A stretch of DNA of 64,000 nucleotides from Sneathiella sp. P13V-1 (GTDB lineage: Bacteria > Pseudomonadota > Alphaproteobacteria > Sneathiellales > Sneathiellaceae), in assembly GCF_015143595.1 (NCBI RefSeq), contig NZ_WYEU01000003.1, positions 124,001 to 188,000 of the forward strand, in the 5' to 3' direction. Positions 1-64,000 of this stretch are shown piece after piece. Made by a program: the position numbers and the translations under genes. How positions within the stretch are numbered: position 1 is the first letter of the stretch; each line of letters begins with the position of its first letter. The notes beneath the pieces are model-generated. The model was given only the letters and a program-made list of their open reading frames with translations, searched no databases and was not told the origin of the DNA.

Positions 1-1
1 C

Positions 2-61
2 CTGTTAAGCGAAGAATGGTTCGCGCGTGAAGATATACAAAAAGAAGGGCAAGGAAACTGA
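2..61 (+). CDS. Partial CDS, C-terminal end of an unidentified protein
   Basis: The left edge of the window is open in frame 2 up to a TGA at 59-61, giving about 19 C-terminal residues rich in Glu and Gln. The stop lies one base before the ATG of the acyl carrier protein at 63, a spacing typical of translationally coupled operon genes. That is why this frame is preferred over frame 1, which stops at 28-30, and frame 3, which stops at 5-7. The fragment is too short to assign a family. An enzyme that uses the carrier protein would be the natural expectation, but that is inference only. Confidence 0.3.
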   Translation: MLSEEWFAREDIQKEGQGN

Positions 62-62
62 A

Positions 63-293
63 ATGTCGTCAATAGATGCTGCTAAATCTGTTTTGGCTGA
101 AATCCTGGAGATCGAAACGTCGGAACTTACGGACGAAGATACTATCGAAAGTGTTGAAAGGTGGGACAGCCTCAATCACATGCGTATGATCATGCTGCTT
201 GAAGAGAAACACAAAACCACTGTTGCCACCGATGATGCGATGGAGATGTTCACACTGCAGGCCATTGCTTCCTGGATAGAAAAGCAAACATAA
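63..293 (+). CDS. Acyl carrier protein-like phosphopantetheine-binding protein
   Basis: This 76-residue acidic helical protein has the DSL phosphopantetheine-attachment motif at residues 35-37, with Ser36 as the expected 4'-phosphopantetheine site. It would carry acyl or aminoacyl groups as thioesters for a partner enzyme in the cytoplasm. The start at 63 is chosen because AAGGAAAC lies just upstream and the 12 residues before it are lysine-rich and unlike the family. The size matches a stand-alone ACP. The sequence around the serine (WDSLNHM) departs from fatty-acid-synthesis AcpP and looks like the dedicated carriers found in polysaccharide, glycosylation or secondary-metabolite loci. It is the last gene of an operon that enters from the left and ends at the hairpin at 292-328. 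Confidence 0.85.
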   Translation: MSSIDAAKSVLAEILEIETSELTDEDTIESVERWDSLNHMRMIMLLEEKHKTTVATDDAMEMFTLQAIASWIEKQT

Positions 294-328
294 AAAACAC
301 CCCTGATTACTTAGGGGCGTTTTTTTTG
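292..328. terminator. Bidirectional intrinsic terminator
   Basis: CCCCT (300-304) and AGGGG (313-317) form a stem. An A-run before it and a T-run after it extend the pairing and give a U-tract on both strands. It serves the carrier-protein operon on the plus strand and the chemoreceptor gene ending at 336 on the minus strand. Confidence 0.85.
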
Positions 329-335
329 TTCTTAC

Positions 336-2609
336 TTAGGCGCGCACTCGAGCAAGGAAGTTATTCACTTCCGCCTCAAGTTCCGTGACCTCCTTAGAGA
401 GAGATGCAGAGACCAGTTTGACTTCACCGGCGGTTGCGCCTGTTGTCTGTGCTGCCTGATTTACCCCTTCAATATTGCGAGATACTTCCTGAGTACTTTG
501 GGCCGCTTGCTGGACAGATCTGCTAATCTCGCCTGTCGCCGCGCCCTGCTCTTCCACTGCAGATGCAATGCTTGTCGCAATCTCGTTGATCTGTCCAATC
601 GTGGAAGTAATACTTCCAATTGCTCCTACCGCACTGGATGTCTCATCCTGCACGGCTTTGATCTGGCTGGAGATTTCCTCTGTAGCCTTGGCTGTCTGAC
701 TTGCAAGGTTCTTAACCTCACTAGCCACAACTGCGAAGCCTTTACCTGCATCCCCCGCACGTGCGGCTTCAATGGTTGCGTTCAATGCCAGCAAGTTTGT
801 TTGCCCTGCAATATCATTAATCAAACCAACGACGTCGCCAATTCGAGACGCCGCTTCGTTCAGGCTGGTCACCATCTGATTGGTACGCTCAGCTTCCGTT
901 ACAGCGCCATTTGCTATATTAGCAGCCTGACCAACCTGACGGCTGATTTCATTAATGGAAGAGGTGAGCTCCTCGGTCGCGGCTGCAACGCTATCCACAC
1001 TTGCGCTGGCAACATCAGAGGCGGCAGAAACCGACCCGGAACGTTGTTCCGTGTCACTGGCAGCATTACTCATCACATCAGAACTTGCTTCCATTTGAGT
1101 GGTCGCTGAAGCGAAACTTTCAACCAGGTGCTTAACGCTGCCTTCAAAGTCATCAGCAAGTTTAGTAAGCTCGGCCTTACGTTGTACTTCGGCTTCCTGC
1201 TCAAGGCGTTCTTTTTCAGCACGGGCGCGTTCTTCAGCTTCACGCGCTTCCTGTTCCGCCTTATGTTCAGCCTCTTCGCGCTCTCGACGTTGTCGTTCAC
1301 TTTCGACACGCATCTGCTCAGCTTCACGTGCATTATCACGGAAACCAACCAGAGCCGTTGCCATAGCTGTAATTTCATCACTTCCTGCAACAGCAACTTC
1401 TGTGTTCAAATCTCCGCCGGCAATTTGCGTCATGTCACGAACAAGGGCATTCAGGCGTTTCATCAAATTGCGACCAACATATAGCCACGCGATCAACACT
1501 GCAAAAACAAGACTTGCTATAGAAATTGTAGCTAGTATGACTTTTCCTTGCGTGATCTGCTCATCAGCTGCTTTGATTGCAGCTGCAGTGCCTGCTTTAA
1601 TTTCTTCTGAGATTTTACCGACAACTTCAGACATAGCTTCTACGCCTTGCTTTAACCCAAAGCTGATCTGTTGAACCTCACCCAGAGTTTTAATATAAGC
1701 ACGCCGGTTTTCGAGAATACCGCCTTCACGTCCGGCTGAGTCAGCGAGTTTCACCGCGAGGTCTGATAACTTGGCCTTCCCTTCAAAATCGGGAAGCAAA
1801 AGAGAAATTTTCAACCGAGTACTGTAAACCGTAAATTCGTCTTCAAGCTCTTTCAAAGTTGTGAGATCAGTTGCAACATTCATTCTGTTGAGAAGAGCTG
1901 CGCTCATATTCAGGTTGCTCATAAGATTTATGGCACGGCCATAAATTTCCACATCCTGTTCAATCAGCTTCACGACACCTTCTTGAACTTTCTCAAGATT
2001 ATCTTCAAACGACAGATCCGTTGTTTCCGCTGACATGTTTTGACGCAGAATTTCGACATATGGTTCGATAATCGCGGTAATCTCTTTATGGCGCATCGTT
2101 GTGATTTCTGTAAAATCACGGGCTGCTGCCCCTTGATCCAAAAGTTTTTCGACACTTGACTTCAGATCATTGATGCCTGTCTCCAGTTCCGCAGCTTTTT
2201 CCTGAATTTGGCCAACCAGTTCGAAATCTATATCCTCACCATTCAGCGCAACAACATTTTCATCAAGAGCCGCAAGATGAGTGTTCGCAATTTCTGTTTG
2301 CACATCCAAATCTTTTCGGGAATCAGCTTTCAATATATTCGGCACTACTGATACCGCCGCTTCCGCGCTTTGGGAGAGTTTGTAGGCGAGCTCAATTGAG
2401 TTCGCAGACTTATTCGTTGTATCCTGAAGCGCTTGTCCCAAGTTATTGAACTGCGTCCAACCGACCAGTCCAGCAACCAGTGTTAAAAGAGCAATCGCCC
2501 CAAATGCTGCGTATAAACGCATCCGAATGCCTGATTTTGCCCCCGCACTATCGGCATTTTTTTTGCGCCCTAATTTGACCTTACGGAATTTTTCCGCGAC
2601 GAAACTCAT
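336..2609 (-). CDS. Methyl-accepting chemotaxis protein (large helical sensor domain)
   Basis: This 757-residue inner-membrane chemoreceptor has a first membrane helix near residues 30-52, a long all-helical periplasmic region to about 350 (like four-helix or helical-bimodular sensor domains), a second membrane helix near 355-377 and a HAMP domain. A highly charged Glu/Arg/Lys coiled coil of about 70 residues follows, then the signalling hairpin. The hairpin tip ([20 protein letters not shown]) is the canonical CheA/CheW contact. The ligand is unknown. The coiled coil between HAMP and the signalling domain is longer than in enteric receptors. A run of G (AAGGGGG) sits upstream of the ATG. No che genes are adjacent, so it probably acts with a chemotaxis cluster encoded elsewhere. 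Confidence 0.93.
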
Positions 2610-2720
2610 AACCTAGCCCCCTTAAAGCTTTGATTTGAGATAAAACAATCCAGTGGAGCTCTAAGGTAGTCAGGAATAGTTACTAATTGGTCAACGCAAC
2701 GAGTAAGTCATAATAAAAAA

Positions 2721-2750
2721 CGCCCGATAGGCTTATATCCTACCGGGCGT
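2721..2750 (-). terminator. Intrinsic terminator of the liv-type operon
   Basis: CGCCCG..AGG (2721-2730) pairs with CCT..CGGGCG (2739-2749) around an AT-rich loop. On the minus strand the hairpin is followed by TTTTTTATTAT, as expected for termination after the binding-protein gene that ends at 2776. Confidence 0.88.
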
Positions 2751-2775
2751 CTTAAAATACCTAAGTACTAATTTT

Positions 2776-3966
2776 TTAGTAGCTAATGCGCGATACTGAT
2801 TTCCAACGTTGTCCGCTCACTTGGAACAATGTTGCGCTGTTACGTGGATCTGGACCTAAGTGATCTTCGGCTGAAAAACCAACTGTTGGTCCACCAAATG
2901 GTGATTCAAAGGATTTGATGGATTCCAGTGTTTCAGCAACTTTTTCAGCAGTAAGATCTCGACCCGCTTTTTTGAGTGCTTCACCAAAAAGACGCATCGC
3001 TTCATAGCCTGCAATTGACTGTAAAACGGCATCTTTGTTGAACATCTTCTTATAACGATCCATCCAATCTTTTACATGATCAGAAGCCTCATCATAATAG
3101 GGGATTGGGGTTTGACTTACACCATACATACCTTCGGTCGCACCTTTGGCCAGCATGATGTTCTCCGGAACGTAGCCTGCGGAACTCACCACAAATTTTG
3201 CATCGTAACCAACTTTGCGCGCTGTACCGACACTACCCAAAGTTTCCGCAATAATAGTACCCAGACAAATCAGATCCACATCTGCAGATTTCAGTTTTGC
3301 AATCTGTGATGAGAAATCTTTAGAGCCGCGCTTGAAGTTTGTTGCAACGACTTCCGGCAGGCCCATTTCTTTTGCTTGATCGGCACAACCACGCAGGACA
3401 TTCTTACCAAAGTCATCATCCTGATACAGAACACCAACTTTTTTCGCGCCGCCATTTTCGACCAGGTACTTCACTGCCGCACGCATCTGATCATAATAAG
3501 GGGTTAAGTTGGAGAATTTGAGCTTATGAAGCGGCTCATACATTTCGCTCGCGGCTGTCAGTGGGAATACGTTTAGAACCCCTTGTTTAAGAGCACGTGG
3601 CATTGTCACCATATTCATCGGCGTGCCAAGCGCACCAACAAGCGCGAAAACTTTATCGCGTTTCAACAGCTTATCACCCGCTTGAGCGGCTTTATTTTGC
3701 TGATAGGCTGTATCTTCAACGATCAACTCAAGTTTACGGCCATTGATACCGCCAGCTGCGTTATATTCTTCCACCGCCATACGGATACCATTGGTCACCG
3801 GCACCCCCCACAGTGCAACTGGACCGGAAAGTGGCTGGTGAGAGCCCAACACAATCTTGTCGTCATGAACACCTTGCGTTGCTTGGGCAGTCCCTGTGAA
3901 AGTAGCCGCGGCTGCAAGCGCGGTCACCATCGTCAGGCCCAAACGGACAAAACTTCTTCTTTTCAT
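2776..3966 (-). CDS. Branched-chain amino acid-type ABC transporter substrate-binding protein
   Basis: This 396-residue periplasmic type I binding protein (Peripla_BP_6/LivK class) would deliver a substrate to the LivHMGF-type importer encoded upstream in the same operon. It starts with an Arg/Lys-rich signal peptide (MKRRSF, then a hydrophobic stretch, cleavage probably after AQA). The mature protein opens with the family-typical IVLGSHQPLSGPVA. The ATG at 3966 is chosen over an upstream start at 4038 because GGGAGGAAGAA lies directly before it and the signal peptide begins there. It is the last gene of the operon, 72 bases after the acyl-CoA ligase. That ligase suggests the substrate may be a carboxylic acid such as an aromatic or fatty acid rather than leucine, but the sequence does not settle this. 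Confidence 0.9.
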   Translation of the reverse strand: MKRRSFVRLGLTMVTALAAAATFTGTAQATQGVHDDKIVLGSHQPLSGPVALWGVPVTNGIRMAVEEYNAAGGINGRKLELIVEDTAYQQNKAAQAGDKLLKRDKVFALVGALGTPMNMVTMPRALKQGVLNVFPLTAASEMYEPLHKLKFSNLTPYYDQMRAAVKYLVENGGAKKVGVLYQDDDFGKNVLRGCADQAKEMGLPEVVATNFKRGSKDFSSQIAKLKSADVDLICLGTIIAETLGSVGTARKVGYDAKFVVSSAGYVPENIMLAKGATEGMYGVSQTPIPYYDEASDHVKDWMDRYKKMFNKDAVLQSIAGYEAMRLFGEALKKAGRDLTAEKVAETLESIKSFESPFGGPTVGFSAEDHLGPDPRNSATLFQVSGQRWKSVSRISY

Positions 3967-4038
3967 TTTCTTCCTCCCATAGTTATATCTATTAAATATG
4001 CCCGCCTTAAGCGAAAACTCAAATAGATACCGCACCAA

Positions 4039-5868
4039 TCAATACATGGTATCGATCAATTCCTTGTATTTCTTATTCACGAAAGACCGCTTCAATTTCA
4101 TTGTCGGGGTCAGCTCATCATCTTCAGCCGTCAAAATCTCGTCGATGAGGCGGAATTTCTTGATTGTTTCCACCTGAGCGAAGTTCTTATTCACCTTTTC
4201 GACTTCCGACCAAATCAGTTCCTCAACCTCTTTTGCCTTACACAGGCTTTGGAAGTTGGTAAAAGGAACGTCTCTATCCTGCGCAAACTTTTCGACATTT
4301 TCCTGATCTATCATCACCAGACAGGTCAAATATTTACGCTTGTCACCAATCACAACGGCATCGGATACATAAGGGCTAAATTTAAGTTGGTTTTCAATCT
4401 CCGACGGGGTGATGTTTTTCCCGCCTGCCGTAATGATAATATCTTTCATACGATCAGTGATTTTGACAAATCCCTGATTATCGATATATCCAACATCCCC
4501 TGTGTGCAGCCAACCATCGACGATGGTTTCTGCTGTCTTCTCAGGTTTGTTGAGATACCCCATAAAGACATGCGGGCCTCTTAAAAGTATCTCTCCCTGC
4601 TCGGAGATGGAAACCTCTGTATTAGGGGCCGCCGCACCTACGGTTCCGATTTTGAACCGATCCGGCAGGTTGGAAGTTGCGAGGCCAACATTTTCGGTCT
4701 GCCCATAGACTTCATACATATCCAGCCCAAGGGAAAGATACCATTTAATCAGATCCGGAGAAATTGGAGCCGCGCCGGTTCCTAGGTAATGTGCCCGGTC
4801 TAGCCCTAAGAACCGTTTGAGGTTCTTCAAAACCAGATGATCCCCAATCCAGAATTTGATCCTGTCCACCGCACCTGGAGTTTTACCCTCCAGTTTGCAA
4901 TCCGCAATTCGACCGCCGGCATCAATGGCCATTTTATAAGCCATTTTCTGCAATGTGGTTGCATCACTTAGTTGCAGCATAATTGCGGAATAGAATTTTT
5001 CCCAGATACGCGGTACTGCAAAGAAAATTGTCGGAGATACTTCGCGAATATTCTCCGGCACTGTGTCCAATCCCTCTACAAAATTCACAACCGATCCTGA
5101 AAACAGAGGCAGGAAAATTGTGAAGGCACGCTCGGCAATATGGCAAAGCGGCAAGAAAGACAACTGTTCATCATCAGGACCAAAGCCAACCAAAGGTGTC
5201 TGATTGGAAATCTGGAACATTAGATTACGATGCGCAATCATCGCGCCTTTTGGCGGCCCGGTTGTCCCTGACGTATAAATCAGAATAGCAAGATCAGAAG
5301 CCTGAGATTTCGCAATCTCCTCTTCCCAGAAGGAAGGTTGCTCCTTGTGATAGGCTTCACCCAACGCGTACAGGTCATCAACGCTGATCACCATATCGTC
5401 GGAAAAATCCCGAAGACCATCCATATCAAGAACAATTATTTTCCGAAGATCTGGCAAGTTGCCTCGAACCTCCAGGATTTTATCCAATTGTTCTTCATTT
5501 TCGGCCACAAAGTATTTTGTACTGCTATCAATACACAGATACTCAACCTGCTTGGCACTGTCGGTAGTGTAAACACCGTTGCTAACACCCCCAACACCCA
5601 GAATTCCCATATCGAAATAGAGCCATTCCGGATTATTTTCGCTGAGGATCGAGACCACTTCGCCTCGCTTCAAGCCAAGTGAAACCAATCCCAAGCCAAC
5701 GGAGCGTGCCTTTCTGCCATACTCCGCCCAGGTAATGCTCCGCCAGATGCCAAGATCTTTCTCACGCATGGCAATTTTCTGGTCAAACTTCTGCACCCGA
5801 TCCCAGAACAACTTGATGGTCGTATCATAACCGTCAATCAAGGTCGGTGGATAACTATGTGCGTTCAT
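4039..5868 (-). CDS. Long-chain acyl-CoA ligase (AMP-forming) within the liv-type operon
   Basis: This 609-residue adenylate-forming enzyme would convert a free carboxylic acid, ATP and CoA to acyl-CoA, AMP and pyrophosphate in the cytoplasm. The phosphate-binding motif YTSGTTGPPKG is at residues 198-208. The later YGQTE motif and the hinge motif GWLHTGDVG, then KDIIITAGGKNI, are all present, and length and motifs fit the long-chain (FadD15-like) subgroup. GGGAGAGAAGAA precedes the ATG. It lies between livF and the binding-protein gene on the same strand. Liv-type importers with an embedded ligase recur in alphaproteobacteria and suggest uptake coupled to CoA activation. The exact acid is not determinable here. 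Confidence 0.92.
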   Translation of the reverse strand: MNAHSYPPTLIDGYDTTIKLFWDRVQKFDQKIAMREKDLGIWRSITWAEYGRKARSVGLGLVSLGLKRGEVVSILSENNPEWLYFDMGILGVGGVSNGVYTTDSAKQVEYLCIDSSTKYFVAENEEQLDKILEVRGNLPDLRKIIVLDMDGLRDFSDDMVISVDDLYALGEAYHKEQPSFWEEEIAKSQASDLAILIYTSGTTGPPKGAMIAHRNLMFQISNQTPLVGFGPDDEQLSFLPLCHIAERAFTIFLPLFSGSVVNFVEGLDTVPENIREVSPTIFFAVPRIWEKFYSAIMLQLSDATTLQKMAYKMAIDAGGRIADCKLEGKTPGAVDRIKFWIGDHLVLKNLKRFLGLDRAHYLGTGAAPISPDLIKWYLSLGLDMYEVYGQTENVGLATSNLPDRFKIGTVGAAAPNTEVSISEQGEILLRGPHVFMGYLNKPEKTAETIVDGWLHTGDVGYIDNQGFVKITDRMKDIIITAGGKNITPSEIENQLKFSPYVSDAVVIGDKRKYLTCLVMIDQENVEKFAQDRDVPFTNFQSLCKAKEVEELIWSEVEKVNKNFAQVETIKKFRLIDEILTAEDDELTPTMKLKRSFVNKKYKELIDTMY

Positions 5869-5891
5869 TTCTTCTCTCCCAACCTCTTAAA

Positions 5892-6665
5892 TTAACGCCA
5901 CGTTTTCCGCTTCTTCCAGCGACGTTTGCCTCGGACACCATGGTCCTGCATCCCAAGGTAAAACTCCTTGATATCGTCTTTTTCCAGAAGATTTGCGGTT
6001 GTGTCTTCCATTACGATACGTCCAACTTCCAACACATATCCGAAGTCGGCTGTGTGCAGGGCAATGTTGGCATTTTGCTCAACCAACAGCATGGTCATGC
6101 CCTGTTCAACATTGAGACGTTTAATGATACCGAAGATCTCTTTTACGAGGCGCGGGCTTAGGCCAAGACTTGGCTCATCCAGCAGCATGACTTTCGGTCG
6201 CGCCATTAACGCGCGACTGATCGCCAACATTTGTTGCTCACCACCGGAAAGTTGACCGGCGGGTTGCTCAGCACGTTCCTTCAGGATCGGGAAATAGTTG
6301 TGAACCAGTTCCATATCCTGTGCGATCTCGTCTTTGTTGCTGCGGGTATAAGCCCCCATCATCAGATTGTCATGAACACTCAGGAACGGAAACACTTCCC
6401 GCCCCTCAGGGACATGGCTCAACCCCTGACGCATAATCCAGTCAGGATCATTTTTTTGAATTTCCTGACCATCAAAGACAACGCTGCCTTTTTGGGGATC
6501 CATAACACCACTGATGGTTTTCAAAATCGTGGTCTTGCCGGCGCCATTGGCGCCAAGAACGGTTACGATCGTGCCTTCCTTTACATCCAGAGAAACGCCG
6601 CGGATCGCCATAATGGGACCGTAATAAGTTTCAATGTTCCGCACTTTCAAGATTGCTTCACTCAT
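5892..6665 (-). CDS. livF: ABC transporter ATP-binding protein LivF
   Basis: This 257-residue ATPase subunit belongs to a branched-chain-amino-acid-type importer. Walker A GANGAGKTT is at residues 38-46, the signature LSGGEQQ at 139-145 and Walker B with LLDEPSLGLSP from about 161. The C-terminus carries a short basic tail (KRRWKKRK) beyond the usual LivF end. The gene starts one base after the livG stop, with GGGGGGATGAC as ribosome-binding site inside the livG end, so the two are translationally coupled. It would form a heterodimer with LivG under the LivH/LivM permease. Confidence 0.93.
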   Translation of the reverse strand: MSEAILKVRNIETYYGPIMAIRGVSLDVKEGTIVTVLGANGAGKTTILKTISGVMDPQKGSVVFDGQEIQKNDPDWIMRQGLSHVPEGREVFPFLSVHDNLMMGAYTRSNKDEIAQDMELVHNYFPILKERAEQPAGQLSGGEQQMLAISRALMARPKVMLLDEPSLGLSPRLVKEIFGIIKRLNVEQGMTMLLVEQNANIALHTADFGYVLEVGRIVMEDTTANLLEKDDIKEFYLGMQDHGVRGKRRWKKRKTWR

Positions 6666-6666
6666 G

Positions 6667-7425
6667 TCATCCCCCCAGATACGCTTTGATCACTTCAGGA
6701 TCATTTTGCACTTCCTGAGGCGTGCCATATGCCAGCATACGCCCATAGTTCAGAACCAGAACCCGATCAGAAACTTCCGAAACAAGTCCCATATCGTGCT
6801 CAACCATCAACACAGTGATGCCCAGATCTTTTTTGATGTCATCAATCCAGAAGGACATATCTTGCGTCTCTTCCACATTAAGACCCGAAGAAGGTTCGTC
6901 CAGCAGGATCAGTTTAGGTTCTGTACACAAAGCACGACCAAGTTCGACAACTTTGCGAACACCGTAAGGTAAGTTCATAATCAGGCTGTCACGGTAGTGT
7001 TGAAGATCAAGAAAATCGATAACCTCCTCAACCTTTTCACGATGAGCAAGCTCAGCCTTGCGCACAGAAGGGAAGAAGAGACCTTCTTTCCAAACAGAAC
7101 GCTTGGTATGACAATGACGCCCCACGAGCAGGTTCTGCAGCACCGAAGCGTGCTCAAACAATTCAATATTCTGAAATGTCCGCGCAATCCCACGTCCCGC
7201 AATTTCGTGAGGAGGAACGGTTGTAATATCCTCCCCATCAAAAACCATCCGGCCTTCTGAGGCATCATAGATACGACTGATCAAGTTAAAGATCGTTGTC
7301 TTTCCTGCACCATTTGGCCCGATAATTGTGAAACATTCACCTTTTTCAATTTCAAAATTTACGCCATCCACGGCCTTCACGCCGCCAAAGTTGATGGCCA
7401 GATTTTCTGCAGTAAACAGGGTCAT
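6667..7425 (-). CDS. livG: ABC transporter ATP-binding protein LivG
   Basis: This 252-residue ATPase has Walker A GPNGAGKTT at residues 36-44. The region between Walker A and the signature is longer than in LivF, as is usual for LivG. The signature is degenerate (LPYGVRKVVELGRAL), a LivG hallmark, and Walker B LILLDEPSSGLN and the switch histidine in MVEHDMGLV are intact. It overlaps the end of livM by four bases (ATGA) and abuts livF, consistent with one polycistronic mRNA. Confidence 0.93.
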   Translation of the reverse strand: MTLFTAENLAINFGGVKAVDGVNFEIEKGECFTIIGPNGAGKTTIFNLISRIYDASEGRMVFDGEDITTVPPHEIAGRGIARTFQNIELFEHASVLQNLLVGRHCHTKRSVWKEGLFFPSVRKAELAHREKVEEVIDFLDLQHYRDSLIMNLPYGVRKVVELGRALCTEPKLILLDEPSSGLNVEETQDMSFWIDDIKKDLGITVLMVEHDMGLVSEVSDRVLVLNYGRMLAYGTPQEVQNDPEVIKAYLGG

Positions 7426-8531
7426 CTCAACCTCTCAGACTTCATGTAGGATTTCTGACGCTTGAACGTCGCTTTTTTGTAGAGCGGGAACATTTGGAAG
7501 TAGAGCTTGACCTTCAGCCAACGCCCATAAATTCCAAGCGGTTCAAACACCACAAAGAAGATCAAAATCAAACCAAAGATAAGAGGCTCAAAGCCCGGTT
7601 GTTCGGCAATGGAATGAGGCAGGTAGTCTTTCATAATGGCCAACGCTTGCGGCAATGCCAATACGAACATTGCCCCGAACACAGCTCCATGCAACGAGCC
7701 TAGCCCCCCCACAACAACAAGAACCAGCAGTTCAAGCGATTGCAGGACAGTGAAACTCTCTGGTGAAAGGAACCCGAGTTTGTGAGCAAAAAGCGCACCA
7801 GCCAAACCTGTGATACCCGCGCTTAACGCAAAGGCCAATGTTTTGGTTTGCGCAAGATTTACACCCATGCTTTGAGCAGAAATCTCACTATCACGAACCG
7901 CCATCATAGCCCGACCAGTTGCCGATCTCAGTAAGTTCAGGGAAAACAGGATCACTGCAACCAAGACCCCGAGACAGAGATAGTAGAATGGGGTTCCATC
8001 GGTGAGATCCAAATCTCCCACATAGATAGATTCCACCAGCAGTCCTGTATAACCGTTGGTCACACTTTCCCAGCGGGAGAGAACTTCCTCAATGATGATC
8101 GCAAAAGCAAAAGTTGCAATTGCAAGATAGATCCCCGTAAGGCGAAGCGCCGGAATACCAATCGCGATACCGGCGATCGCCGCCAGCACACCTGACATTG
8201 GGAAGGCAACAAAGAAGGAGAACACCAATGGTTCATCCATGAAGGGAAGTTGCAATCCATTGCCGGTTAAAACGGCTTCTGTATAGGCACCAATACCAAA
8301 GAAAGCAGCATGTCCCAGACTGATCAGCCCAGTATATCCTGACAACAGCATCAAACCGACACCCGCAATCGCCATGATGTAAAGCTGCGTCATCTGCCCG
8401 ACATAGTAATCTTCCATAAAATGCGGGACTGCCAGCACCATTAAAAGAAGTGCCCCATAGGACCAGTAATAGCCAGAGTGTTTGGCAATATTGATGTCCT
8501 GCTCATAGCTTGTTTTGAACAAAAATCGCAT
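7422..8531 (-). CDS. livM: ABC transporter permease LivM
   Basis: This 369-residue polytopic inner-membrane protein is of the LivM type. It carries the conserved segment LLSGYTGLISLGHAAFFGIGAY near residues 62-83 and a second conserved region (DSEISAQSMGVN) that docks to the ATPase. Several hydrophobic helices run throughout and the C-terminal tail is basic. It lies three bases downstream of livH and overlaps livG by four bases. With LivH it would form the translocation channel. Confidence 0.92.
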   Translation of the reverse strand: MRFLFKTSYEQDINIAKHSGYYWSYGALLLMVLAVPHFMEDYYVGQMTQLYIMAIAGVGLMLLSGYTGLISLGHAAFFGIGAYTEAVLTGNGLQLPFMDEPLVFSFFVAFPMSGVLAAIAGIAIGIPALRLTGIYLAIATFAFAIIIEEVLSRWESVTNGYTGLLVESIYVGDLDLTDGTPFYYLCLGVLVAVILFSLNLLRSATGRAMMAVRDSEISAQSMGVNLAQTKTLAFALSAGITGLAGALFAHKLGFLSPESFTVLQSLELLVLVVVGGLGSLHGAVFGAMFVLALPQALAIMKDYLPHSIAEQPGFEPLIFGLILIFFVVFEPLGIYGRWLKVKLYFQMFPLYKKATFKRQKSYMKSERLR

Positions 8532-8534
8532 GAC

Positions 8535-9416
8535 TTACACCCTCTTCCCTGTTTTCTCGCCAAACAGACCTTGCGGGCGAACGACCAACACGACTAACAG
8601 CACCACATAGGCCGCAACGTTTTTAAAGCCAGGAGGAAGATAAAAGCCGGACAGAGTTTCAATGATCCCAATAAGGATACCACCGACAACAGCCCCCGGG
8701 ATGGATCCAAACCCACCCAAAACAGCAGCCGGGAAGGCCTTCAAACCAATGAAGCCCATATTGCTGTCGATCAGGGTTGTTGGCGCCAGCAAAATACCGG
8801 CGGCGGCGGCCACGGCGGCACTGATCCCCCAAATCATCGAGAAGACAGACTTAACCGGGATACCCATATAATAAGACGCAAGCTGGTTCTGAGAAGACGC
8901 CTGCATTGCGACACCCAGTTTTGTATAGGTGAAGAAGAAATACAGGACGATACAAAACAGGATGGTTGCGACAATCACTGAAAGGTCAGTCTGAGCAATT
9001 ACCAATGCCCCCATACTTTCAGGAATTATCTGCATTCCCTGCCCGGAAAATGGGGTATCAATGGCGTATGTCTCAGTACCCCAGCCTGGCATCATACCTG
9101 CGACACTGCGCGCCACATAGCCAAATCCGATGGTCACCATCACGATGGCAAACTGTGGCTGTCCCAACACGGGCCTAAGAACAACCCTATCAACCATGTT
9201 ACCAACAAAAAACATACATACGATCGCGGCTGCGGCCCCGACCCAGTAATTCCAACCAAAGATTGAAATAAATGTATAAGCTAAAAATGCCCCGAGCATG
9301 AGAAGCTCACCCTGGGCAAAGTTTACGACTTCGGTCGCTTTATAGATCAACACAAAACCGAGTGCCACCAGCGCATAAATACAACCGATTGACACCCCGC
9401 CGATGACCAACTGCAA
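8535..9416 (-). CDS. livH: ABC transporter permease LivH
   Basis: This LivH-type polytopic permease of about 293 residues contains GCIYALVALGFVLIYKATEV and NFAQGE early on and the conserved EAA-like loop near the middle. It is the first gene of the importer operon. The start is uncertain. The frame has a TTG at 9416, but the only good ribosome-binding site (GGGGAGG, 9434-9440) lies 17 bases from it. An in-frame CTG at 9428 is 5 bases from that site and would give an N-terminus M-L-E-F-L-Q like many LivH proteins. No ATG or GTG is available in the right place. Confidence 0.9.
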   Translation of the reverse strand: MQLVIGGVSIGCIYALVALGFVLIYKATEVVNFAQGELLMLGAFLAYTFISIFGWNYWVGAAAAIVCMFFVGNMVDRVVLRPVLGQPQFAIVMVTIGFGYVARSVAGMMPGWGTETYAIDTPFSGQGMQIIPESMGALVIAQTDLSVIVATILFCIVLYFFFTYTKLGVAMQASSQNQLASYYMGIPVKSVFSMIWGISAAVAAAAGILLAPTTLIDSNMGFIGLKAFPAAVLGGFGSIPGAVVGGILIGIIETLSGFYLPPGFKNVAAYVVLLVVLVVRPQGLFGEKTGKRV

Positions 9417-9440
9417 AAATTCTAACAGAACGGCCTCCCC

Positions 9441-9992
9441 TAATTGTCCGATACTTATTGTTTCTTTATGAGGGGCCGCATACTAATTCGGACAGATGCG
9501 ACCCTTTATCAAAAACTATAGTGGGGACTATATTTTTTCGTCAACAGCATATCTTTACTTTTAAACAAATATTGAAGTCTTATTTTTAATAGAAAATTTT
9601 TTATTATTTATTCCAGAAGATATTTTTCTTTAAATTTTATTTTTTATTTTAATTTTTACTACTGTATAGCAAATATATATCGTTTTGCAATGCAGCAATT
9701 CATAATATTTACCAAACTTTCATACAAATTTAATACTAGTTATTTCGTGAATTACTGACGCCATATATGATTTTTTCATAAAATGTACTCCGCATCATAG
9801 TCTGCACGCTTGCCGTTATTAACATTTTACTGAAATAAATATTCCATCACTCCAAAATCTCTTCATGAAACAAATGTTGCATCTTGTTCCATCTCCACCC
9901 CTTCCAAAAATTTTCAAACATCTCTCGTAAAGAATCGTAACAACGGTTAATCTTTGGGGAAAAGTCCAAACCAAGATTCTGAAGGAACGAAT
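9441..9992. other. AT-rich divergent control region without a recognisable gene
   Basis: These roughly 550 bases separate livH (minus) from the hydrolase gene (plus). The central part (about 9525-9760) is very AT-rich, with long T and A runs likely to be bent or easily melted. Near livH it holds the promoter at 9515-9544 and a 7-base inverted repeat (TGTCCGA at 9445-9451, TCGGACA at 9488-9494) inside the predicted 5' leader. I find no coding sequence, tRNA or terminator in it. Confidence 0.7.
9515..9544 (-). promoter_or_regulatory. Predicted sigma-70-type promoter of the liv-type operon
   Basis: On the minus strand TTGACG (9539-9544) and TATAGT (9515-9520) are separated by 18 bases. This would start transcription about 80 bases upstream of livH. 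ACTATA occurs twice here (9515-9520 and 9527-9532), which could be a regulator site. Confidence 0.5.
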
Positions 9993-10895
9993 ATGGCCGC
10001 CTCCATCCCCTTTTCACGAGAGCTGGAATTTGAATATGGGAAAAGCAGCGAACTTAGCCCCCTGATACGTCGAGTGATCGCCCAAAACCCAAGCGCTTTT
10101 ACATTCTACGGCACGGGTACTTACATTATCGGACGCGGCAACATCGCCGTCATTGATCCTGGCCCAGCCGATCCGGATCATATTGACGCCATTTTGGAAG
10201 CCACAAAAGGCGAAACCATTACCCATATCCTTATTACACATACCCACCACGATCATTCTCCAGGCGCCGCACTTCTGAAGCAGAAGATTAACGCTCCCAC
10301 CTATGGTTTTGGGCCTCATGGTGGAGGCAAAGATGCCTGGAAAGCGGAAGAAGGCGGGGATATGGATTTTGTTCCAGATGTGAAAATCAATGACGGAGAC
10401 CTTATTGATGGCAACGGCTGGACCATGCGCGCCATTCACACACCGGGGCACCTTTCCAATCATATCTGTTTTGAGTTGGTAGAGGAAAAGACCCTCTTCT
10501 CAGGTGATCACGTTATGGGCTGGTCGACAAGTGTTGTCTCCCCTCCCGATGGGAATATGACCCAATATCTAGCCAGTCTGGAAAAACTCCTGGATCATGA
10601 TCATGAAAAATACTGGCCGACACATGGCCCATCCATCGACGATCCGCACCCTTTCGTGAAGGGACTTATTGAACATCGACATGATCGTATGAACCAAATC
10701 AGGGATTGCTTGGGCACTGGCCCTATGAAAATTGCTGAAATGGTGAAGAAGATGTATGCGGATGTACCTGAAAACCTGCACCCTGCGGCAGCCAGGTCCG
10801 TTTATTCCCACATCATCATGATGGTGGAAACCGGTGAGGTTACCTGTAATGGCGACTTGGAAGCCACCGACACATATAGCCTGAGCAGCTCATAA
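9993..10895 (+). CDS. MBL-fold metallo-hydrolase (LACTB2-like)
   Basis: This 300-residue metallo-beta-lactamase-fold protein has the metal-binding HxHxDH motif at residues 83-88 (HTHHDH). Further histidines lie at IHTPGHLSNH and in LFSGDHVMGWS, and HGPSI follows. Such proteins hydrolyse ester, thioester or phosphodiester bonds with a dinuclear zinc centre. The ordering and the C-terminal winged-helix-like region resemble LACTB2-type hydrolases, and the substrate cannot be inferred. The ATG at 9993 follows GAAGGAACGAAT, while the longer frame would need a TTG at 9954 with no clear ribosome-binding site. It is a single gene, convergent with yajQ. Confidence 0.88.
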   Translation: MAASIPFSRELEFEYGKSSELSPLIRRVIAQNPSAFTFYGTGTYIIGRGNIAVIDPGPADPDHIDAILEATKGETITHILITHTHHDHSPGAALLKQKINAPTYGFGPHGGGKDAWKAEEGGDMDFVPDVKINDGDLIDGNGWTMRAIHTPGHLSNHICFELVEEKTLFSGDHVMGWSTSVVSPPDGNMTQYLASLEKLLDHDHEKYWPTHGPSIDDPHPFVKGLIEHRHDRMNQIRDCLGTGPMKIAEMVKKMYADVPENLHPAAARSVYSHIIMMVETGEVTCNGDLEATDTYSLSSS

Positions 10896-10900
10896 AAAAA

Positions 10901-10917
10901 GGGAGGCGATGCCTCCC
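10901..10917. terminator. Intrinsic terminator between hydrolase and yajQ
   Basis: GGGAGGC and GCCTCCC form a 7-bp stem with a three-base loop. A run of seven A on its left gives a strong U-tract on the minus strand for yajQ. The plus-strand side has only TTAAATTT, so it is weaker in that direction. Confidence 0.82.
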
Positions 10918-10923
10918 TTAAAT

Positions 10924-11409
10924 TTAGTCGCGGAAGTTTACATACTGAAGGGGCAACCCCACATCCAGCCCCTTACAAAAAGCAATGACTTCCTGAAGCT
11001 CATCCCTTTTCTTACCTGTCACACGAAGCTCATCCCCTTGGATAGCAACTTGCACTTTGATCTTGCTGCCCTTGATTTGCTTCACAAGTTTCTTCGCAAG
11101 TTCTTTGTCGATGCCTTCGCGGACGATCACCTGCTGACGCACACTTTGACCCGCTGCATTCACCGGTTCCTTATAGTCCAGAACACCTGCATCCACTTTG
11201 CGGCGCGTCAGGTGCCCTTGAAGCAGTTCATGCATTTGGCGCAACTTCAAATCATCATCCGCGTGAATGGTGAGAACACTTTCCGCACGTTCAATACTGC
11301 AATTACTGCCTTTAAAATCATAACGGGTTTCGATTTCCCGTGAGACATTGTTCAGCGCATTGTCGACTTCATTCAGATCCGTCTTGGACACAATATCAAA
11401 TGATGGCAT
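10924..11409 (-). CDS. yajQ: YajQ family nucleotide-binding protein
   Basis: This 161-residue cytoplasmic protein has two YajQ ferredoxin-like folds. It opens with the family signature MPSFDIVSK and includes ETRYDFKGS and the C-terminal GLDVGLPLQYVNFRD. YajQ-family members have been reported to bind cyclic di-GMP and act with transcription factors, and also to bind tRNA or GTP. Which applies here cannot be told from sequence. GGGGGATTGCAAG provides the ribosome-binding site. It lies 13 bases downstream of the prfC stop on the same strand and is probably co-transcribed with it. Confidence 0.94.
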   Translation of the reverse strand: MPSFDIVSKTDLNEVDNALNNVSREIETRYDFKGSNCSIERAESVLTIHADDDLKLRQMHELLQGHLTRRKVDAGVLDYKEPVNAAGQSVRQQVIVREGIDKELAKKLVKQIKGSKIKVQVAIQGDELRVTGKKRDELQEVIAFCKGLDVGLPLQYVNFRD

Positions 11410-11422
11410 CTTGCAATCCCCC

Positions 11423-13012
11423 TTAAGTCAGTTGTTCTTTGGTTTTGTTGAACACAACCCCCGGCCAGTCTTTTTCTGCACGCTCCAGATGCCATGAATT
11501 ACGGGCCATAAAGACGGGCGCTTCATCATGATCATCTGCAAGCGATGCCTGATTGGCATCCAGGAATTTCTTCAACTCATTATGGTCTTCATGCTCCACC
11601 CACCGGGCAGTATATAGCTCTGTTGCTTCAAAATTGACGGGGATATCATACTCCGTCCGAATTCGGTCTGCCAGCACTTCAAACTGCAGCGCACCAACAA
11701 CCCCGACAACCCAGTCCGAGCCTAGCCGGGTTTTAAAGGCACGCGCTGCCCCTTCTTCTGCAATCTGAATAAGGGCGCGCCCAAGATGTTTGGCGCGCAT
11801 GGGGTCAACCGGGCGCACTTTTTGAAGAAGTTCTGGCGCAAAGCTTGGAATACCGGTGAACTTAATATCTTCGCCTTCCGTCAGGGCATCCCCAATACGA
11901 AGATTTCCATGGTTTGGAATACCAATAATATCACCAGGCCACGCCTCTTCCGCCAGCTCCCGATCCTGCGCAAGGAACAGAACCGGATTATGGATCGCCA
12001 TGGTTTTGCCAGAGCGGACATGTTTCAGCTTAGCGCCCCGCTTAAAATGGCCAGAGACAAGACGCATAAAGGCGATACGGTCACGGTGTTTTGGATCCAT
12101 ATTTGCCTGAATTTTAAAGATAAATCCGCTGACTTTCTTTTCAGTTGGCTCGACCTCACGTACCGCGGATGGTGCAGAACGGGGTGACGGTGCCATTTCC
12201 GCCATTCCGTTGAGCAGCATTTCAACACCAAAATTGTTGATGGCGCTACCGAAGTAAACAGGCGTCATTGTGCCATCGAGAAAGGCTTGCTTGTCAAAGG
12301 CTGGACATAATTCACGCACCATTTCAACATCTTCACGCAGTTTTTCAACGTAAGATTCCGGTAGCAGATCATCAATTTGCGGATCATCAACACCATTGCA
12401 GACAATCCCCTCATCCAAATGGTTGTCTTTATCCTTACTCACCAAAACAAGGCGGTCATTGAACAGATCATATACACCAAGGAAATTACGTCCCATGCCA
12501 ATTGGCCAACTGGCAGGCACAACATCGAGTGCGAGCGTTTTCTCGATATCATCTAGAAGTTCAAACGGATCAAGCGCCTCACGGTCAAATTTGTTGATAA
12601 AGGTGGCAATCGGCATATCCCGAAGGCGACACACCTCAAACAATTTGCGGGTCTGACTTTCGATACCTTTCGCACCATCCAGAACCATGACGGCACTATC
12701 AACCGCGGTCAGCGTTCGGTATGTATCTTCACTGAAGTCTTCGTGGCCCGGTGTATCAAGCAAATTGAAGGTCTTGCCTTCGTAATCAAAAGTCATCACC
12801 GAGGAGGCAACAGAAATCCCGCGTTCACGCTCCACCTTCATCCAGTCAGAACGCGCGCGTCGTTGCTCACCACGTGATTTCACGGCACCGGCCAACTGAA
12901 TAGCACCACCAAACAAAAGTAGTTTTTCGGTCAGCGTTGTCTTACCAGCATCTGGGTGAGCGATAATGGCAAATGTGCGCCGATTGGCCACACGATCTTC
13001 AAGTGTCGTCAT
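11423..13012 (-). CDS. prfC: Peptide chain release factor 3
   Basis: This 529-residue translational GTPase recycles RF1/RF2 from the ribosome after peptide release. It has a G1 motif HPDAGKTT at residues 19-26, the switch II region DTPGHEDFSE, and the G4 motif NKFDRE. The RF3-specific segments (GVVGALQFEVL, VNFEATELYTARWVE) follow. The ATG at 13012 is preferred to an upstream TTG at 13057 because it gives the standard RF3 length and the N-terminus lines up with family members. It is followed closely by yajQ. Confidence 0.95.
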   Translation of the reverse strand: MTTLEDRVANRRTFAIIAHPDAGKTTLTEKLLLFGGAIQLAGAVKSRGEQRRARSDWMKVERERGISVASSVMTFDYEGKTFNLLDTPGHEDFSEDTYRTLTAVDSAVMVLDGAKGIESQTRKLFEVCRLRDMPIATFINKFDREALDPFELLDDIEKTLALDVVPASWPIGMGRNFLGVYDLFNDRLVLVSKDKDNHLDEGIVCNGVDDPQIDDLLPESYVEKLREDVEMVRELCPAFDKQAFLDGTMTPVYFGSAINNFGVEMLLNGMAEMAPSPRSAPSAVREVEPTEKKVSGFIFKIQANMDPKHRDRIAFMRLVSGHFKRGAKLKHVRSGKTMAIHNPVLFLAQDRELAEEAWPGDIIGIPNHGNLRIGDALTEGEDIKFTGIPSFAPELLQKVRPVDPMRAKHLGRALIQIAEEGAARAFKTRLGSDWVVGVVGALQFEVLADRIRTEYDIPVNFEATELYTARWVEHEDHNELKKFLDANQASLADDHDEAPVFMARNSWHLERAEKDWPGVVFNKTKEQLT

Positions 13013-13062
13013 AACAATCCCGGACTTGTTGCCTTGCCTGCAATTAGCAGCAACCAATAAAA

Positions 13063-13101
13063 TAGCCAGCGCGACAAAACGAAGTCAGGTCTCGCTGGCT
13101 A
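13063..13101 (-). terminator. Intrinsic terminator after the oxidoreductase gene
   Basis: TAGCCAGCG (13063-13071) and CGCTGGCTA (13093-13101) form a 9-bp stem. On the minus strand it is followed by TTTTATT. It lies between the oxidoreductase stop (13165) and prfC. Confidence 0.6.
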
Positions 13102-13123
13102 AGGAATGGGATCTATTTATCTA

Positions 13124-13150
13124 CAAAACTGCTGATTTTCAACAGTTTTG
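13124..13150. repeat. Inverted repeat, possible second terminator hairpin
   Basis: CAAAACTG (13124-13131) and CAGTTTTG (13143-13150) form an 8-bp stem just after the oxidoreductase stop. There is no long U-tract beyond it. It may act in tandem with the hairpin at 13063-13101 or stabilise the mRNA end. Confidence 0.5.
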
Positions 13151-13164
13151 CAAAAATTGACATT

Positions 13165-14175
13165 TTAATCTTCTGAAACTTTCAGGACCAACTTACCAAA
13201 GTTTTCACCCGTAAAGAGCTTGAGGAAAGTGGACGGGAAGTTTTCGATACCTTCGTCAATATGCTCTTTCAGCTTCAACTTACCTTCGCTGTACCATTTG
13301 CCAAGCTGCATGCTGCCTTCGCCATATTGCTTAACGTAATCAAAGACAACAAAGCCTTCCATACGGGCGTGTTGCACAAGAAGATTCAGGTAATTAACCG
13401 GTCCCTGAACAGGTGTAGTGTTGTTGTACTGAGAAATAGCACCACAGATTACAACACGTGCATGACGGTTAAGACGTGCGAGGGCGATATCCAGAATATC
13501 ACCACCTACATTGTCAAAATAAACGTCTACGCCAGACTTTAAAGGTTCTTTCAAATCGCTAAGGAAATTTGGTGATTTGTAGTCAATACAAGCATCGAAG
13601 CCGAGCTCTTCCACAACGTATTTGCACTTATCTGCACCACCTGCAAGACCTACAGCGCGTGCGCCTTTGATTTTTGCGATCTGCCCAACCATGGATCCAA
13701 CTGCACCGGCGGCACCGGATACCAGAACCGTGTCCCCTTCTTTCACGGCACCAACATCGGTAAGGCCGAAATAAGCGGTAAGGCCTGGCATTCCCAAACC
13801 ACCAATGTAGCTTTGCAAAGGTGCGAGGTTTGGATCCACTTTCACCAAATCTTTGCCGTCAGACTTACCGTATTGTTGCACCCCGTGATACCCCGTCACG
13901 CAGTCCCCTACACTAAATGCCGGATTATTACTTTCGATCACTTCACCCACAGTGCCTGCGCGCATAACTTCACCGAGGCCAACGGGAGGGATGTAGGATT
14001 TGGCATCATTCATCCATCCACGCATAGCGGGATCCAGAGAAACATAATGGACCTTAACCACCACTTCTCCGTCGCCTGCTGTTGGAATGTCTGAACTTGT
14101 AAATTCCCAGTCGGAGTCTTTGGGTGTACCAACTGGACGTGCTGCGAGTTTATATTGTTTGTTCTTTCCGCTCAT
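13165..14175 (-). CDS. NADP-dependent oxidoreductase, medium-chain (CurA/prostaglandin reductase-like)
   Basis: This 336-residue medium-chain dehydrogenase/reductase of the zinc-free leukotriene B4 dehydrogenase/CurA subgroup would reduce alpha,beta-unsaturated carbonyl compounds with NADPH. An N-terminal GroES-like domain carries the subgroup motif VSLDPAMRGWM near residues 48-58. The Rossmann segment VSGAAGAVGSMVGQIAK lies near 153-169, and YFDNVGGDIL follows. Zinc-ligand cysteines of classical alcohol dehydrogenases are absent. AAAAGGTATTCTG precedes the ATG. It is a stand-alone gene bounded by terminators on both sides. The natural substrate is unknown. Confidence 0.9.
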   Translation of the reverse strand: MSGKNKQYKLAARPVGTPKDSDWEFTSSDIPTAGDGEVVVKVHYVSLDPAMRGWMNDAKSYIPPVGLGEVMRAGTVGEVIESNNPAFSVGDCVTGYHGVQQYGKSDGKDLVKVDPNLAPLQSYIGGLGMPGLTAYFGLTDVGAVKEGDTVLVSGAAGAVGSMVGQIAKIKGARAVGLAGGADKCKYVVEELGFDACIDYKSPNFLSDLKEPLKSGVDVYFDNVGGDILDIALARLNRHARVVICGAISQYNNTTPVQGPVNYLNLLVQHARMEGFVVFDYVKQYGEGSMQLGKWYSEGKLKLKEHIDEGIENFPSTFLKLFTGENFGKLVLKVSED

Positions 14176-14270
14176 CAGAATACCTTTTCTATAATGAATA
14201 TCCCATAGAAACGGCTTTCACAGAAAAATTCAAGACTGATCGTTCAAAATAAAATACGAACAACAAAAAA

Positions 14271-14288
14271 GGCCAGCATTAGCTGGCC
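14271..14288 (-). terminator. Intrinsic terminator of the second acyl-CoA ligase
   Basis: GGCCAGC (14271-14277) and GCTGGCC (14282-14288) form a tight hairpin. On the minus strand it is followed by TTTTTTGTTG. It lies 26 bases past the ligase stop codon. Confidence 0.88.
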
Positions 14289-14313
14289 TTTCTTCGGTCT
14301 TTTAAAATGCAAA

Positions 14314-15942
14314 CTACGCAGTTGGCAGTTTGTAGTCTTTATATTCTTCGCGAAGTTTGGTCTTCAGAAGTTTACCAGTTGCAGTGTGTGGAAGTTCGTC
14401 AACGAACACCACATCATCAGGCAACTGCCATTTCGCCAAAGAATTTTCCAAGTGATGAACCAGATCCTCTTTGGTAACCGCGTGACCTTTTTCTTTCACG
14501 GCGATCACAAGCGGGCGTTCATCCCATTTTGGATGAGGGACAGCGATCACGGCCGCTTCAACGATACCTGGGCAACCGACGGCTTCATTTTCAACATCGA
14601 TAGATGAAATCCACTCACCACCAGATTTAATCACGTCTTTGGAGCGGTCGGTGATCTGCATATATCCATCCGGATCCAGTGTTGCCACGTCACCAGTATC
14701 GAACCAGCCATCTGCATCCACAACATCGCCGCCTTCGGCTTTGAAGTAGCCGCTGGTGATCCATGGACCACGAACCATCAAACGACCAAATGCGACACCA
14801 TCGCGCGGTTGCTCGACACCTTCGTCATCCACAATCTTGAGCTCTACACCATAGACGATACGACCCTGCTTCTGACGAATATTGTATTTCTCTTCTTCAG
14901 AGAGATTTTCGTGCTTCTTAAGAAGGTTACCGGTTGTACCAAGTGGGCTCATCTCAGTCATGCCCCAGGCATGGCAAACTTCAACGCCATATTCACCCAC
15001 GAAAGTCTCAATCATGGAGCGCGGCGCCGCGGAACCGCCAATAACTGTACGGTTCATGGAAGAGAAGCGAAGGTTGTTTTCTTTCACATAACCCAGCAGC
15101 ATCAGCCAGACAGTCGGAACACCAGCAGACAAGGTCACCTGTTCCTGCTCCATCAATTCGTAAATGGATTTACCATCCATTTCAGAACCTGGCATGACCA
15201 TTTTGGCACCAGCCATCGCAGCCGCATAAGGGATACCCCAAGCATTTGCGTGGAACATCGGCACCACTGGCAAAATGCTGTCACGGTTTCCAACACCGAG
15301 GCCATCAGCTGTACATACACAGAAGCTGTGAAGAACAGTAGAACGGTGCGCGTACAGAACACCTTTAGGGTTGCCTGTCGTACCAGAAGTGTAACAAAGG
15401 CTGGACGCTGTGTTCTCATCAAACACTGGCCATTCATAATTGCCATCTTCACCGTCGATCAATATCTCGTAACAATGGACATTTTTAAGGGAAGTTTCAG
15501 GCATATGAGCCTCATCCGTCATGATGATGAAACCTTTAACGCCTTCCAGATGATCTTGAACAGCTTCAAGCAAAGGAACAAATGTCAGGTCAACAAAGAT
15601 GAACTGATCTTCGGCGTGGTTTGCAATGTAAGTGATCTGTTCAGGGAACAGACGAGGGTTGATTGTGTGACACACGCAACCCATGCTGGAGATACCAAAG
15701 TAAACTTCCAGATGGCGGTACCCGTTCCAAGCCAGTGTACCAATACGATCACCAAACTCTGCGCCGAGTTTGAAAAGAGCCTGCGCCATTTTCTTGGCAC
15801 GCAAATTAACTTCTCGGTAGTTTGTCCGATGAATAGGACCTTCCACAGAACGAGACACAATTTCCACGTCGCCGTGGTTCAAGGCCGCATATTCAATGAG
15901 AGATGAAATGAGGAGGGGACGATCTTGAACGAGACCTAACAT
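14314..15942 (-). CDS. Acyl-CoA ligase (AMP-forming, AlkK/medium-to-long-chain type)
   Basis: This 542-residue adenylate-forming ligase has the ATP-binding motif [13 protein letters not shown] at residues 183-195, an AWGMTE motif, and hinge-region motifs GWFDTGDVA and [15 protein letters not shown]. The C-terminal catalytic lysine is in TATGKLLK. It activates fatty acids to CoA thioesters for beta-oxidation. The sequence is closer to AlkK-type medium-chain ligases than to the ligase at 4.0-5.9 kb, so the two are not recent duplicates. AGGGAAGAAAATA precedes the ATG. It is a single gene with its own terminator. Confidence 0.93.
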
Positions 15943-16162
15943 TATTTTCTTCCCTGATTTTTCTTTTTAACATTTGTGCGCGCAGGATACGAAAACTGTT
16001 CTGTTTCGTAAAGAAGGAAACGTGGGGCCTTGACATGCCAACTAAATTATTTTTCCTCACTCCCTATTGCACAACATAGGTTCGCAAGCTTGAATTTTAT
16101 TTTGTCTTGTGCACAGTGGCGCGCATTAACTTTGAGATTTGTAACATCTCCACCAAAAAGCG

Positions 16163-16828
16163 TTAATTGATCAGCATATTCATCGCATCATTGACGCGCG
16201 CGAGCAGATCAGCATTTTTCTTATGCACCAAATGATAAAGGTGGCTACTAAACAGAGGAGCTTCAGACCGTCTGACATGCGTATGAAGTGTCAATTGTTT
16301 CACACCTTCACTCAATCCGACGACAACTTGAACCCGCCTAAGGTTTAACAATTCGAATAACTTGATGTAGTTTTCTGCGTAAAAGGTTTTTCGGGCTTTC
16401 ACATTGCGTTCGGCATATAACTCACCACGCACGATGGCCACATCCATGTGCATCAAATCATCCCAACTTTCAACATTCACTTCTTTTCGCAAGCTATAAG
16501 CATACGCTTTAATGGTAATTATGGGTTTGTCCGTTTTGTTTAAAGTTGGGTATTTTGCAGGCGCTGAGGGTATACGCCCAACTTCTCCATCACAATGTCC
16601 AGCAGCAGCCAATTGCAGTGCTCGGCGGTTAGGGAAATCTTTGAACACAACTTTATATCCCAGCTGAGTATAGATTTTTTCAACTGTTTTACTGGCTTCT
16701 TTATGCACAAAATGATTTTCCGCACGGCAAATCACTTTTTGCTCCCCAGCTATTACCTGAGGTGAAAACAAAACCCCGATTAACGATACAATTCCGTAGA
16801 TTAATTTCGGCATAGTTGATTTCCCCAT
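16163..16828 (-). CDS. Periplasmic solute-binding protein, family 3-like, orphan
   Basis: This 221-residue secreted protein has a signal peptide (hydrophobic stretch IYGIVSLIGVLF, cleavage probably near VIAG-EQ) followed by one family-3-like binding domain. It carries the marker pattern of an amino-acid-binding fold: an early RAENH ligand loop, FPNRRALQLAAAG, and a later VGLSEGVKQL. No permease or ATPase gene is adjacent. Related proteins act as chemoreceptor or sensor partners or have unknown ligands. GGGAGGGAT lies directly before the ATG at 16828. A second in-frame ATG at 16813 is also possible. It is distantly related in design to the binding proteins at 22.5-24.2 kb. Confidence 0.7.
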   Translation of the reverse strand: MGKSTMPKLIYGIVSLIGVLFSPQVIAGEQKVICRAENHFVHKEASKTVEKIYTQLGYKVVFKDFPNRRALQLAAAGHCDGEVGRIPSAPAKYPTLNKTDKPIITIKAYAYSLRKEVNVESWDDLMHMDVAIVRGELYAERNVKARKTFYAENYIKLFELLNLRRVQVVVGLSEGVKQLTLHTHVRRSEAPLFSSHLYHLVHKKNADLLARVNDAMNMLIN

Positions 16829-17068
16829 ATCCCTCCCACACAATTTCTAAGATATCGCACTCCCTGCCATATTCAACACATATATTAGTTTTTTCTTTTT
16901 TAATGATACCACAAACAAATTCGGAGGTATTTGTAGAACTGACGCTAAACAAATGAATACGTTACGTTATTTATTTTCTCGATAGTTAGTTCATCAATTT
17001 ACTTGGAAATTGGATCCAGTTGACCTTAGTATTTCGAGATCACACTTAGACAATGGGGCTGGAAATAC

Positions 17069-17440
17069 GTGGTTATTCCTCTGGAAATTCTAATACCTTC
17101 CGCGCTTGTGGCAGTCATTTTTCTGATAGCCTTTATACGCCTTCTTACAGGCCCAAAGTCGGCTACGCTCACAACAGAGATTTGCAAAGAGCACTTAACT
17201 GCTGAGGATCCAGAGTTTGGAAATTACACTCTAACTTTTGATACCGATCAGAAATACGCCTTGGCAACAGATACTGAAGGTAAACACAGATACCTACTTA
17301 GGGGGTTTGGAGATAGATTGGTGGTACAGAACCTTTCAGAACAGGATGTTTCCAAAAGTGATAAATCCGTCACCGTAAGACGACAGGACATCGCCCATTC
17401 AGCAGTGAAATTTACTTTGGAAACGGAAGGTGCGAGCTGA
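17069..17440 (+). CDS. Small single-pass membrane protein of unknown function, coupled to the desaturase-like gene
   Basis: This 123-residue protein has one N-terminal hydrophobic helix (about residues 5-27) and a soluble beta-rich domain of about 90 residues. I do not recognise the family. The likely start is a GTG at 17069 with GGAAATAC just before it. Its TGA overlaps the ATG of the following sterol-desaturase-family gene (TGATG at 17438-17442), so the two are almost certainly co-translated. That makes an accessory or regulatory subunit of the membrane enzyme plausible, which is inference. Confidence 0.72.
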   Translation: MVIPLEILIPSALVAVIFLIAFIRLLTGPKSATLTTEICKEHLTAEDPEFGNYTLTFDTDQKYALATDTEGKHRYLLRGFGDRLVVQNLSEQDVSKSDKSVTVRRQDIAHSAVKFTLETEGAS

Positions 17441-18366
17441 TGACCCTGCCTGATCCAGTTACTTTTGCCATTCCCGTCTTCGTCATTCTCATAGTTATTG
17501 AGGCGTTTGCTGGAAAATTCAATCCGAAAAAGGCGGATTATGAAGCGAAAGATACGGCAACGTCCCTGTTTATGGGACTTGGGAATTTTACATTTGGTTT
17601 GATCAATTTCGGCATCGTCGCAAGTATTTCTGCATGGGTTTACGAATATCGATTATTTGAAATCGGATATGCTTGGTACGCATTTGTTCTTGTCTTCTTT
17701 GCAGAGGATTTCTGCTATTATTGGTTCCATCGCTGGAGCCACGAACATAGAATTTGGTGGGCTGCCCATATCAATCACCACTCCTCTCAGTATTACAACT
17801 TGTCAACAGCCCTCAGGCAGAGTTGGACAAGCGACATTGCCGGCACGTGGGCTCCCTGGCTACTACTATCGCTCATAGGTATTCCAACACCCCTGATTGT
17901 CTTCCAAAAAGGCATTAGCCTTGTTTATCAATTCTGGATCCATACAGAGGCGATTAACAAGATGTGGGCGCCGGTTGAGTGGTTTTTCAACACACCATCG
18001 CATCACCGGGTCCACCACGCAACGAACCCCAAATATCTGGATTCCAACTATGCGGGTATTCTGATTATTTGGGATCGGATGTTCGGATCCTTTGTTCCTG
18101 AAGATGAAGCTGAACCTTGCCGATACGGTATCGTCAAACAACTGGCGAGCTTCAATCCGCTAGTTGTCGCCTTTCACGAATGGATTGCCATTTTCAAGGA
18201 CGTCTTTAGCGCGAAAAGCCTGAAGGGTGTTTTCTTTTATATCTTCGGACCTCCGGGCTGGAGTGAAGATGGCTCCCGCATGACGTCCAAAATGTTGAAA
18301 GAGCGGGAGCGCAGACTGCTGGAGAAATCAGCTATTAGCGATCACGTCCTCGACCCAGCCGAGTAG
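17440..18366 (+). CDS. Sterol desaturase / fatty acid hydroxylase family protein
   Basis: This 308-residue integral membrane di-iron enzyme has the eight-histidine arrangement of the family: HRWSH at residues 97-101, HINHH at 110-114, and HHRVHH near 188-193. Hydrophobic helices lie at about 8-24, 48-65 and 76-93 and around 135-160. Members introduce hydroxyl groups or double bonds into lipids using O2. The substrate (sterol, hopanoid, carotenoid, ether lipid or fatty acid) cannot be assigned. It overlaps its upstream partner by one base. Its last 39 bases overlap the convergent hydrolase gene, with no terminator between. Confidence 0.92.
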   Translation: MTLPDPVTFAIPVFVILIVIEAFAGKFNPKKADYEAKDTATSLFMGLGNFTFGLINFGIVASISAWVYEYRLFEIGYAWYAFVLVFFAEDFCYYWFHRWSHEHRIWWAAHINHHSSQYYNLSTALRQSWTSDIAGTWAPWLLLSLIGIPTPLIVFQKGISLVYQFWIHTEAINKMWAPVEWFFNTPSHHRVHHATNPKYLDSNYAGILIIWDRMFGSFVPEDEAEPCRYGIVKQLASFNPLVVAFHEWIAIFKDVFSAKSLKGVFFYIFGPPGWSEDGSRMTSKMLKERERRLLEKSAISDHVLDPAE

Positions 18367-19254
18367 ATCTGTCATAACTTCATCCCGGTTGGTCTCATTT
18401 AACAACTCATGACGACCATCCGGGTAGTATTTGAGCGTTACTTTGCCAAAGCCACGTTTCTTGTAGGCCTTAATCAGACGCTCTACCCCTTTTGTCTTTT
18501 CCCCGACAGGATCATCTGTGCCTGAGAACACATAAATGGGGAGTTCCTTATTCATTTTTGCAAGGGCGTCATCTGAAGCAATACGGGTCAGGGCATCCAG
18601 CAATCCAATCCATGTTGCAATGGAGCAGTCATAACCGCAGAGGGGGTCGTTCACATATTTGTCGACTTCCGCTTCGTCACGGCTTAACCAATCAAACTCT
18701 GTACGGTTTGGCGCAAACGCTTTGTTAAAAGCCTTAAAGGACATATTGGCAAGCAATGTGCTATGCCCCTCGTTTCCATTCCTGAGCTTCTCGATACGCG
18801 ATACCAATTGAGCAAGTTTTCCCAGCGTACCGGGAGGGCCATTGGTCGCTGACAAAGCGGCACCAGCAAGTGTGTCACTGTATCTTGCCAAATAATCCTG
18901 TGTCATGAACGATCCCATGGAATGCCCCATCAGCATTATGGGTGTTTCTGGATGACGGGCGGCTATTTCCCGATTGATCAGGTGCAAGTCTTCAACCGCC
19001 TTTTCCCACCCCTTTTCATCCGCCATGTGACCAGGAATATTTCCCTCCGGGATCGTTTTTCCATGCCCGCGGTGATCATTGGCATAGACCGCAATCCCCG
19101 CTTCATTAAGAAACAGCGCCAAACGCTCGTATCGTGCGGCGTGTTCCGCCATCCCGTGGGCAATTTGCACCACCGCTTTTGGCGATCCATTTGGCAACCA
19201 TTCATAGATATGAAGCGCCAACCCATCATTTGCTGTTAGTTTAAACGATCCCAT
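18328..19254 (-). CDS. Alpha/beta hydrolase (monoglyceride lipase-like)
   Basis: This 308-residue serine hydrolase has the nucleophile elbow GHSMGS with Ser112. HGMAEHAARY near residues 33-42 forms the oxyanion-side HG loop typical of monoacylglycerol lipase and lysophospholipase relatives. An acidic residue in FSGTDDPVGE and a histidine in YPDGRHELLNE complete the triad. It probably hydrolyses monoacylglycerols or lysophospholipids in the cytoplasm. Its 3' end overlaps the 3' end of the sterol-desaturase-like gene by 39 bases on the opposite strand. Confidence 0.9.
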   Translation of the reverse strand: MGSFKLTANDGLALHIYEWLPNGSPKAVVQIAHGMAEHAARYERLALFLNEAGIAVYANDHRGHGKTIPEGNIPGHMADEKGWEKAVEDLHLINREIAARHPETPIMLMGHSMGSFMTQDYLARYSDTLAGAALSATNGPPGTLGKLAQLVSRIEKLRNGNEGHSTLLANMSFKAFNKAFAPNRTEFDWLSRDEAEVDKYVNDPLCGYDCSIATWIGLLDALTRIASDDALAKMNKELPIYVFSGTDDPVGEKTKGVERLIKAYKKRGFGKVTLKYYPDGRHELLNETNRDEVMTDLLGWVEDVIANS

Positions 19255-19396
19255 AATCCCCCCGTTTTTCCTTTTCTTTATCTTAGGCAGAAAAATGTTT
19301 TCACCACAACAATCATCAGTGTTTGACGCGCAGACTTTCGGAAGCTAGCCTCACAGAAAACCATCAATAACTCATCCCCATTTCGGAGAGGTACTC

Positions 19397-20803
19397 ATGA
19401 GCAGCCCAGATTTACGGCAAGGTAATTCCCTTGCCAGTCGCGATGTTAAAAACCTGATCCATTCTTACACAAATCTGTCCGTACATGAAAAAACCGGCCC
19501 CCTGATCATCGAAAAAGGTAAGGGCATTTATGTCTATGACGACAATGGGAAAGAGTATATTGAAGGCTTAGCAGGCCTGTGGTGCACTTCGTTTGGGTTT
19601 GGTGAACAGGAACTGATTGATGCGGCCACCAAACAGATGCAGAAACTGCCTTACTACCATTCCTTTGCCAGCAAATCGACCGAACCTGGTATTCTGTTGG
19701 CCGAAAAACTGATCGAGATTGCTCCCGCCGATTTTTCAAAGGTGTTTTTCGTCAACTCAGGTTCCGAGGCAAATGATACCGTTGTCAAACTGATCTGGTA
19801 TTACAACAACGCTTTAGGACGCCGCCAGAAGAAGAAAATCATCAGCCGGCAAAAAGCCTACCACGGGGTTACTGTTGCGGCAGCTTCCCTGACAGGTCTG
19901 CCACCGCTTCACAATGATTTTGATCTGCCTATTGAAAACATTCTTCACACAAGCTGTCCTCATTATTACCGCTTTGGCAAAGACGGAGAGAGCGAAGAAG
20001 AATTCGCGACCCGCATGGCCGTTGAGCTGGAAGAGCTGATCTTGAAAGAAGGTCCTGACACCGTTGCGGCCTTTATCGCAGAGCCTGTCATGGGCGCAGG
20101 CGGGGTTATCGTTCCGCCAAAAGGATATTTCGAGAAAATTCAGGCTGTCCTCAAGAAGTATGATGTTCTGATGGTCGCAGATGAAGTAATCTGTGGCTTC
20201 GGTCGTACAGGCAATATGTGGGGAACAGAAACCTACGGTATAAAACCTGATATCTTAAGCTGTGCCAAGGCCCTTTCCAGCGCCTACCTTCCAATTGCTG
20301 CGGTTATGGTATCAGAAGAGATTTTCCGCGGCATGGTCAAGCAAAGCGAGACCCATGGTGCTTTCGCCCATGGCTATACCTATTCTGGCCACCCTGTGCC
20401 AGCAGCTGTGGCCTTGCGTACTCTTGAATTGATGGAAGAGCGAAATATGATCGCTCATGTTCAAAAAGTTGCGCCTGTTTTTGAAAAACGTTTTAAAGCG
20501 CTCGCAGATCATGAGTTGGTCGGAGAGGTTCGTGTCTCTGGTCTTGTGGGAGCGATTGAACTTGTTGCCGACAAAGAGACAAAACGCTCTTTTGCCCCTT
20601 CATGCGCCGTAGGTCCAACTGGGTATGGCTATATTCAAGAAGAAGGCGTCATCAGCCGTGCTGTGGCGGGTGATAATCTTGCACTTTGCCCGCCCCTCAT
20701 CATTACGGAAGAACAGATCAATGAGATGTTTGACCGATTTGAGAGAGGCCTTGAGCGTCTCGCTCAGGACGTGAATGGCAATAACTGGCGGGATGCGAAA
20801 TAA
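19397..20803 (+). CDS. Class III aminotransferase (omega-transaminase type)
   Basis: This 468-residue PLP-dependent aminotransferase of fold type I, class III, has SGSEAND at 121-127 for cofactor phosphate binding, Asp262 in ADEVICGFGRTG and the Schiff-base Lys291 in CAKALSS. It moves an amino group from an amine or omega-amino acid to pyruvate or another oxo-acid. The overall pattern resembles bacterial omega-transaminases for amines, taurine or beta-alanine. The exact donor is not known. GGAGAGGTACTC gives a good ribosome-binding site for the ATG. It is transcribed alone and ends at a bidirectional terminator. Confidence 0.92.
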   Translation: MSSPDLRQGNSLASRDVKNLIHSYTNLSVHEKTGPLIIEKGKGIYVYDDNGKEYIEGLAGLWCTSFGFGEQELIDAATKQMQKLPYYHSFASKSTEPGILLAEKLIEIAPADFSKVFFVNSGSEANDTVVKLIWYYNNALGRRQKKKIISRQKAYHGVTVAAASLTGLPPLHNDFDLPIENILHTSCPHYYRFGKDGESEEEFATRMAVELEELILKEGPDTVAAFIAEPVMGAGGVIVPPKGYFEKIQAVLKKYDVLMVADEVICGFGRTGNMWGTETYGIKPDILSCAKALSSAYLPIAAVMVSEEIFRGMVKQSETHGAFAHGYTYSGHPVPAAVALRTLELMEERNMIAHVQKVAPVFEKRFKALADHELVGEVRVSGLVGAIELVADKETKRSFAPSCAVGPTGYGYIQEEGVISRAVAGDNLALCPPLIITEEQINEMFDRFERGLERLAQDVNGNNWRDAK

Positions 20804-20813
20804 AACATAAAAA

Positions 20814-20836
20814 AAGGCCCCATTAATTGGGGCCTT
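20814..20836. terminator. Bidirectional intrinsic terminator
   Basis: AAGGCCCC (20814-20821) and GGGGCCTT (20829-20836) form an 8-bp stem flanked by an A-run on the left and a T-run on the right. It serves the transaminase gene (plus) and the chemoreceptor/binding-protein operon (minus). Confidence 0.9.
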
Positions 20837-20856
20837 TTTTGTTCGGATCCATTTAA

Positions 20857-22512
20857 TCATCCAGCCTTAACGTTCGCGACAAAATCAGACACCTGACGTC
20901 TTAGATGTTCGGCTTGTTGAGAAAGTTCACTTGATGCTGACAGCACATCTTGTGAGGCTTGATCTGACTGCCTTGCCCCTTCTGTCACATTAACGATGGA
21001 AGAAGAAACTTCCTGTGTCCCGCTTGCCGCTTTTTGAACGCTGGAGGAAATCTCCTGAGTTGCTGCCCCCTGCTCCTCAATTGCGGAAGCAATAGCAGCT
21101 GCAATACCATCAACTTTCGTAATTGTATCAGAAATCCCTTGTATAGCACCGACAGCGTCACCTGTTGCGCTCTGGACTTTTGAAATCTGCTCTGAGATTT
21201 GTTCGGTTGCTTTCGCGGTTTGCGAGGCCAGATTTTTCACTTCTGACGCCACAACGGCAAAACCTTTACCAGCATCTCCTGCACGGGCAGCTTCAATAGT
21301 GGCATTAAGCGCCAACAAATTAGTCTGCTCCGCGATATCAGAGATCAAAGAGACAACTTCACCAATATTCTGTGCGCCTTCATCCAATCCCTGTATGAGT
21401 ACATCAGCCTTACCTGCCTCTTCCACCGCTTGACTGGTCACCACAGAAGATTGCGCCACTTGTTGGCTGATTTCACGAATGGACGCAGACAACTGCTCTG
21501 CCGCCGAAGCAACAGCTTGCACACTGCTTGTCGCGCTTTCAGCCGCCATGGAAACAGAGTTGGCCTGAGTATTAGTCACTTCAGAGATATGGGTCATATT
21601 TTGGGCAGTTGACTGCATTTCAGTAGCCGCCGAGGCGACACCTTCCACGACACTGCCGACCGAGTGTTCAAACGATGCAACCATCGTAATAAGGGCTTGT
21701 TTTTTCTCTTGCTCGGCTTGCTGTTTCGCGGCTTCTTCCTTCTGAAGGTTTTCTGCACGCTCTTTTTCAACTTTGTCTCTTTGGCGGTCTGCCTCAGCTC
21801 TGGCTTGCTCCTGCTTCACCTGAAGCTGCTTATTCTGTAAGGCAGATTCTTTAAACACCTGAACAGCTTTCGCCATTCGCCCAATTTCGTCATCACGGTC
21901 AAGATGCGCAATTTCTATGTCCAGATTACCTTCAACAAGTTGCCCCATTTCGCCCGCCATGAGCTCTAGAGGAACCGTTAGTTTTCTGAATGACACAACG
22001 ACAACAGAGGAGATTACCGCAACGACAACCAATGTCGCGAGAATGGCAGCCACGATTACAGAGAGGAGCTCACTACTTATCTGTGCATTCGACAGGTAAA
22101 GAACCAGAGTTCCCACTTTCTCGCTCTCTCCATCTTCAACGTGAACAATGTCTTTTTCCGCACTGGTAACGTCGAGACCTTGGGCAATCTCTCCTTGTGA
22201 GAATAATTGATCACCATTAGGTCCTTTGATTTCTGCGAACTGGAAGTCACGATCCTGTTCCAGATCCTTTAACAATTTTTGGGTTGTTTCATCATTGAGA
22301 TCCCACATTGGGCCGACAAGTGCAGCGGCCTGAAGGTCTGCAATAATATTTGCCCTATTTTGCATCCGGGAATGTTGGTTTTGTTCATACACAACAAGTC
22401 CAACAGTGACGGCAACACCCAAAATTAATATGGTCAGCCCAATAACGGCTGCCAGAATTTTGGCTTGCAGTGACATATTCATCCCTTTGGATTTCGTGAC
22501 GACTTCGGTCAT
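20857..22512 (-). CDS. Methyl-accepting chemotaxis protein linked to binding proteins
   Basis: This 551-residue chemoreceptor has a first membrane helix near residues 18-42 and a compact periplasmic domain of about 110 residues. A second membrane helix lies near 150-176, followed by HAMP, a charged coiled coil, and the signalling hairpin with the canonical tip ([19 protein letters not shown]). The periplasmic domain is much shorter than in the receptor at 0.3-2.6 kb. The gene is 40 bases downstream of a periplasmic binding-protein gene and on the same strand. This suggests that the receptor senses ligand-loaded binding protein, as Tar does with maltose-binding protein in enterics. That role is inferred from context. 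Confidence 0.93.
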
Positions 22513-22552
22513 GACAGTTCCAGTTCTGATATCAAATACTTAAGAAGATGGA

Positions 22553-23299
22553 TTAATCGGAAACGTATTTCGCAATGATTTTGTCATATTCACCACTGGC
22601 CTTAATCTCTTTGAGGCCAGCGTTAAAATCATCACGTACCGCGGCATCTTTGAAAGCAACATGGTAGACAGTCGGACTGAAGATTTCGTGGTAGGTAACG
22701 TCTTTTAACTTCACTTGGGACGCGATTTGCTTGTTGTAGTATTTGAAGATACGGATATCGCCAACAACGGCATCTGTACGCCCCGTCATAAGCAACTTGT
22801 TCTGGGTACTTTGATCTCCAACTTCACGATAGTTCTTGTTTGCTTTTGCCATCTTAGCAAACTCATCTCCGAGATAGACATCAGCCTTTACAAAGGCAAC
22901 GACCTTATAATTTCCAAGATCAGTGATAGAGCCAATTTTCTGCCCTTTCTCTTTCAAGGTAGTCGCAACATTCTGATAGGAAATATGGCTATCAGAATAC
23001 TCCGCCTTAACTCCAGAACCCGGAGTGAGAGGCGTAGCCGCTGTTACCTTTCCGCCTTCAAACTCTTTACCCATCCGACCAAAAGGTACAAACCGGACGG
23101 AGAGCGTATGGCCTTTTTTAGCAAGGGCTGCCTTGATAATATCGACTTCAATACCAGAGTTGCTTTCCTTTATCCCATATGGAGGAAGGATGCCCTGTGC
23201 GAGTTTAACTTCCGCAGCATTTGCAGACGAAAACGCAACAGTGGCTAGCGTAGAAGCAAGAATGACGGGAGAGAGATTTTTGAGAACAGATACTTTCAT
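22553..23299 (-). CDS. Periplasmic solute-binding protein (family 3 type), paralogue A
   Basis: This 248-residue protein has a signal peptide (cleavage probably after ANA) and one family-3 binding fold. It starts with LAQGILPPYG and contains SGIEVDIIKAAL, VPFGRM, AEYSDSH and the C-terminal KEIKASGEYDKIIAKY typical of the group. The ATG at 23299 follows AGGTGGTGCA, and the longer frame to 23335 would spoil the signal peptide. It is clearly paralogous to the next gene, with long shared stretches throughout. No permease or ATPase is nearby, while a chemoreceptor gene follows after 40 bases. A role in sensing rather than transport is therefore likely. Confidence 0.88.
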   Translation of the reverse strand: MKVSVLKNLSPVILASTLATVAFSSANAAEVKLAQGILPPYGIKESNSGIEVDIIKAALAKKGHTLSVRFVPFGRMGKEFEGGKVTAATPLTPGSGVKAEYSDSHISYQNVATTLKEKGQKIGSITDLGNYKVVAFVKADVYLGDEFAKMAKANKNYREVGDQSTQNKLLMTGRTDAVVGDIRIFKYYNKQIASQVKLKDVTYHEIFSPTVYHVAFKDAAVRDDFNAGLKEIKASGEYDKIIAKYVSD

Positions 23300-23376
23300 T
23301 GCACCACCTATTACTAACAATTGTGACCTGATCATTAGTGTATTAGTGAAACAATTAATTTTAGTTAAATACCGAT

Positions 23377-23405
23377 GATAAATTGTTGATCATCAAACTA
23401 GTCAA
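23377..23405 (-). promoter_or_regulatory. Possible promoter for binding protein A and the chemoreceptor
   Basis: On the minus strand TTGACT (23400-23405) and TTTATC (23377-23382) are separated by 17 bases, about 80 bases upstream of the ATG at 23299. The -10 match is imperfect. It would allow paralogue A plus the receptor to be expressed apart from paralogue B. Confidence 0.35.
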
Positions 23406-23418
23406 CATAACAAATGCC

Positions 23419-24165
23419 TCAGTTTATTTGCGGACCAGTCGTATAATTTGAAATAATTATTTGATATTCTCCTGATGCGCGAATTTCTTGCAGCCCCATA
23501 TTAAAGTCGTCTTTCAACTTCTCATCCTTGAATGCAACATGATAGGGGGTCGGGTCAAAGATATGATGAAACTCAACCTGCTTGAGAGATTGCTCTTTTG
23601 CCAATTGCTTATCGTAGTACTGAAAAATCCGAAAATCACCAATTGTGACATCAACTCTTTTTCTACGCAGTAAGCGGTTTTGGTTTATCTGATTTCCAAC
23701 TTCACGATATCCGGTATTACCCACCGCCATTGCAGCAAATTCCGACCCAAGAAAAATCTTCGCATCCATAAATGCGGCTATTCTATATTTACTCAATGAT
23801 TTGATATTTTCGATTTTTAAGCGGTTTTCGCGAAGGCTGACAGCTACATTCTCATAAACTAAATGACTGTCAGAATACTCCGCTATGATTCCGGATCTGG
23901 GATTCAGAGGGGAGCCTGCATCAGATTCACTCCGAGAAAAGTCAAGCGCCACCCTGCCAAAGGGAACATATCGTATATCTACGCTATGGTTTCTCTTCGC
24001 CAATGCTGCCCGAATAATATCAACTTCAATGCCTGAGTCACTTTCAGGCATAGCATATGGCGGGAGAATACCCTGAACCAATTGGATTTCGTCAGCAAAA
24101 CCATCGAGAGAGGCCGCGAAAAAGAACATCAGGGAAATAGCAAAAAAATGAAACAAGCGACGCAC
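23419..24165 (-). CDS. Periplasmic solute-binding protein (family 3 type), paralogue B
   Basis: This 248-residue secreted protein has a signal peptide (MRRLFHFF followed by a hydrophobic segment, cleavage near GFA-DE) and starts from a GTG. It aligns with paralogue A from end to end, sharing QGILPPY, SGIEVDII, AALAK, VPFGR, AEYSDSH, YREVG and ASGEY. Differences cluster around the middle, consistent with changed ligand specificity. It probably arose by tandem duplication. It is separated from paralogue A by about 120 bases holding a possible promoter. The ligand is unknown. Confidence 0.86.
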   Translation of the reverse strand: MRRLFHFFAISLMFFFAASLDGFADEIQLVQGILPPYAMPESDSGIEVDIIRAALAKRNHSVDIRYVPFGRVALDFSRSESDAGSPLNPRSGIIAEYSDSHLVYENVAVSLRENRLKIENIKSLSKYRIAAFMDAKIFLGSEFAAMAVGNTGYREVGNQINQNRLLRRKRVDVTIGDFRIFQYYDKQLAKEQSLKQVEFHHIFDPTPYHVAFKDEKLKDDFNMGLQEIRASGEYQIIISNYTTGPQIN

Positions 24166-24280
24166 AGATTATCTCACAATTAATCCGATCAACGGAATGA
24201 GTATCTGTATCAGAGGTATTAGACAAAAATTAATTTATGCTAAACAATCCTTACTTAGCGTATTCCATTTCCGGCAAAAC

Positions 24281-25018
24281 TTATACGTGTTGCCCGCCAT
24301 TTATGTGCACCTCTGCCCCTGTGACATAAGAAGAAGGCGCGTCGCACAGGAAATAAATGGTGGATGCCACTTCTTCCGGACGGCCAAGACGACGAAGAGG
24401 AATTTCTGTGATTAATTCCTCTGTCCCCGGCGACAAGATCGAGGTATCAATCTCCCCTGGGGCAATCGCGTTTACGCGGACACCATGGGGGCCAAAATCA
24501 GCAGCCATTTCTCTGGTCAATGCAGCAAGCGCCGCCTTGGAGGTACCGTAAGCCGATCCCGCAAACGGATGAACACGGCTGCCTGCAATAGACGTTACAT
24601 TAACAATGGCACCTTTTGCCTCCACCAACTGGTCGAACAAGCCTTGGGCCAGCATCATAGGTGCAAAAAGATTGACATTGTACACATGCAGCCAGTCAGA
24701 ATAGCTGGAATTTAGCGTATTGAAACGAGATCCATCTGGCCCTTTAGGGGAAATGCCCGCATTATTGACGAGCGCATGTAAAGGCTCGCCCCCGAGTTTT
24801 TCTTCAATTAAAGCAATGCTTTCTGGCAACTGTTCAACATCGGCAAGATCTAACTGAATGTGGTTTTCTTCACCACCTTCCCATGGGCAATATTCGGAAA
24901 ATGCCTGACGCGAGACAGTCATAACACGCCAACCGGCGGCGCTAAATCTTTTTACGGTTGCATGTCCGATCCCTCGGCTTGCCCCAGTTAACAAAAGATT
25001 TTTCCTTGAATTGCTCAT
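24281..25018 (-). CDS. Short-chain dehydrogenase/reductase (SDR)
   Basis: This 245-residue classical SDR has the cofactor motif TGASRGIG at residues 11-18, the NNAG motif near 85-88 and the catalytic residues Ser143, Tyr157 and Lys161 (YGTSK). It ends in the common GAEVHINGGQ. It oxidises or reduces an alcohol/ketone substrate with NAD(P). Family membership does not fix the substrate. It is monocistronic, transcribed away from the PilZ gene. Confidence 0.9.
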   Translation of the reverse strand: MSNSRKNLLLTGASRGIGHATVKRFSAAGWRVMTVSRQAFSEYCPWEGGEENHIQLDLADVEQLPESIALIEEKLGGEPLHALVNNAGISPKGPDGSRFNTLNSSYSDWLHVYNVNLFAPMMLAQGLFDQLVEAKGAIVNVTSIAGSRVHPFAGSAYGTSKAALAALTREMAADFGPHGVRVNAIAPGEIDTSILSPGTEELITEIPLRRLGRPEEVASTIYFLCDAPSSYVTGAEVHINGGQHV

Positions 25019-25149
25019 GACATACCCTGCCCATATTTACCGAAAATTAAGCTAATCTATCAGAAGATGTAAGTAATCCCCGCTGAGTATCTGTTTTACC
25101 ATTAATTGTACGTCTGGGGCAGATTATTTTTTTGCTGAGGAACTAGGAT

Positions 25150-25512
25150 ATGAAGTCTGACCGAAAGGGTGAAGATAATCGACAATATCCACGGAATGAT
25201 GTGCAACGCGTTATTGTCGTTATCAACAACAAACCTTATCTGGCGAAAGACTGGTCACCTGACGGTTTTGCCATCAAGTGTGATGACCAAAAACTACACC
25301 TAAATGAGATCGTCACCGGTGTCATTGATGTCTTCGATGTAGAAGACAAAGGTGAATTCAAAGCAAAAGTTGTAAGATTGGCGGCTGATAATCTGGTGGC
25401 ATTCCAGTTTGCCGAAATCAGTGCGCACATTTTCATGAATTTATGTATCACCGTAAATCTGAATGAAAGCGGTGAAATTAAAGAAGGTGAGTTGGTAGAG
25501 CCCAACGTCTAG
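25150..25512 (+). CDS. PilZ domain protein
   Basis: This 120-residue single-domain protein has the two elements of a cyclic di-GMP-binding PilZ domain: RQYPR (RxxxR) near residues 11-15 and DWSPDG (DxSxxG) near 38-43. Both motifs look intact, so it can be expected to bind cyclic di-GMP. It probably relays the signal to motility or envelope targets by protein contact. GAGGAACTAGGAT precedes the ATG. Its stop shares the tetranucleotide CTAG (25509-25512) with the stop of the convergent histidine kinase gene. Confidence 0.85.
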
Positions 25513-27563
25513 CGGTGATTTTTTAAGGGTAAAATTACGCGACATTTGGTCCCAATACCCAAATGACTTTCAATTTCAAACTCCCCCCCCTGCAGTTCGG
25601 TTAAAGATTTCACCAGCGGCAATCCAAGTCCCGTCCCTGCATATTTTCGGTTGAATGCATTTTCCACCTGACCAAACGGTTGCATAGCAAGCTCAATAGA
25701 GCCTTGATCCATGCCGATACCATCATCAATGACTTCGATAAAATACTTATCGTCTCCCAAAGTTCCACAACGGGCAATAACTTCACCGCCAGCGGGCGTA
25801 AATTTGATGGCATTTGAGATAAGGTTTAGCCCGATTTGACGTAGTGCATTTTCATCGGCTTCAATCGAAATTTCTGGATTTTGAATATCAAAAACCAAAT
25901 CCACACGGGCGTCTTGAGCTTGATGTTCAAAGAAAGATCTCATTCCTTCTACCAAATCAGATGGAGAAAGTTTCTGAATGAAAAGCTGAAATTTACCGGC
26001 CTCTACTTTGGAGAGGTCGAGAAGATTGTTGATAAGCCGCAACAAATGAGAGCCACTTTCGTGAATATGTTCAGCATATTCACTGTAGTGTTCATTCTGC
26101 AAGGAGCCAAACACCTCCTTGGTCATCATTTCGGAAAAACCGATAATGGCATTCAGCGGTGTTCTCAGTTCATGGCTTACATTTGCAAGGAAATTGGTCT
26201 TACTAGCGCTTGCTTTCTCTGCCAGTTCTTTCGCCTGAAACAGTTCAGTTTCCCGTTTTTTCCGACCAGTAATATCGGTCAGGGTCAGGACAAACCCGCC
26301 TGTATCCAAATAGTTACCCACAAAATGGATGATCTTTCCATCATGACAGAAATGATCGTAGCTGAAATTCTCCGAGATTTCGGTCCAAGGGCAACCCATT
26401 CCTTCGAGGTTGGTCAAATCCCCTCTATGATACATCGCTTCGTACAGGTCGGAGATACTCTCAAATGAGCTAAAATTCTCTTCTGGAATACCTGTGATCT
26501 TCGAATTATTCCTATTGTATTGAACAATATTGCCCCGACGATCGAGCAACATGATGCCTTCATTCATATTTTCAAAGGTAAGTTGAAGGCTCTCAAGCGC
26601 TTTTGCGGATTTCTCCTGGGCGTATAGAGCACGAATGGTTTCGTGAGAATATGCCGCCAGGATCAGGACCAAATCCCTGTCTTCTCTTGAAAAATCATCA
26701 CCGACTTTACCGTGAAGAGAAAAAACACCGATCAAGGATCCATCGCGTTCTCGCAAGGGATAAACCAGGACACTATCGCCCCTGTATCCATCCCAACCGC
26801 TGAGTTTACATTGGTTGATACTCTGCTGATCCATGAGGAGTAATGGTTCACCAGATTTTGAGACCTGTTCAAAAATACTTCCTTCTTCCAAGGGAAGGGT
26901 AATTGTTGCAGGTGCATGCCCAGGGTCAAGTGAGTGCACCTGTCGCAACTCATTTCCCTTTACAAGGTATAAGCTACCCCCGGTGGCCCCCAGTGCATCC
27001 CCGAGAGTTCTAAGGAGTCCACCGCATAATTCTTCAAGGCTTCGGCAAGTGGTCAAAAAAGTTGCTGCTTGAACGACTTTACGAATTTTGTTGTGAAGAA
27101 CTTTGAGCCCCTTGCCCGCAGCTCGTCCGCTATCGGCATCAAAATCAGGGATATCAAACAGTGTATTAAGGCAGGTTTGTTCAATTTTGGTTACCAACTC
27201 AGATAAGTACTCTGTATGCAGTTCTGTATAATCACTGCACCCTGATTTCATGGCCTCAACTGCACGCGCAGTGGTCGGATACGGATCAAGTACTAAAATG
27301 GTAACTGAATTCTTCTGCTTCACCAGAAAATTAAGTTGTTGAAGAAAGTCGCGATACCCCTTTTCAGGAGCCACCGCTGAGATCACATCAAATTCGCGAA
27401 GTGCAAGAAGCGGGAGTTTATTGTTGCGAAATGTATGAAAAGTAGGTGTGACGACCGGATCACCCAGCAACGCCTCAATACGGCCTTCCATAACCGGATC
27501 ATTTGACAAAACTGCCAGATTCACGGACGCCAGATTTCTTTGGGGTACTGCTACCATGACCAT
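25509..27563 (-). CDS. Sensor histidine kinase with degenerate receiver, GAF and PAS domains
   Basis: This 684-residue cytoplasmic kinase has no membrane helices. The order is a receiver-like domain at about 12-130, GAF at about 165-315, PAS at about 325-440, a HisKA domain with phospho-acceptor His464 in VSHELRTP, and an ATPase domain with N, G1 and G2 boxes ([25 protein letters not shown]). In the receiver-like domain the position of the phosphorylated aspartate reads FDVISAV, with Val64 in its place. The conserved lysine near the end is also replaced by histidine, so this domain is unlikely to be phosphorylated. No response regulator is adjacent. The output partner is unknown. Confidence 0.9.
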
Positions 27564-27769
27564 CCCTGCGACGCCAAAATTTCGCCGCCATCTACTCAGT
27601 CGACCCCCAACAAAAACCTTCTAATAACGGAACTCATCAACGCCGACGCAACAAGAATTTAATGGCTAACCCTAGAAGAAATAGTATTAAAACTAAGTTA
27701 AAAAACTTGTAAAAATTGCACTAAATACCCGTAAATACCCCTTTTTGAGTTGAACAAAATTCAATTTTA

Positions 27770-30700
27770 CTAGTACGCTTTATCCAGCTCTTCCAATTCG
27801 CGAGAGATCTCTCCCGAGCGTTTGGTAAATCTTGCCAAAAGCAGATAAAACACAGGCACCACCCCAAGCGACAAAATAGTTGAAAACAACACGCCGCCCA
27901 TGATCACAACCCCAATGGTCTCGCGGCTTTCTGCCCCTGCGCCGGTTGCCATTGCAAGTGGGACGGCCCCGAGTGCCGTAGAGATTGTAGTCATGAGCAC
28001 AGGGCGAAGGCGCGTAACTGACGCTTCTATAATTGCTTCAAAGATTTCCATCCCCTCATCGCGGAGCTGATTAGCAAATTCAACGATCAAAATCGCGTTC
28101 TTAGCCGTCAAACCAATAAGCATGATCACACCGATCTGGCTATAGACGTTAAGGGTTACCCCCTGCATTAACATCGCCCCCAAAGCGCCTGTAACAGCCA
28201 ATGGTACAGACGTCATAATCACAATTGGGTGAATAAAACTTTCAAATTGAGCTGCCAGCACTAGAAACACCACAAGAAACGCGGTGACAAATGTAAACAA
28301 AAGCGCCGCGTTGCTATCCTTAAAGGACCGGCTTAAGCCGCCGTATGATACGCGCGCCTGGTCGCCTGCCACTTCTTGCGCCAGACCTTCCAAATAGGTA
28401 AGGGCTTCAGCCATAGTATAATCTGGCCCAAGCGAAGCGGTTACCCGTACGGCGCGGAGCCGGTCCGTTCTTTTGAGTTCCGCGGCGCCAGCGGTTTCAG
28501 TAAGGGTAATAAAACTGGAAATCGGGATAAACTTACCGGAAGTTTCTGATCGAACATAAACCTTGTTCAAATCATTGCGTGTTTGCCGATCCTCTGCTTC
28601 CGCCCTCATGATCACATCATATTGCTTGCCACCTTTTTCAAACCGTCCAATGGTACGGCTTCCCATCAGCGACTCCAATGTACGCCCAATGGTTTCAATG
28701 GAAACACCCAGATCTGAGGCACGGTTTCTATCAATGGATACCCGAATTTGCGGCTGTTTCTCAGAATAGTCCTTATCAACATTCAGAAGTTTTGGGTTCT
28801 CACCAGCACGTTCGACAATCTCATCTGCCCACTTGTTAAGCACTTCATATGACGGTCCGCCCAGGATCAACTGGACCGGTGCTCCCCACCCCCGCTGACC
28901 AAGGCTAGCGGGATTGATTGCAAAGGCACGCACACCCGGCACAGACAGAAGCCCCGGAAAGATTGAGCGGACAATCTGTTGCTGTGATCTTTCTCGTTCT
29001 TCCCACGGCACCAACCGTGAAAACATAAAGGCTGTATTGACCGGACCTGGACGAGAGAAGCTCCCGACCAAGGCAAAGACGCTTTCCGCCTCTCCCTTTT
29101 CAACCAGCGGGTTCAGGATCTTTTCGATCTTACCAACACTGCGGTTGGTATATTCCATACTGGCCCCTTCAACAGCTTTCACAGGAATAAAGAAAATACC
29201 GCGATCTTCTGTCGGCGCGAACTCCTTTGGCAATGCCTGATAGAAGAAATATCCGACCGCGGAAATTCCAATTGCCATGGCGACAATAAGAATGGGAATG
29301 CGAAACGCGAACAGCAGACCCCAACGATAGATATTGGCAAGTCCTACAAAGATGGCCTCTGTTGACTTATAGAACCACCCCTCGCGCTTTTGCTCCACCA
29401 GCATTTTCGAACACAACATGGGAGTTAGACTGAGCGCCACGAAGCTGGAGAACATCACCGCCGCAGCAACCGCGATGCCAAATTCCCGAAATAGTCTGCC
29501 GGTTGTACCTTCAAGGAAGGAAATCGGTAGAAACACAGCAACCAGAACCAGAGTTGTCGCAATCACAGCGAACGCGACCTGTTTTGCCCCGCGGTTAGCT
29601 GCCAAAAGCGGTGGCTCTCCCATTTCAATACGCCGGTGAATATTCTCAAGCACCACAATCGCGTCATCCACCACCAATCCAATCGCAAGCACCAGTGCCA
29701 AAAGCGTCAGCACATTTACTGAATAATCCAGTGCCGCAAGCACCATGAGGGTTGCAATAATTGAAACCGGAATGGCTACTGCGGGGATAAATGTTGCGGG
29801 GACGGAACGGAGAAACAGGAAAATCACAGCAACGACCAATCCCATCGCAATCCCCAAGGCGATAAACACCTCCTTGATAGATTGACTGATAAATACGGAT
29901 TGGTCATAGGAAACTTTAAGCTGCACCCCTTCAGGCAGTGTGTCCTGAATATTACGAACGACCTTTTTAACGCCCTCCGCAACCTGCAAAACATTCGCGC
30001 CGGATTGCCGTACGACTCCCAGCCCGACCGACACCTTACCATTCACTCTGAGGGCGGTGCGCTCGTTCTCAGCCCCGAGTTCAACACGTGCAACATCTGC
30101 AAGACGCACTATGCCGCTGTCATCATGACGAAGGATGATACGTCTGAATTCATCTGCAGTTTCCAAATTGGATCTTGTGCGAATATTAAATTCCCGCTCC
30201 GCTGATTCAACACGCCCGGACGGTAACTGGACATTTTGTGAGCGAATTGCCCGCTCAATGTCCTGAGCTGTCAGATTGTGAGCTGCCAGAGCATCGGTAT
30301 CCGCCCAAACCCGCATCGCGTATCGACGCGCACCGCCAACACGAACATTTGCCACCCCATTGACGGTAGAAAGCAAATCTACAAGATTGCGTTCCGCAAA
30401 ATCGGTGAGCTCCAAAGGTCCCATTCGCTCACTTCGAAGGGAAAGCCACATAATTGGACGAGCATCGCTTTCAGTTTTGGAAATACGGGGACTATCAGCT
30501 TCGTCAGGTAGGACCGAAAGGATACGCGATATCCGTGCCCTGACGTCATTGGTTGCAGCTTCGATATCCCGCTGCAGACTAAACTCAACATTAACGGAAG
30601 AACTTTCCTCACGACTTGTCGAATTGATACGCTCCACACCGGCAATACCCGCAACGGCATCCTCAACGATCTGAGTTATCTGGCTTTCAATAATATCGGC

Positions 30701-30865
30701 GGACGCCCCGCGATAAGTGGTGTTGATGGAAACATTCGGCTTATCAACGTTTGGATACTCCCGCACACTCAGCGCCTGATATGAAAACAAACCAAACAGT
30801 ACCAGAACCAGCGAGAAGACGATCGCAAGAACAGGACGTTTGATTGAGATTTCAGATAATCTCAC
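27770..30865 (-). CDS. RND efflux transporter permease (HAE1/AcrB type)
   Basis: This 1031-residue inner-membrane resistance-nodulation-division pump has two repeats of six membrane helices with large periplasmic loops. The N-terminus is the usual MRLSEISIKRPVLAIV. The proton-relay aspartates are present in GLVVDDAIVVLEN near residues 400-412. Length and motifs match hydrophobe/amphiphile exporters, which extrude drugs, bile salts or solvents with TolC-like outer-membrane channels. It overlaps the end of the adaptor gene by four bases. No outer-membrane channel gene is encoded nearby. Confidence 0.94.
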   Translation of the reverse strand: MRLSEISIKRPVLAIVFSLVLVLFGLFSYQALSVREYPNVDKPNVSINTTYRGASADIIESQITQIVEDAVAGIAGVERINSTSREESSSVNVEFSLQRDIEAATNDVRARISRILSVLPDEADSPRISKTESDARPIMWLSLRSERMGPLELTDFAERNLVDLLSTVNGVANVRVGGARRYAMRVWADTDALAAHNLTAQDIERAIRSQNVQLPSGRVESAEREFNIRTRSNLETADEFRRIILRHDDSGIVRLADVARVELGAENERTALRVNGKVSVGLGVVRQSGANVLQVAEGVKKVVRNIQDTLPEGVQLKVSYDQSVFISQSIKEVFIALGIAMGLVVAVIFLFLRSVPATFIPAVAIPVSIIATLMVLAALDYSVNVLTLLALVLAIGLVVDDAIVVLENIHRRIEMGEPPLLAANRGAKQVAFAVIATTLVLVAVFLPISFLEGTTGRLFREFGIAVAAAVMFSSFVALSLTPMLCSKMLVEQKREGWFYKSTEAIFVGLANIYRWGLLFAFRIPILIVAMAIGISAVGYFFYQALPKEFAPTEDRGIFFIPVKAVEGASMEYTNRSVGKIEKILNPLVEKGEAESVFALVGSFSRPGPVNTAFMFSRLVPWEERERSQQQIVRSIFPGLLSVPGVRAFAINPASLGQRGWGAPVQLILGGPSYEVLNKWADEIVERAGENPKLLNVDKDYSEKQPQIRVSIDRNRASDLGVSIETIGRTLESLMGSRTIGRFEKGGKQYDVIMRAEAEDRQTRNDLNKVYVRSETSGKFIPISSFITLTETAGAAELKRTDRLRAVRVTASLGPDYTMAEALTYLEGLAQEVAGDQARVSYGGLSRSFKDSNAALLFTFVTAFLVVFLVLAAQFESFIHPIVIMTSVPLAVTGALGAMLMQGVTLNVYSQIGVIMLIGLTAKNAILIVEFANQLRDEGMEIFEAIIEASVTRLRPVLMTTISTALGAVPLAMATGAGAESRETIGVVIMGGVLFSTILSLGVVPVFYLLLARFTKRSGEISRELEELDKAY

Positions 30866-31986
30866 TGCCCCACTCCATTTTCTGCGTTGGCTTCTCTGTA
30901 TTCAAGCTCTTCTATTGTTACCTTTAGCTTACTGCCATTTCGAATCTTCTGAAGTCCTTCAACAACCACCTTGTCACCGATGGAGATACCATCAACGACT
31001 TGCACCCAACCTCTTCTTCTTTGGCCAAGTATGATCTCCTGCATTTTTGCCGTACCGTCCTCAGTTGCAACAAACAAACTGCTGCCGGCCGGAGATACTA
31101 TGATGGCGTGTTCCGGAACCATAAGGGCGGCTTTTTCAAAGCCTGTCTCCAACGAAACAGAGAGATACATACCGGGGCGAAGCGCACCGTCTGGATTTGA
31201 GAGGGTTCCTCGAATTTTTACAATTCGGGTAACCGGGTCTACGCGGCTCGCGATCGCCTGAACTTTCCCTTCAAACACACGCCCCTTATAGGCAACGCTC
31301 GTCGCTAAAAAGGACTGGCCCGGCTTCACTGTGGCGAGAAACGCCTCGGGCAGACCAAAATCCAGTTTAAGCGTATTCACATCATCCAGTGTCGTAATCA
31401 TGTCACCAGGGCGAACCAATGAGCCAACACTCACTTCATGGAAGCCAACAGCACCATCAAATGGCGCTCGAATTTCATATTCATTAAGCCGTGCCTGATC
31501 TGCCTGAACCTTGGCTTCGGCCACCTTCATCTCAGACAGTTGCAAATCCACACGCGCCTTAGGGGCGTTCCCGCTTTTATATAGCTTGAGAGTACGTTCA
31601 TACAATTTCCGGCTATTTTCCAATTCTGCCTGACTTTCGGCCATTTCAGCACGAACTTCCGTCGCATCAAGGGCCACAAGCAACTGTCCTTTTGAGACCT
31701 TCGCACCTTCTTTAAAAGCGAGGTTTTTGATAATCGCGGATATTTTACTCGTGAGGTTTACGGACTGATTAGCCTCCAGTGTTCCAACAGCCGTGATGGT
31801 GGATTTCAGATCCGCCGTCCCAACAGGTACAGCAATCACGGCCACAGGTCGACCTCCCCGTTTGCCACCTTTGCTATTGTCCGCAGCCTCTTCTGACAAA
31901 AAGGGAATTTGATCCTGATATTTCCAGCCAGCAAATGCCGCCGCGCCTATGGCGATCAGAATAATTAGTTGTGTTGTTATTTTCAT
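30862..31986 (-). CDS. RND efflux periplasmic adaptor subunit (membrane fusion protein)
   Basis: This 374-residue periplasmic adaptor is anchored by one N-terminal hydrophobic helix (after MKITTQ). It is not a lipoprotein, since there is no lipobox cysteine. A split lipoyl (barrel-sandwich) domain flanks a coiled-coil hairpin at about 85-150, where VSKGQLLVALD and RAPFDGAVG mark the two halves. The beta-barrel and membrane-proximal domains follow. It links the inner-membrane pump to an outer-membrane channel. The ATG at 31986 gives a proper anchor, and the extra 15 codons to 32031 look like untranslated leader. It is the first gene of the efflux operon, and its stop overlaps the pump start. 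Confidence 0.92.
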   Translation of the reverse strand: MKITTQLIILIAIGAAAFAGWKYQDQIPFLSEEAADNSKGGKRGGRPVAVIAVPVGTADLKSTITAVGTLEANQSVNLTSKISAIIKNLAFKEGAKVSKGQLLVALDATEVRAEMAESQAELENSRKLYERTLKLYKSGNAPKARVDLQLSEMKVAEAKVQADQARLNEYEIRAPFDGAVGFHEVSVGSLVRPGDMITTLDDVNTLKLDFGLPEAFLATVKPGQSFLATSVAYKGRVFEGKVQAIASRVDPVTRIVKIRGTLSNPDGALRPGMYLSVSLETGFEKAALMVPEHAIIVSPAGSSLFVATEDGTAKMQEIILGQRRRGWVQVVDGISIGDKVVVEGLQKIRNGSKLKVTIEELEYREANAENGVGQ

Positions 31987-32109
31987 ATCTGGCTTTCCAT
32001 CCGCGAAGACAAGGATGATAGTGACGGACAAAAATTGAAATCAACCTAAAAATCTGACAAAACGGGATCGTGATCTTAATTCCTGTTCTAGCATATACGG
32101 ATATTTCTC

Positions 32110-33039
32110 ATGACAGTTCATCTCTTTACACATCGTGATTGCCTTTTTCACGACAATGGAAAAGACCATCCAGAGAAAGCTGATCGTTTGAGAATGGTCT
32201 GGCATTACCTGGAAGAGGAAGGGTTTGAAGACATTATCAAACATGAGGCCTCTCTCGCGGAAGAGGATCTTCTAAAGCTCGCACATACACCTGACTACGT
32301 TCAGTATATTAAAAGTCATCGCCCCTCTTCCGGTATTGTGCAATTGGATCCAGATACTTTTATGTCTCCGGGCAGCTATGAGGCGGCCTTACGGGCTGTT
32401 GGCGCGGTGCGGGACGCCGTGGATTTTGTTATGGCGGGAAAAGGTAAGATCGCCTTTTGTGCCGCCCGCCCCCCGGGTCATCACGCCGAACAGAACAAGG
32501 CCATGGGTTTTTGTCTGTTTAATCAGGTAGCCATCGGGTCCATTTACGCACACCAGAAATATGACATTCCCAAAGTCGCGGTTATGGATTTTGACGTTCA
32601 TCATGGAAATGGTACCCAAGCGATTTTTGAGCCGCACCCTCACCTATTCTATGCCTCAACCCATCAGGAAGCGCCTTTTTACCCCGGCACGGGGCATGCT
32701 CATGAGACGGGTTGTGGCAATATTGTAAACGCCCCCCTCCCCGAAGGAAGTAACGGCACCCTGTTCAGAAGTAAAATGGAGGAGATGATTCTTCCTGCAC
32801 TCGATAAATTTGCGCCGGATCTTCTGTTTATCTCTGCCGGTTTTGATGCCCATCACGCTGACCCGTGTGCAGGCCTCAACTGGACTGAAGAAGATTATCA
32901 GTGGGCAACGGAAAAACTGCTCGAAATTGCAAAAAAACACTCACATGGCAGGATCATTTCCGTGATGGAAGGTGGTTATGATCTTGTAGGACTTGCACAA
33001 AGTGCGCAAATACATGTGAAGACGTTGCTTGACGCTTAA
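32110..33039 (+). CDS. Histone deacetylase family protein (acetoin utilisation/acetylpolyamine amidohydrolase-like)
   Basis: This 309-residue zinc-dependent deacetylase-fold protein has the catalytic histidine pair H124-H125 (PPGHH). The zinc ligands are Asp162 and His164 (DFDVHHGNG) and Asp246 (AGFDAH), with the transition-state tyrosine in GGY at 288-290. All active-site residues are present. Bacterial members remove acetyl groups from polyamines, small amides or protein lysines. The substrate here is unknown. It heads a tightly packed run with xseB, ispA and dxs, 31 bases before xseB, an arrangement found in many alphaproteobacteria. Confidence 0.92.
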   Translation: MTVHLFTHRDCLFHDNGKDHPEKADRLRMVWHYLEEEGFEDIIKHEASLAEEDLLKLAHTPDYVQYIKSHRPSSGIVQLDPDTFMSPGSYEAALRAVGAVRDAVDFVMAGKGKIAFCAARPPGHHAEQNKAMGFCLFNQVAIGSIYAHQKYDIPKVAVMDFDVHHGNGTQAIFEPHPHLFYASTHQEAPFYPGTGHAHETGCGNIVNAPLPEGSNGTLFRSKMEEMILPALDKFAPDLLFISAGFDAHHADPCAGLNWTEEDYQWATEKLLEIAKKHSHGRIISVMEGGYDLVGLAQSAQIHVKTLLDA

Positions 33040-33070
33040 TCCCGGAGTATAAGGAGCAAAAGGAGAGAGC

Positions 33071-33322
33071 ATGTCCGAAGAAAACGAAATTCCAGCAGAT
33101 ATTCAGGAAATGTCCTTTGAATCTGCCATGCAGGAACTGGAGGCCATTGTTGAAAAACTGGATTCCGGAAATGTGGATCTAGATCAATCTATCGACATTT
33201 ACACACGCGGCTCTCAACTGAAATCGCATTGCGAGCAAAAGCTTCGTGCTGCGCAGGAACGCGTGGATAAAATTGTTAATCAGAACGGCACTCTGAGCAC
33301 CCAGCCTGCCAATGTAGAATAA
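33071..33322 (+). CDS. xseB: Exodeoxyribonuclease VII small subunit
   Basis: This 83-residue helical protein has the family core FESAMQELEAIVEKLDSGNVDLD followed by EKLRAAQERVDKI, giving the antiparallel coiled-coil hairpin that joins XseA into active exonuclease VII, a single-strand DNA degrading enzyme. AGGAGAGAGC precedes the ATG. Its position just before ispA and dxs is the common bacterial order. xseA is not in the window. Confidence 0.95.
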   Translation: MSEENEIPADIQEMSFESAMQELEAIVEKLDSGNVDLDQSIDIYTRGSQLKSHCEQKLRAAQERVDKIVNQNGTLSTQPANVE

Positions 33323-33362
33323 CCGAGATCGCGTTGCCGATCCGTTTCAATTGAGACCGTAT

Positions 33363-34253
33363 ATGAACGACGATTTTTCAACAGCACTCCGTCAAACCGC
33401 CGAACTTATGGATCGGGAATTGTCCGAGTTTCTTCCTGAATCTGACAATCCCGAGAAACAACTGCACAGTGCAATGCGCTATGCTGCATTATCTGGCGGC
33501 AAACGTCTTCGCGCGTTTCTGGTGATCCAGAGTGCGGATCTGTTCAATGTGTCGCGAGACTATTCAGTGCGTGTTGCTGCGGCACTGGAAATCATGCACA
33601 CCTATTCTCTGGTTCATGATGATCTCCCATGCATGGACGATGACGATTTGCGCCGAGGTGTTCCAACCGTTCACAAGAAGTTTGACGAAACGATCGCTGT
33701 TCTCGCAGGTGACGCCCTACAGGCGATGGCTTTCGAAATCCTTGCAGACCCTTTGACACACCCTTCTGGAGATGTCCGTGCGTCTCTGGTTCGCAAGCTC
33801 GCGATGGCCGCAGGTGGACATGGAATGGTCGGCGGGCAAACCATGGATATCTATACAGAGCAGGATGATCTTTCTGTTGCAACCATTACCCGTCTGCAAC
33901 AGATGAAAACGGGGGCGCTGATCACGTTTGCCTGTGAAGCGGGTGCTATTTTGGGGCATGCTGATCCTGCTAAACGCACCGCCCTTCGCGCCTATGCCCA
34001 TGACCTTGGGCTGGCTTTCCAGATTACGGACGACATATTGGATGTTGAAGGCACAAGTGAAGAAATGGGCAAAGCAACGCGCAAAGATGTGGATGCTGGA
34101 AAAGCCACGTTTGTTTCATTACTAGGTCTGGAAAAAGCCAAAATTCACGCTGATATGTTGTCTGAACAAGCAATCAGCCATCTGGACGTATTTAATAGCA
34201 AGGCAGATCTTTTGCGGGACGCAGCTGAGTTTACTGTCAAACGCAATAAGTAG
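33363..34253 (+). CDS. ispA: Polyprenyl (farnesyl) diphosphate synthase
   Basis: This 296-residue trans-prenyltransferase condenses isopentenyl diphosphate with dimethylallyl or geranyl diphosphate. The first aspartate-rich motif is [10 protein letters not shown] and the second DDILD. The two-residue insertion and small residues before the first motif fit bacterial farnesyl diphosphate synthase. Conserved GGKRLR and KTGALI are present. The ATG at 33363 is preferred to a TTG four codons upstream. It lies between xseB and dxs in one operon, providing precursor for quinones, undecaprenyl phosphate and possibly hopanoids. Confidence 0.94.
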
Positions 34254-34267
34254 AATCGAGTATTATT

Positions 34268-36193
34268 GTGAGCACAAGACCACATACCCCGTTGCTGGAT
34301 AAGGTAAAAGAACCCAAAGATATGCGGAATTTTACCATCGATCAGCTCAAACAATTGGCTGACGAGCTTCGTCAGGAAACCATTGATGCTGTTTCCGTAA
34401 CGGGCGGCCACTTGGGTGCCGGGCTTGGTGTGGTTGAGCTAACGGTTGCTATACACCACGTGTTCAATACCCCCGAAGATCGCCTAATCTGGGATGTGGG
34501 GCATCAATGTTACCCGCATAAAATCCTGACAGGACGCCGTGATCGCATTCGGACACTTCGCCAAGCTGGCGGTTTGTCAGGCTTCACGAAACGATCTGAA
34601 AGTGAATATGACCCTTTCGGTGCAGCACATTCTTCCACATCAATTTCCGCGGGGCTTGGTATGGCTGTTGGTCGTGACCTTAAAGGCCGAACCAACAATG
34701 TTGTCTCTGTGATCGGCGATGGTTCCATGAGTGCCGGCATGGCATATGAAGCCATGAACAATGCCGGCGCTATGGACAGCCGGCAAATCGTCATTTTGAA
34801 TGACAACGATATGTCCATCGCCCCTCCCGTTGGAGCCATGAGTGCTTATCTGTCAAGGCTTCTATCCGGACCTTCATATCGCAATATCCGTGAATTGATG
34901 AAGCAGATTGCATCGCGCCTTCCCGACCCACTGGAGCGGACAGCCAAACGTGCCGAAGAATTTGCCCGAGGCATGGTCACAGGTGGCACTTTATTTGAAG
35001 AACTTGGCTTCTATTATATTGGTCCGATTGACGGGCATAATATGGAACATCTGATCCCGGTCCTCAAAAATGCAAGGGATTCAGAAACCGGGCCTATCCT
35101 TATCCACTGCGTGACACAGAAGGGCAAGGGTTATGCTCCTGCCGAGGCCGCTGCTGATAAATATCATGGTGTTGCCAAGTTTGATGTTGTGACAGGTGCT
35201 CAGGACAAAGGCATCCCAAATGCCCCCTCCTACACCAAGGTGTTTGCGGATGCTTTGATGAAGGAAGCCATAAAAGACGAAAATATTGTTGCTGTCACTG
35301 CTGCAATGCCAGATGGCACAGGTCTTTCCAATTTTGCTAAAGAATTTCCAGACCGCTGCTTTGATGTAGGTATTGCTGAACAACATGCTGTAACTTTCGC
35401 AGCGGGGTTGGCGACCGAAGGCATCAAACCCTTTGTTGCTATCTATTCTACATTCCTACAGCGCGGTTATGATCAGGTTGTTCATGACGTGGATCTGCAA
35501 AATCTACCCGTAAGATTTGCCATCGACCGGGCAGGTCTTGTTGGCGCGGATGGTGCCACACATGCAGGTTCCTTTGACACGACTTATCTTGCTTGCCTCC
35601 CCAATATGGTTGTGATGGCTGCCGCTGACGAGGCGGAGCTTACCCATATGGTGGCCACTGCTGCGGCCTATGATGATGGCCCTATTTCATTCCGTTATCC
35701 ACGCGGCGAGGGCGTTGGCGTTGACCTTCCTGAGGAAGGTGAAATTCTCGCAATCGGTAAAGGCCGTATCGTCAAAGAAGGAAGCAAAGTCGCCATTTTG
35801 TCTTTTGGCACCCGTCTGGAAGAAGCCATCAAAGCGGCTGAGGCTCTCGATAGCCTTGGTCTTTCTACGACTGTTGCCGATGCACGCTTCTGCAAACCAC
35901 TGGATGAAGACCTCATTCGCAAACTGGTCGCAGAGCATAGTCTTCTTCTAACCGTCGAAGAAGGATCTGTAGGTGGTTTTGGAAGTCACGTCATGCAGTT
36001 CCTCGCCATGAATGGTCTTCTTGATGGGGACATTAAAGTCCGCCCTATGTGCATGAACGATACATATGTGGATCACGGAAAACCTGAAAAAATGTATGAC
36101 GAAGCTGGCCTGAATGCTGCGCAGATGATCTCCGTTGCACTGGAGGCGCTCGACATTGAGTCAGACAGCTCCAAAAACATTTCCTCTCTCTAG
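34268..36193 (+). CDS. dxs: 1-deoxy-D-xylulose-5-phosphate synthase
   Basis: This 641-residue thiamine-diphosphate enzyme is the entry step of the MEP isoprenoid pathway (pyruvate plus glyceraldehyde 3-phosphate to deoxyxylulose 5-phosphate). It contains HVGHQ-like WDVGHQ, the cofactor motif [18 protein letters not shown], the catalytic region [12 protein letters not shown] and the transketolase-central [15 protein letters not shown]. The start is GTG at 34268, 15 bases after the ispA stop. Full length for the family. Confidence 0.96.
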
Positions 36194-36196
36194 GTA

Positions 36197-36937
36197 ATGG
36201 TTTCCCAACGACTGGATATGGCGCTTGTATCGCAAGGACTTGCGCCAACCCGCGCCCGTGCGCAAAGTCTTATCCAGGAAGGGCTTGTTGAGATTGATGG
36301 AGAGCCAGCAAGAAAGCCCAGCCAGAAAGTGAGTGATAGTGCGCTGCTAACCTTGTCGTCAGATGAAAAACAATGGGTTGGTCGCGGTGCTTTGAAATTG
36401 ATCAAGGCCCTCGATCACTTCCATATCGACCCCAAAGGAAAAGTGGCCGCGGATATTGGCGCATCAACCGGCGGATTTTGTGAAGTTCTGCTGGAACGGG
36501 ATGTTCAGAAAATCTACGCTGTTGATGTGGGACATGATCAACTGCATCCCACGATTATGTCAGACCCGCGTGTGATTAATATGGAAGGGGTGAATGCTAA
36601 AACCCTCTCCGCTGACGTCATACCGGAACCACTGGATCTGATTGTCAGTGATGTCAGTTTTATTTCTTTGGAAAAAGCCTTGCCCGCTGCACTTTCTCTC
36701 TGTAAATCAGGCGCCTATCTTGCCGCTTTGATTAAACCGCAGTTTGAGGTTGGCCGTGAGAATATTGCGAAAGGTGGCATTGTAAAGAACCCGGAAATCG
36801 CCGCCGCCGCCGCAAAGCGAATTGAAGACTGGATTAATGGCCTGGAAGGCTGGTCAAGCCTTGGCGTAACACCCAGCCCCATTAAAGGGGGGGACGGCAA
36901 TACTGAATTCCTGATAGGAGCCCGATATGAGCGATAA
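36197..36937 (+). CDS. tlyA: TlyA family rRNA methyltransferase / hemolysin-like protein
   Basis: This 246-residue protein combines an N-terminal S4 RNA-binding domain (residues about 4-60, RLDMALVSQGL) with an FtsJ-like Rossmann methyltransferase domain (SAM motif ADIGASTGGFCE near residues 94-105, then IVSDVSFISL). TlyA relatives 2'-O-methylate rRNA. The gene starts three bases after dxs and overlaps the next gene by 11 bases. The position after dxs is conserved in many bacteria. Confidence 0.93.
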   Translation: MVSQRLDMALVSQGLAPTRARAQSLIQEGLVEIDGEPARKPSQKVSDSALLTLSSDEKQWVGRGALKLIKALDHFHIDPKGKVAADIGASTGGFCEVLLERDVQKIYAVDVGHDQLHPTIMSDPRVINMEGVNAKTLSADVIPEPLDLIVSDVSFISLEKALPAALSLCKSGAYLAALIKPQFEVGRENIAKGGIVKNPEIAAAAAKRIEDWINGLEGWSSLGVTPSPIKGGDGNTEFLIGARYER

Positions 36938-38186
36938 AGTTGAGATTGAATATATCGGGGTAGCCGGTGACGGTGTCGGTACATTGAACGGTAAAAGCTA
37001 TTACGTGCCTTACACTGCGCCGGGCGATGTGGTGTCTATCCAAAACTCAGAACAACGCGGCCAGGGCAATGCGGCTGAAGTAGATGAGTTCCTGAAAAAA
37101 TCAGAATTACACGTCCCTGCAGAGTGCAAACATTACGGCATTTGCGGGGGGTGTAATGTACAACATCTGACAAATGAGTTTGTTGAAAACTGGAAAAGCG
37201 AACTCATCACGTCAGCACTGGAAACAAAAGAGCTACCTTTACCAGAAATTAAACCGATTGAAACCAGCCCAATACACAGCCGCAGGCGGGTTGAGTTTGT
37301 CGCCGCGAAACGCAAAAAAGGGGTAATGATCGGGTATCACAGACCCAAATCTCATCAAATATTTGATGTAGGCGAATGCCCTTTGCTGGTTCCAGAATTG
37401 CTCGCCTTGGTGAAACCGCTTCGCATCCTGCTTCCTGAATTGATGGCGCGAAATAGTCAGGCCCGCCTTACCCTGACTATGACAAATAACGGGATTGATC
37501 TTGTTATTGCCACGGCACACAGTCTGGATTTGGAAGGCCGTGAAAAACTGGCGCGGTTTGCTCAAGATCACAAACTATGCCGCCTGACTTGGAATGATGA
37601 TGTTGAGAAACTTCAGGATCAGATCGCTGCTGTCAGGCCCGCTGTCATTACTGTTGGCGATGTAGAGACCCAACTTCCTGCGGGAGGGTTTTTGCAAGCT
37701 ACTGAACATGGTCAGGAAACACTTATCCGCCTTGTTTGCGCTGAACTTGGGTCAAAAGAAAAAGTCGTCGATTTGTTTGCAGGCTGCGGCACCTTTTCAC
37801 TTCCTGCCGCCAAGCACGCCCGCGAAGTTTTAGCTGTAGAAGGCAACCCTTACCATACAGATAATATGAAAATTGCGGCGAACAGGCAGATGCTGCCTCT
37901 CCAAACGGAAACACGGGATCTGTTCAGACGCCCTCTCCTTGCGGATGAGTTCAAGCCATTTGATACGGTGATCATCGACCCACCGCGTGCTGGTGCCAAG
38001 GCGCAGGTAGAAGAAATTGCGCGATCAAAAATCACCAAAGTTTTGGCTATTTCCTGCAACCCGAAGAGCTTTGCAAGAGATGCTGAAGTACTTATTGATT
38101 ACGGGTTTAAGATGGGCCCCATAACACCAGTGGATCAGTTCAGATGGTCAAATCATGTGGAGTTGTTCACCACATTCACCCGCTAG
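36927..38186 (+). CDS. Class I SAM-dependent RNA methyltransferase (TrmA/RumA family, Fe-S type)
   Basis: This 419-residue RNA m5U-methyltransferase-like enzyme has an N-terminal TRAM-like beta-barrel (about 1-55) and a cysteine cluster CKHYGICGGC that with another cysteine can hold a 4Fe-4S cluster. The SAM-binding motif is VDLFAGCGTFSLPAA, followed by DPPRAG and the catalytic cysteine in ISCNPKSFARD. It would methylate uridine C5 in rRNA or tRNA; which site is not clear. It overlaps tlyA by 11 bases. Its stop shares CTAG with the stop of the opposite-strand gene at 38183. Confidence 0.93.
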   Translation: MSDKVEIEYIGVAGDGVGTLNGKSYYVPYTAPGDVVSIQNSEQRGQGNAAEVDEFLKKSELHVPAECKHYGICGGCNVQHLTNEFVENWKSELITSALETKELPLPEIKPIETSPIHSRRRVEFVAAKRKKGVMIGYHRPKSHQIFDVGECPLLVPELLALVKPLRILLPELMARNSQARLTLTMTNNGIDLVIATAHSLDLEGREKLARFAQDHKLCRLTWNDDVEKLQDQIAAVRPAVITVGDVETQLPAGGFLQATEHGQETLIRLVCAELGSKEKVVDLFAGCGTFSLPAAKHAREVLAVEGNPYHTDNMKIAANRQMLPLQTETRDLFRRPLLADEFKPFDTVIIDPPRAGAKAQVEEIARSKITKVLAISCNPKSFARDAEVLIDYGFKMGPITPVDQFRWSNHVELFTTFTR

Positions 38187-39469
38187 CCGATGCGTGATTT
38201 TCGCCCTAACGAAAAGGGCGATACAGGGGTTTCCTGAACTCGGCCGATAACGTCACCGCTTAAATAGTCTACGTTTATTTCAAACGCACGGCGTGCGATG
38301 TCATCACTTTCAACCCCCCGCCAAAAGGTCCTAAAGCCATGACTCTTGGCCCGTTCAATAAGAGGCTCAATCCATAACAGATCTTCTTCGTAATCCCCAA
38401 AGAAACTAATTCCGAAAACAGGAAGATCACTCACAGTGTCAAATTCATTCCAGTCAGGCCCCACCTCAAAAACAAACCCAAGAACAAGTGGGTTTAACGT
38501 AGTCAGAATTTGCCGAATACGACTGTTCAAAATACCATCAGGAATATTGGTAATGTTTATGACGAGATGCTTCAAAGTGTACGCAGGTAACTGTTTGATA
38601 ATCCCTGCATATTCGTATCGCCGATAGGAGTTGGCCAAAGTATCGTAATCAACCGTGGCAAATACCAACGGCTTGTTTCCCAAGTTACCCAGTGACCTCA
38701 TGGCAGCCTTGCTTTCATGAAGAAGGCTGTAATCAATTCCTGCTCTTTCCCGCTGACCATGCAAGGCGGCAAGTTCCGAATTTTCGATACGTTCTTTTCT
38801 TCCATCAACCAGTCTGCAAGGCAGCAGTTCAGTCATGGAAACCAGATTTTTCTGGCAATTAACAACAGAACGAAAGAGGACAGAATTTATTTCCTTCGCT
38901 TTGGAAGAGCCATTTTCCTGTTTTTCCTCTTCAACATCAGAAACAGCAAAATTCAGGTACTCAACCAGTTCGTCTGGTGAGTTAAATTCACTAATATGTT
39001 CGATCAGATTGACATCCAAAACTACTGTTTCGATAGAAACCACTTCCTGATCAGGTAGTTCCCCAAATAAGAGTTGCAGTAGCTCTTTAGCCAATTGATT
39101 GGCTTTTTTAAGGCCTTCCTCGTAAGTCGTATCAGCAAAAAGAAGAGCGAAACGGCTTTCCGCCATTTTCACAAACATGTCCTTTTTGCCGAGCTTTTTA
39201 GTGAAAAAAGCTTCCACCGCTTGATCAACACGCTTCTCCAGCTTCTCCCATTGCTGGGCATATTTCTCTTTGACCTGATCCAAGCCGACAATCTGAAGGC
39301 TACTGGCTAGAAGAGATTTGGTAGCCTGTTCCTTGCTACCGCCAAAATTGCGAAGAAACTGCCCGACTTGCCCGATTTCATGATGCTGCACGACCTTACT
39401 CCCCTTCGCATTGGAAGGAGGGGCCGAAGATTGAGCTCCACTTTTTGTAGTATCTTGCATCATTAGCAT
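38183..39469 (-). CDS. Degenerate GGDEF/EAL-like protein
   Basis: This 428-residue soluble protein opens with a low-complexity stretch (about 1-30). A middle part (about 110-170) includes MAESRFALLFADTTYEEG, reminiscent of the core of diguanylate-cyclase-like domains but without GGDEF. The C-terminal half resembles EAL phosphodiesterases in architecture: LVINITNIPDGIL, a GISFFGDYEED segment where the fold's loop 6 would be, and FWRGVESDDIARRAF...DYLSGDVIG, matching the EGVE and QGY ends of EAL domains. The EAL signature and most metal ligands are missing, so it is probably a cyclic di-GMP binder or a protein-interaction module rather than an enzyme. The family call rests on pattern similarity only. 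Confidence 0.6.
   Translation of the reverse strand: MLMMQDTTKSGAQSSAPPSNAKGSKVVQHHEIGQVGQFLRNFGGSKEQATKSLLASSLQIVGLDQVKEKYAQQWEKLEKRVDQAVEAFFTKKLGKKDMFVKMAESRFALLFADTTYEEGLKKANQLAKELLQLLFGELPDQEVVSIETVVLDVNLIEHISEFNSPDELVEYLNFAVSDVEEEKQENGSSKAKEINSVLFRSVVNCQKNLVSMTELLPCRLVDGRKERIENSELAALHGQRERAGIDYSLLHESKAAMRSLGNLGNKPLVFATVDYDTLANSYRRYEYAGIIKQLPAYTLKHLVINITNIPDGILNSRIRQILTTLNPLVLGFVFEVGPDWNEFDTVSDLPVFGISFFGDYEEDLLWIEPLIERAKSHGFRTFWRGVESDDIARRAFEINVDYLSGDVIGRVQETPVSPFSLGRKSRIG
38201..38221. repeat. Inverted repeat inside the 3' end of the degenerate EAL gene
   Basis: TCGCCCT (38201-38207) and AGGGCGA (38215-38221) form a 7-bp hairpin 15 bases past the stop of the plus-strand methyltransferase gene. 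It lies within the coding sequence of the opposite gene and has no U-tract on either strand. It could slow or end plus-strand transcription, but this is weak. Confidence 0.45.
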
Positions 39470-39713
39470 TCGAACAAAGTATTTACAGTTACCGAATCAG
39501 TCTCTGATTTTACCATTGGCAAATCGGCTTAATATCCCCAAAACTTGGTAAAAAATGGTTAACCTCAATCATCAAACCATTATTTTGTTTAGCCTTTTCT
39601 CATCAATTAAATTTGAATGCTTATTTAAACCTCCTGTTAACGCCACAGAGTCATCGTATTTCTGACAAAAGCCAAACCCATGATGGCGTTTAACTTTTAA
39701 AGAGGAGAGCAGG

Positions 39714-40085
39714 ATGGTTGATCTGGATAATCTTGAAATTGGCGTTCCGATCGCAGCGACCAATCTGATCTACCCTCGATCTCTAGAACCTTTTCACGTT
39801 TCAACGGTGAAGCAACAATTTCAAAAACTGTCAGGAGCTGCCCATTGGTGCGGATACGCTTTCTTAAATTCCATACCCGCACAGCTCCGCCGAAATATTA
39901 TGTGTCATACCGAAACTGAAAATGTCGGGGTGGTTATGTTTAGCGAAACGCCCAGTCAGAACAGGTTCATCATCCGTGACATTCACGATAATTTCAGACT
40001 TCTAAACCCAGACGGTCACACAATATTTATGGCAGAGCAGCTGGATGATGTGCTGGACAAGTTTTTGAAACGCGCCCTCAGCTGA
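39714..40085 (+). CDS. Hypothetical protein
   Basis: This 123-residue soluble protein without signal peptide or membrane helix has mixed alpha/beta composition, a conserved-looking HWCGYAFL segment and C-terminal LDDVLDKFLKRAL helix. I do not recognise its family. A strong ribosome-binding site (AAAGAGGAGAGCAGG) precedes the ATG, which argues that it is a real gene. It is followed by the TusA-like gene after about 60 bases on the same strand. Confidence 0.75.
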   Translation: MVDLDNLEIGVPIAATNLIYPRSLEPFHVSTVKQQFQKLSGAAHWCGYAFLNSIPAQLRRNIMCHTETENVGVVMFSETPSQNRFIIRDIHDNFRLLNPDGHTIFMAEQLDDVLDKFLKRALS

Positions 40086-40146
40086 TTGCTTGATCCCCAC
40101 TCGTTTGTGGCTATAGTTCCCTCAAGTATCACTGAAGGAATTGATT

Positions 40147-40383
40147 GTGCAGGAACACTCTCTTGACACCACAGGGTTAAGCTGTCCATTGCCGGTTTTA
40201 AAAGCAAAAAAACTGGCAAAAACACTTGAGATTGGGGACCTCCTGACAGTAACTGCGACAGATCCGGCCTCAAAGATTGACTTTGGCCATTTCTGCCATA
40301 CAGACGGCCACACCCTTCTTTCTCAAGAAGAAAAAGAGGGTGTGTTCACCTATCATATTCAGATTGGCGTAAAGCCCGAGTAG
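40147..40383 (+). CDS. TusA family sulfurtransferase
   Basis: This 78-residue small protein has the CPxP motif at residues 13-16 (CPLP), where Cys13 would carry the persulfide sulfur. TusA-family proteins relay sulfur for tRNA thiolation, molybdenum-cofactor maturation or sulfur oxidation. The GTG at 40147 is chosen because GAAGGAA lies six bases before it; the upstream TTG at 40141 abuts that site directly. The stop is one base from the stop of the convergent MscS gene. Confidence 0.88.
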   Translation: MQEHSLDTTGLSCPLPVLKAKKLAKTLEIGDLLTVTATDPASKIDFGHFCHTDGHTLLSQEEKEGVFTYHIQIGVKPE

Positions 40384-40384
40384 T

Positions 40385-41584
40385 TCAGCCTTCGCCTTCA
40401 TTTCCATGAGGTTGATTAGTTGAGACCTGAGTGCTTTTTCCAACTCCCTCGCTCGGTGGGACAAACGCTTCCGGAATATCGGCCCCTTCTTTTCCTCGAT
40501 ATATTGTCATGGACGGGAAGGCGAACCCGGTTCCCGCACCTTCTACGATCTGCTTGATGTTGTATGCAAAATCCTGCTTGATCGAGAGCCATTCACCCCA
40601 ATTAGTCGTTTTGGTAAAGCAGTAGATCATGATGTCAATACTGCTCGCATTAAAGCTATCAGTGACGACAAATAAAGTAGCTTCCTCTGGTTGAGCGAAA
40701 TCGGGGTTCCCAATCAGATAATCCTTTATTTGCTCCGTAATGGCCTGAAGCTGTTGAACTGATGTGGAATACTCAACACCAATTTTCCAGTAAATCCGGC
40801 GATAGGTCATTTCTGAAAAATTAGTGACAGCCTTATCAGCAAATACCGCATTTGGAACAATGGTCGGTGCCTTATCAAAACGGCGGATCATTGTGGAGCG
40901 GAACCCGATTTTCTCAACAGTTCCTTCAACAATGCCTTCAACAAGCACCCAGTCCCCCACATGGAAGCGTTTCTCTGCAAGAATAAGAAAACCACTGATC
41001 AGGTTTTTAAATAGATCCTGAGCACCCAAGGCAACGGCAACACCAACGAGTCCAAAACCCGCAATAATCGGACCTACTTGAATGCCCCATAATTCCAAAA
41101 TAGTCGCAGCACCAAGGCAAACAACCAGTCCTTTCAGTACCTTGATCGTGAAAGAGACCATCTCTTCTGAAAATATCTGCTCCAGCTTGCTCATTAAAAA
41201 GCGAAGTGGATCTACAAGACAAAATAATCCCCAGAAAAGGTTAAATACGATGAGAGAACGGACGATATGATCAGACATGCCGTTCAAAACTTCTTTGTCT
41301 GCGAAACCGCTGATTTCAATAGCAGCATAAGCGCCGATGACAATAGGAACGAAGCGAATTGGCCCTTCCAGTGCATCAACAATCTGATCGTCAAAGCTGT
41401 TACGGGTGCGGCGGGTCAGACCTATAAGCCGGTTGACAACAAATCTTGTGAAGACCCCTCTGAGTGTCAGGGCAACGAGTAAAATAGCAAGCGCGGGAAT
41501 TATGGCGTTAAATTCAATACCCATATATCCATCATTCCAGACATCCTTCAGGATCTCCCAGAATTTGACGATTGATGCTTCCAA
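40385..41584 (-). CDS. MscS family mechanosensitive ion channel
   Basis: This 399-residue inner-membrane protein has several N-terminal membrane helices, then the pore-lining helix region (GFGLVGVAVALGAQDLFKNL) and the MscS beta domain (EKRFHVGDWV, GTVEKIGFRST, IVPNAVFADKAVTNFS). It would open under hypo-osmotic shock to release solutes. The start is probably TTG at 41584, with GAGGGA a suitable distance upstream and no better ATG. The C-terminal tail is Ser/Thr/Gly/Glu-rich. Confidence 0.92.
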   Translation of the reverse strand: MEASIVKFWEILKDVWNDGYMGIEFNAIIPALAILLVALTLRGVFTRFVVNRLIGLTRRTRNSFDDQIVDALEGPIRFVPIVIGAYAAIEISGFADKEVLNGMSDHIVRSLIVFNLFWGLFCLVDPLRFLMSKLEQIFSEEMVSFTIKVLKGLVVCLGAATILELWGIQVGPIIAGFGLVGVAVALGAQDLFKNLISGFLILAEKRFHVGDWVLVEGIVEGTVEKIGFRSTMIRRFDKAPTIVPNAVFADKAVTNFSEMTYRRIYWKIGVEYSTSVQQLQAITEQIKDYLIGNPDFAQPEEATLFVVTDSFNASSIDIMIYCFTKTTNWGEWLSIKQDFAYNIKQIVEGAGTGFAFPSMTIYRGKEGADIPEAFVPPSEGVGKSTQVSTNQPHGNEGEG

Positions 41585-41635
41585 AATATTCCCTCTTTAA
41601 TAATTCCGCTCACGAGTATCTGAGTGAAGGTTGAC

Positions 41636-42691
41636 TTAACCGCTGATTTTGACAACTTCAAGAAAACGATCTACTTCGCATTCTGTAGTATTCCACGACG
41701 TTACAAGTCTCACATTTCCTTCGCTCCGCTTCCCCATCACGTAGAAAAGAAAACCATCTTCTTCAAGATTTGTGATCATTTTTTCAGAAAGGGTTACAAA
41801 AAGAATATTCGCATCCACACTATGATCGATCACAATCGGATTTTCATTATTGGAAGCAAGTCCTGTCGCCAGACGGGTCGCCATCTGGTTGGCATGATCC
41901 GCCATTTCAAGCCAAAGACCGTCCTCCACATAGCGTTTCAGCTGCGCTGACAGGTATCTGGATTTTGAGAACAGGTGAGCCCCCCGCTTACGTCTAAACT
42001 CAAATTCCTTGGCTTTTTCCTGATTGAAAAAGACAACCGCTTCAACAGCCATGGCTCCGTTCTTTGTCGCTCCGAAAGAAAGGATATCAACGCCCCCTTT
42101 CCAGGTAATTTCCGAAGGATGACATCCAAGAGAGGCAACTGCATTGGCAAATCTCGCACCATCCATATGCAAGCCGAGATTATAGTCTTTTGCCACCTGA
42201 CCGACAGCAGCCACCTCATCAGGTGTGTAAACAGTCCCACATTCAGTTGTCTGAGTAATGCTGATGGCCTTTGGCGGGACGTGATGCACATTTTCCGGAT
42301 CAGTCCTGGATAAGGCGTCTTCCAAAACTTGAGGGTCAAGTTTCCCTGCATCTCCATCCAGCAAAACGAGTTTGGCCCCACCAGTGTAGAACTCTGGCGC
42401 CCCGCATTCATCCCCTTCAATATGGGCAAGTTTGTGACAATAAACCGAGCCGTAGGAAGGTGTCAGCACAGACAGAGAGAGTACATTTGCCGCTGTTCCT
42501 GTTGCCACGGGAAACGCACGCAAGTCGCAGCCGAACAAATCCTGAAGCTGTTTTTCCATCTGAATTGTTGTCTGGTCATTACCATAGCCCATTGCCGGCC
42601 CTTGATTTTCCTGCAGCAATGCATCCATCAACTCCGGGCAAACGGGAGCTGCGTTATCACTGGCAAAATTCTTGCGCGTAATGGCTGACAT
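41636..42691 (-). CDS. Low-specificity L-threonine aldolase (beta-eliminating lyase family)
   Basis: This 351-residue PLP enzyme of fold type I cleaves L-threonine or L-allo-threonine to glycine and acetaldehyde. Asp177 in HMDGAR contacts the cofactor and Lys210 in FGATKNGA is the Schiff-base lysine. It lies five bases after the JAMM peptidase gene, so it is probably the last gene of a three-gene operon. The family also includes phenylserine and beta-hydroxy-amino-acid aldolases, so the exact preference is open. Confidence 0.9.
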   Translation of the reverse strand: MSAITRKNFASDNAAPVCPELMDALLQENQGPAMGYGNDQTTIQMEKQLQDLFGCDLRAFPVATGTAANVLSLSVLTPSYGSVYCHKLAHIEGDECGAPEFYTGGAKLVLLDGDAGKLDPQVLEDALSRTDPENVHHVPPKAISITQTTECGTVYTPDEVAAVGQVAKDYNLGLHMDGARFANAVASLGCHPSEITWKGGVDILSFGATKNGAMAVEAVVFFNQEKAKEFEFRRKRGAHLFSKSRYLSAQLKRYVEDGLWLEMADHANQMATRLATGLASNNENPIVIDHSVDANILFVTLSEKMITNLEEDGFLFYVMGKRSEGNVRLVTSWNTTECEVDRFLEVVKISG

Positions 42692-42696
42692 TAGCT

Positions 42697-43110
42697 CTAT
42701 TTTCCTTCTATCTTCAATTCAGCTTTTTCAAACCCATCATCGGAAGATGGGTGAAAAGCAGCGATTTCAATTTTATTTGCATTATCAACAGAAGCGATCA
42801 GCCAAAAAAGATCTGGCTCGTAGATCATCTTCTCATCCGTCTTTGACGGTCTGGCATCCCCATCTGGGTGCGAGTGGAAGACACCTATAACCGCGCGACC
42901 GTCTTCACGGCACTGTTTTTCCGCCTTAATCCGAACCGTGGGATCAATTTCAAAAAACCGCTTTGGCTCACTGGCAATATTTTCTGACACAATAACCTGA
43001 GACACACATGCATCATTTCCGATGAGCAAAGCACAGGCTTCCTCAGGATAGCAACGTCTCCCCAAGTCCTTTAATTGTTTCATATGCTCAGATGTAATGC
43101 ACAACTGCAT
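42697..43110 (-). CDS. JAMM/MPN+ metallopeptidase (M67 family)
   Basis: This 137-residue protein has an intact JAMM zinc motif: a glutamate in PEEACALLIG, then HSHPDGDARPSKTD with His79, His81, Ser89 and Asp92 (HxHx7SxxD). Bacterial stand-alone JAMM proteins cleave isopeptide-like or C-terminal bonds, often next to ubiquitin-fold sulfur carriers such as ThiS or MoaD. Here no such partner is adjacent. It lies between the small membrane protein gene (7 bases) and the threonine aldolase gene (5 bases). Confidence 0.88.
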   Translation of the reverse strand: MQLCITSEHMKQLKDLGRRCYPEEACALLIGNDACVSQVIVSENIASEPKRFFEIDPTVRIKAEKQCREDGRAVIGVFHSHPDGDARPSKTDEKMIYEPDLFWLIASVDNANKIEIAAFHPSSDDGFEKAELKIEGK

Positions 43111-43117
43111 GTCTGGC

Positions 43118-43474
43118 TCAAGGGTTCAGCAAAAGACGGCCAATCTCTTTTCCGGTTGCCGGACTAAACACCAGAATGAGTTCAGGTTTTTCAAATCGTT
43201 CATATGTAATCAACAGTAAGCCTTGATCCGCTTTAACAGATCCCACACTTAAGCCAGCGGGAACGTTGATGTTAACTTCGCCAAAACTTGAAATACTGCT
43301 GGTGACGATACCTGTTGGTAGCGGAATTTCCTGCACTGTTTCGGTTTCTGTCGTCTTCGTTGCGCGCTTATAAATCGTCACACCGATCAGGGATGCCACA
43401 CCAATAATTAAAATTCCGAGAATAATCACAACGGATTTCAGAAAAGTGGTGTTTGGAACTTCTTCTTCTGTCAT
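43118..43474 (-). CDS. Small single-pass membrane protein (DUF6476-like)
   Basis: This 118-residue protein has one hydrophobic helix (VVIILGILIIGVASLIGVTIY, about residues 13-33) and a beta-rich periplasmic part ending ERFEKPELILVFSPATGKEIGRLL. The layout and its divergent position next to an RluD gene match small alphaproteobacterial proteins of the DUF6476 type; the function is unknown. The start at 43474 is chosen because the longer frame (to 43534) would overlap the divergent rluD start. Confidence 0.75.
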   Translation of the reverse strand: MTEEEVPNTTFLKSVVIILGILIIGVASLIGVTIYKRATKTTETETVQEIPLPTGIVTSSISSFGEVNINVPAGLSVGSVKADQGLLLITYERFEKPELILVFSPATGKEIGRLLLNP

Positions 43475-43512
43475 AAGATCTGCCAGTATAGTTTCTTTAC
43501 GGATATCCACAT

Positions 43513-44484
43513 ATGCCATCACCTGAAGGTACACATCAAGTTGAAGTTTCGGCCGAAGACGTTGGAGAACGTCTGGACAGGTTTCTTGCGGAAAAATTAG
43601 GGGGCCTTTCCCGAAATCGTGTAAAACCTTTGGTTAAAGATGGCAAGGCAAGCCTTGCTGGTGAAGTTATCACGGATCCTTCACGCCGCGTTCGTGAAGG
43701 CGAAATTTATGAGATCACAATTCCGGAAGCCCGCGATCCCGATCCGATACCACAAGACATCCCCCTCGATATTGTATTTGAGGATGAACATCTGATTGTG
43801 GTCAACAAGCCCGCCCGTATGGTCGTTCACCCTGCGGCAGGAAATTGGAGCGGCACCCTTGTCAACGCATTGCTTTTTCACTGCGGCGATAGCCTTTCTG
43901 GGATTGGAGGGGTAAAACGCCCTGGCATTGTCCACCGTATTGACAAAGAAACCAGTGGTCTGATGGTAGTTGCAAAAACGGACGCTGCTCATCAGGGCCT
44001 GGCCACGCTATTTGAAAATCATGACATCGAAAGAACCTACCGCGCCATTGTCTGGGGCCGCGTTTATCCTCTATCCGGTACGATTGAGGGCAACATCGGG
44101 CGCGACCCCCATAATCGAAAGCGTATGGCAATCGTGACAAACGGCGGGAAAGAAGCGATTACCCATTATGAAGTTGAAGAAAACTTCGAAGACATCGCCT
44201 GTCTGGTAAAATGCAATTTAGAAACAGGTAGAACCCACCAGATCAGGGTGCATATGGCTAAAGAAGGTCATCCTTTAGTGGGCGATCCTGTCTATACGCG
44301 GCCCAAACTCAGCCGTACAAAATCACTTCCCGAAGCCCGGCAAAATGTCATACGCAAATTTCCAAGGCAGGCTTTACATGCACAAACCCTTGGTTTTGTG
44401 CACCCCATCACAAACAAACCCTTGAAATTTGAGGTAGAATTCCCATCTGACATGAAGAAACTGCTTCATGCATTTCGGGGGTAG
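43513..44484 (+). CDS. rluD: RluA/RluD family pseudouridine synthase
   Basis: This 323-residue enzyme isomerises uridine to pseudouridine in large-subunit rRNA. An N-terminal S4 domain (GERLDRFLAEKLGGLSRNRV) is followed by the synthase domain with catalytic Asp144 in HRIDKETSGL. The C-terminal RTHQIRVH and HPLVGDPVY motifs are present. S4 plus synthase and the length suggest RluD (helix 69), although RluC cannot be strictly excluded. It lies just upstream of rpoH, a conserved alphaproteobacterial neighbourhood. Confidence 0.93.
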   Translation: MPSPEGTHQVEVSAEDVGERLDRFLAEKLGGLSRNRVKPLVKDGKASLAGEVITDPSRRVREGEIYEITIPEARDPDPIPQDIPLDIVFEDEHLIVVNKPARMVVHPAAGNWSGTLVNALLFHCGDSLSGIGGVKRPGIVHRIDKETSGLMVVAKTDAAHQGLATLFENHDIERTYRAIVWGRVYPLSGTIEGNIGRDPHNRKRMAIVTNGGKEAITHYEVEENFEDIACLVKCNLETGRTHQIRVHMAKEGHPLVGDPVYTRPKLSRTKSLPEARQNVIRKFPRQALHAQTLGFVHPITNKPLKFEVEFPSDMKKLLHAFRG

Positions 44485-44611
44485 GAGTGCGCTGATCGCG
44501 TAACGACAGTAAACCAATATCCCTTATACTACGTAGAAGTTTCATAAAAGCTGGCTAAGATAGCAGTGATCCGGAACTTGCTACATCAACAAGGAGAGGG
44601 TTTAAAACCAA

Positions 44612-45490
44612 ATGAGCAATTCGTCTCTGCCAACCATCACACCTGAAGGTGGGTTGACGCGCTACCTTCAGGAAATTCGCAAATTCCCAATGCTGGATCC
44701 AGACGAGGAATACATGCTGGCAAAAGCCTGGAAGGAACGTGAGGATTCGGAAGCCGCTCACAAAATGGTGACGAGCCATCTACGTCTTGTGGCCAAGATT
44801 GCCATGGGTTACCGCGGATATGGCCTCCCCGTTGGAGAATTGATCGCCGAAGGCAATGTCGGCATGATGCAAGCCGTTAAACGATTTGAACCTGAAAAAG
44901 GGTTTCGACTGTCCACATATGCAATGTGGTGGATCAGGGCTGCCATTCAGGAATACATTCTTCGCACATGGTCCCTTGTGAAAATGGGGACAACGGCGGC
45001 GCAGAAGAAACTCTTCTTTAACCTCCGCAAAGTCAAAGGCCAAATACAAGCCATTGATGATGGCGACATGACACCAGAACAGGTGGAGACCATTTCCACA
45101 AAACTAGGCGTGTCCGAGGAAGAAGTTGTCAACATGAACCGCCGCCTTACTGCGCCGGATCATAGCCTGAACTCGCCAATGCGTGCTGATAGCGAAGGAG
45201 AGTGGATGGACTGGCTCGAAGATGACAGTCCAAATCAGGAAACCGTATATGCGGAAAGTGAAGAGCTGAAACGCCGTAAAGCAATGCTGGAAAGCGCAAT
45301 GGATTGCCTGAACGACCGCGAGAAGCATATTCTCACTCATCGCCGCCTACGCGAAGACCCTTTGACACTTGAAGATCTGAGCCAGGAGTTCGGCATCAGC
45401 CGCGAACGGGTTCGTCAGATTGAAGTTCGCGCCTTCGAAAAGCTACAGAAGGCAGTAAAAGCCAAAGCGTTTGAAGAGCGTTTGAACTAA
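44612..45490 (+). CDS. rpoH: RNA polymerase sigma factor RpoH (sigma-32)
   Basis: This 292-residue heat-shock sigma factor has region 2 at about residues 50-120 (SHLRLVAKIA, GNVGMMQAVKRFEPEKGFRLSTYAMWWIR). The RpoH-specific box QKKLFFNLRK at 131-140 binds core polymerase and is a target for chaperone/FtsH control. Region 4 ends in SRERVRQIEVRAFEKLQKA. It directs transcription of chaperone and protease genes. TATACT (44526-44531) upstream could be a -10 element, with no clear -35. ftsH, whose product degrades RpoH in other bacteria, is at the other end of the window. Confidence 0.94.
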   Translation: MSNSSLPTITPEGGLTRYLQEIRKFPMLDPDEEYMLAKAWKEREDSEAAHKMVTSHLRLVAKIAMGYRGYGLPVGELIAEGNVGMMQAVKRFEPEKGFRLSTYAMWWIRAAIQEYILRTWSLVKMGTTAAQKKLFFNLRKVKGQIQAIDDGDMTPEQVETISTKLGVSEEEVVNMNRRLTAPDHSLNSPMRADSEGEWMDWLEDDSPNQETVYAESEELKRRKAMLESAMDCLNDREKHILTHRRLREDPLTLEDLSQEFGISRERVRQIEVRAFEKLQKAVKAKAFEERLN

Positions 45491-45510
45491 ATGACCTTTT
45501 CAATATGAAA

Positions 45511-45530
45511 AAGCCGCTGTGGAGCGGCTT
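45511..45530 (+). terminator. Intrinsic terminator of rpoH
   Basis: AAGCCGCT (45511-45518) and AGCGGCTT (45523-45530) form a tight hairpin with a four-base loop, followed by a run of T on the plus strand, 21 bases after the rpoH stop. Confidence 0.9.
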
Positions 45531-45635
45531 TTTTTGTGCGCATCTTCATTATGTTGCACTTGCGAGAAAAGCGACTATGATTGCTCGATAACCTATCAAT
45601 CAGAAACAACCCACCCAACCAACAGGGGGCACGAT

Positions 45636-46196
45636 ATGAAACGTACCATTACGCTATCCGCAGCACTTATTGCCCTTGGCAGCACACCAGCTCTGGCCCA
45701 CACCGGTCATGATGCAGGCGGCCTTATCTCTGGCCTTTCCCACCCACTTCTTGGACTGGATCACATCTTGGCAATGGTCGCTGTCGGCCTATTCGCAGTT
45801 CAAAGCGGCGGCAAAAGCAAATATACACTACCAGCACTTTTCGTCGTAGCTATGCTGGCAGGCGGTGCACTTGGCTTGACTGCCCTTAACGTTCCATTTG
45901 TTGAAGCCGGTATCGTTGGATCCGTTGTTCTGTTGGGTGCAGCAATTGCCTTTGGACGTAAAATCCCAACGGTCGTTTCCGCAACCATGATTGCAGTATT
46001 TGCCATGTTCCACGGTGTCGCACACGGTGCTGAAATTCCAGCGACAGCTTCAGTACTGACATTTGCGGCTGGCATGACTGTTTCAACAGCTGCCTTACAT
46101 GTACTCGGCTTAGGGATCGGAACTGTTGCCCCTGCTGTACTGCGTATCGCTGGAGCAGCTATTGCTCTTAGTGGTCTTGCCCTGACAGCGATGTAA
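45636..46196 (+). CDS. HupE/UreJ family protein, probable nickel/cobalt transporter
   Basis: This 186-residue membrane protein has a signal-peptide-like start ending in AHTGH and about six hydrophobic helices. The family-defining HPLLGLDHILAMVAVGLFA sits at about residues 36-54, and the family-typical FAMFHGVAHGAE lies further on. HupE/UreJ proteins are permeases for nickel or cobalt, often near hydrogenase or urease genes, which are not found here. AGGGGG lies before the ATG at 45636. The reading frame is open further upstream but would run through the rpoH terminator. It has its own promoter region and terminator. Confidence 0.9.
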   Translation: MKRTITLSAALIALGSTPALAHTGHDAGGLISGLSHPLLGLDHILAMVAVGLFAVQSGGKSKYTLPALFVVAMLAGGALGLTALNVPFVEAGIVGSVVLLGAAIAFGRKIPTVVSATMIAVFAMFHGVAHGAEIPATASVLTFAAGMTVSTAALHVLGLGIGTVAPAVLRIAGAAIALSGLALTAM

Positions 46197-46220
46197 AAAA
46201 GCAGTCATTAAAAAACAAAA

Positions 46221-46236
46221 GGGCCCTCTCGGGCCC
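46221..46236. terminator. Bidirectional intrinsic terminator
   Basis: GGGCCC-TCTC-GGGCCC forms a strong short hairpin, extended by AA/TT pairs. A-rich sequence on the left and TTTTTT on the right give U-tracts both ways. It ends the HupE gene (plus) and the monooxygenase-like gene (minus). Confidence 0.9.
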
Positions 46237-46243
46237 TTTTTTA

Positions 46244-46603
46244 TTAGCGAGAGAAACCCGCCGCCGATTTCATAGGAACATATCCCATAGGCTTCATCGC
46301 CTTTTGAACCCGTTCATCCGGATCACCATATAAAGTACATGCTGTAGGTTTAAGTACACCCATAAACCGGCCTGCAAACTTGCTTCCAAAATTACCCATA
46401 TGGACCATAGTTGCGTCAGAATCTGTGTAACGTTCAAAGATATGACAGACTTTTTCATCTTCGCTGAGAGACCACTCATAGTTTAGTGCACCAGGCTCAT
46501 CGGCCTTGGTCGCTTCTGACATCTCTACCATCAGGCTTTTAAGTTCGTCCAGCTTGCCGTCTTTTACATCGGCTTCGATAATCCAATAGACATGGTTTGA
46601 CAT
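46244..46603 (-). CDS. Antibiotic biosynthesis monooxygenase (ABM)-domain protein, putative quinol monooxygenase
   Basis: This 119-residue protein has one ferredoxin-like ABM domain: YWIIEADVKDGKLDELKSLM, EPGALNYEWSLSED, IFERYTDSDATMVHM. Such small dimeric proteins include quinol monooxygenases (YgiN), heme-degrading and polyketide-modifying enzymes. The C-terminal 30 residues go beyond the core domain. No catalytic assignment is possible from sequence. GGGGACAACC precedes the ATG. Confidence 0.82.
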   Translation of the reverse strand: MSNHVYWIIEADVKDGKLDELKSLMVEMSEATKADEPGALNYEWSLSEDEKVCHIFERYTDSDATMVHMGNFGSKFAGRFMGVLKPTACTLYGDPDERVQKAMKPMGYVPMKSAAGFSR

Positions 46604-46671
46604 GGTTGTCCCCGTTTTGTTTGTTGCGTTACAGGAACTATATCAAAGCATTACACATTCATGTAGATTTT

Positions 46672-47178
46672 TTATTCTTTTGTATCGGATTCTTTCTTTT
46701 GGCTTTTGGCTGACCCAGGCACGCCTGTTTTGGAATCTTCAACAATCCGACCGCCCCACTCTTCGATCATCTTCATCCGTCTTTTTTCGAGCTTTCCAAC
46801 TAAGTGCCTAGCTTGGACTTCATAAACGCCCTGCACAACAATGGGGACCCCCCAAAGGAGGAAAGCTGCTATCCCGGCGCCACCAAACATCAACAGCCAC
46901 ATGAACACATCCGTAAGTAACCGCATAGCCTGATCGATCGTGTGCCCTCTCTCCCACAGGAAACCAATAACAGGGACGACACCTGCCAGATTTAGTGCAG
47001 TCATCGCGGCGATACTACCTTTGACACGACTTGGATTTACAAAAGTCGCAACGATACTTGGGATCATGCCAACCGTCAGAACTATAATAGTCGGAGGTGC
47101 AACGACAGCCCCCACTCCTAAAAAAATGAGCAGTGGCAAGACACCTTTTGTCGCCTCTTTTGCTTGATCTGCACTCAC
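46672..47178 (-). CDS. Membrane protein of unknown function paired with the pseudokinase
   Basis: This 168-residue protein has about three to four hydrophobic segments (around residues 13-45, 55-73, 86-115) and a basic then acidic cytoplasmic tail (KLEKRRMKM ... KKESDTKE). I do not recognise the family. It starts with a GTG four bases after the stop of the pseudokinase gene, with GAGG of its ribosome-binding site at the end of that gene. The two are therefore co-translated and probably act together at the inner membrane. Confidence 0.78.
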   Translation of the reverse strand: MSADQAKEATKGVLPLLIFLGVGAVVAPPTIIVLTVGMIPSIVATFVNPSRVKGSIAAMTALNLAGVVPVIGFLWERGHTIDQAMRLLTDVFMWLLMFGGAGIAAFLLWGVPIVVQGVYEVQARHLVGKLEKRRMKMIEEWGGRIVEDSKTGVPGSAKSQKKESDTKE

Positions 47179-47182
47179 TTTT

Positions 47183-49213
47183 TTACCTCAAAAAATACAT
47201 GTAGGAGAGCCCCATACTCGTCATCAGAGCTGCGATTGAAATAATGGATGCTAGCCAATGGCCGTATTTCTGCGCTGCCAATTTGCGCGCCTCAGTACCG
47301 GCTTCCAACGCTCGCATCCCCTCAACAATTTTTATGAACACCTGTAGCGCCTGACGGTATTCACGGCCATCCCGGTTCATATTGTTCTGCAAATCAATGT
47401 CTTTTAAGATCCGATCGATATTTCCAGTTTCGACCGCTTTTGCAAGTTTTCTCAGTATGGTTTCCCGTCTGATATCCGAATTTATTGACTTGATGAAGGG
47501 TTTCAAAATTTTTGCGGCCCAAGCTGCCAAACCGGGTTTTGGAGAGGGGCTGATAAGCGTCTGCAACCTGGCGAACAAGGCCACCAAATGCAACGTATAT
47601 TCGATGCCACCGGGTTGCATGCTGCTGAATTTCTGAAAATGCTTTGCCAGAGATTTATTTCTGGCAGCCAAAAAGGCGGCGATATGTCTGTCAAAAGGTT
47701 TGATATTGCCATCCGCTTTCAGCGCCCGTGCTTCCAAAACGTCCACTAATGTTTCAACGTCTTTCACAAAAGCCCCTTCAAACACTGACCCTAAACATGG
47801 CAACTGTGGATTTAGTTCATATAAACAGCGTTCTAAGCCAAAGCCGATAACGTCTCGCTTCTCCATATATTCAAAACACTCTGTCGCCAGATTAATTTTG
47901 AGCCAACTTTCCTTCTTCTTACCAGGTACAAGCCCTGTGGCCGCTGGCTTTGTTGAGACGTCAGAATAGATAACATCAAGCAAGGTCCCATTTTCCAGCA
48001 ATTCGGCCATGGAGTTTTTTAACGCGCCTGCAACTCGAAAGGCACAGGCAAGTAAACTTGGAAATCCGCCTCTTGAAAAAGACACTTCGCGATACCAAAA
48101 AGCCCCGTCTCCATCCAGAATTGCACAGGCTTTTGAAACACTCTGGGTATCTCCCTGGCGCCCCCGTCCGCTGGCAATCCCCTTCAATGAGATTTCAGCC
48201 ATGCGCGTTGCCGCATCTTTATCGCCCAAAGAATTGCGAACCCAGCTTTCCAGCTTGCCATTTTCCATCAATGTGAACGCTTGTGCGGGGCGTTGGGTCA
48301 TTGCAAGAGATAACAAGCGAGGAGACACATATTCCTGTTCTTCAAAAACAATTGGACCTGGGGCCTGTCTGTCTCCAAAACCTGGTCTGGGTCTTTCATA
48401 AACGCCATCACGCCAGCGTTTTAAAACTTCAACATTCCACCTGCGTGTCGGATCATCATTGAGAAGGCCCGCAAGCAGAAATCCAACACGTGTTGATGCA
48501 GGAATTTTGGGTACCAGAACCGCGTAACTGCCGTGCTGTAGTTTGGCAGCGTACAATTCTTCTCGGCTTCGTCCTTCGCCCGGAAGAACACCGCCCAACA
48601 TATGCACAATCGTGACACCCAAAGCGTAGATATCATACATGATATCACCGCGGCCCCGCCCTTCGGCAAGTGCGTTTGCACTTTCAACAGGCTCATACAC
48701 AGCGGGTTGTAGCGAGCCGGCTGGTGTAGAAACACAATCACCCAGAACAACGCCTGACTCGCCAGGTTCCATATAAAACAGGTTATCAGCGCGGATCCCG
48801 CGGTGCGACAATTTCCGGTTGGAAAAATCGATCAGAAGATCAACAAGACGCGGGACAATTTTCCCAAGAAGAACATTTTCGCTGATTGCACCTCGGCCCT
48901 CAGCATAAACCGCCCCCCCCAATGGCTGTTCAAAAACGAAAACATACCGATAGTCCGTATCATCGAATTTCACAACACCATGGCTTTGTAGCGAGATCAG
49001 TCCTGGCGGGCTTTTCTTCATGAGATCTTGGACGAGTTCGTCTCGATACACCACGCCAGAATTCAGGATAATCGCAAAAAGATGACTTGTGCTGTCGCGC
49101 GTGTCCTCTACCTTACAAGCGCGGTTTTCGCCACTATCAAGATGTGATAGCGGTTGCGACATCTGAATACGATATCGCCCATGAAGCAGTCCAAGATTTT
49201 CATCCATCGTCAT
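47183..49213 (-). CDS. Protein kinase-like protein, predicted membrane-anchored pseudokinase
   Basis: The N-terminal half of this 676-residue protein (about 10-270) has a eukaryotic-like kinase layout: HRGIRADN at 137-144 where kinases have HRDxKxxN, GDC at 158-160 where DFG is expected, YEPVES at 173-178 in the APE position, and DIYALGVTIVHMLGG at 194-208 (helix F). The ATP-anchoring lysine position reads AII (47-49) and the catalytic aspartate is Gly139. Phosphotransfer by the normal mechanism is therefore unlikely. The middle (about 280-650) is a helical domain I do not recognise. A hydrophobic helix near 652-674 would tail-anchor the protein in the inner membrane. It is followed after four bases by a polytopic membrane protein gene. 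Confidence 0.8.
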   Translation of the reverse strand: MTMDENLGLLHGRYRIQMSQPLSHLDSGENRACKVEDTRDSTSHLFAIILNSGVVYRDELVQDLMKKSPPGLISLQSHGVVKFDDTDYRYVFVFEQPLGGAVYAEGRGAISENVLLGKIVPRLVDLLIDFSNRKLSHRGIRADNLFYMEPGESGVVLGDCVSTPAGSLQPAVYEPVESANALAEGRGRGDIMYDIYALGVTIVHMLGGVLPGEGRSREELYAAKLQHGSYAVLVPKIPASTRVGFLLAGLLNDDPTRRWNVEVLKRWRDGVYERPRPGFGDRQAPGPIVFEEQEYVSPRLLSLAMTQRPAQAFTLMENGKLESWVRNSLGDKDAATRMAEISLKGIASGRGRQGDTQSVSKACAILDGDGAFWYREVSFSRGGFPSLLACAFRVAGALKNSMAELLENGTLLDVIYSDVSTKPAATGLVPGKKKESWLKINLATECFEYMEKRDVIGFGLERCLYELNPQLPCLGSVFEGAFVKDVETLVDVLEARALKADGNIKPFDRHIAAFLAARNKSLAKHFQKFSSMQPGGIEYTLHLVALFARLQTLISPSPKPGLAAWAAKILKPFIKSINSDIRRETILRKLAKAVETGNIDRILKDIDLQNNMNRDGREYRQALQVFIKIVEGMRALEAGTEARKLAAQKYGHWLASIISIAALMTSMGLSYMYFLR

Positions 49214-49323
49214 TTATTTTGCCTAAGGCCGAGCACAGAATGCTCAGCGAACCTACAACTTGCCCCAAAATGACGGAGTAGCGTTAAAATGACGTTAAGC
49301 TAAAAACTAAATCTAAAACAGAA

Positions 49324-49345
49324 AAGGCGGCTAAAAAGCCGCCTT
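49324..49345 (-). terminator. Intrinsic terminator of the hisZ-purA operon
   Basis: AAGGCGGCT (49324-49332) and AGCCGCCTT (49337-49345) form a 9-bp stem with a four-base loop. On the minus strand it continues into TTTTCTGTTTT. It lies 25 bases after the purA stop. Confidence 0.88.
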
Positions 49346-49369
49346 TTTGCATATTAATACATTCGTAAA

Positions 49370-50662
49370 TTACTCAGTAAAAGGATCTTTTACCAAAATT
49401 GTGTCATCCCGCTCAGGACTTGTAGACACAAGAGCAATGGGTGCCTCGATAAGCTCTTCGATGCGGCGGATGTATTTTACTGCCGTCGCGGGCAAGTCAT
49501 CCCAACTACGCGCCCCAAAGGTGCTGTCCGACCATCCTTCAAGCGTTTCGTATATCGGCTTGACCGCTGCCTGATCTGCCATGTTGGATGGGAAGTAATC
49601 ATATTCCTTGTCCCCAATACGATATCCAACACAGACTTTCAGTTCATCCATACCGTCCAGAACATCCAGCTTCGTCAGGGCAATACCTGTGATACCGCCT
49701 GTTTTAACAGCCTGGCGTACCATAACCGCATCAAACCAGCCACACCGGCGCTTACGCCCTGTGACAACACCAAATTCGTGACCGCGTTCACCAAGACCTT
49801 GTCCAACTTCATCAAACAGCTCTGTCGGGAAAGGTCCTTCTCCGACACGCGTTGTATAGGCTTTGGTGATGCCCAGTACATAATTAACAGAACCAGGTCC
49901 TACACCACTACCTACCGCTGCCTGACCAGCCAGAGTATTTGAAGAGGTGACAAATGGGTATGTACCATGGTCGTTATCCAGCATTGTTCCTTGTGCCCCT
50001 TCGAAAAGCACAAGTTTGCGGGCTTTACGGGCTTCATCCAGACGGCGCCAAACCACATCTGCAAATTCCAGGATCTTTGGTGCGATTTCCAGAAGCAGTT
50101 TAAGCAGATCCTCGCCATCAACAGCGTCAGCACCCAATCCCTTGCGAAGGGCATTGTGGTGCATCAGCAGGGTCGCGATTTTACTGCGCAGCAGGTCTTC
50201 ATCCGCCAAATCGGAAACGCGGATCGCACGGCGGGCAACCTTGTCTTCATAGGCTGGACCAATGCCGCGGCGGGTCGTTCCAATCTTGACGGCAGATGTC
50301 GCATCCTCCCGGAGTGCATCCAACTCACCATGAAGTGGAAGGATCAGCGTTGCGTTTTCCGCGATTTTGAGATTGTCGGAATTGATCTCCACATCTTGAC
50401 CGCGCAGTGTGTCGATTTCCTTCAAGAGCGCCCATGGATCAACCACAACGCCATTACCAATAATGGATTGCTTTCCACCACGAACAATACCTGACGGCAG
50501 GAGGCTCAGTTTATAAACTTTACCATCAATAACCAGCGTATGGCCCGCATTGTGGCCACCCTGAAAACGCACGACCACGTCGGCACGCTCTGACAGCCAG
50601 TCCACAATCTTGCCTTTGCCTTCATCCCCCCACTGGGAACCGATGACAGCTACATTTGCCAT
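49370..50662 (-). CDS. purA: Adenylosuccinate synthetase
   Basis: This 430-residue enzyme makes adenylosuccinate from IMP, aspartate and GTP, the first committed step to AMP. It has the glycine-rich [11 protein letters not shown] at residues 8-18, GHNAGHT at 38-44, TRRGIGPAY and the GTP-binding region near the C-terminus (TKLDVLDG). Full length. It lies 27 bases downstream of hisZ in the same operon and ends at an intrinsic terminator. Confidence 0.97.
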
Positions 50663-50689
50663 AACTTTAAGTCCTTAATTTACGAAACG

Positions 50690-51829
50690 TCAGGCGATTT
50701 CTTTTACGTCGCCGCTTATAAATACATGGGTACAGCCAAATTTCTTCGCCGCCCGTTCTTCATCTTCCACATCTTCAAGACCAACAATCGTGATCCATCC
50801 GCTTTCGCGAAGCTCCAATGCCTGTTGTCGCGATGTACCCTTTGGAAGAAAAACCTTAATTTCTGCCTTTTTGCGTGGGACTGCCCGCAGGAGACTATCC
50901 AGAAACAACGTAAAACCTGTCGCGCATTCTCCATCCAGAAGATGATATCGTCCGCCGCGCCCTAGCTCACCGCGCACATTCTTGGCAAAAAGCGTAAAGC
51001 TGATACCTGTTTGATATTCGAACCCGCGATATTCACCTGGATCAATGGTCAATATCAGCGAAGGCATTGCCGCCTGCAACAAAGTGACCAGTTCGCGCAA
51101 TTGAGACACTTGCTCGGCCGCATTTGAAGGCAGCGTCAGTGCCTCCAGCCGATCCAAAGCACGGTCAGCAGGCCCAGCAGCTTCTAAAAGCGCTCCCAAA
51201 ACAGGAGAAAGAGTCTCTCCAAAGGTGGAAAGAACAGCGGCATCTTTCTGATCCAGCGCATCCCGCGCCGCATCCGCCTGCTCTTTTTCAATCCCCATTT
51301 CCTCACAAATAGTAGGAAGAAGTGTGGGGAGTGTCAGATCAATTGAGAAACCTTTGATCCCAAGAGTATCCAACGCTTCAGCAGCCAACAGAATAAGTTC
51401 GGCGTCGGCAGAAATCTCCGACGATCCGATCAGCTCCACACCCGCCTGAGTAAACTGACGTTCGGGCCGTAACTGCCCCCCGTAAACACGTAGTACCTGA
51501 CCTGAATAGGAAAGCCTGAGAGGGCGCGCGTCTTGCTTTAAGCGTGTTGTCGCGATCCGAGACACCTGCGGCGTAATATCTGTTCTGATCCCCATCATAC
51601 GATGGGATACAGGATCCATCACACGGAACATCTTTGCAGCGAGCGCTTCGCCTGCACCTTCAAGCAAATGTTCTTCGAATTCAATGAGAGGCGGTTTAAC
51701 ACGACGGTAGCCGTTTAATTTGAAAACCCGCATAAGGTTTTCACTAACTTCGGCTTCTGCGGCGGCGGCGGGCGGTAGCATATCGGCCAATCCAGCCGGC
51801 AGCAGCCCTTTTTCAGAATAACTGTTCAT
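50690..51829 (-). CDS. hisZ: ATP phosphoribosyltransferase regulatory subunit
   Basis: This 379-residue protein is related to histidyl-tRNA synthetase but lacks a functional tRNA-charging site. It keeps class II motif 2-like sequence (MFRVMDP, GIRTDITPQVSRIA) and the FEYQTGISFTLF and ELGRGGRYHLL segments. HisZ supports the short form of HisG in histidine biosynthesis. hisG is not in the window. ATG at 51829 directly follows a GTG at 51832, and either could be used. It is followed by purA, a pairing common in alphaproteobacteria. Confidence 0.92.
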   Translation of the reverse strand: MNSYSEKGLLPAGLADMLPPAAAAEAEVSENLMRVFKLNGYRRVKPPLIEFEEHLLEGAGEALAAKMFRVMDPVSHRMMGIRTDITPQVSRIATTRLKQDARPLRLSYSGQVLRVYGGQLRPERQFTQAGVELIGSSEISADAELILLAAEALDTLGIKGFSIDLTLPTLLPTICEEMGIEKEQADAARDALDQKDAAVLSTFGETLSPVLGALLEAAGPADRALDRLEALTLPSNAAEQVSQLRELVTLLQAAMPSLILTIDPGEYRGFEYQTGISFTLFAKNVRGELGRGGRYHLLDGECATGFTLFLDSLLRAVPRKKAEIKVFLPKGTSRQQALELRESGWITIVGLEDVEDEERAAKKFGCTHVFISGDVKEIA

Positions 51830-51882
51830 CACATGCGCCTATAAAGCACATTTCGGCAATGAGTGCCAACAAGAAGAATAAA

Positions 51883-51909
51883 AAAGCGGCACTTTTTAGG
51901 TACCGCTTT
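51883..51909 (-). terminator. Intrinsic terminator of the serC-serA operon
   Basis: AAAGCGG (51883-51889) and CCGCTTT (51903-51909) pair. On the minus strand the stem runs into TTTTTTATT. It lies about 30 bases after the serA stop and separates serC-serA from hisZ-purA. Confidence 0.82.
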
Positions 51910-51938
51910 CATTATTTCCAGAGTCTCAGCAGAGAAAC

Positions 51939-53516
51939 TTAGAATTTTAGGTTTTTCACCTGCTCAACATGCGGCAGATTGCGAACTTTTTCGATGGTAT
52001 CCGCGTCCAGTTCCGAATCTACTTCGACCAAGGCAATCGCCTCACCATCAGCTTCCTGACGCCCCAGGTGGAAGGTTGCGATATTTACCCCTTTTTCGCC
52101 GAGTAGGCTACCAAGTGCACCAATGAAACCTGGTTTATCCTGGTTCGTCACATAAAGCATGTGAGGACCAAGTTCTGCTTCCATGTTGATGCCTTTGATA
52201 CTGACGATACGCGGGCGATTATCACCATAAAGTGTTCCGGCAATATCACGGCTGCGTTTTTCAGTGGTTACAGTGACGCGGATCAAAGTCTGATAATCCT
52301 CAGCACGCTCATTGATGCTTTCAGTAACGTCAATGCCACGCTCTTTTGCGACAACTGGTGCGTTCACCATATTCACACTATCCAGAAGTGGGCCAAGTAG
52401 ACCTTGCAGGATAATGGATGTCAGCGGCTTGATGTTCAGGCTCGCTGCCTGTCCTTCATATTCCACAAGAACACGTTTAAGACCCGTTTCTGTAACCTGA
52501 CCTGCAAAACCACCAAGCTGTTTCGCAAGATCCATATATGGTTTCAGTTTTGGTGCTTCTTCTGCTGTAACTGAAGGCATGTTGAGGGCATTAGTGACAG
52601 AACCAACCAGCAGGTAATCCGCCATTTGTTCTGCGACCTGAATGGCCACATTTACCTGCGCCTCGTTGGTTGAAGCCCCAAGGTGAGGAGTACAAACAAC
52701 ATTTTTCATACCGAAAAGAACATTTTCTGTAGCCGGTTCCTGCACGAACACATCAAGAGCGGCACCCGCAACATGGCCAGATTCCAGCGCTGCTTTCAGA
52801 TCCTCTTCTACGACCAGACCACCACGGGCACAGTTGATGATGCGGACCCCTTCTTTCATCTTTGCAATATTGTCAGCGTTGATGATATTCCGGGTTCCAT
52901 CCGTAATTGGCGTGTGCAGCGAAATGTAATCGGCGCGGGCCAGAAGGTCTTCCAGCTCCACCTTTTCAACGCCAATTTCGATAGCGCGCTCAGGAGACAG
53001 AAACGGATCATATGCGACAACCTTCATTTTGAGGCCAATTGCACGATCCGCAACGATAGATCCAATGTTACCGCACCCGATAATGCCGAGAACCTTGCCG
53101 TAGAGTTCTACACCCATGAAGGCAGACTTTTCCCATTTACCGGCATGTGTACTTTCAGAGGCTGCTGGAATGTGACGGGAAAGTGAGAACATCATCGCAA
53201 CAGCATGTTCTGCAGTTGTGATTGCGTTACCAAAAGGTGTGTTCATGACGCAGATACCAGCCGCTGTTGCCGCAGGGATATCAACATTATCCACACCGAT
53301 ACCTGCGCGACCAATAACTTTAAGGTTGTCAGCTGCTTCAATAATTTCAGCAGTTGCTTTTGTCGCAGAGCGAACAGCAAGACCGTCATATTGACCGATA
53401 CATGCTTTCAGCTCTTCAGGTGTCATACCTGTAATTTCGTCTACTTCGATGCCACGTTCGCGGAAAATTTCAGCCGCTTTCGGGCTCATCTTGTCAGAGA
53501 TAAGGACTTTAACCAT
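51939..53516 (-). CDS. serA: D-3-phosphoglycerate dehydrogenase
   Basis: This 525-residue type I enzyme catalyses the first step of serine synthesis from 3-phosphoglycerate with NAD. The N-terminal substrate/nucleotide domains have GRAGIGVDNVD, the cofactor motif GIIGCGNIGSIVA and TPHLGAST. A roughly 130-residue intervening domain follows, then a C-terminal ACT domain (DKPGFIGALGSLLGEKGVNIA) for regulation. The ATG at 53516 follows AAAGGAACATTCAA and gives the usual N-terminus MVKVLISDK. It lies 27 bases downstream of serC in one operon. Confidence 0.96.
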   Translation of the reverse strand: MVKVLISDKMSPKAAEIFRERGIEVDEITGMTPEELKACIGQYDGLAVRSATKATAEIIEAADNLKVIGRAGIGVDNVDIPAATAAGICVMNTPFGNAITTAEHAVAMMFSLSRHIPAASESTHAGKWEKSAFMGVELYGKVLGIIGCGNIGSIVADRAIGLKMKVVAYDPFLSPERAIEIGVEKVELEDLLARADYISLHTPITDGTRNIINADNIAKMKEGVRIINCARGGLVVEEDLKAALESGHVAGAALDVFVQEPATENVLFGMKNVVCTPHLGASTNEAQVNVAIQVAEQMADYLLVGSVTNALNMPSVTAEEAPKLKPYMDLAKQLGGFAGQVTETGLKRVLVEYEGQAASLNIKPLTSIILQGLLGPLLDSVNMVNAPVVAKERGIDVTESINERAEDYQTLIRVTVTTEKRSRDIAGTLYGDNRPRIVSIKGINMEAELGPHMLYVTNQDKPGFIGALGSLLGEKGVNIATFHLGRQEADGEAIALVEVDSELDADTIEKVRNLPHVEQVKNLKF

Positions 53517-53543
53517 TTGAATGTTCCTTTGATCCAAGGAGAA

Positions 53544-54710
53544 TTATTTGAAAGTGTTCTTCAGTTCGGCATATCCCCAGTCAAGCCAGGGCATCAAAGC
53601 AGCCAGATCGTCAGCTTCAACCGTAGATCCTGCCCAGATCCGAAGACCTGCGGGCGCATCACGATAAGCACCGATATCCAATGCGGCTTCTTCTTTTGCC
53701 AAAATGGAAACAAGTGATTTTGCAGCTTTCGCCTGATCTTCATCAGACAGATCCGTGAACCATTTATCTGTAATTTTTAAGCATACAGAAGTGGTGCTTC
53801 GGATTGCGGCATCGTCGGCCAAGAAATCCAGCCAGTCAGATGCTTCCACAAAATCAGAGATCACTTTCGTGTTGGCGTTGGCACGGTTTATTGTGCCTTC
53901 CAGTCCACCGATGCTTTTCACCCATTCAAGGGCGTCCAGAACATCTTCTACCGCCAACATAGACGGGGTGTTAATTGTCTCGCCGCGGAAAATGCCTTCG
54001 ATCAGCTTACCGCCCTTCGTCATGCGGAAAACTTTTGGCATTGGCCAAGGTGGCGTGTAACTCTCAAGGCGTTCAACAGCACGCGGGCTTAGGACCAACA
54101 TCCCGTGGGCAGCCTCACCACCCAGAACTTTCTGCCATGACCATGTCACAACATCCAGTTTTTCCCATGGGAGGTCCATGGCGAAAACGGCAGAAGTGGC
54201 ATCACAAATGGCAAGACCTTCACGGTCGTCGGCAATCCAGTCACCGTTTGGAACACGAACACCAGATGTTGTCCCGTTCCATGTGAAAACCGTATCGCGC
54301 TTCCAATCCACGGAATTCAGGTCTGGCAGTTCGCCGTAACCCGCTGTCACAACTTCTGCATCATCCAGTTTCAGTTGCTTGACAACATCAGTTGCCCAAC
54401 CTGAGCCGAAACTTTCCCATGCGAGAATTGTTGAGGGGCGCGCACCTAAAAGTGACCAAAGCGCCATTTCAACAGCACCTGTATCAGATCCCGGCACGAT
54501 ACCGATTTTATAATCTTCAGGGATACCCAGAATTGCCCGATGCTCGTCAATGACGGATTTCAGACGCGCTTTACCTTCCGCTGCACGGTGCGAGCGACCA
54601 AGGAATGCATTATTCAAGGTTTCAGGAGACCATCCGGGGCGCTTGGCGCATGGGCCGGATGAAAATAAAGGAGAGTTAGGGCGTCTCTCCGGACGCATTA
54701 AGTCTGTCAT
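53544..54710 (-). CDS. serC: Phosphoserine aminotransferase
   Basis: This 388-residue PLP enzyme converts 3-phosphohydroxypyruvate and glutamate to O-phosphoserine and 2-oxoglutarate, and also serves pyridoxal phosphate synthesis. It is of the alphaproteobacterial/archaeal-like subtype ([26 protein letters not shown]), with Schiff-base Lys194 in WSWQKVLGG. It is the first gene of the serC-serA operon. It has a short structured leader and a well-placed promoter (54768-54795). GGAAGG in the leader is 11 bases before the ATG. Confidence 0.95.
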
Positions 54711-54763
54711 GTTATACTAAACCTTCCAGTCTAGAGCATCCCGGTGGGGGGATGTGGCCCACA
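54711..54763 (-). promoter_or_regulatory. Candidate serC leader RNA motif
   Basis: On the minus strand the short 5' leader contains GUGGGCCAC, then AUCCC..GGGAU (pairing 54737-54742 with 54749-54754), then a single-stranded stretch with GGAAGG before the start codon. GUGGG could alternatively pair with the CCCAC between the AUCCC and GGGAU arms, so two exclusive structures are possible. The position, alphaproteobacterial host and serC-serA operon match the published serC RNA motif, whose ligand and mechanism are not established. I could not compare it with the consensus. Confidence 0.6.
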
Positions 54764-54767
54764 GACG

Positions 54768-54795
54768 AAAATATGGAGAGATGCCGGTTTGTCAA
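54768..54795 (-). promoter_or_regulatory. Predicted sigma-70-type promoter of serC-serA
   Basis: On the minus strand a consensus TTGACA (54790-54795) and TATTTT (54768-54773) are separated by 16 bases. Transcription would begin near 54762, exactly at the first bases of the candidate leader hairpin. Confidence 0.6.
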
Positions 54796-55079
54796 CGGAC
54801 TTTTTTGCACTGCGACAAAAACGCCCAATTCAAACAGCAGATACACGTTTGCCAGCAAACAAATATTTATTTGCACGCTTACAGATCGAGGCCGCAGCCA
54901 AACATTTGCCTATCCCAAGGAACACAATGGGTTGAATTGATTTAGTTGCGCATTAATGGGATCAATGTTGAATTACTCTGTCATAACTTTGCAATACATA
55001 TCTTTTTCTTTTCCTGGCTACCCATTTCCGGAGAGATCTGAGATGTGGCACCTCCCTGTTGTACGAATCCCGTTCAGTG

Positions 55080-55098
55080 AATTGTCTTTAAGACAATT
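55080..55098. promoter_or_regulatory. Perfect 19-bp palindrome, candidate operator
   Basis: AATTGTCTT-T-AAGACAATT is a perfect inverted repeat with a single central base, 62 bases upstream of the ATG at 55161. The size and symmetry are those of a dimeric repressor site. It is too AT-rich and lacks a U-tract to be a good terminator. The regulator is not identifiable in the window. Confidence 0.5.
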
Positions 55099-55160
55099 AT
55101 AGGCTGGCGAACAATCTTCCTTTTCAATAAGGTTTTTGGCATGCAAAATAGAGACAGATT

Positions 55161-56297
55161 ATGATCGAATGCCAACGCCATTTATTTGATATTCCTGAGG
55201 AAGTTTCTTACTTCAATTGCGGGTATATGTCGCCGCTTTTGAAAGCCTCTACGGAGGCTGGGCAAAAAGCCTTACTTCGAAAATCAAATCCTTGGGAACT
55301 GACACCGAAGGACTTTTTCACCGATTCAGATCGGTTTCGGGAACTGGCTGCCGAACTCATCAACTCTGCACCGCAGGACATAGCGATCATACCGTCAGCC
55401 TCTTATGGACTTGCAATTGCCGCCGCCAATATACCGTTGACAAGAGGTGATGAAATTCTGGTTCTGGAAGATCAGTTTCCAAGCAACATCTACTGCTGGC
55501 AAAGGGCGGCGAAAGAAAGTGGCGCAACCATCATTACTGTTGCCCGGCCAGAGGACCGAAACTGGACGCAAGCCGTTCAGAAACATATCACCCCACGAAC
55601 CGCCGTTGCCGCCCTTCCTCACAATCATTGGGCGGATGGAGGCCTAATCAATCTGATACAAGTCAGGCAACAACTTGATCAGTCAGATGCAAAACTGGTT
55701 CTGGACGTTACTCAGTCACTGGGAGCAATGCCGCTGGATGTACAGAAAGTACGTCCGGATTTCATGGCCGTCGCAGCCTATAAATGGCTGTTAGGTCCCT
55801 ATAGCGTCGGCTTCATGTATGCGGCACCTGATTTCCAAAATGGTATCCCGCTGGAAGAAAACTGGTTAAATAGAGCTGGTTCAGAAGATTTCGCGGGTCT
55901 TGTGAACTATCAGGAAGATTATCAGCCGGGCGCTGTTAGATATGATATGGGAGAAAGAGCCAATTTTGCTCAACTTCCAATTATGATTGCAGCATTGGAA
56001 CAATTGCTGGATTGGGGAACCGACAACATTCAAGCCACTCTCAGAGCCCGTAATCAAGCATTAGCCAATGAATTGATTGATATCGATCTTACTTCCGTTC
56101 CCACCGAATACCGTGCAGGTCATTTTCTTGGCCTTGAAAAAGAGGGCGGGTTTCCTGCGGATATTTTAAGCCGGCTAGCAGATGAAAAGATCTTCTTGTC
56201 ACAGCGCGGAGATAGCTTACGTATAACCCCCCACCTGTTTAATTCCGATCAGGATTTTGACCGCCTGATTAGTTCTTTAAAACAACATCTTAAATGA
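55161..56297 (+). CDS. Class V-fold PLP-dependent aminotransferase/lyase, first of two
   Basis: This 378-residue fold type I enzyme of the class V (kynureninase/isopenicillin N epimerase/cysteine desulfurase) group has HNHWADGG near 154-161, cofactor Asp182 in LDVTQSLGA and Schiff-base Lys208 in AAYKWLLGP. The catalytic cysteine loop of cysteine desulfurases is not seen. Substrate unknown. The ribosome-binding site is weak (GAGAC). It is followed after seven bases by a second class V enzyme that is only distantly similar, and preceded by a 19-bp palindrome. Confidence 0.88.
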   Translation: MIECQRHLFDIPEEVSYFNCGYMSPLLKASTEAGQKALLRKSNPWELTPKDFFTDSDRFRELAAELINSAPQDIAIIPSASYGLAIAAANIPLTRGDEILVLEDQFPSNIYCWQRAAKESGATIITVARPEDRNWTQAVQKHITPRTAVAALPHNHWADGGLINLIQVRQQLDQSDAKLVLDVTQSLGAMPLDVQKVRPDFMAVAAYKWLLGPYSVGFMYAAPDFQNGIPLEENWLNRAGSEDFAGLVNYQEDYQPGAVRYDMGERANFAQLPIMIAALEQLLDWGTDNIQATLRARNQALANELIDIDLTSVPTEYRAGHFLGLEKEGGFPADILSRLADEKIFLSQRGDSLRITPHLFNSDQDFDRLISSLKQHLK

Positions 56298-56304
56298 GAG
56301 TGAC

Positions 56305-57477
56305 ATGACTTTGGACATTAAAAAATTACGTCAGGAAACACCAGGTACTCAGCATTCTATACATCTAAACAATGCTGGCTCCTCTCTCATGCCAAAACCG
56401 GTTTACGATGCTGTTGTTGAGCATCTGGATCTTGAAATGCAGATAGGTGGGTATGAAGCACATGCGCGCGCCATGCCAGCGTTTGAGCGCACCTATGATG
56501 CGGTCGCGCAAATGATCAATGCGGATAGAAGTGAAATTGCGCTTGTAGAAAATGCCACTTATGCCTGGCTAATGGCTTTCCACGGTCTCAATTGGCAGAA
56601 AGGTGACCGTATCCTGACAGCCGAAGCTGAATATGCCAGTAACGTGATTTCCTATCTGCAAATGGCAAAAAACAAAGGGGTTGTTATTGATGTTGTTCCC
56701 TCAGACGAGCACGGTCAGATTGATGTCGTCGCCCTTGAAGAGAAAATAGGACCGGATGTTAAACTCATTTCCATCAGTCATATCCCAACTAACGGCGGGT
56801 TGATTAATCCTGCAAAAGAGGTTGGAGCGGTCGCCAAGAAATACAATATCCCTTATCTTTTGGATGCCTGCCAGTCAGTTGGTCAGGTTCCTATTGATGT
56901 GGAAGAAATTGGCTGTGACATGTTGTCGGCAACTGGCCGTAAATACCTGCGCGGTCCACGGGGAACAGGATTTCTCTATGTGCGCAAAGGTTTCCTAGAC
57001 AAGTTGGAACCTCCTTTTCTTGATCTGCATAGTGCAGAATGGGTCACCAAAGACAGCTACAAAATGCGCGAAGATGCTCGCCGCTTTGAGAACTGGGAAA
57101 ACAGTGTTGCAAATCTGATCGGAATGGGAGTTGCTGCCGATTATTACATGGAAGTCGGAATGGCCGAAGCCTCCGATAGGCTATGCTCTCTTGCAGCAAC
57201 TGCGCGTCAATCTCTCTCCCAAATTCCGGGTGTATCTGTTCACGATCTGGGACTTCATAAAGGGGGTATGGTCACCTTCGCCCATGAGAAAAGGGATGCT
57301 GTGGATATCAAGGCCGAGCTTTTCAAAGAGCATGTGAATGTCTCCACATCAACAACTAGTTCCACCCGTTATGATATGGAAAGGCGAGCACTGCCGACAC
57401 TCGTGCGCGCCTCTTTTCATTACTACAATGACGAAAACGAGTTGGATAAATTGGTGGAACTGATCAAGAGAATGTGA
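56305..57477 (+). CDS. Class V-fold PLP-dependent aminotransferase/lyase, second of two
   Basis: This 390-residue class V PLP enzyme has LNNAGSSLMP near the N-terminus, SHIPTNGGLINP, cofactor Asp187 in LDACQSVGQ and Schiff-base Lys213 in TGRKYLRGPRGTGFLY. The last segment is typical of isopenicillin-N-epimerase/EgtE-like members that act as C-S lyases or epimerases. No ergothioneine synthesis genes are adjacent, so that role is not supported. It is co-transcribed with the preceding gene and perhaps forms a two-step or heteromeric system. GAGAG precedes the ATG. Confidence 0.88.
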   Translation: MTLDIKKLRQETPGTQHSIHLNNAGSSLMPKPVYDAVVEHLDLEMQIGGYEAHARAMPAFERTYDAVAQMINADRSEIALVENATYAWLMAFHGLNWQKGDRILTAEAEYASNVISYLQMAKNKGVVIDVVPSDEHGQIDVVALEEKIGPDVKLISISHIPTNGGLINPAKEVGAVAKKYNIPYLLDACQSVGQVPIDVEEIGCDMLSATGRKYLRGPRGTGFLYVRKGFLDKLEPPFLDLHSAEWVTKDSYKMREDARRFENWENSVANLIGMGVAADYYMEVGMAEASDRLCSLAATARQSLSQIPGVSVHDLGLHKGGMVTFAHEKRDAVDIKAELFKEHVNVSTSTTSSTRYDMERRALPTLVRASFHYYNDENELDKLVELIKRM

Positions 57478-57602
57478 TTGAAATCCGCTGATTTCCTTGT
57501 ATCTTACGCAAAATTTAATACATCCTTAATAATTAGAATGTAAAGATATTCATGTGTGCCAGAAGGCATACAAACGGCATAGAAATTCCGAAAGGCTTAA
57601 TT

Positions 57603-58055
57603 ATGTTTCCTGCATCCGTTGGTTTTGGTGGCGCGGCTGTTGCTCAGCACACCCCTGTCCACAAACCGGAAATTCCGGAACAACATTTCGACGCAGTTCA
57701 ACAAGACGCTCCAGAGGCGCCAGCACCTGCCAATTCAGAAACTGCTGCAGCAGTTCCAGCGACAAACGGCGCGCCGATCTCTGTAGAAGCGGTAACGGCC
57801 CTACAGCAAGTTCAGGAAGAACAAGCAACAACTGCCCGAAATGAAGTGACTGCAAATACCAATGAACAGGCTGTTGTCGGTGCGATCACTGAAGATCAAG
57901 CAGAAGGCACTGCAAATGTTCAGAATGCTGAAGTTCAACGGCAAGAGAATGACGCTGAGCAAGCACGCGTTGACGCACGCGGTGAAGTTCCCGACGGCGA
58001 ACAAACCGATACAGCTGGTCGCTCTCAGCGTAATCCGCTAGATCTGCAAATTTAA
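57603..58055 (+). CDS. Low-complexity, probably disordered protein upstream of the SprA-like gene
   Basis: This 150-residue protein is rich in Ala, Glu, Gln, Asn, Thr and Val, with few aromatics and no membrane helix. It is predicted by eye to be largely disordered, with a possible coiled coil near residues 60-130. Family not recognised. AAAGG lies before the ATG at 57603, and the longer frame from 57552 starts in less favourable context. It lies 24 bases before the SprA-like gene and resembles its N-terminal region in composition, so the two are probably functionally linked. Confidence 0.7.
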   Translation: MFPASVGFGGAAVAQHTPVHKPEIPEQHFDAVQQDAPEAPAPANSETAAAVPATNGAPISVEAVTALQQVQEEQATTARNEVTANTNEQAVVGAITEDQAEGTANVQNAEVQRQENDAEQARVDARGEVPDGEQTDTAGRSQRNPLDLQI

Positions 58056-58079
58056 CGAAAACCCTCTCAGGATTTTCGG

Positions 58080-58775
58080 ATGCTCGCTTCGGTATCACTT
58101 GCACATAGCCCTGCAGTTATTTCAGCCAGTAACGTGGTCGGTAACCTGTCAGGGCTTTCTGCGTCTGAGGCCCCGCATCAAAACTCTCCGACAACTGAGG
58201 CAAGCCCGTCCGCTGCCAATCATGGTTACAATGCTGCACAGCTTTCCAAAGATGCTGTAACCGCTCTTCAAGAAGCTGGTAAGAGCGAAAACCAACTAGG
58301 CCTCACCGAGGAAGAGCAGGCGATTGTACAGCAGCTTAAAGCGCGGGACCGGGAAGTTCGAAATCATGAGCAAGCTCACGCTGCTGTTGGCGGGCAATAT
58401 GCCGGATCTCCAACCTATACCTATCAAAGTGGCCCTGATAATCAGCGGTATGCTGTCGGCGGCGAAGTGAAAATTGACGCAAGCCCAGTTGCTGGTGATC
58501 CAGAAGCAACCATTCAGAAGATGGACACCGTCATTCGGGCTGCCCTCGCTCCGGCTGAGCCGTCAGCCCAAGACAGAAAAGTAGCTGCAACCGCTTCTGC
58601 ACGCAAACTGGATGCACAGATTGAGTTAAATTCAATTCGGGACGCGGAGCGGCGCGGCGAAAACCCTGAAACAGGCGAAGTAATTGGATCAGATACCGGA
58701 GATCAACCGACAGGTCCCAGTCAGCCTAGTGGCGCAACACCTGATCCCTCAGCGATTATAAACCTGTTCGCTTAA
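58080..58775 (+). CDS. SprA-related putative metalloprotease
   Basis: The N-terminal 70 residues of this 231-residue protein are low-complexity and probably disordered. The conserved C-terminal part follows: KARDREVRNHEQAHAAVGG with an HExxH zinc-protease-like motif at 96-100 (HEQAH), then YTYQSGPDNQRYAVGGEVKID. The C-terminal part ends in an Ala/Lys-rich helix (VAATASARKLDAQIEL). This is the pattern of the SprA-related / CJM1_0395-type putative metalloprotease family, whose biochemical role is not established. It has no signal peptide. Its stop shares TTAA with the stop of the convergent thiD gene. Confidence 0.85.
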   Translation: MLASVSLAHSPAVISASNVVGNLSGLSASEAPHQNSPTTEASPSAANHGYNAAQLSKDAVTALQEAGKSENQLGLTEEEQAIVQQLKARDREVRNHEQAHAAVGGQYAGSPTYTYQSGPDNQRYAVGGEVKIDASPVAGDPEATIQKMDTVIRAALAPAEPSAQDRKVAATASARKLDAQIELNSIRDAERRGENPETGEVIGSDTGDQPTGPSQPSGATPDPSAIINLFA

Positions 58776-59572
58776 AACGGGGCTATATTGTGACCGTGAT
58801 CCAAGGGACCATGCCCTTTGCCCAGACCTGGCGCATTTTCAATAGCAAGCTCTACATAACGCAATGCCCTATCCACAGCACTTGGCATATCCAGCCCTTG
58901 ACCCAAGCCTGTCGCAATGGAAGAGGATAATGTGCAGCCAGTGCCGTGGGTGTGAGGCGTTTCAACGCGGGGATGGTCATAGAGAATGTAGTCACCTGGA
59001 GTGACAAGAGTATCCACAACGACAGCCCCGTCCATATGCCCACCTTTCATCAAGACTGCATCCGGCCCCATTCCAAGCAATATTTCCGCCGCTTGTTTTA
59101 CATCTTCCATATCATTGATCTTATGACCTGACAGTCTTTCTGCTTCCGGGACATTAGGTGTCAGAAGTGTTGTATGCGGACGGACAAGCCTTTCGATCAT
59201 GGCTTCTTGGGCATCATCCTGAATTAACGCGGCACCGCCTTTTGCAATCATAACCGGATCCAAAACAATGGGTGGAAGCGATCCGCAACTATCGAAATAA
59301 TCCGCAATTGCATTGACCACCTCAACACGATGAAGCATGCCAATTTTTATGGCGTCGAGGCCAATATCTTCATGAACAACCTTGATCTGGGCCACCACAA
59401 AATCTGGATCCACAGCCGCAATTGCTGAGACCCCTAAAGTGTTCTGTGCAGTAAGAGCCGTTAGAGCGGAGGCGGCATATCCCCCAAGGGCAGTAATTGC
59501 TTTTATGTCTGCTTGAATTCCTGCTCCGCCCCCTGAGTCTGATCCTGCTATCGTAAGAATTCTGCTTTTCAT
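58772..59572 (-). CDS. thiD: Hydroxymethylpyrimidine/phosphomethylpyrimidine kinase
   Basis: This 266-residue ribokinase-fold enzyme phosphorylates hydroxymethylpyrimidine twice for thiamine synthesis. It has IAGSDSGGGAGIQAD at residues 6-20, LDPVM, TPNVPEA and the anion-hole motif HGTGCTLSS. The ATG at 59572 is used, since the longer frame to 59644 would overlap glmM. It lies 16 bases downstream of glmM, at the end of the ftsH-folP-glmM-thiD run. No TPP riboswitch is seen. Confidence 0.95.
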   Translation of the reverse strand: MKSRILTIAGSDSGGGAGIQADIKAITALGGYAASALTALTAQNTLGVSAIAAVDPDFVVAQIKVVHEDIGLDAIKIGMLHRVEVVNAIADYFDSCGSLPPIVLDPVMIAKGGAALIQDDAQEAMIERLVRPHTTLLTPNVPEAERLSGHKINDMEDVKQAAEILLGMGPDAVLMKGGHMDGAVVVDTLVTPGDYILYDHPRVETPHTHGTGCTLSSSIATGLGQGLDMPSAVDRALRYVELAIENAPGLGKGHGPLDHGHNIAPF

Positions 59573-59588
59573 TTGATTGGTCTCGCTT

Positions 59589-60938
59589 TTATCCTGCTGC
59601 TTTTTGAACTTCTGCAACAATGTCATCCACAACTTGCTCAACAAGTTTTGGATCCTCCCCTTCTCCCATTACGCGGATGAGAGGCTCTGTTCCGGATTTA
59701 CGAATAAGCAACCGTCCGCTTGAGGCAAGTTTCTCTTCACCTGCGCTGATCGCGGATTTTACGTTTTCGTCCTCCAGCGGCTGACCCGCTGAATAACGAA
59801 CATTCTTCAAGATCTGTGGGTACGGCTCAAAGCATTTACAAATCTCACTAACGGGTCTTTCCTCTTTCACAATAACGGAAAGAACCTGCAAGGCGGCGAT
59901 CAGGCCATCGCCTGTCGTTCCAAAATCACTCATGACCATGTGACCGGATTGCTCCCCGCCAAGGTTATAGCCTTGAGAGCGCATATGCTCGACCACATAT
60001 CTATCCCCCACAGCGGTGCGAATGAGGGAAAGGCCATGGCCTTCCAAGTATTTCTCTAGACCCATGTTGGACATTACAGTCGCCACAAGACCGCCGCCAT
60101 TCAGCAATCCGCGATCCGCCCAGCTTCTGGCGATCAACGCCATCAATTGATCGCCATCCACGATATTGCCTTTTTCATCACACATGATGAGACGGTCGGC
60201 ATCACCATCGAGAGCAATACCTAGATCCGCCCCCTCTTCGACAACGCGGCGACACATGGCTTCCGTAGATGTAGAACCACAATCTTTATTGATATTAAAG
60301 CCATCGGGTTTATCCCCGATAGCAATGACCTCTGCCTCCAATTCCCAAAGAACCGTTGGCGCGACCTTGTAAGCCGCACCGTTGGCACAGTCGACCACAA
60401 TCTTCAATTTGTTAAGAAGCTGATCCCTTGGGAAACTTCCTTTTGCAAACTCAATATACCGACCGCGCGCATCGTCCAAACGCGTTGCCCGTCCGAGCTT
60501 GTCAGGTGCCGCAAGGATGAGGTTTTCGGAATTGTCGATATCCGCTTCAATGGCCAACTCAACTTCATCGGAGAGTTTATACCCATCAGGTCCAAACAGC
60601 TTGATACCGTTATCCTGAAACGCATTGTGAGAAGCGGAAATCATCACACCAAGATCTGCCCGCAAAGATCGGGTGAGCATGGCAATCGCTGGCGTTGGCA
60701 GAGGACCAACAAGGATCACATCCATTCCAACGGAGATAAAACCTGCCGTAAGCGCTGGCTCAATCATATAGCCAGACAGACGTGTATCTTTACCAATAAC
60801 GACCCGGTGCCGGTAATCACCGCGATTGGCAAATCTCACTCCTGCGGCTTTCCCCAGTTTAAGCGCAATTTCAGCGGTCATGGGATCTTTGTTTGCTGTC
60901 CCACGAATGCCGTCCGTTCCAAAATATTTGCGCGCCAT
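59589..60938 (-). CDS. glmM: Phosphoglucosamine mutase
   Basis: This 449-residue alpha-D-phosphohexomutase converts glucosamine 6-phosphate to glucosamine 1-phosphate for peptidoglycan and LPS. The active-site phosphoserine is Ser103 in [14 protein letters not shown]. The metal loop is DGDADR, the sugar-binding loop GGEQSGH and the phosphate-binding loop [12 protein letters not shown]. The N-terminus [13 protein letters not shown] is standard. It lies 35 bases after folP, as in many bacteria. Confidence 0.97.
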
Positions 60939-60973
60939 AGTCCCCTCGGCTTTAGTCTAATTAAATGTGATTA

Positions 60974-62050
60974 TTAAACGTTCAGAGACTGTTTAGCAAT
61001 TCCTTGCCAAACAGCGATTGCCTGACGGCTTTCTGCAACGTCATGTACGCGGTACATCTGAACCCCTGCTTTAAGGCCATATAGAAGCCCAGCTAAAGAT
61101 CCTGCCACACGTTCCTCCGCCGGGCCAATCCGATCCAGCTTTCCGATGAAGGCTTTGCGTGACAATCCAAGGAGAATATCACATCCAAGACCGTGGAAAA
61201 ACCGCAAGCCTTTTAACAGGGTGAGATTATGCTCAACGGTTTTCCCAAATCCGATGCCAGGATCGAGAATAATATTTTCCGTCCTTATACCAACCTGAAG
61301 GCAGGCTTCTTTCCGATCTCGCAGATAATCTATCACATCAAATAGAACGTGATCGTAAGTTGGATTGTCCTGCATCACCTTTGGATCTGCGGAGCTGTGC
61401 ATCAGGCAAACGGGCAGGTTTGATTTCAAGGCAACATTGATACTGCCCTCATCATATTCAAGCGCTGTCACGTCATTTATTAAATTGGCCCCGGCTTCTA
61501 TGGCAGACGCCATAACAGCAGACTTACGCGTATCTATCGAGATGACTTTGCCAAGTCCCTGACATCCCTGAATAACAGGGACAACCCGATTTATTTCTTC
61601 ATCGACTTCGACCCTATCCGCCCCGGGGCGGGTGCTTTCGCCGCCGATATCAAGGATATCTGCCCCGTCAGAGATAAGCTGTTTTGCGTGTGAAATAGCA
61701 TGGGTTGGATCAAAAAATTTGCCGCCGTCAGAAAAACTGTCTGGCGTGACATTTACAATGCCCATGATGCGCGGGCAATAGTCGTCTTGCTTTTGCTGCT
61801 TCCAGAAACGCTCCAGAGCTTCTAATTGTTCAGCAATTCTGGCTGCATTCAGGTCCCCGCCGTCAATCCATTTTTGAAGACCACTGGAGGAAGTCCGGTA
61901 AAACCGCACAGTTCCTTGTTCGGAACGTACAGCGATATCCACGGCACCTTTTGTAAGCTCCTCTGAGGGGGCAAGGTAAAGGCGGTCAGATAAGGAAAGG
62001 CCCCGCAAAAATGCGGAGCCTTCTGTGTATTCAATCATTTCTGAGACCAT
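60974..62050 (-). CDS. folP: Dihydropteroate synthase
   Basis: This 358-residue enzyme condenses p-aminobenzoate with dihydropterin pyrophosphate in folate synthesis, the sulfonamide target. The core has MGIVNVTPDSFSDGGKF, DIGGESTRPGA, and DPGIGFGKTVEHN. About 90 N-terminal residues precede the core, longer than E. coli FolP. Its ATG overlaps the ftsH stop by one base (TAATG), implying translational coupling. Confidence 0.95.
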   Translation of the reverse strand: MVSEMIEYTEGSAFLRGLSLSDRLYLAPSEELTKGAVDIAVRSEQGTVRFYRTSSSGLQKWIDGGDLNAARIAEQLEALERFWKQQKQDDYCPRIMGIVNVTPDSFSDGGKFFDPTHAISHAKQLISDGADILDIGGESTRPGADRVEVDEEINRVVPVIQGCQGLGKVISIDTRKSAVMASAIEAGANLINDVTALEYDEGSINVALKSNLPVCLMHSSADPKVMQDNPTYDHVLFDVIDYLRDRKEACLQVGIRTENIILDPGIGFGKTVEHNLTLLKGLRFFHGLGCDILLGLSRKAFIGKLDRIGPAEERVAGSLAGLLYGLKAGVQMYRVHDVAESRQAIAVWQGIAKQSLNV

Positions 62051-63987
62051 TAGTTACCGGGTTGTGGCTCTGGCTCCATCCCGCCTTCTGGACCCGTATT
62101 TTTGGGACCGCTTGTCGTTGGAACAGATGAACTTGGGCCATGATCCACAGGATCTTCATCCTCTGGACGATTAAGATCCCCACCTTCCATCAAGATTTTG
62201 ATCTCATCACCGTTCAGTGTTTCATACTCTAACAGGCCATTTGCAATACGATGCAGTTGATCTTCGTGATCTTCGAGAATCTTCCGAGCGGTTGCTTCAC
62301 CTTCTTCAACAAAACGGCGAACCTCTTGATCAATAAGTTGTGCAGTTGCATCAGAGACATTCTTCTGCTGTGCCACAGAATGACCAAGAAAAACCTCTTC
62401 CTGGTTAGCGCTATACATCAGTGGTCCCAACTTCTCTGAGAGCCCCCATTCGGTAACCATTCGACGCGCCATATCTGTCGCCATTTTAATGTCACCGGAT
62501 GCGCCAGTTGTTACCGCATCATGTCCAAAAATCATTTCTTCAGCGATACGGCCGCCCATTGCAACAGCGAGGTTTGCATAACACTGATCGCGACGCAGTG
62601 AATAACTGTCTTTCTCAGGAAGACGCATCACCATACCAAGAGCACGCCCACGTGGGATAATAGTGGCTTTATGGACTGGATCAGATGCTTTCATATGCAT
62701 ACCGACCAAAGCGTGGCCACCTTCGTGATAAGCGGTAAGTTTTTTCTCGTCTTCAGACATAACCATGGATCGACGTTCCGCGCCCATCATGACTTTGTCT
62801 TTCGCTTCTTCAAATTCCTGCTGCGTGACAAGTCGGCGGGATTTACGTGCTGCCAGCAAGGCTGCTTCGTTCACAAGGTTCGCAAGATCCGCACCTGAGA
62901 AACCTGGTGTACCACGGGCAATAGTCCGCGCATTTACATCGTTGGCCAAAGGCACTTTACGCATGTGAACTTTCAGGATCTTTTCACGACCGATGATGTC
63001 AGGATTTGGAACTACCACCTGACGGTCAAAACGACCCGGGCGCAGCAAAGCCGGATCCAGAACATCCGGACGGTTGGTTGCTGCAAGTAGGATCACGCCT
63101 TCGTTCGCTTCAAAACCATCCATTTCAACCAGCATCTGGTTGAGTGTCTGTTCGCGCTCATCATTACCACCACCAAGGCCGGCACCACGATGGCGACCAA
63201 CGGCATCGATCTCATCAATAAAGATAATACAGGGGGCGTTTTTCTTACCTTGCTCAAACATGTCACGGACACGGCTTGCACCAACGCCGACAAACATTTC
63301 GACAAAGTCAGAACCCGAAATAGTGAAGAAAGGCACATTTGCTTCACCTGCAACAGAACGTGCCAGCAGTGTTTTACCAGTGCCCGGAGGACCCACAAGA
63401 AGAGCGCCTTTTGGAATTTTACCACCAAGACGTTGGTATTTCTGTGGGTTTTTCAGAAAATCAACGATCTCTTCCAGCTCTTCTTTTGCTTCTTCAATGC
63501 CTGCCACATCTTCAAAAGTCACACGCCCCTGACGTTCTGTCAGCAATTTGGCTTTTGATTTACCAAAGCCCATTGCTTTTCCGCCGCCGCCTTGCATCTG
63601 ACGCATGAAGAAAATCCAGACGCCGATCAATAGAAGCATCGGGAACCAGGACAACAATGTGGCCATCAACAGGCTGCCTTCTTCTTCAGGCGCTGCGGTG
63701 ATCTGAACGCCACGAGAATTCAGGCGTTCCACCAGCGTGTTGTCGTTCGGTGCATAAGTTGAGTATTTTTGACCATCGGCATTCCCGGTAATGTTCTGCC
63801 CCTGGATCGTCACACTTGTGATCTCACCACTGTCAACTTTTTCCAAAAATGTGGAATAAGCAAGGTTGGAACCAGCATTGCGAGGGGATGTGTCATTAAA
63901 TACATTAAACAGGATGAGGGCCAATAAGCCGATTAACACCCAAAGCACTACATTCTTGCCAAAGAGATTCACGAAAGATCTTCCCAT
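62050..63987 (-). CDS. ftsH: ATP-dependent zinc metalloprotease FtsH
   Basis: This 645-residue inner-membrane AAA protease has membrane helices at about 12-30 and 110-128 flanking a periplasmic domain. The AAA module has Walker A GPPGTGKT at 199-206, Walker B IIFIDEID and the second region of homology. The zinc motif is HEGGH at 421-425, with third ligand region further on. The C-terminus is acidic and Pro/Gly-rich. It degrades membrane and regulatory proteins, including RpoH and LpxC in other bacteria. It heads the folP-glmM-thiD run and starts 13 bases from the window edge, so its promoter is outside. Confidence 0.97.
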
Positions 63988-64000
63988 AAATGGATCTGGC

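Follow-up and report, generated by a model that had tools for sequence, protein, structure and literature searches.

A tail-anchored pseudokinase and its small membrane partner are retained with flagellar genes in Alphaproteobacteria

The window analysed here, a stretch of 64,000 nucleotides from Sneathiella sp. P13V-1, carries two adjacent genes encoding a tail-anchored pseudokinase and a small polytopic membrane protein that is its near-obligate companion. Across alphaproteobacterial genomes, this pair seems to be retained chiefly by those that retain flagella, an indication that it assists motility in a way so far unrecognised. This flagellar link is new and was absent from the original prediction made on the same DNA. 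We consider it slightly more probable than the contrary that the two proteins constitute an inner-membrane pair serving the flagellum, in which a dead kinase provides the basis of a scaffold or regulator. The near-obligate pairing, the membrane anchoring and the uniformly lost active site would be expected of a scaffold or regulator, as originally proposed, more than of an enzyme, and a flagellar role is suggested by the fact that several families retain the pair together with flagellar genes.

Both open reading frames are found on the minus strand at the positions originally given. The pseudokinase gene (47183..49213; 676 amino acids, ATG start) is separated from the partner gene (46672..47178; 168 amino acids, GTG start) by the four-base gap already reported, counted from the stop of the former to the start of the latter. 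Neighbourhood comparison identified purA (49370..50662, minus strand) as a recurrent upstream neighbour and rpoH (44612..45490, plus strand) as a recurrent convergent neighbour on the opposite side of the pair, with rluD (43513-44484) alongside it. The recurrent order is serC-serA-hisZ-purA-pseudokinase-partner, convergent with rpoH and rluD, and purA and/or rpoH are present in the stretch of 43 of the 56 loci compared (L210-L265). Judged by this gene order, the purA-rpoH site is the ancestral neighbourhood of the pair and has been vertically inherited. A terminator-like hairpin (49322..49347, minus strand; 11 pairs, six of them G-C) lies 3' of purA, between this gene and the pair, and the pair is therefore probably its own transcription unit; such hairpins gave 8 hits in the region for 4.9 expected.

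The kinase-like domain covers residues 8-272 of the pseudokinase (48398..49192, minus strand) and was delimited from the model and the alignments. The original prediction had seen in it the outline of a eukaryotic-like kinase whose fold was probably kept. AlphaFold2, run on the full 676 residues with 73 sequences (the window protein and 72 relatives), predicts a kinase fold with high confidence (mean pLDDT 92.8, pTM 0.87). Predicted residues 5-271 match WNK1 best among solved kinases (Z 22.4, rmsd 2.8 Å over 250 residues), and this structural match places the domain among the bilobal kinase folds of PF00069. At the sequence level, the window protein matches PF00069 weakly (E 0.0097, 15.8 bits for a cut-off of 31.7), and 24 of 27 family members, including this one, match it at E <= 0.1 (best 1.2e-10). 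No relative was retrieved from genome contigs with the single protein as query; a profile of alignment A1 gave 218, the best 80 of which are the named loci. From these 80, 76 loci remained after a length filter and four (L063, L072, L088 and L104) were then omitted, leaving the 72 that form, with the window sequence, alignments A3 and A4.

Both catalytic residues are lost. In the window protein, A47-I48-I49 stands in place of the β3 (ATP-binding) lysine motif and H137-R138-G139 in place of HRD, exactly as first read. In a set of 172 distinct sequences of the family, which counts the copy of the window itself, the lysine position is V, I, L, M or A in 166 and K in two, and the position of the HRD aspartate is A, S, G or N in 154 and D in one. 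None of the 172 keeps the lysine and the aspartate together, as an active Ser/Thr kinase would, and the intact relatives found (loci L193-L195, described below) show no partner gene in the 5.5-12 kb around them. The HRD region follows the pattern H-R-[AGSN]-I-R-x-x-N, with H in 164 and R in 135 of the 172 sequences. The DFG motif is also degraded, as had been claimed, but its register had been misplaced: GDC had been read at this position, whereas alignment of the window's L-G-D-C-V to the GDFG of L194 and L195 and to the ADFG of L193 makes D159 the DFG aspartate (D159-C-V), F and G alone being lost. Of the 172 sequences, 81 have E here and 77 have D. The two features thought to be preserved are indeed so: the catalytic-loop asparagine, N144, is N in 164 of 172 sequences and the helix F aspartate, D194, is present in 109 of 109. 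Other conserved residues of the domain are R57 (167/172) and R141 (147/172), and no Gly-rich loop was seen by eye in the family alignment. As far as can be judged from these substitutions, the pseudokinase most likely cannot phosphorylate. Two members of family f21 (L190:6920-8950 and L234:8632-10647) keep the β3 lysine and have lost the HRD aspartate. The pseudokinase gene is split into two frames in three loci: L021 (G014), L219 (G120) and L197 (G577).

The long helical domain and the C-terminal membrane anchor that had been proposed are both borne out by the AlphaFold2 model, and the anchor also by hydropathy. The helical domain (residues 286-606; 47396..48358, minus strand) is modelled as two small strand pairs followed by helices, and the anchor (residues 657-675; 47189..47245, minus strand) lies inside a long helix, 608-675. 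The C-terminal part modelled by itself reached a pLDDT of 91.4. The strongest conservation outside the kinase fold is that of the helical domain, with W324 in 170, E461 in 164, R462 in 165, C473 in 169, D508 in 167 and H510 in 164 of the 172 sequences. Nothing significant was obtained for this domain in the PDB with Foldseek (best E 0.23), and the best Z of VIA-align, 5.8, is inside the noise for helical models. Designed armadillo repeats match the domain weakly in a profile search, probably in a generic way.

The partner has three hydrophobic segments (residues ~16-34, 56-74 and 91-109), and a charged C-terminal tail with an invariant WG, in agreement with its first description as an unrecognised polytopic membrane protein. 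Both window proteins remain below every Pfam and NCBIfam cut-off. Furthermore, no Pfam family is common to more than one of the 30 members of the partner family (alignment A2), and a profile search of the PDB gave no relative of the partner. The pairing was surveyed in 289 alphaproteobacterial genomes spread evenly over the class. The pseudokinase was found in 99 genomes and the partner in all 99; it is directly downstream of 100 of the 111 pseudokinase genes, so that the two genes do co-occur as had been anticipated. These counts exclude 14 weak kinase-only matches (E 2e-7 to 4e-6), which brought the number of genomes from 105 to 99 since six had no others, and the second fragments of split genes in G120, G145 and G297. 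Five of the 11 non-adjacent pseudokinase genes are extra copies (one each in G119, G158 and G258 and two in G151). Six pair-bearing genomes have no adjacent pair: the genes are at contig ends in G135, G174 and G297, and both are present and clearly separate in G055, G193 and G241. The partner occurs without the pseudokinase in two genomes, G056 (84% complete) and G069 (75% complete). Among the best 80 of the 218 relatives, the partner was not found within 8 kb in six (L091, L102, L106, L110, L121 and L124), and the sequence of three others (L076, L104 and L130) stops too close to the gene to judge. Two genomes, G038 and G170, each carry three extra partner copies away from any pseudokinase found, in varied contexts (L171, L172, L173, L186, L187 and L188).

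In the same sample, FlgI was detected in 93 of the 99 pair-bearing genomes vs 73 of the 190 others, FlhA in 89 vs 77, and at least one of the two in 98 vs 81. By its retention with flagellar genes, the pair thus behaves as an accessory flagellar component, with one exception: the pair is present in G218 (98% complete, 320 contigs), where both FlgI and FlhA are missing. Conversely, the pseudokinase is missing from 81 of the 179 genomes that have FlgI or FlhA and is therefore not a core flagellar part. Since relatives share traits, the comparison was also made within families containing the pseudokinase, family labels being read by eye. Where FlgI/FlhA are present, the pseudokinase is found in 98 of 104 genomes and missing in six (G127, G253, G079, G290, G069 and G167); where they are missing, it is missing in eight of nine (G268, G182, G273, G192, G203, G234, G125 and G248) and present in G218. 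This contrast (Fisher p 5e-8) corresponds to few events, and the eight include genomes less than 90% complete (G273, G203 and G248) or small (G192, 0.9 Mb; G234, 1.5 Mb). A second Fisher test (p 1.7e-5), one cell of which is approximate, is not relied on. Seven of the eight genomes devoid of flagellar genes and pseudokinase (all but G248) keep purA, hence plain genome decay does not explain all eight losses.

Family f29 (12 species) was picked since two of its genomes, G052 (with both pseudokinase and flagellar genes) and G182 (with neither), were known to differ; the ten others were new. The pseudokinase is found in nine of the 12 and FlhA in exactly the same nine, the three genomes with neither (G182, G586 and G591) belonging to two genera. 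The ten new genomes, scored on FlhA, divide into eight with both and two with neither; as G586 and G182 are of one genus, G591 is the sole fresh lineage among the negatives. In the Sneathiella family, FlhA was found in 19 of 21 further genomes, the other two being 70% and 56% complete. G577 has no FlhA, and its kinase gene is in two frames with the kinase domain partly missing, for which a sequencing fault is possible.

In two genomes, the genes lie beside flagellar genes. G156 carries two tandem pairs (L174) directly before flhA (PF00771), on the same strand and 54 bases away, together with a motA/pomA-family gene and a flbD-like gene (732 bits, cut-off 750) that are also on the strand of the pair; in another locus of this genome (L175), flgG is 6 kb off. 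In G055 (L202), the pseudokinase gene comes after flgI, rod-binding (flgJ-like), flgN-like, flgK and flagellin/flgL-like genes, the flgL-like one scoring under the cut-off of its model. Flagellar placement of the pair was seen in just these two genomes among 165 context loci, the usual neighbours being purA and rpoH, and with L174 and L202 (plus L175) the flagellar neighbourhood was judged too weak to serve as the main argument. Other apparent cases were discarded by eye: fliI-like matches in L205 and L241 were taken for ATP synthase alpha and a flbD-like match in L100 for a different sigma-54 activator. Tandem duplication of the whole pair, as in G156, was also seen in G298 (L180), at the purA-rpoH site.

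A putative CtrA-type box (TTAACGTCATTTTAAC; 49283..49298, minus strand) lies 5' of the pseudokinase gene and fits the CtrA site TTAA-N7-TTAAC given in PMC3692519. The window holds three TTAA-N7-TTAA sites for 1.06 expected, and at least three are reached in 9 of 100 shuffles, so that the single window box is not significant alone. The box is conserved in the Sneathiella group: TTAA-N7-TTAA precedes the pseudokinase in 21 of its 23 regions (0.2 in shuffles), compared with 3/16 for purA, 2/14 for rpoH, 0/11 for each of hisZ, serA and serC and 1/13 for rluD in control upstream regions of this group. Beyond the Sneathiella group, it is rare (11 of 151 regions; 0.9 in shuffles; controls 2/90 for purA and 3/72 for rpoH). 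The shuffles of these upstream regions were sampled from a first-order Markov model rather than by exact permutation of dinucleotides. In Sneathiella, the pair probably belongs to the CtrA regulon, CtrA presumably binding at this box. In the window genome, the fli/flh cluster contains no full box in 40 kb and the flgI stretch contains one, some 360 bases ahead of a gene of flaG type; the box alone is therefore no proof of a flagellar regulon. The ctrA gene of the window genome (L266:12351-13079, contig C5; NCBIfam CtrA, 423.8 bits for a cut-off of 350) sits inside this fli/flh cluster, a chemotaxis and flagellar cluster with fliI-, flhF-, fliG- and fliF-type genes identified with Pfam and others by eye.

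The box, as well as the position of most pair loci outside flagellar clusters, would also suit a CtrA-controlled pair devoted to polarity or cell-cycle signalling, which would track flagella since motile, polarised cells keep both. We regard this as unlikely: retention follows FlhA and FlgI closely, and tandem pairs stand before flhA in G156. Moreover, according to PMC3692519, neither Magnetospirillum magneticum nor R. centenum requires CtrA for viability, and the title of one of its references mentions an ancestral role in motility. Vertical inheritance beside rpoH, at the purA-rpoH site of 43 of 56 loci, may instead suggest that the pair has a general housekeeping function, in the membrane or in stress, and that its flagellar correlation comes from common ancestry and genome reduction, all the more as some of the genomes lacking both flagella and the pair are small or incomplete. 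This explanation, which appears decidedly unlikely to us, does not account well for the exact split in f29, whose genomes range from 3.2 to 6.9 Mb, nor for G268 (5.6 Mb), G182 (3.5 Mb) and G125 (2.3 Mb), which keep purA and have neither FlgI/FlhA nor the pseudokinase.

The domain may also look dead and still have a new enzymatic activity, on a flagellar or other target, as do the dead-looking kinase domains of SelO and SidJ. N144, the acidic residue at the DFG aspartate position, R57 and R141 are kept, and a metal site may thus survive. Nevertheless, the β3 lysine is aliphatic in nearly all sequences, the HRD aspartate is gone, no Gly-rich loop is visible and the strongest conservation outside the fold is found in the helical domain, which makes such an activity very improbable in our opinion.

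In the favoured explanation, that of a flagellar scaffold or regulator, the large pseudokinase with its helical-repeat platform would be tethered to the inner membrane by its C-terminal anchor, facing the cytoplasm, and the small polytopic partner would join it there, probably in a physical complex. The kinase fold and the helical domain, with W324, E461-R462, C473 and D508-R509-H510, would serve as a binding platform. By analogy with EssB/YukC, the pair would most likely act on the flagellar base or its export gate, helping to assemble, position or regulate it, and assembly or positioning at the flagellar base is our best guess for the step served. That it is an unrecognised alphaproteobacterial flagellar component, namely a pseudokinase-partner membrane complex at the base or export gate of the flagellum, where it would scaffold or license assembly, is a proposal to which we give somewhat less than even credence. 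To our knowledge, it would be the first Ser/Thr-type pseudokinase of such kind in flagellar biology. The pair is present in about one third of the sampled alphaproteobacterial genomes, yet both window proteins fall short of the Pfam and NCBIfam cut-offs. If the link is true, flagella of many Alphaproteobacteria, including Magnetospirillum and Azospirillum species, would possess one more membrane component, and a motility machine would have taken up a dead kinase much as a secretion machine took up EssB.

EssB/YukC is the closest working analogy for the pair: it is a membrane-bound bacterial pseudokinase with degraded motifs that acts as a scaffold of a membrane machine, a role that the present family would share by analogy. 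Unlike EssB/YukC, which is linked to type VII secretion, this family bears a long helical-repeat domain, is anchored at its C-terminus, comes with a polytopic partner of its own and is linked to the flagellum. A Pfam scan of the window pseudokinase at E <= 1 gave PF00069 alone, and hence no match to the YukC model that Pfam contains. Several candidate identities were rejected. PADLOC matched the pseudokinase weakly, to generic kinases (PD-T4-6, best E 0.001), and did not match the partner, and the neighbourhood is of housekeeping type, which does not indicate a defence system. Of 27 family members, 24 match the kinase model MADS6 of NCBIfam (best E 4e-11), a result judged to be due to the kinase domain, and the lanthionine synthetase model LanL spans the kinase part alone (30.5 bits for a cut-off of 650).

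Bacterial pseudokinase families have been described by O'Boyle et al. 2025 (ActPs1-3, GLW, CP1, DYD and DLHK; PMC12599244), and the features given for them differ from those found here. GLW replaces HRD in the family of this name, whereas here HR is mostly kept and the aspartate lost (HRG in the window). DLHK proteins keep the HRD aspartate and have no membrane region, whereas the aspartate is lost and an anchor present here. DYD proteins have Arg for the lysine, which is here mostly replaced by aliphatic residues; CP1 proteins have no membrane regions and a COG3899 link, in contrast to the membrane anchor found here; and the ActPs families are mainly actinobacterial, this pair being alphaproteobacterial. 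In the titles and abstract openings of open papers, the pair is unnamed and no Ser/Thr flagellar pseudokinase in Alphaproteobacteria appears among the matches listed; one title and the start of its abstract tie YdiU/SelO to flagellar control in Salmonella.

Of 299 genomes surveyed across the phylum Pseudomonadota, 12 matched at E <= 1e-10, eight belonging to the alphaproteobacterial class. Of the four outside it, three (G317, G541 and G556) have intact Lys, HRD and DFG, and the fourth (G384) is a generic kinase. The intact kinases of other classes, L193:4988-7627, L194:3502-5488 and L195:1024-3333, differ from the pseudokinase by these motifs and by the absence of a partner gene in the 5.5-12 kb around each. 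They resemble it in that the kinase is followed by helical-like repeats, over which no Pfam model passes its cut-off and which match the helical domain weakly, most clearly in L194 and L195. Hence, the alphaproteobacterial family may have descended from an active kinase with an architecture like that of L193-L195.
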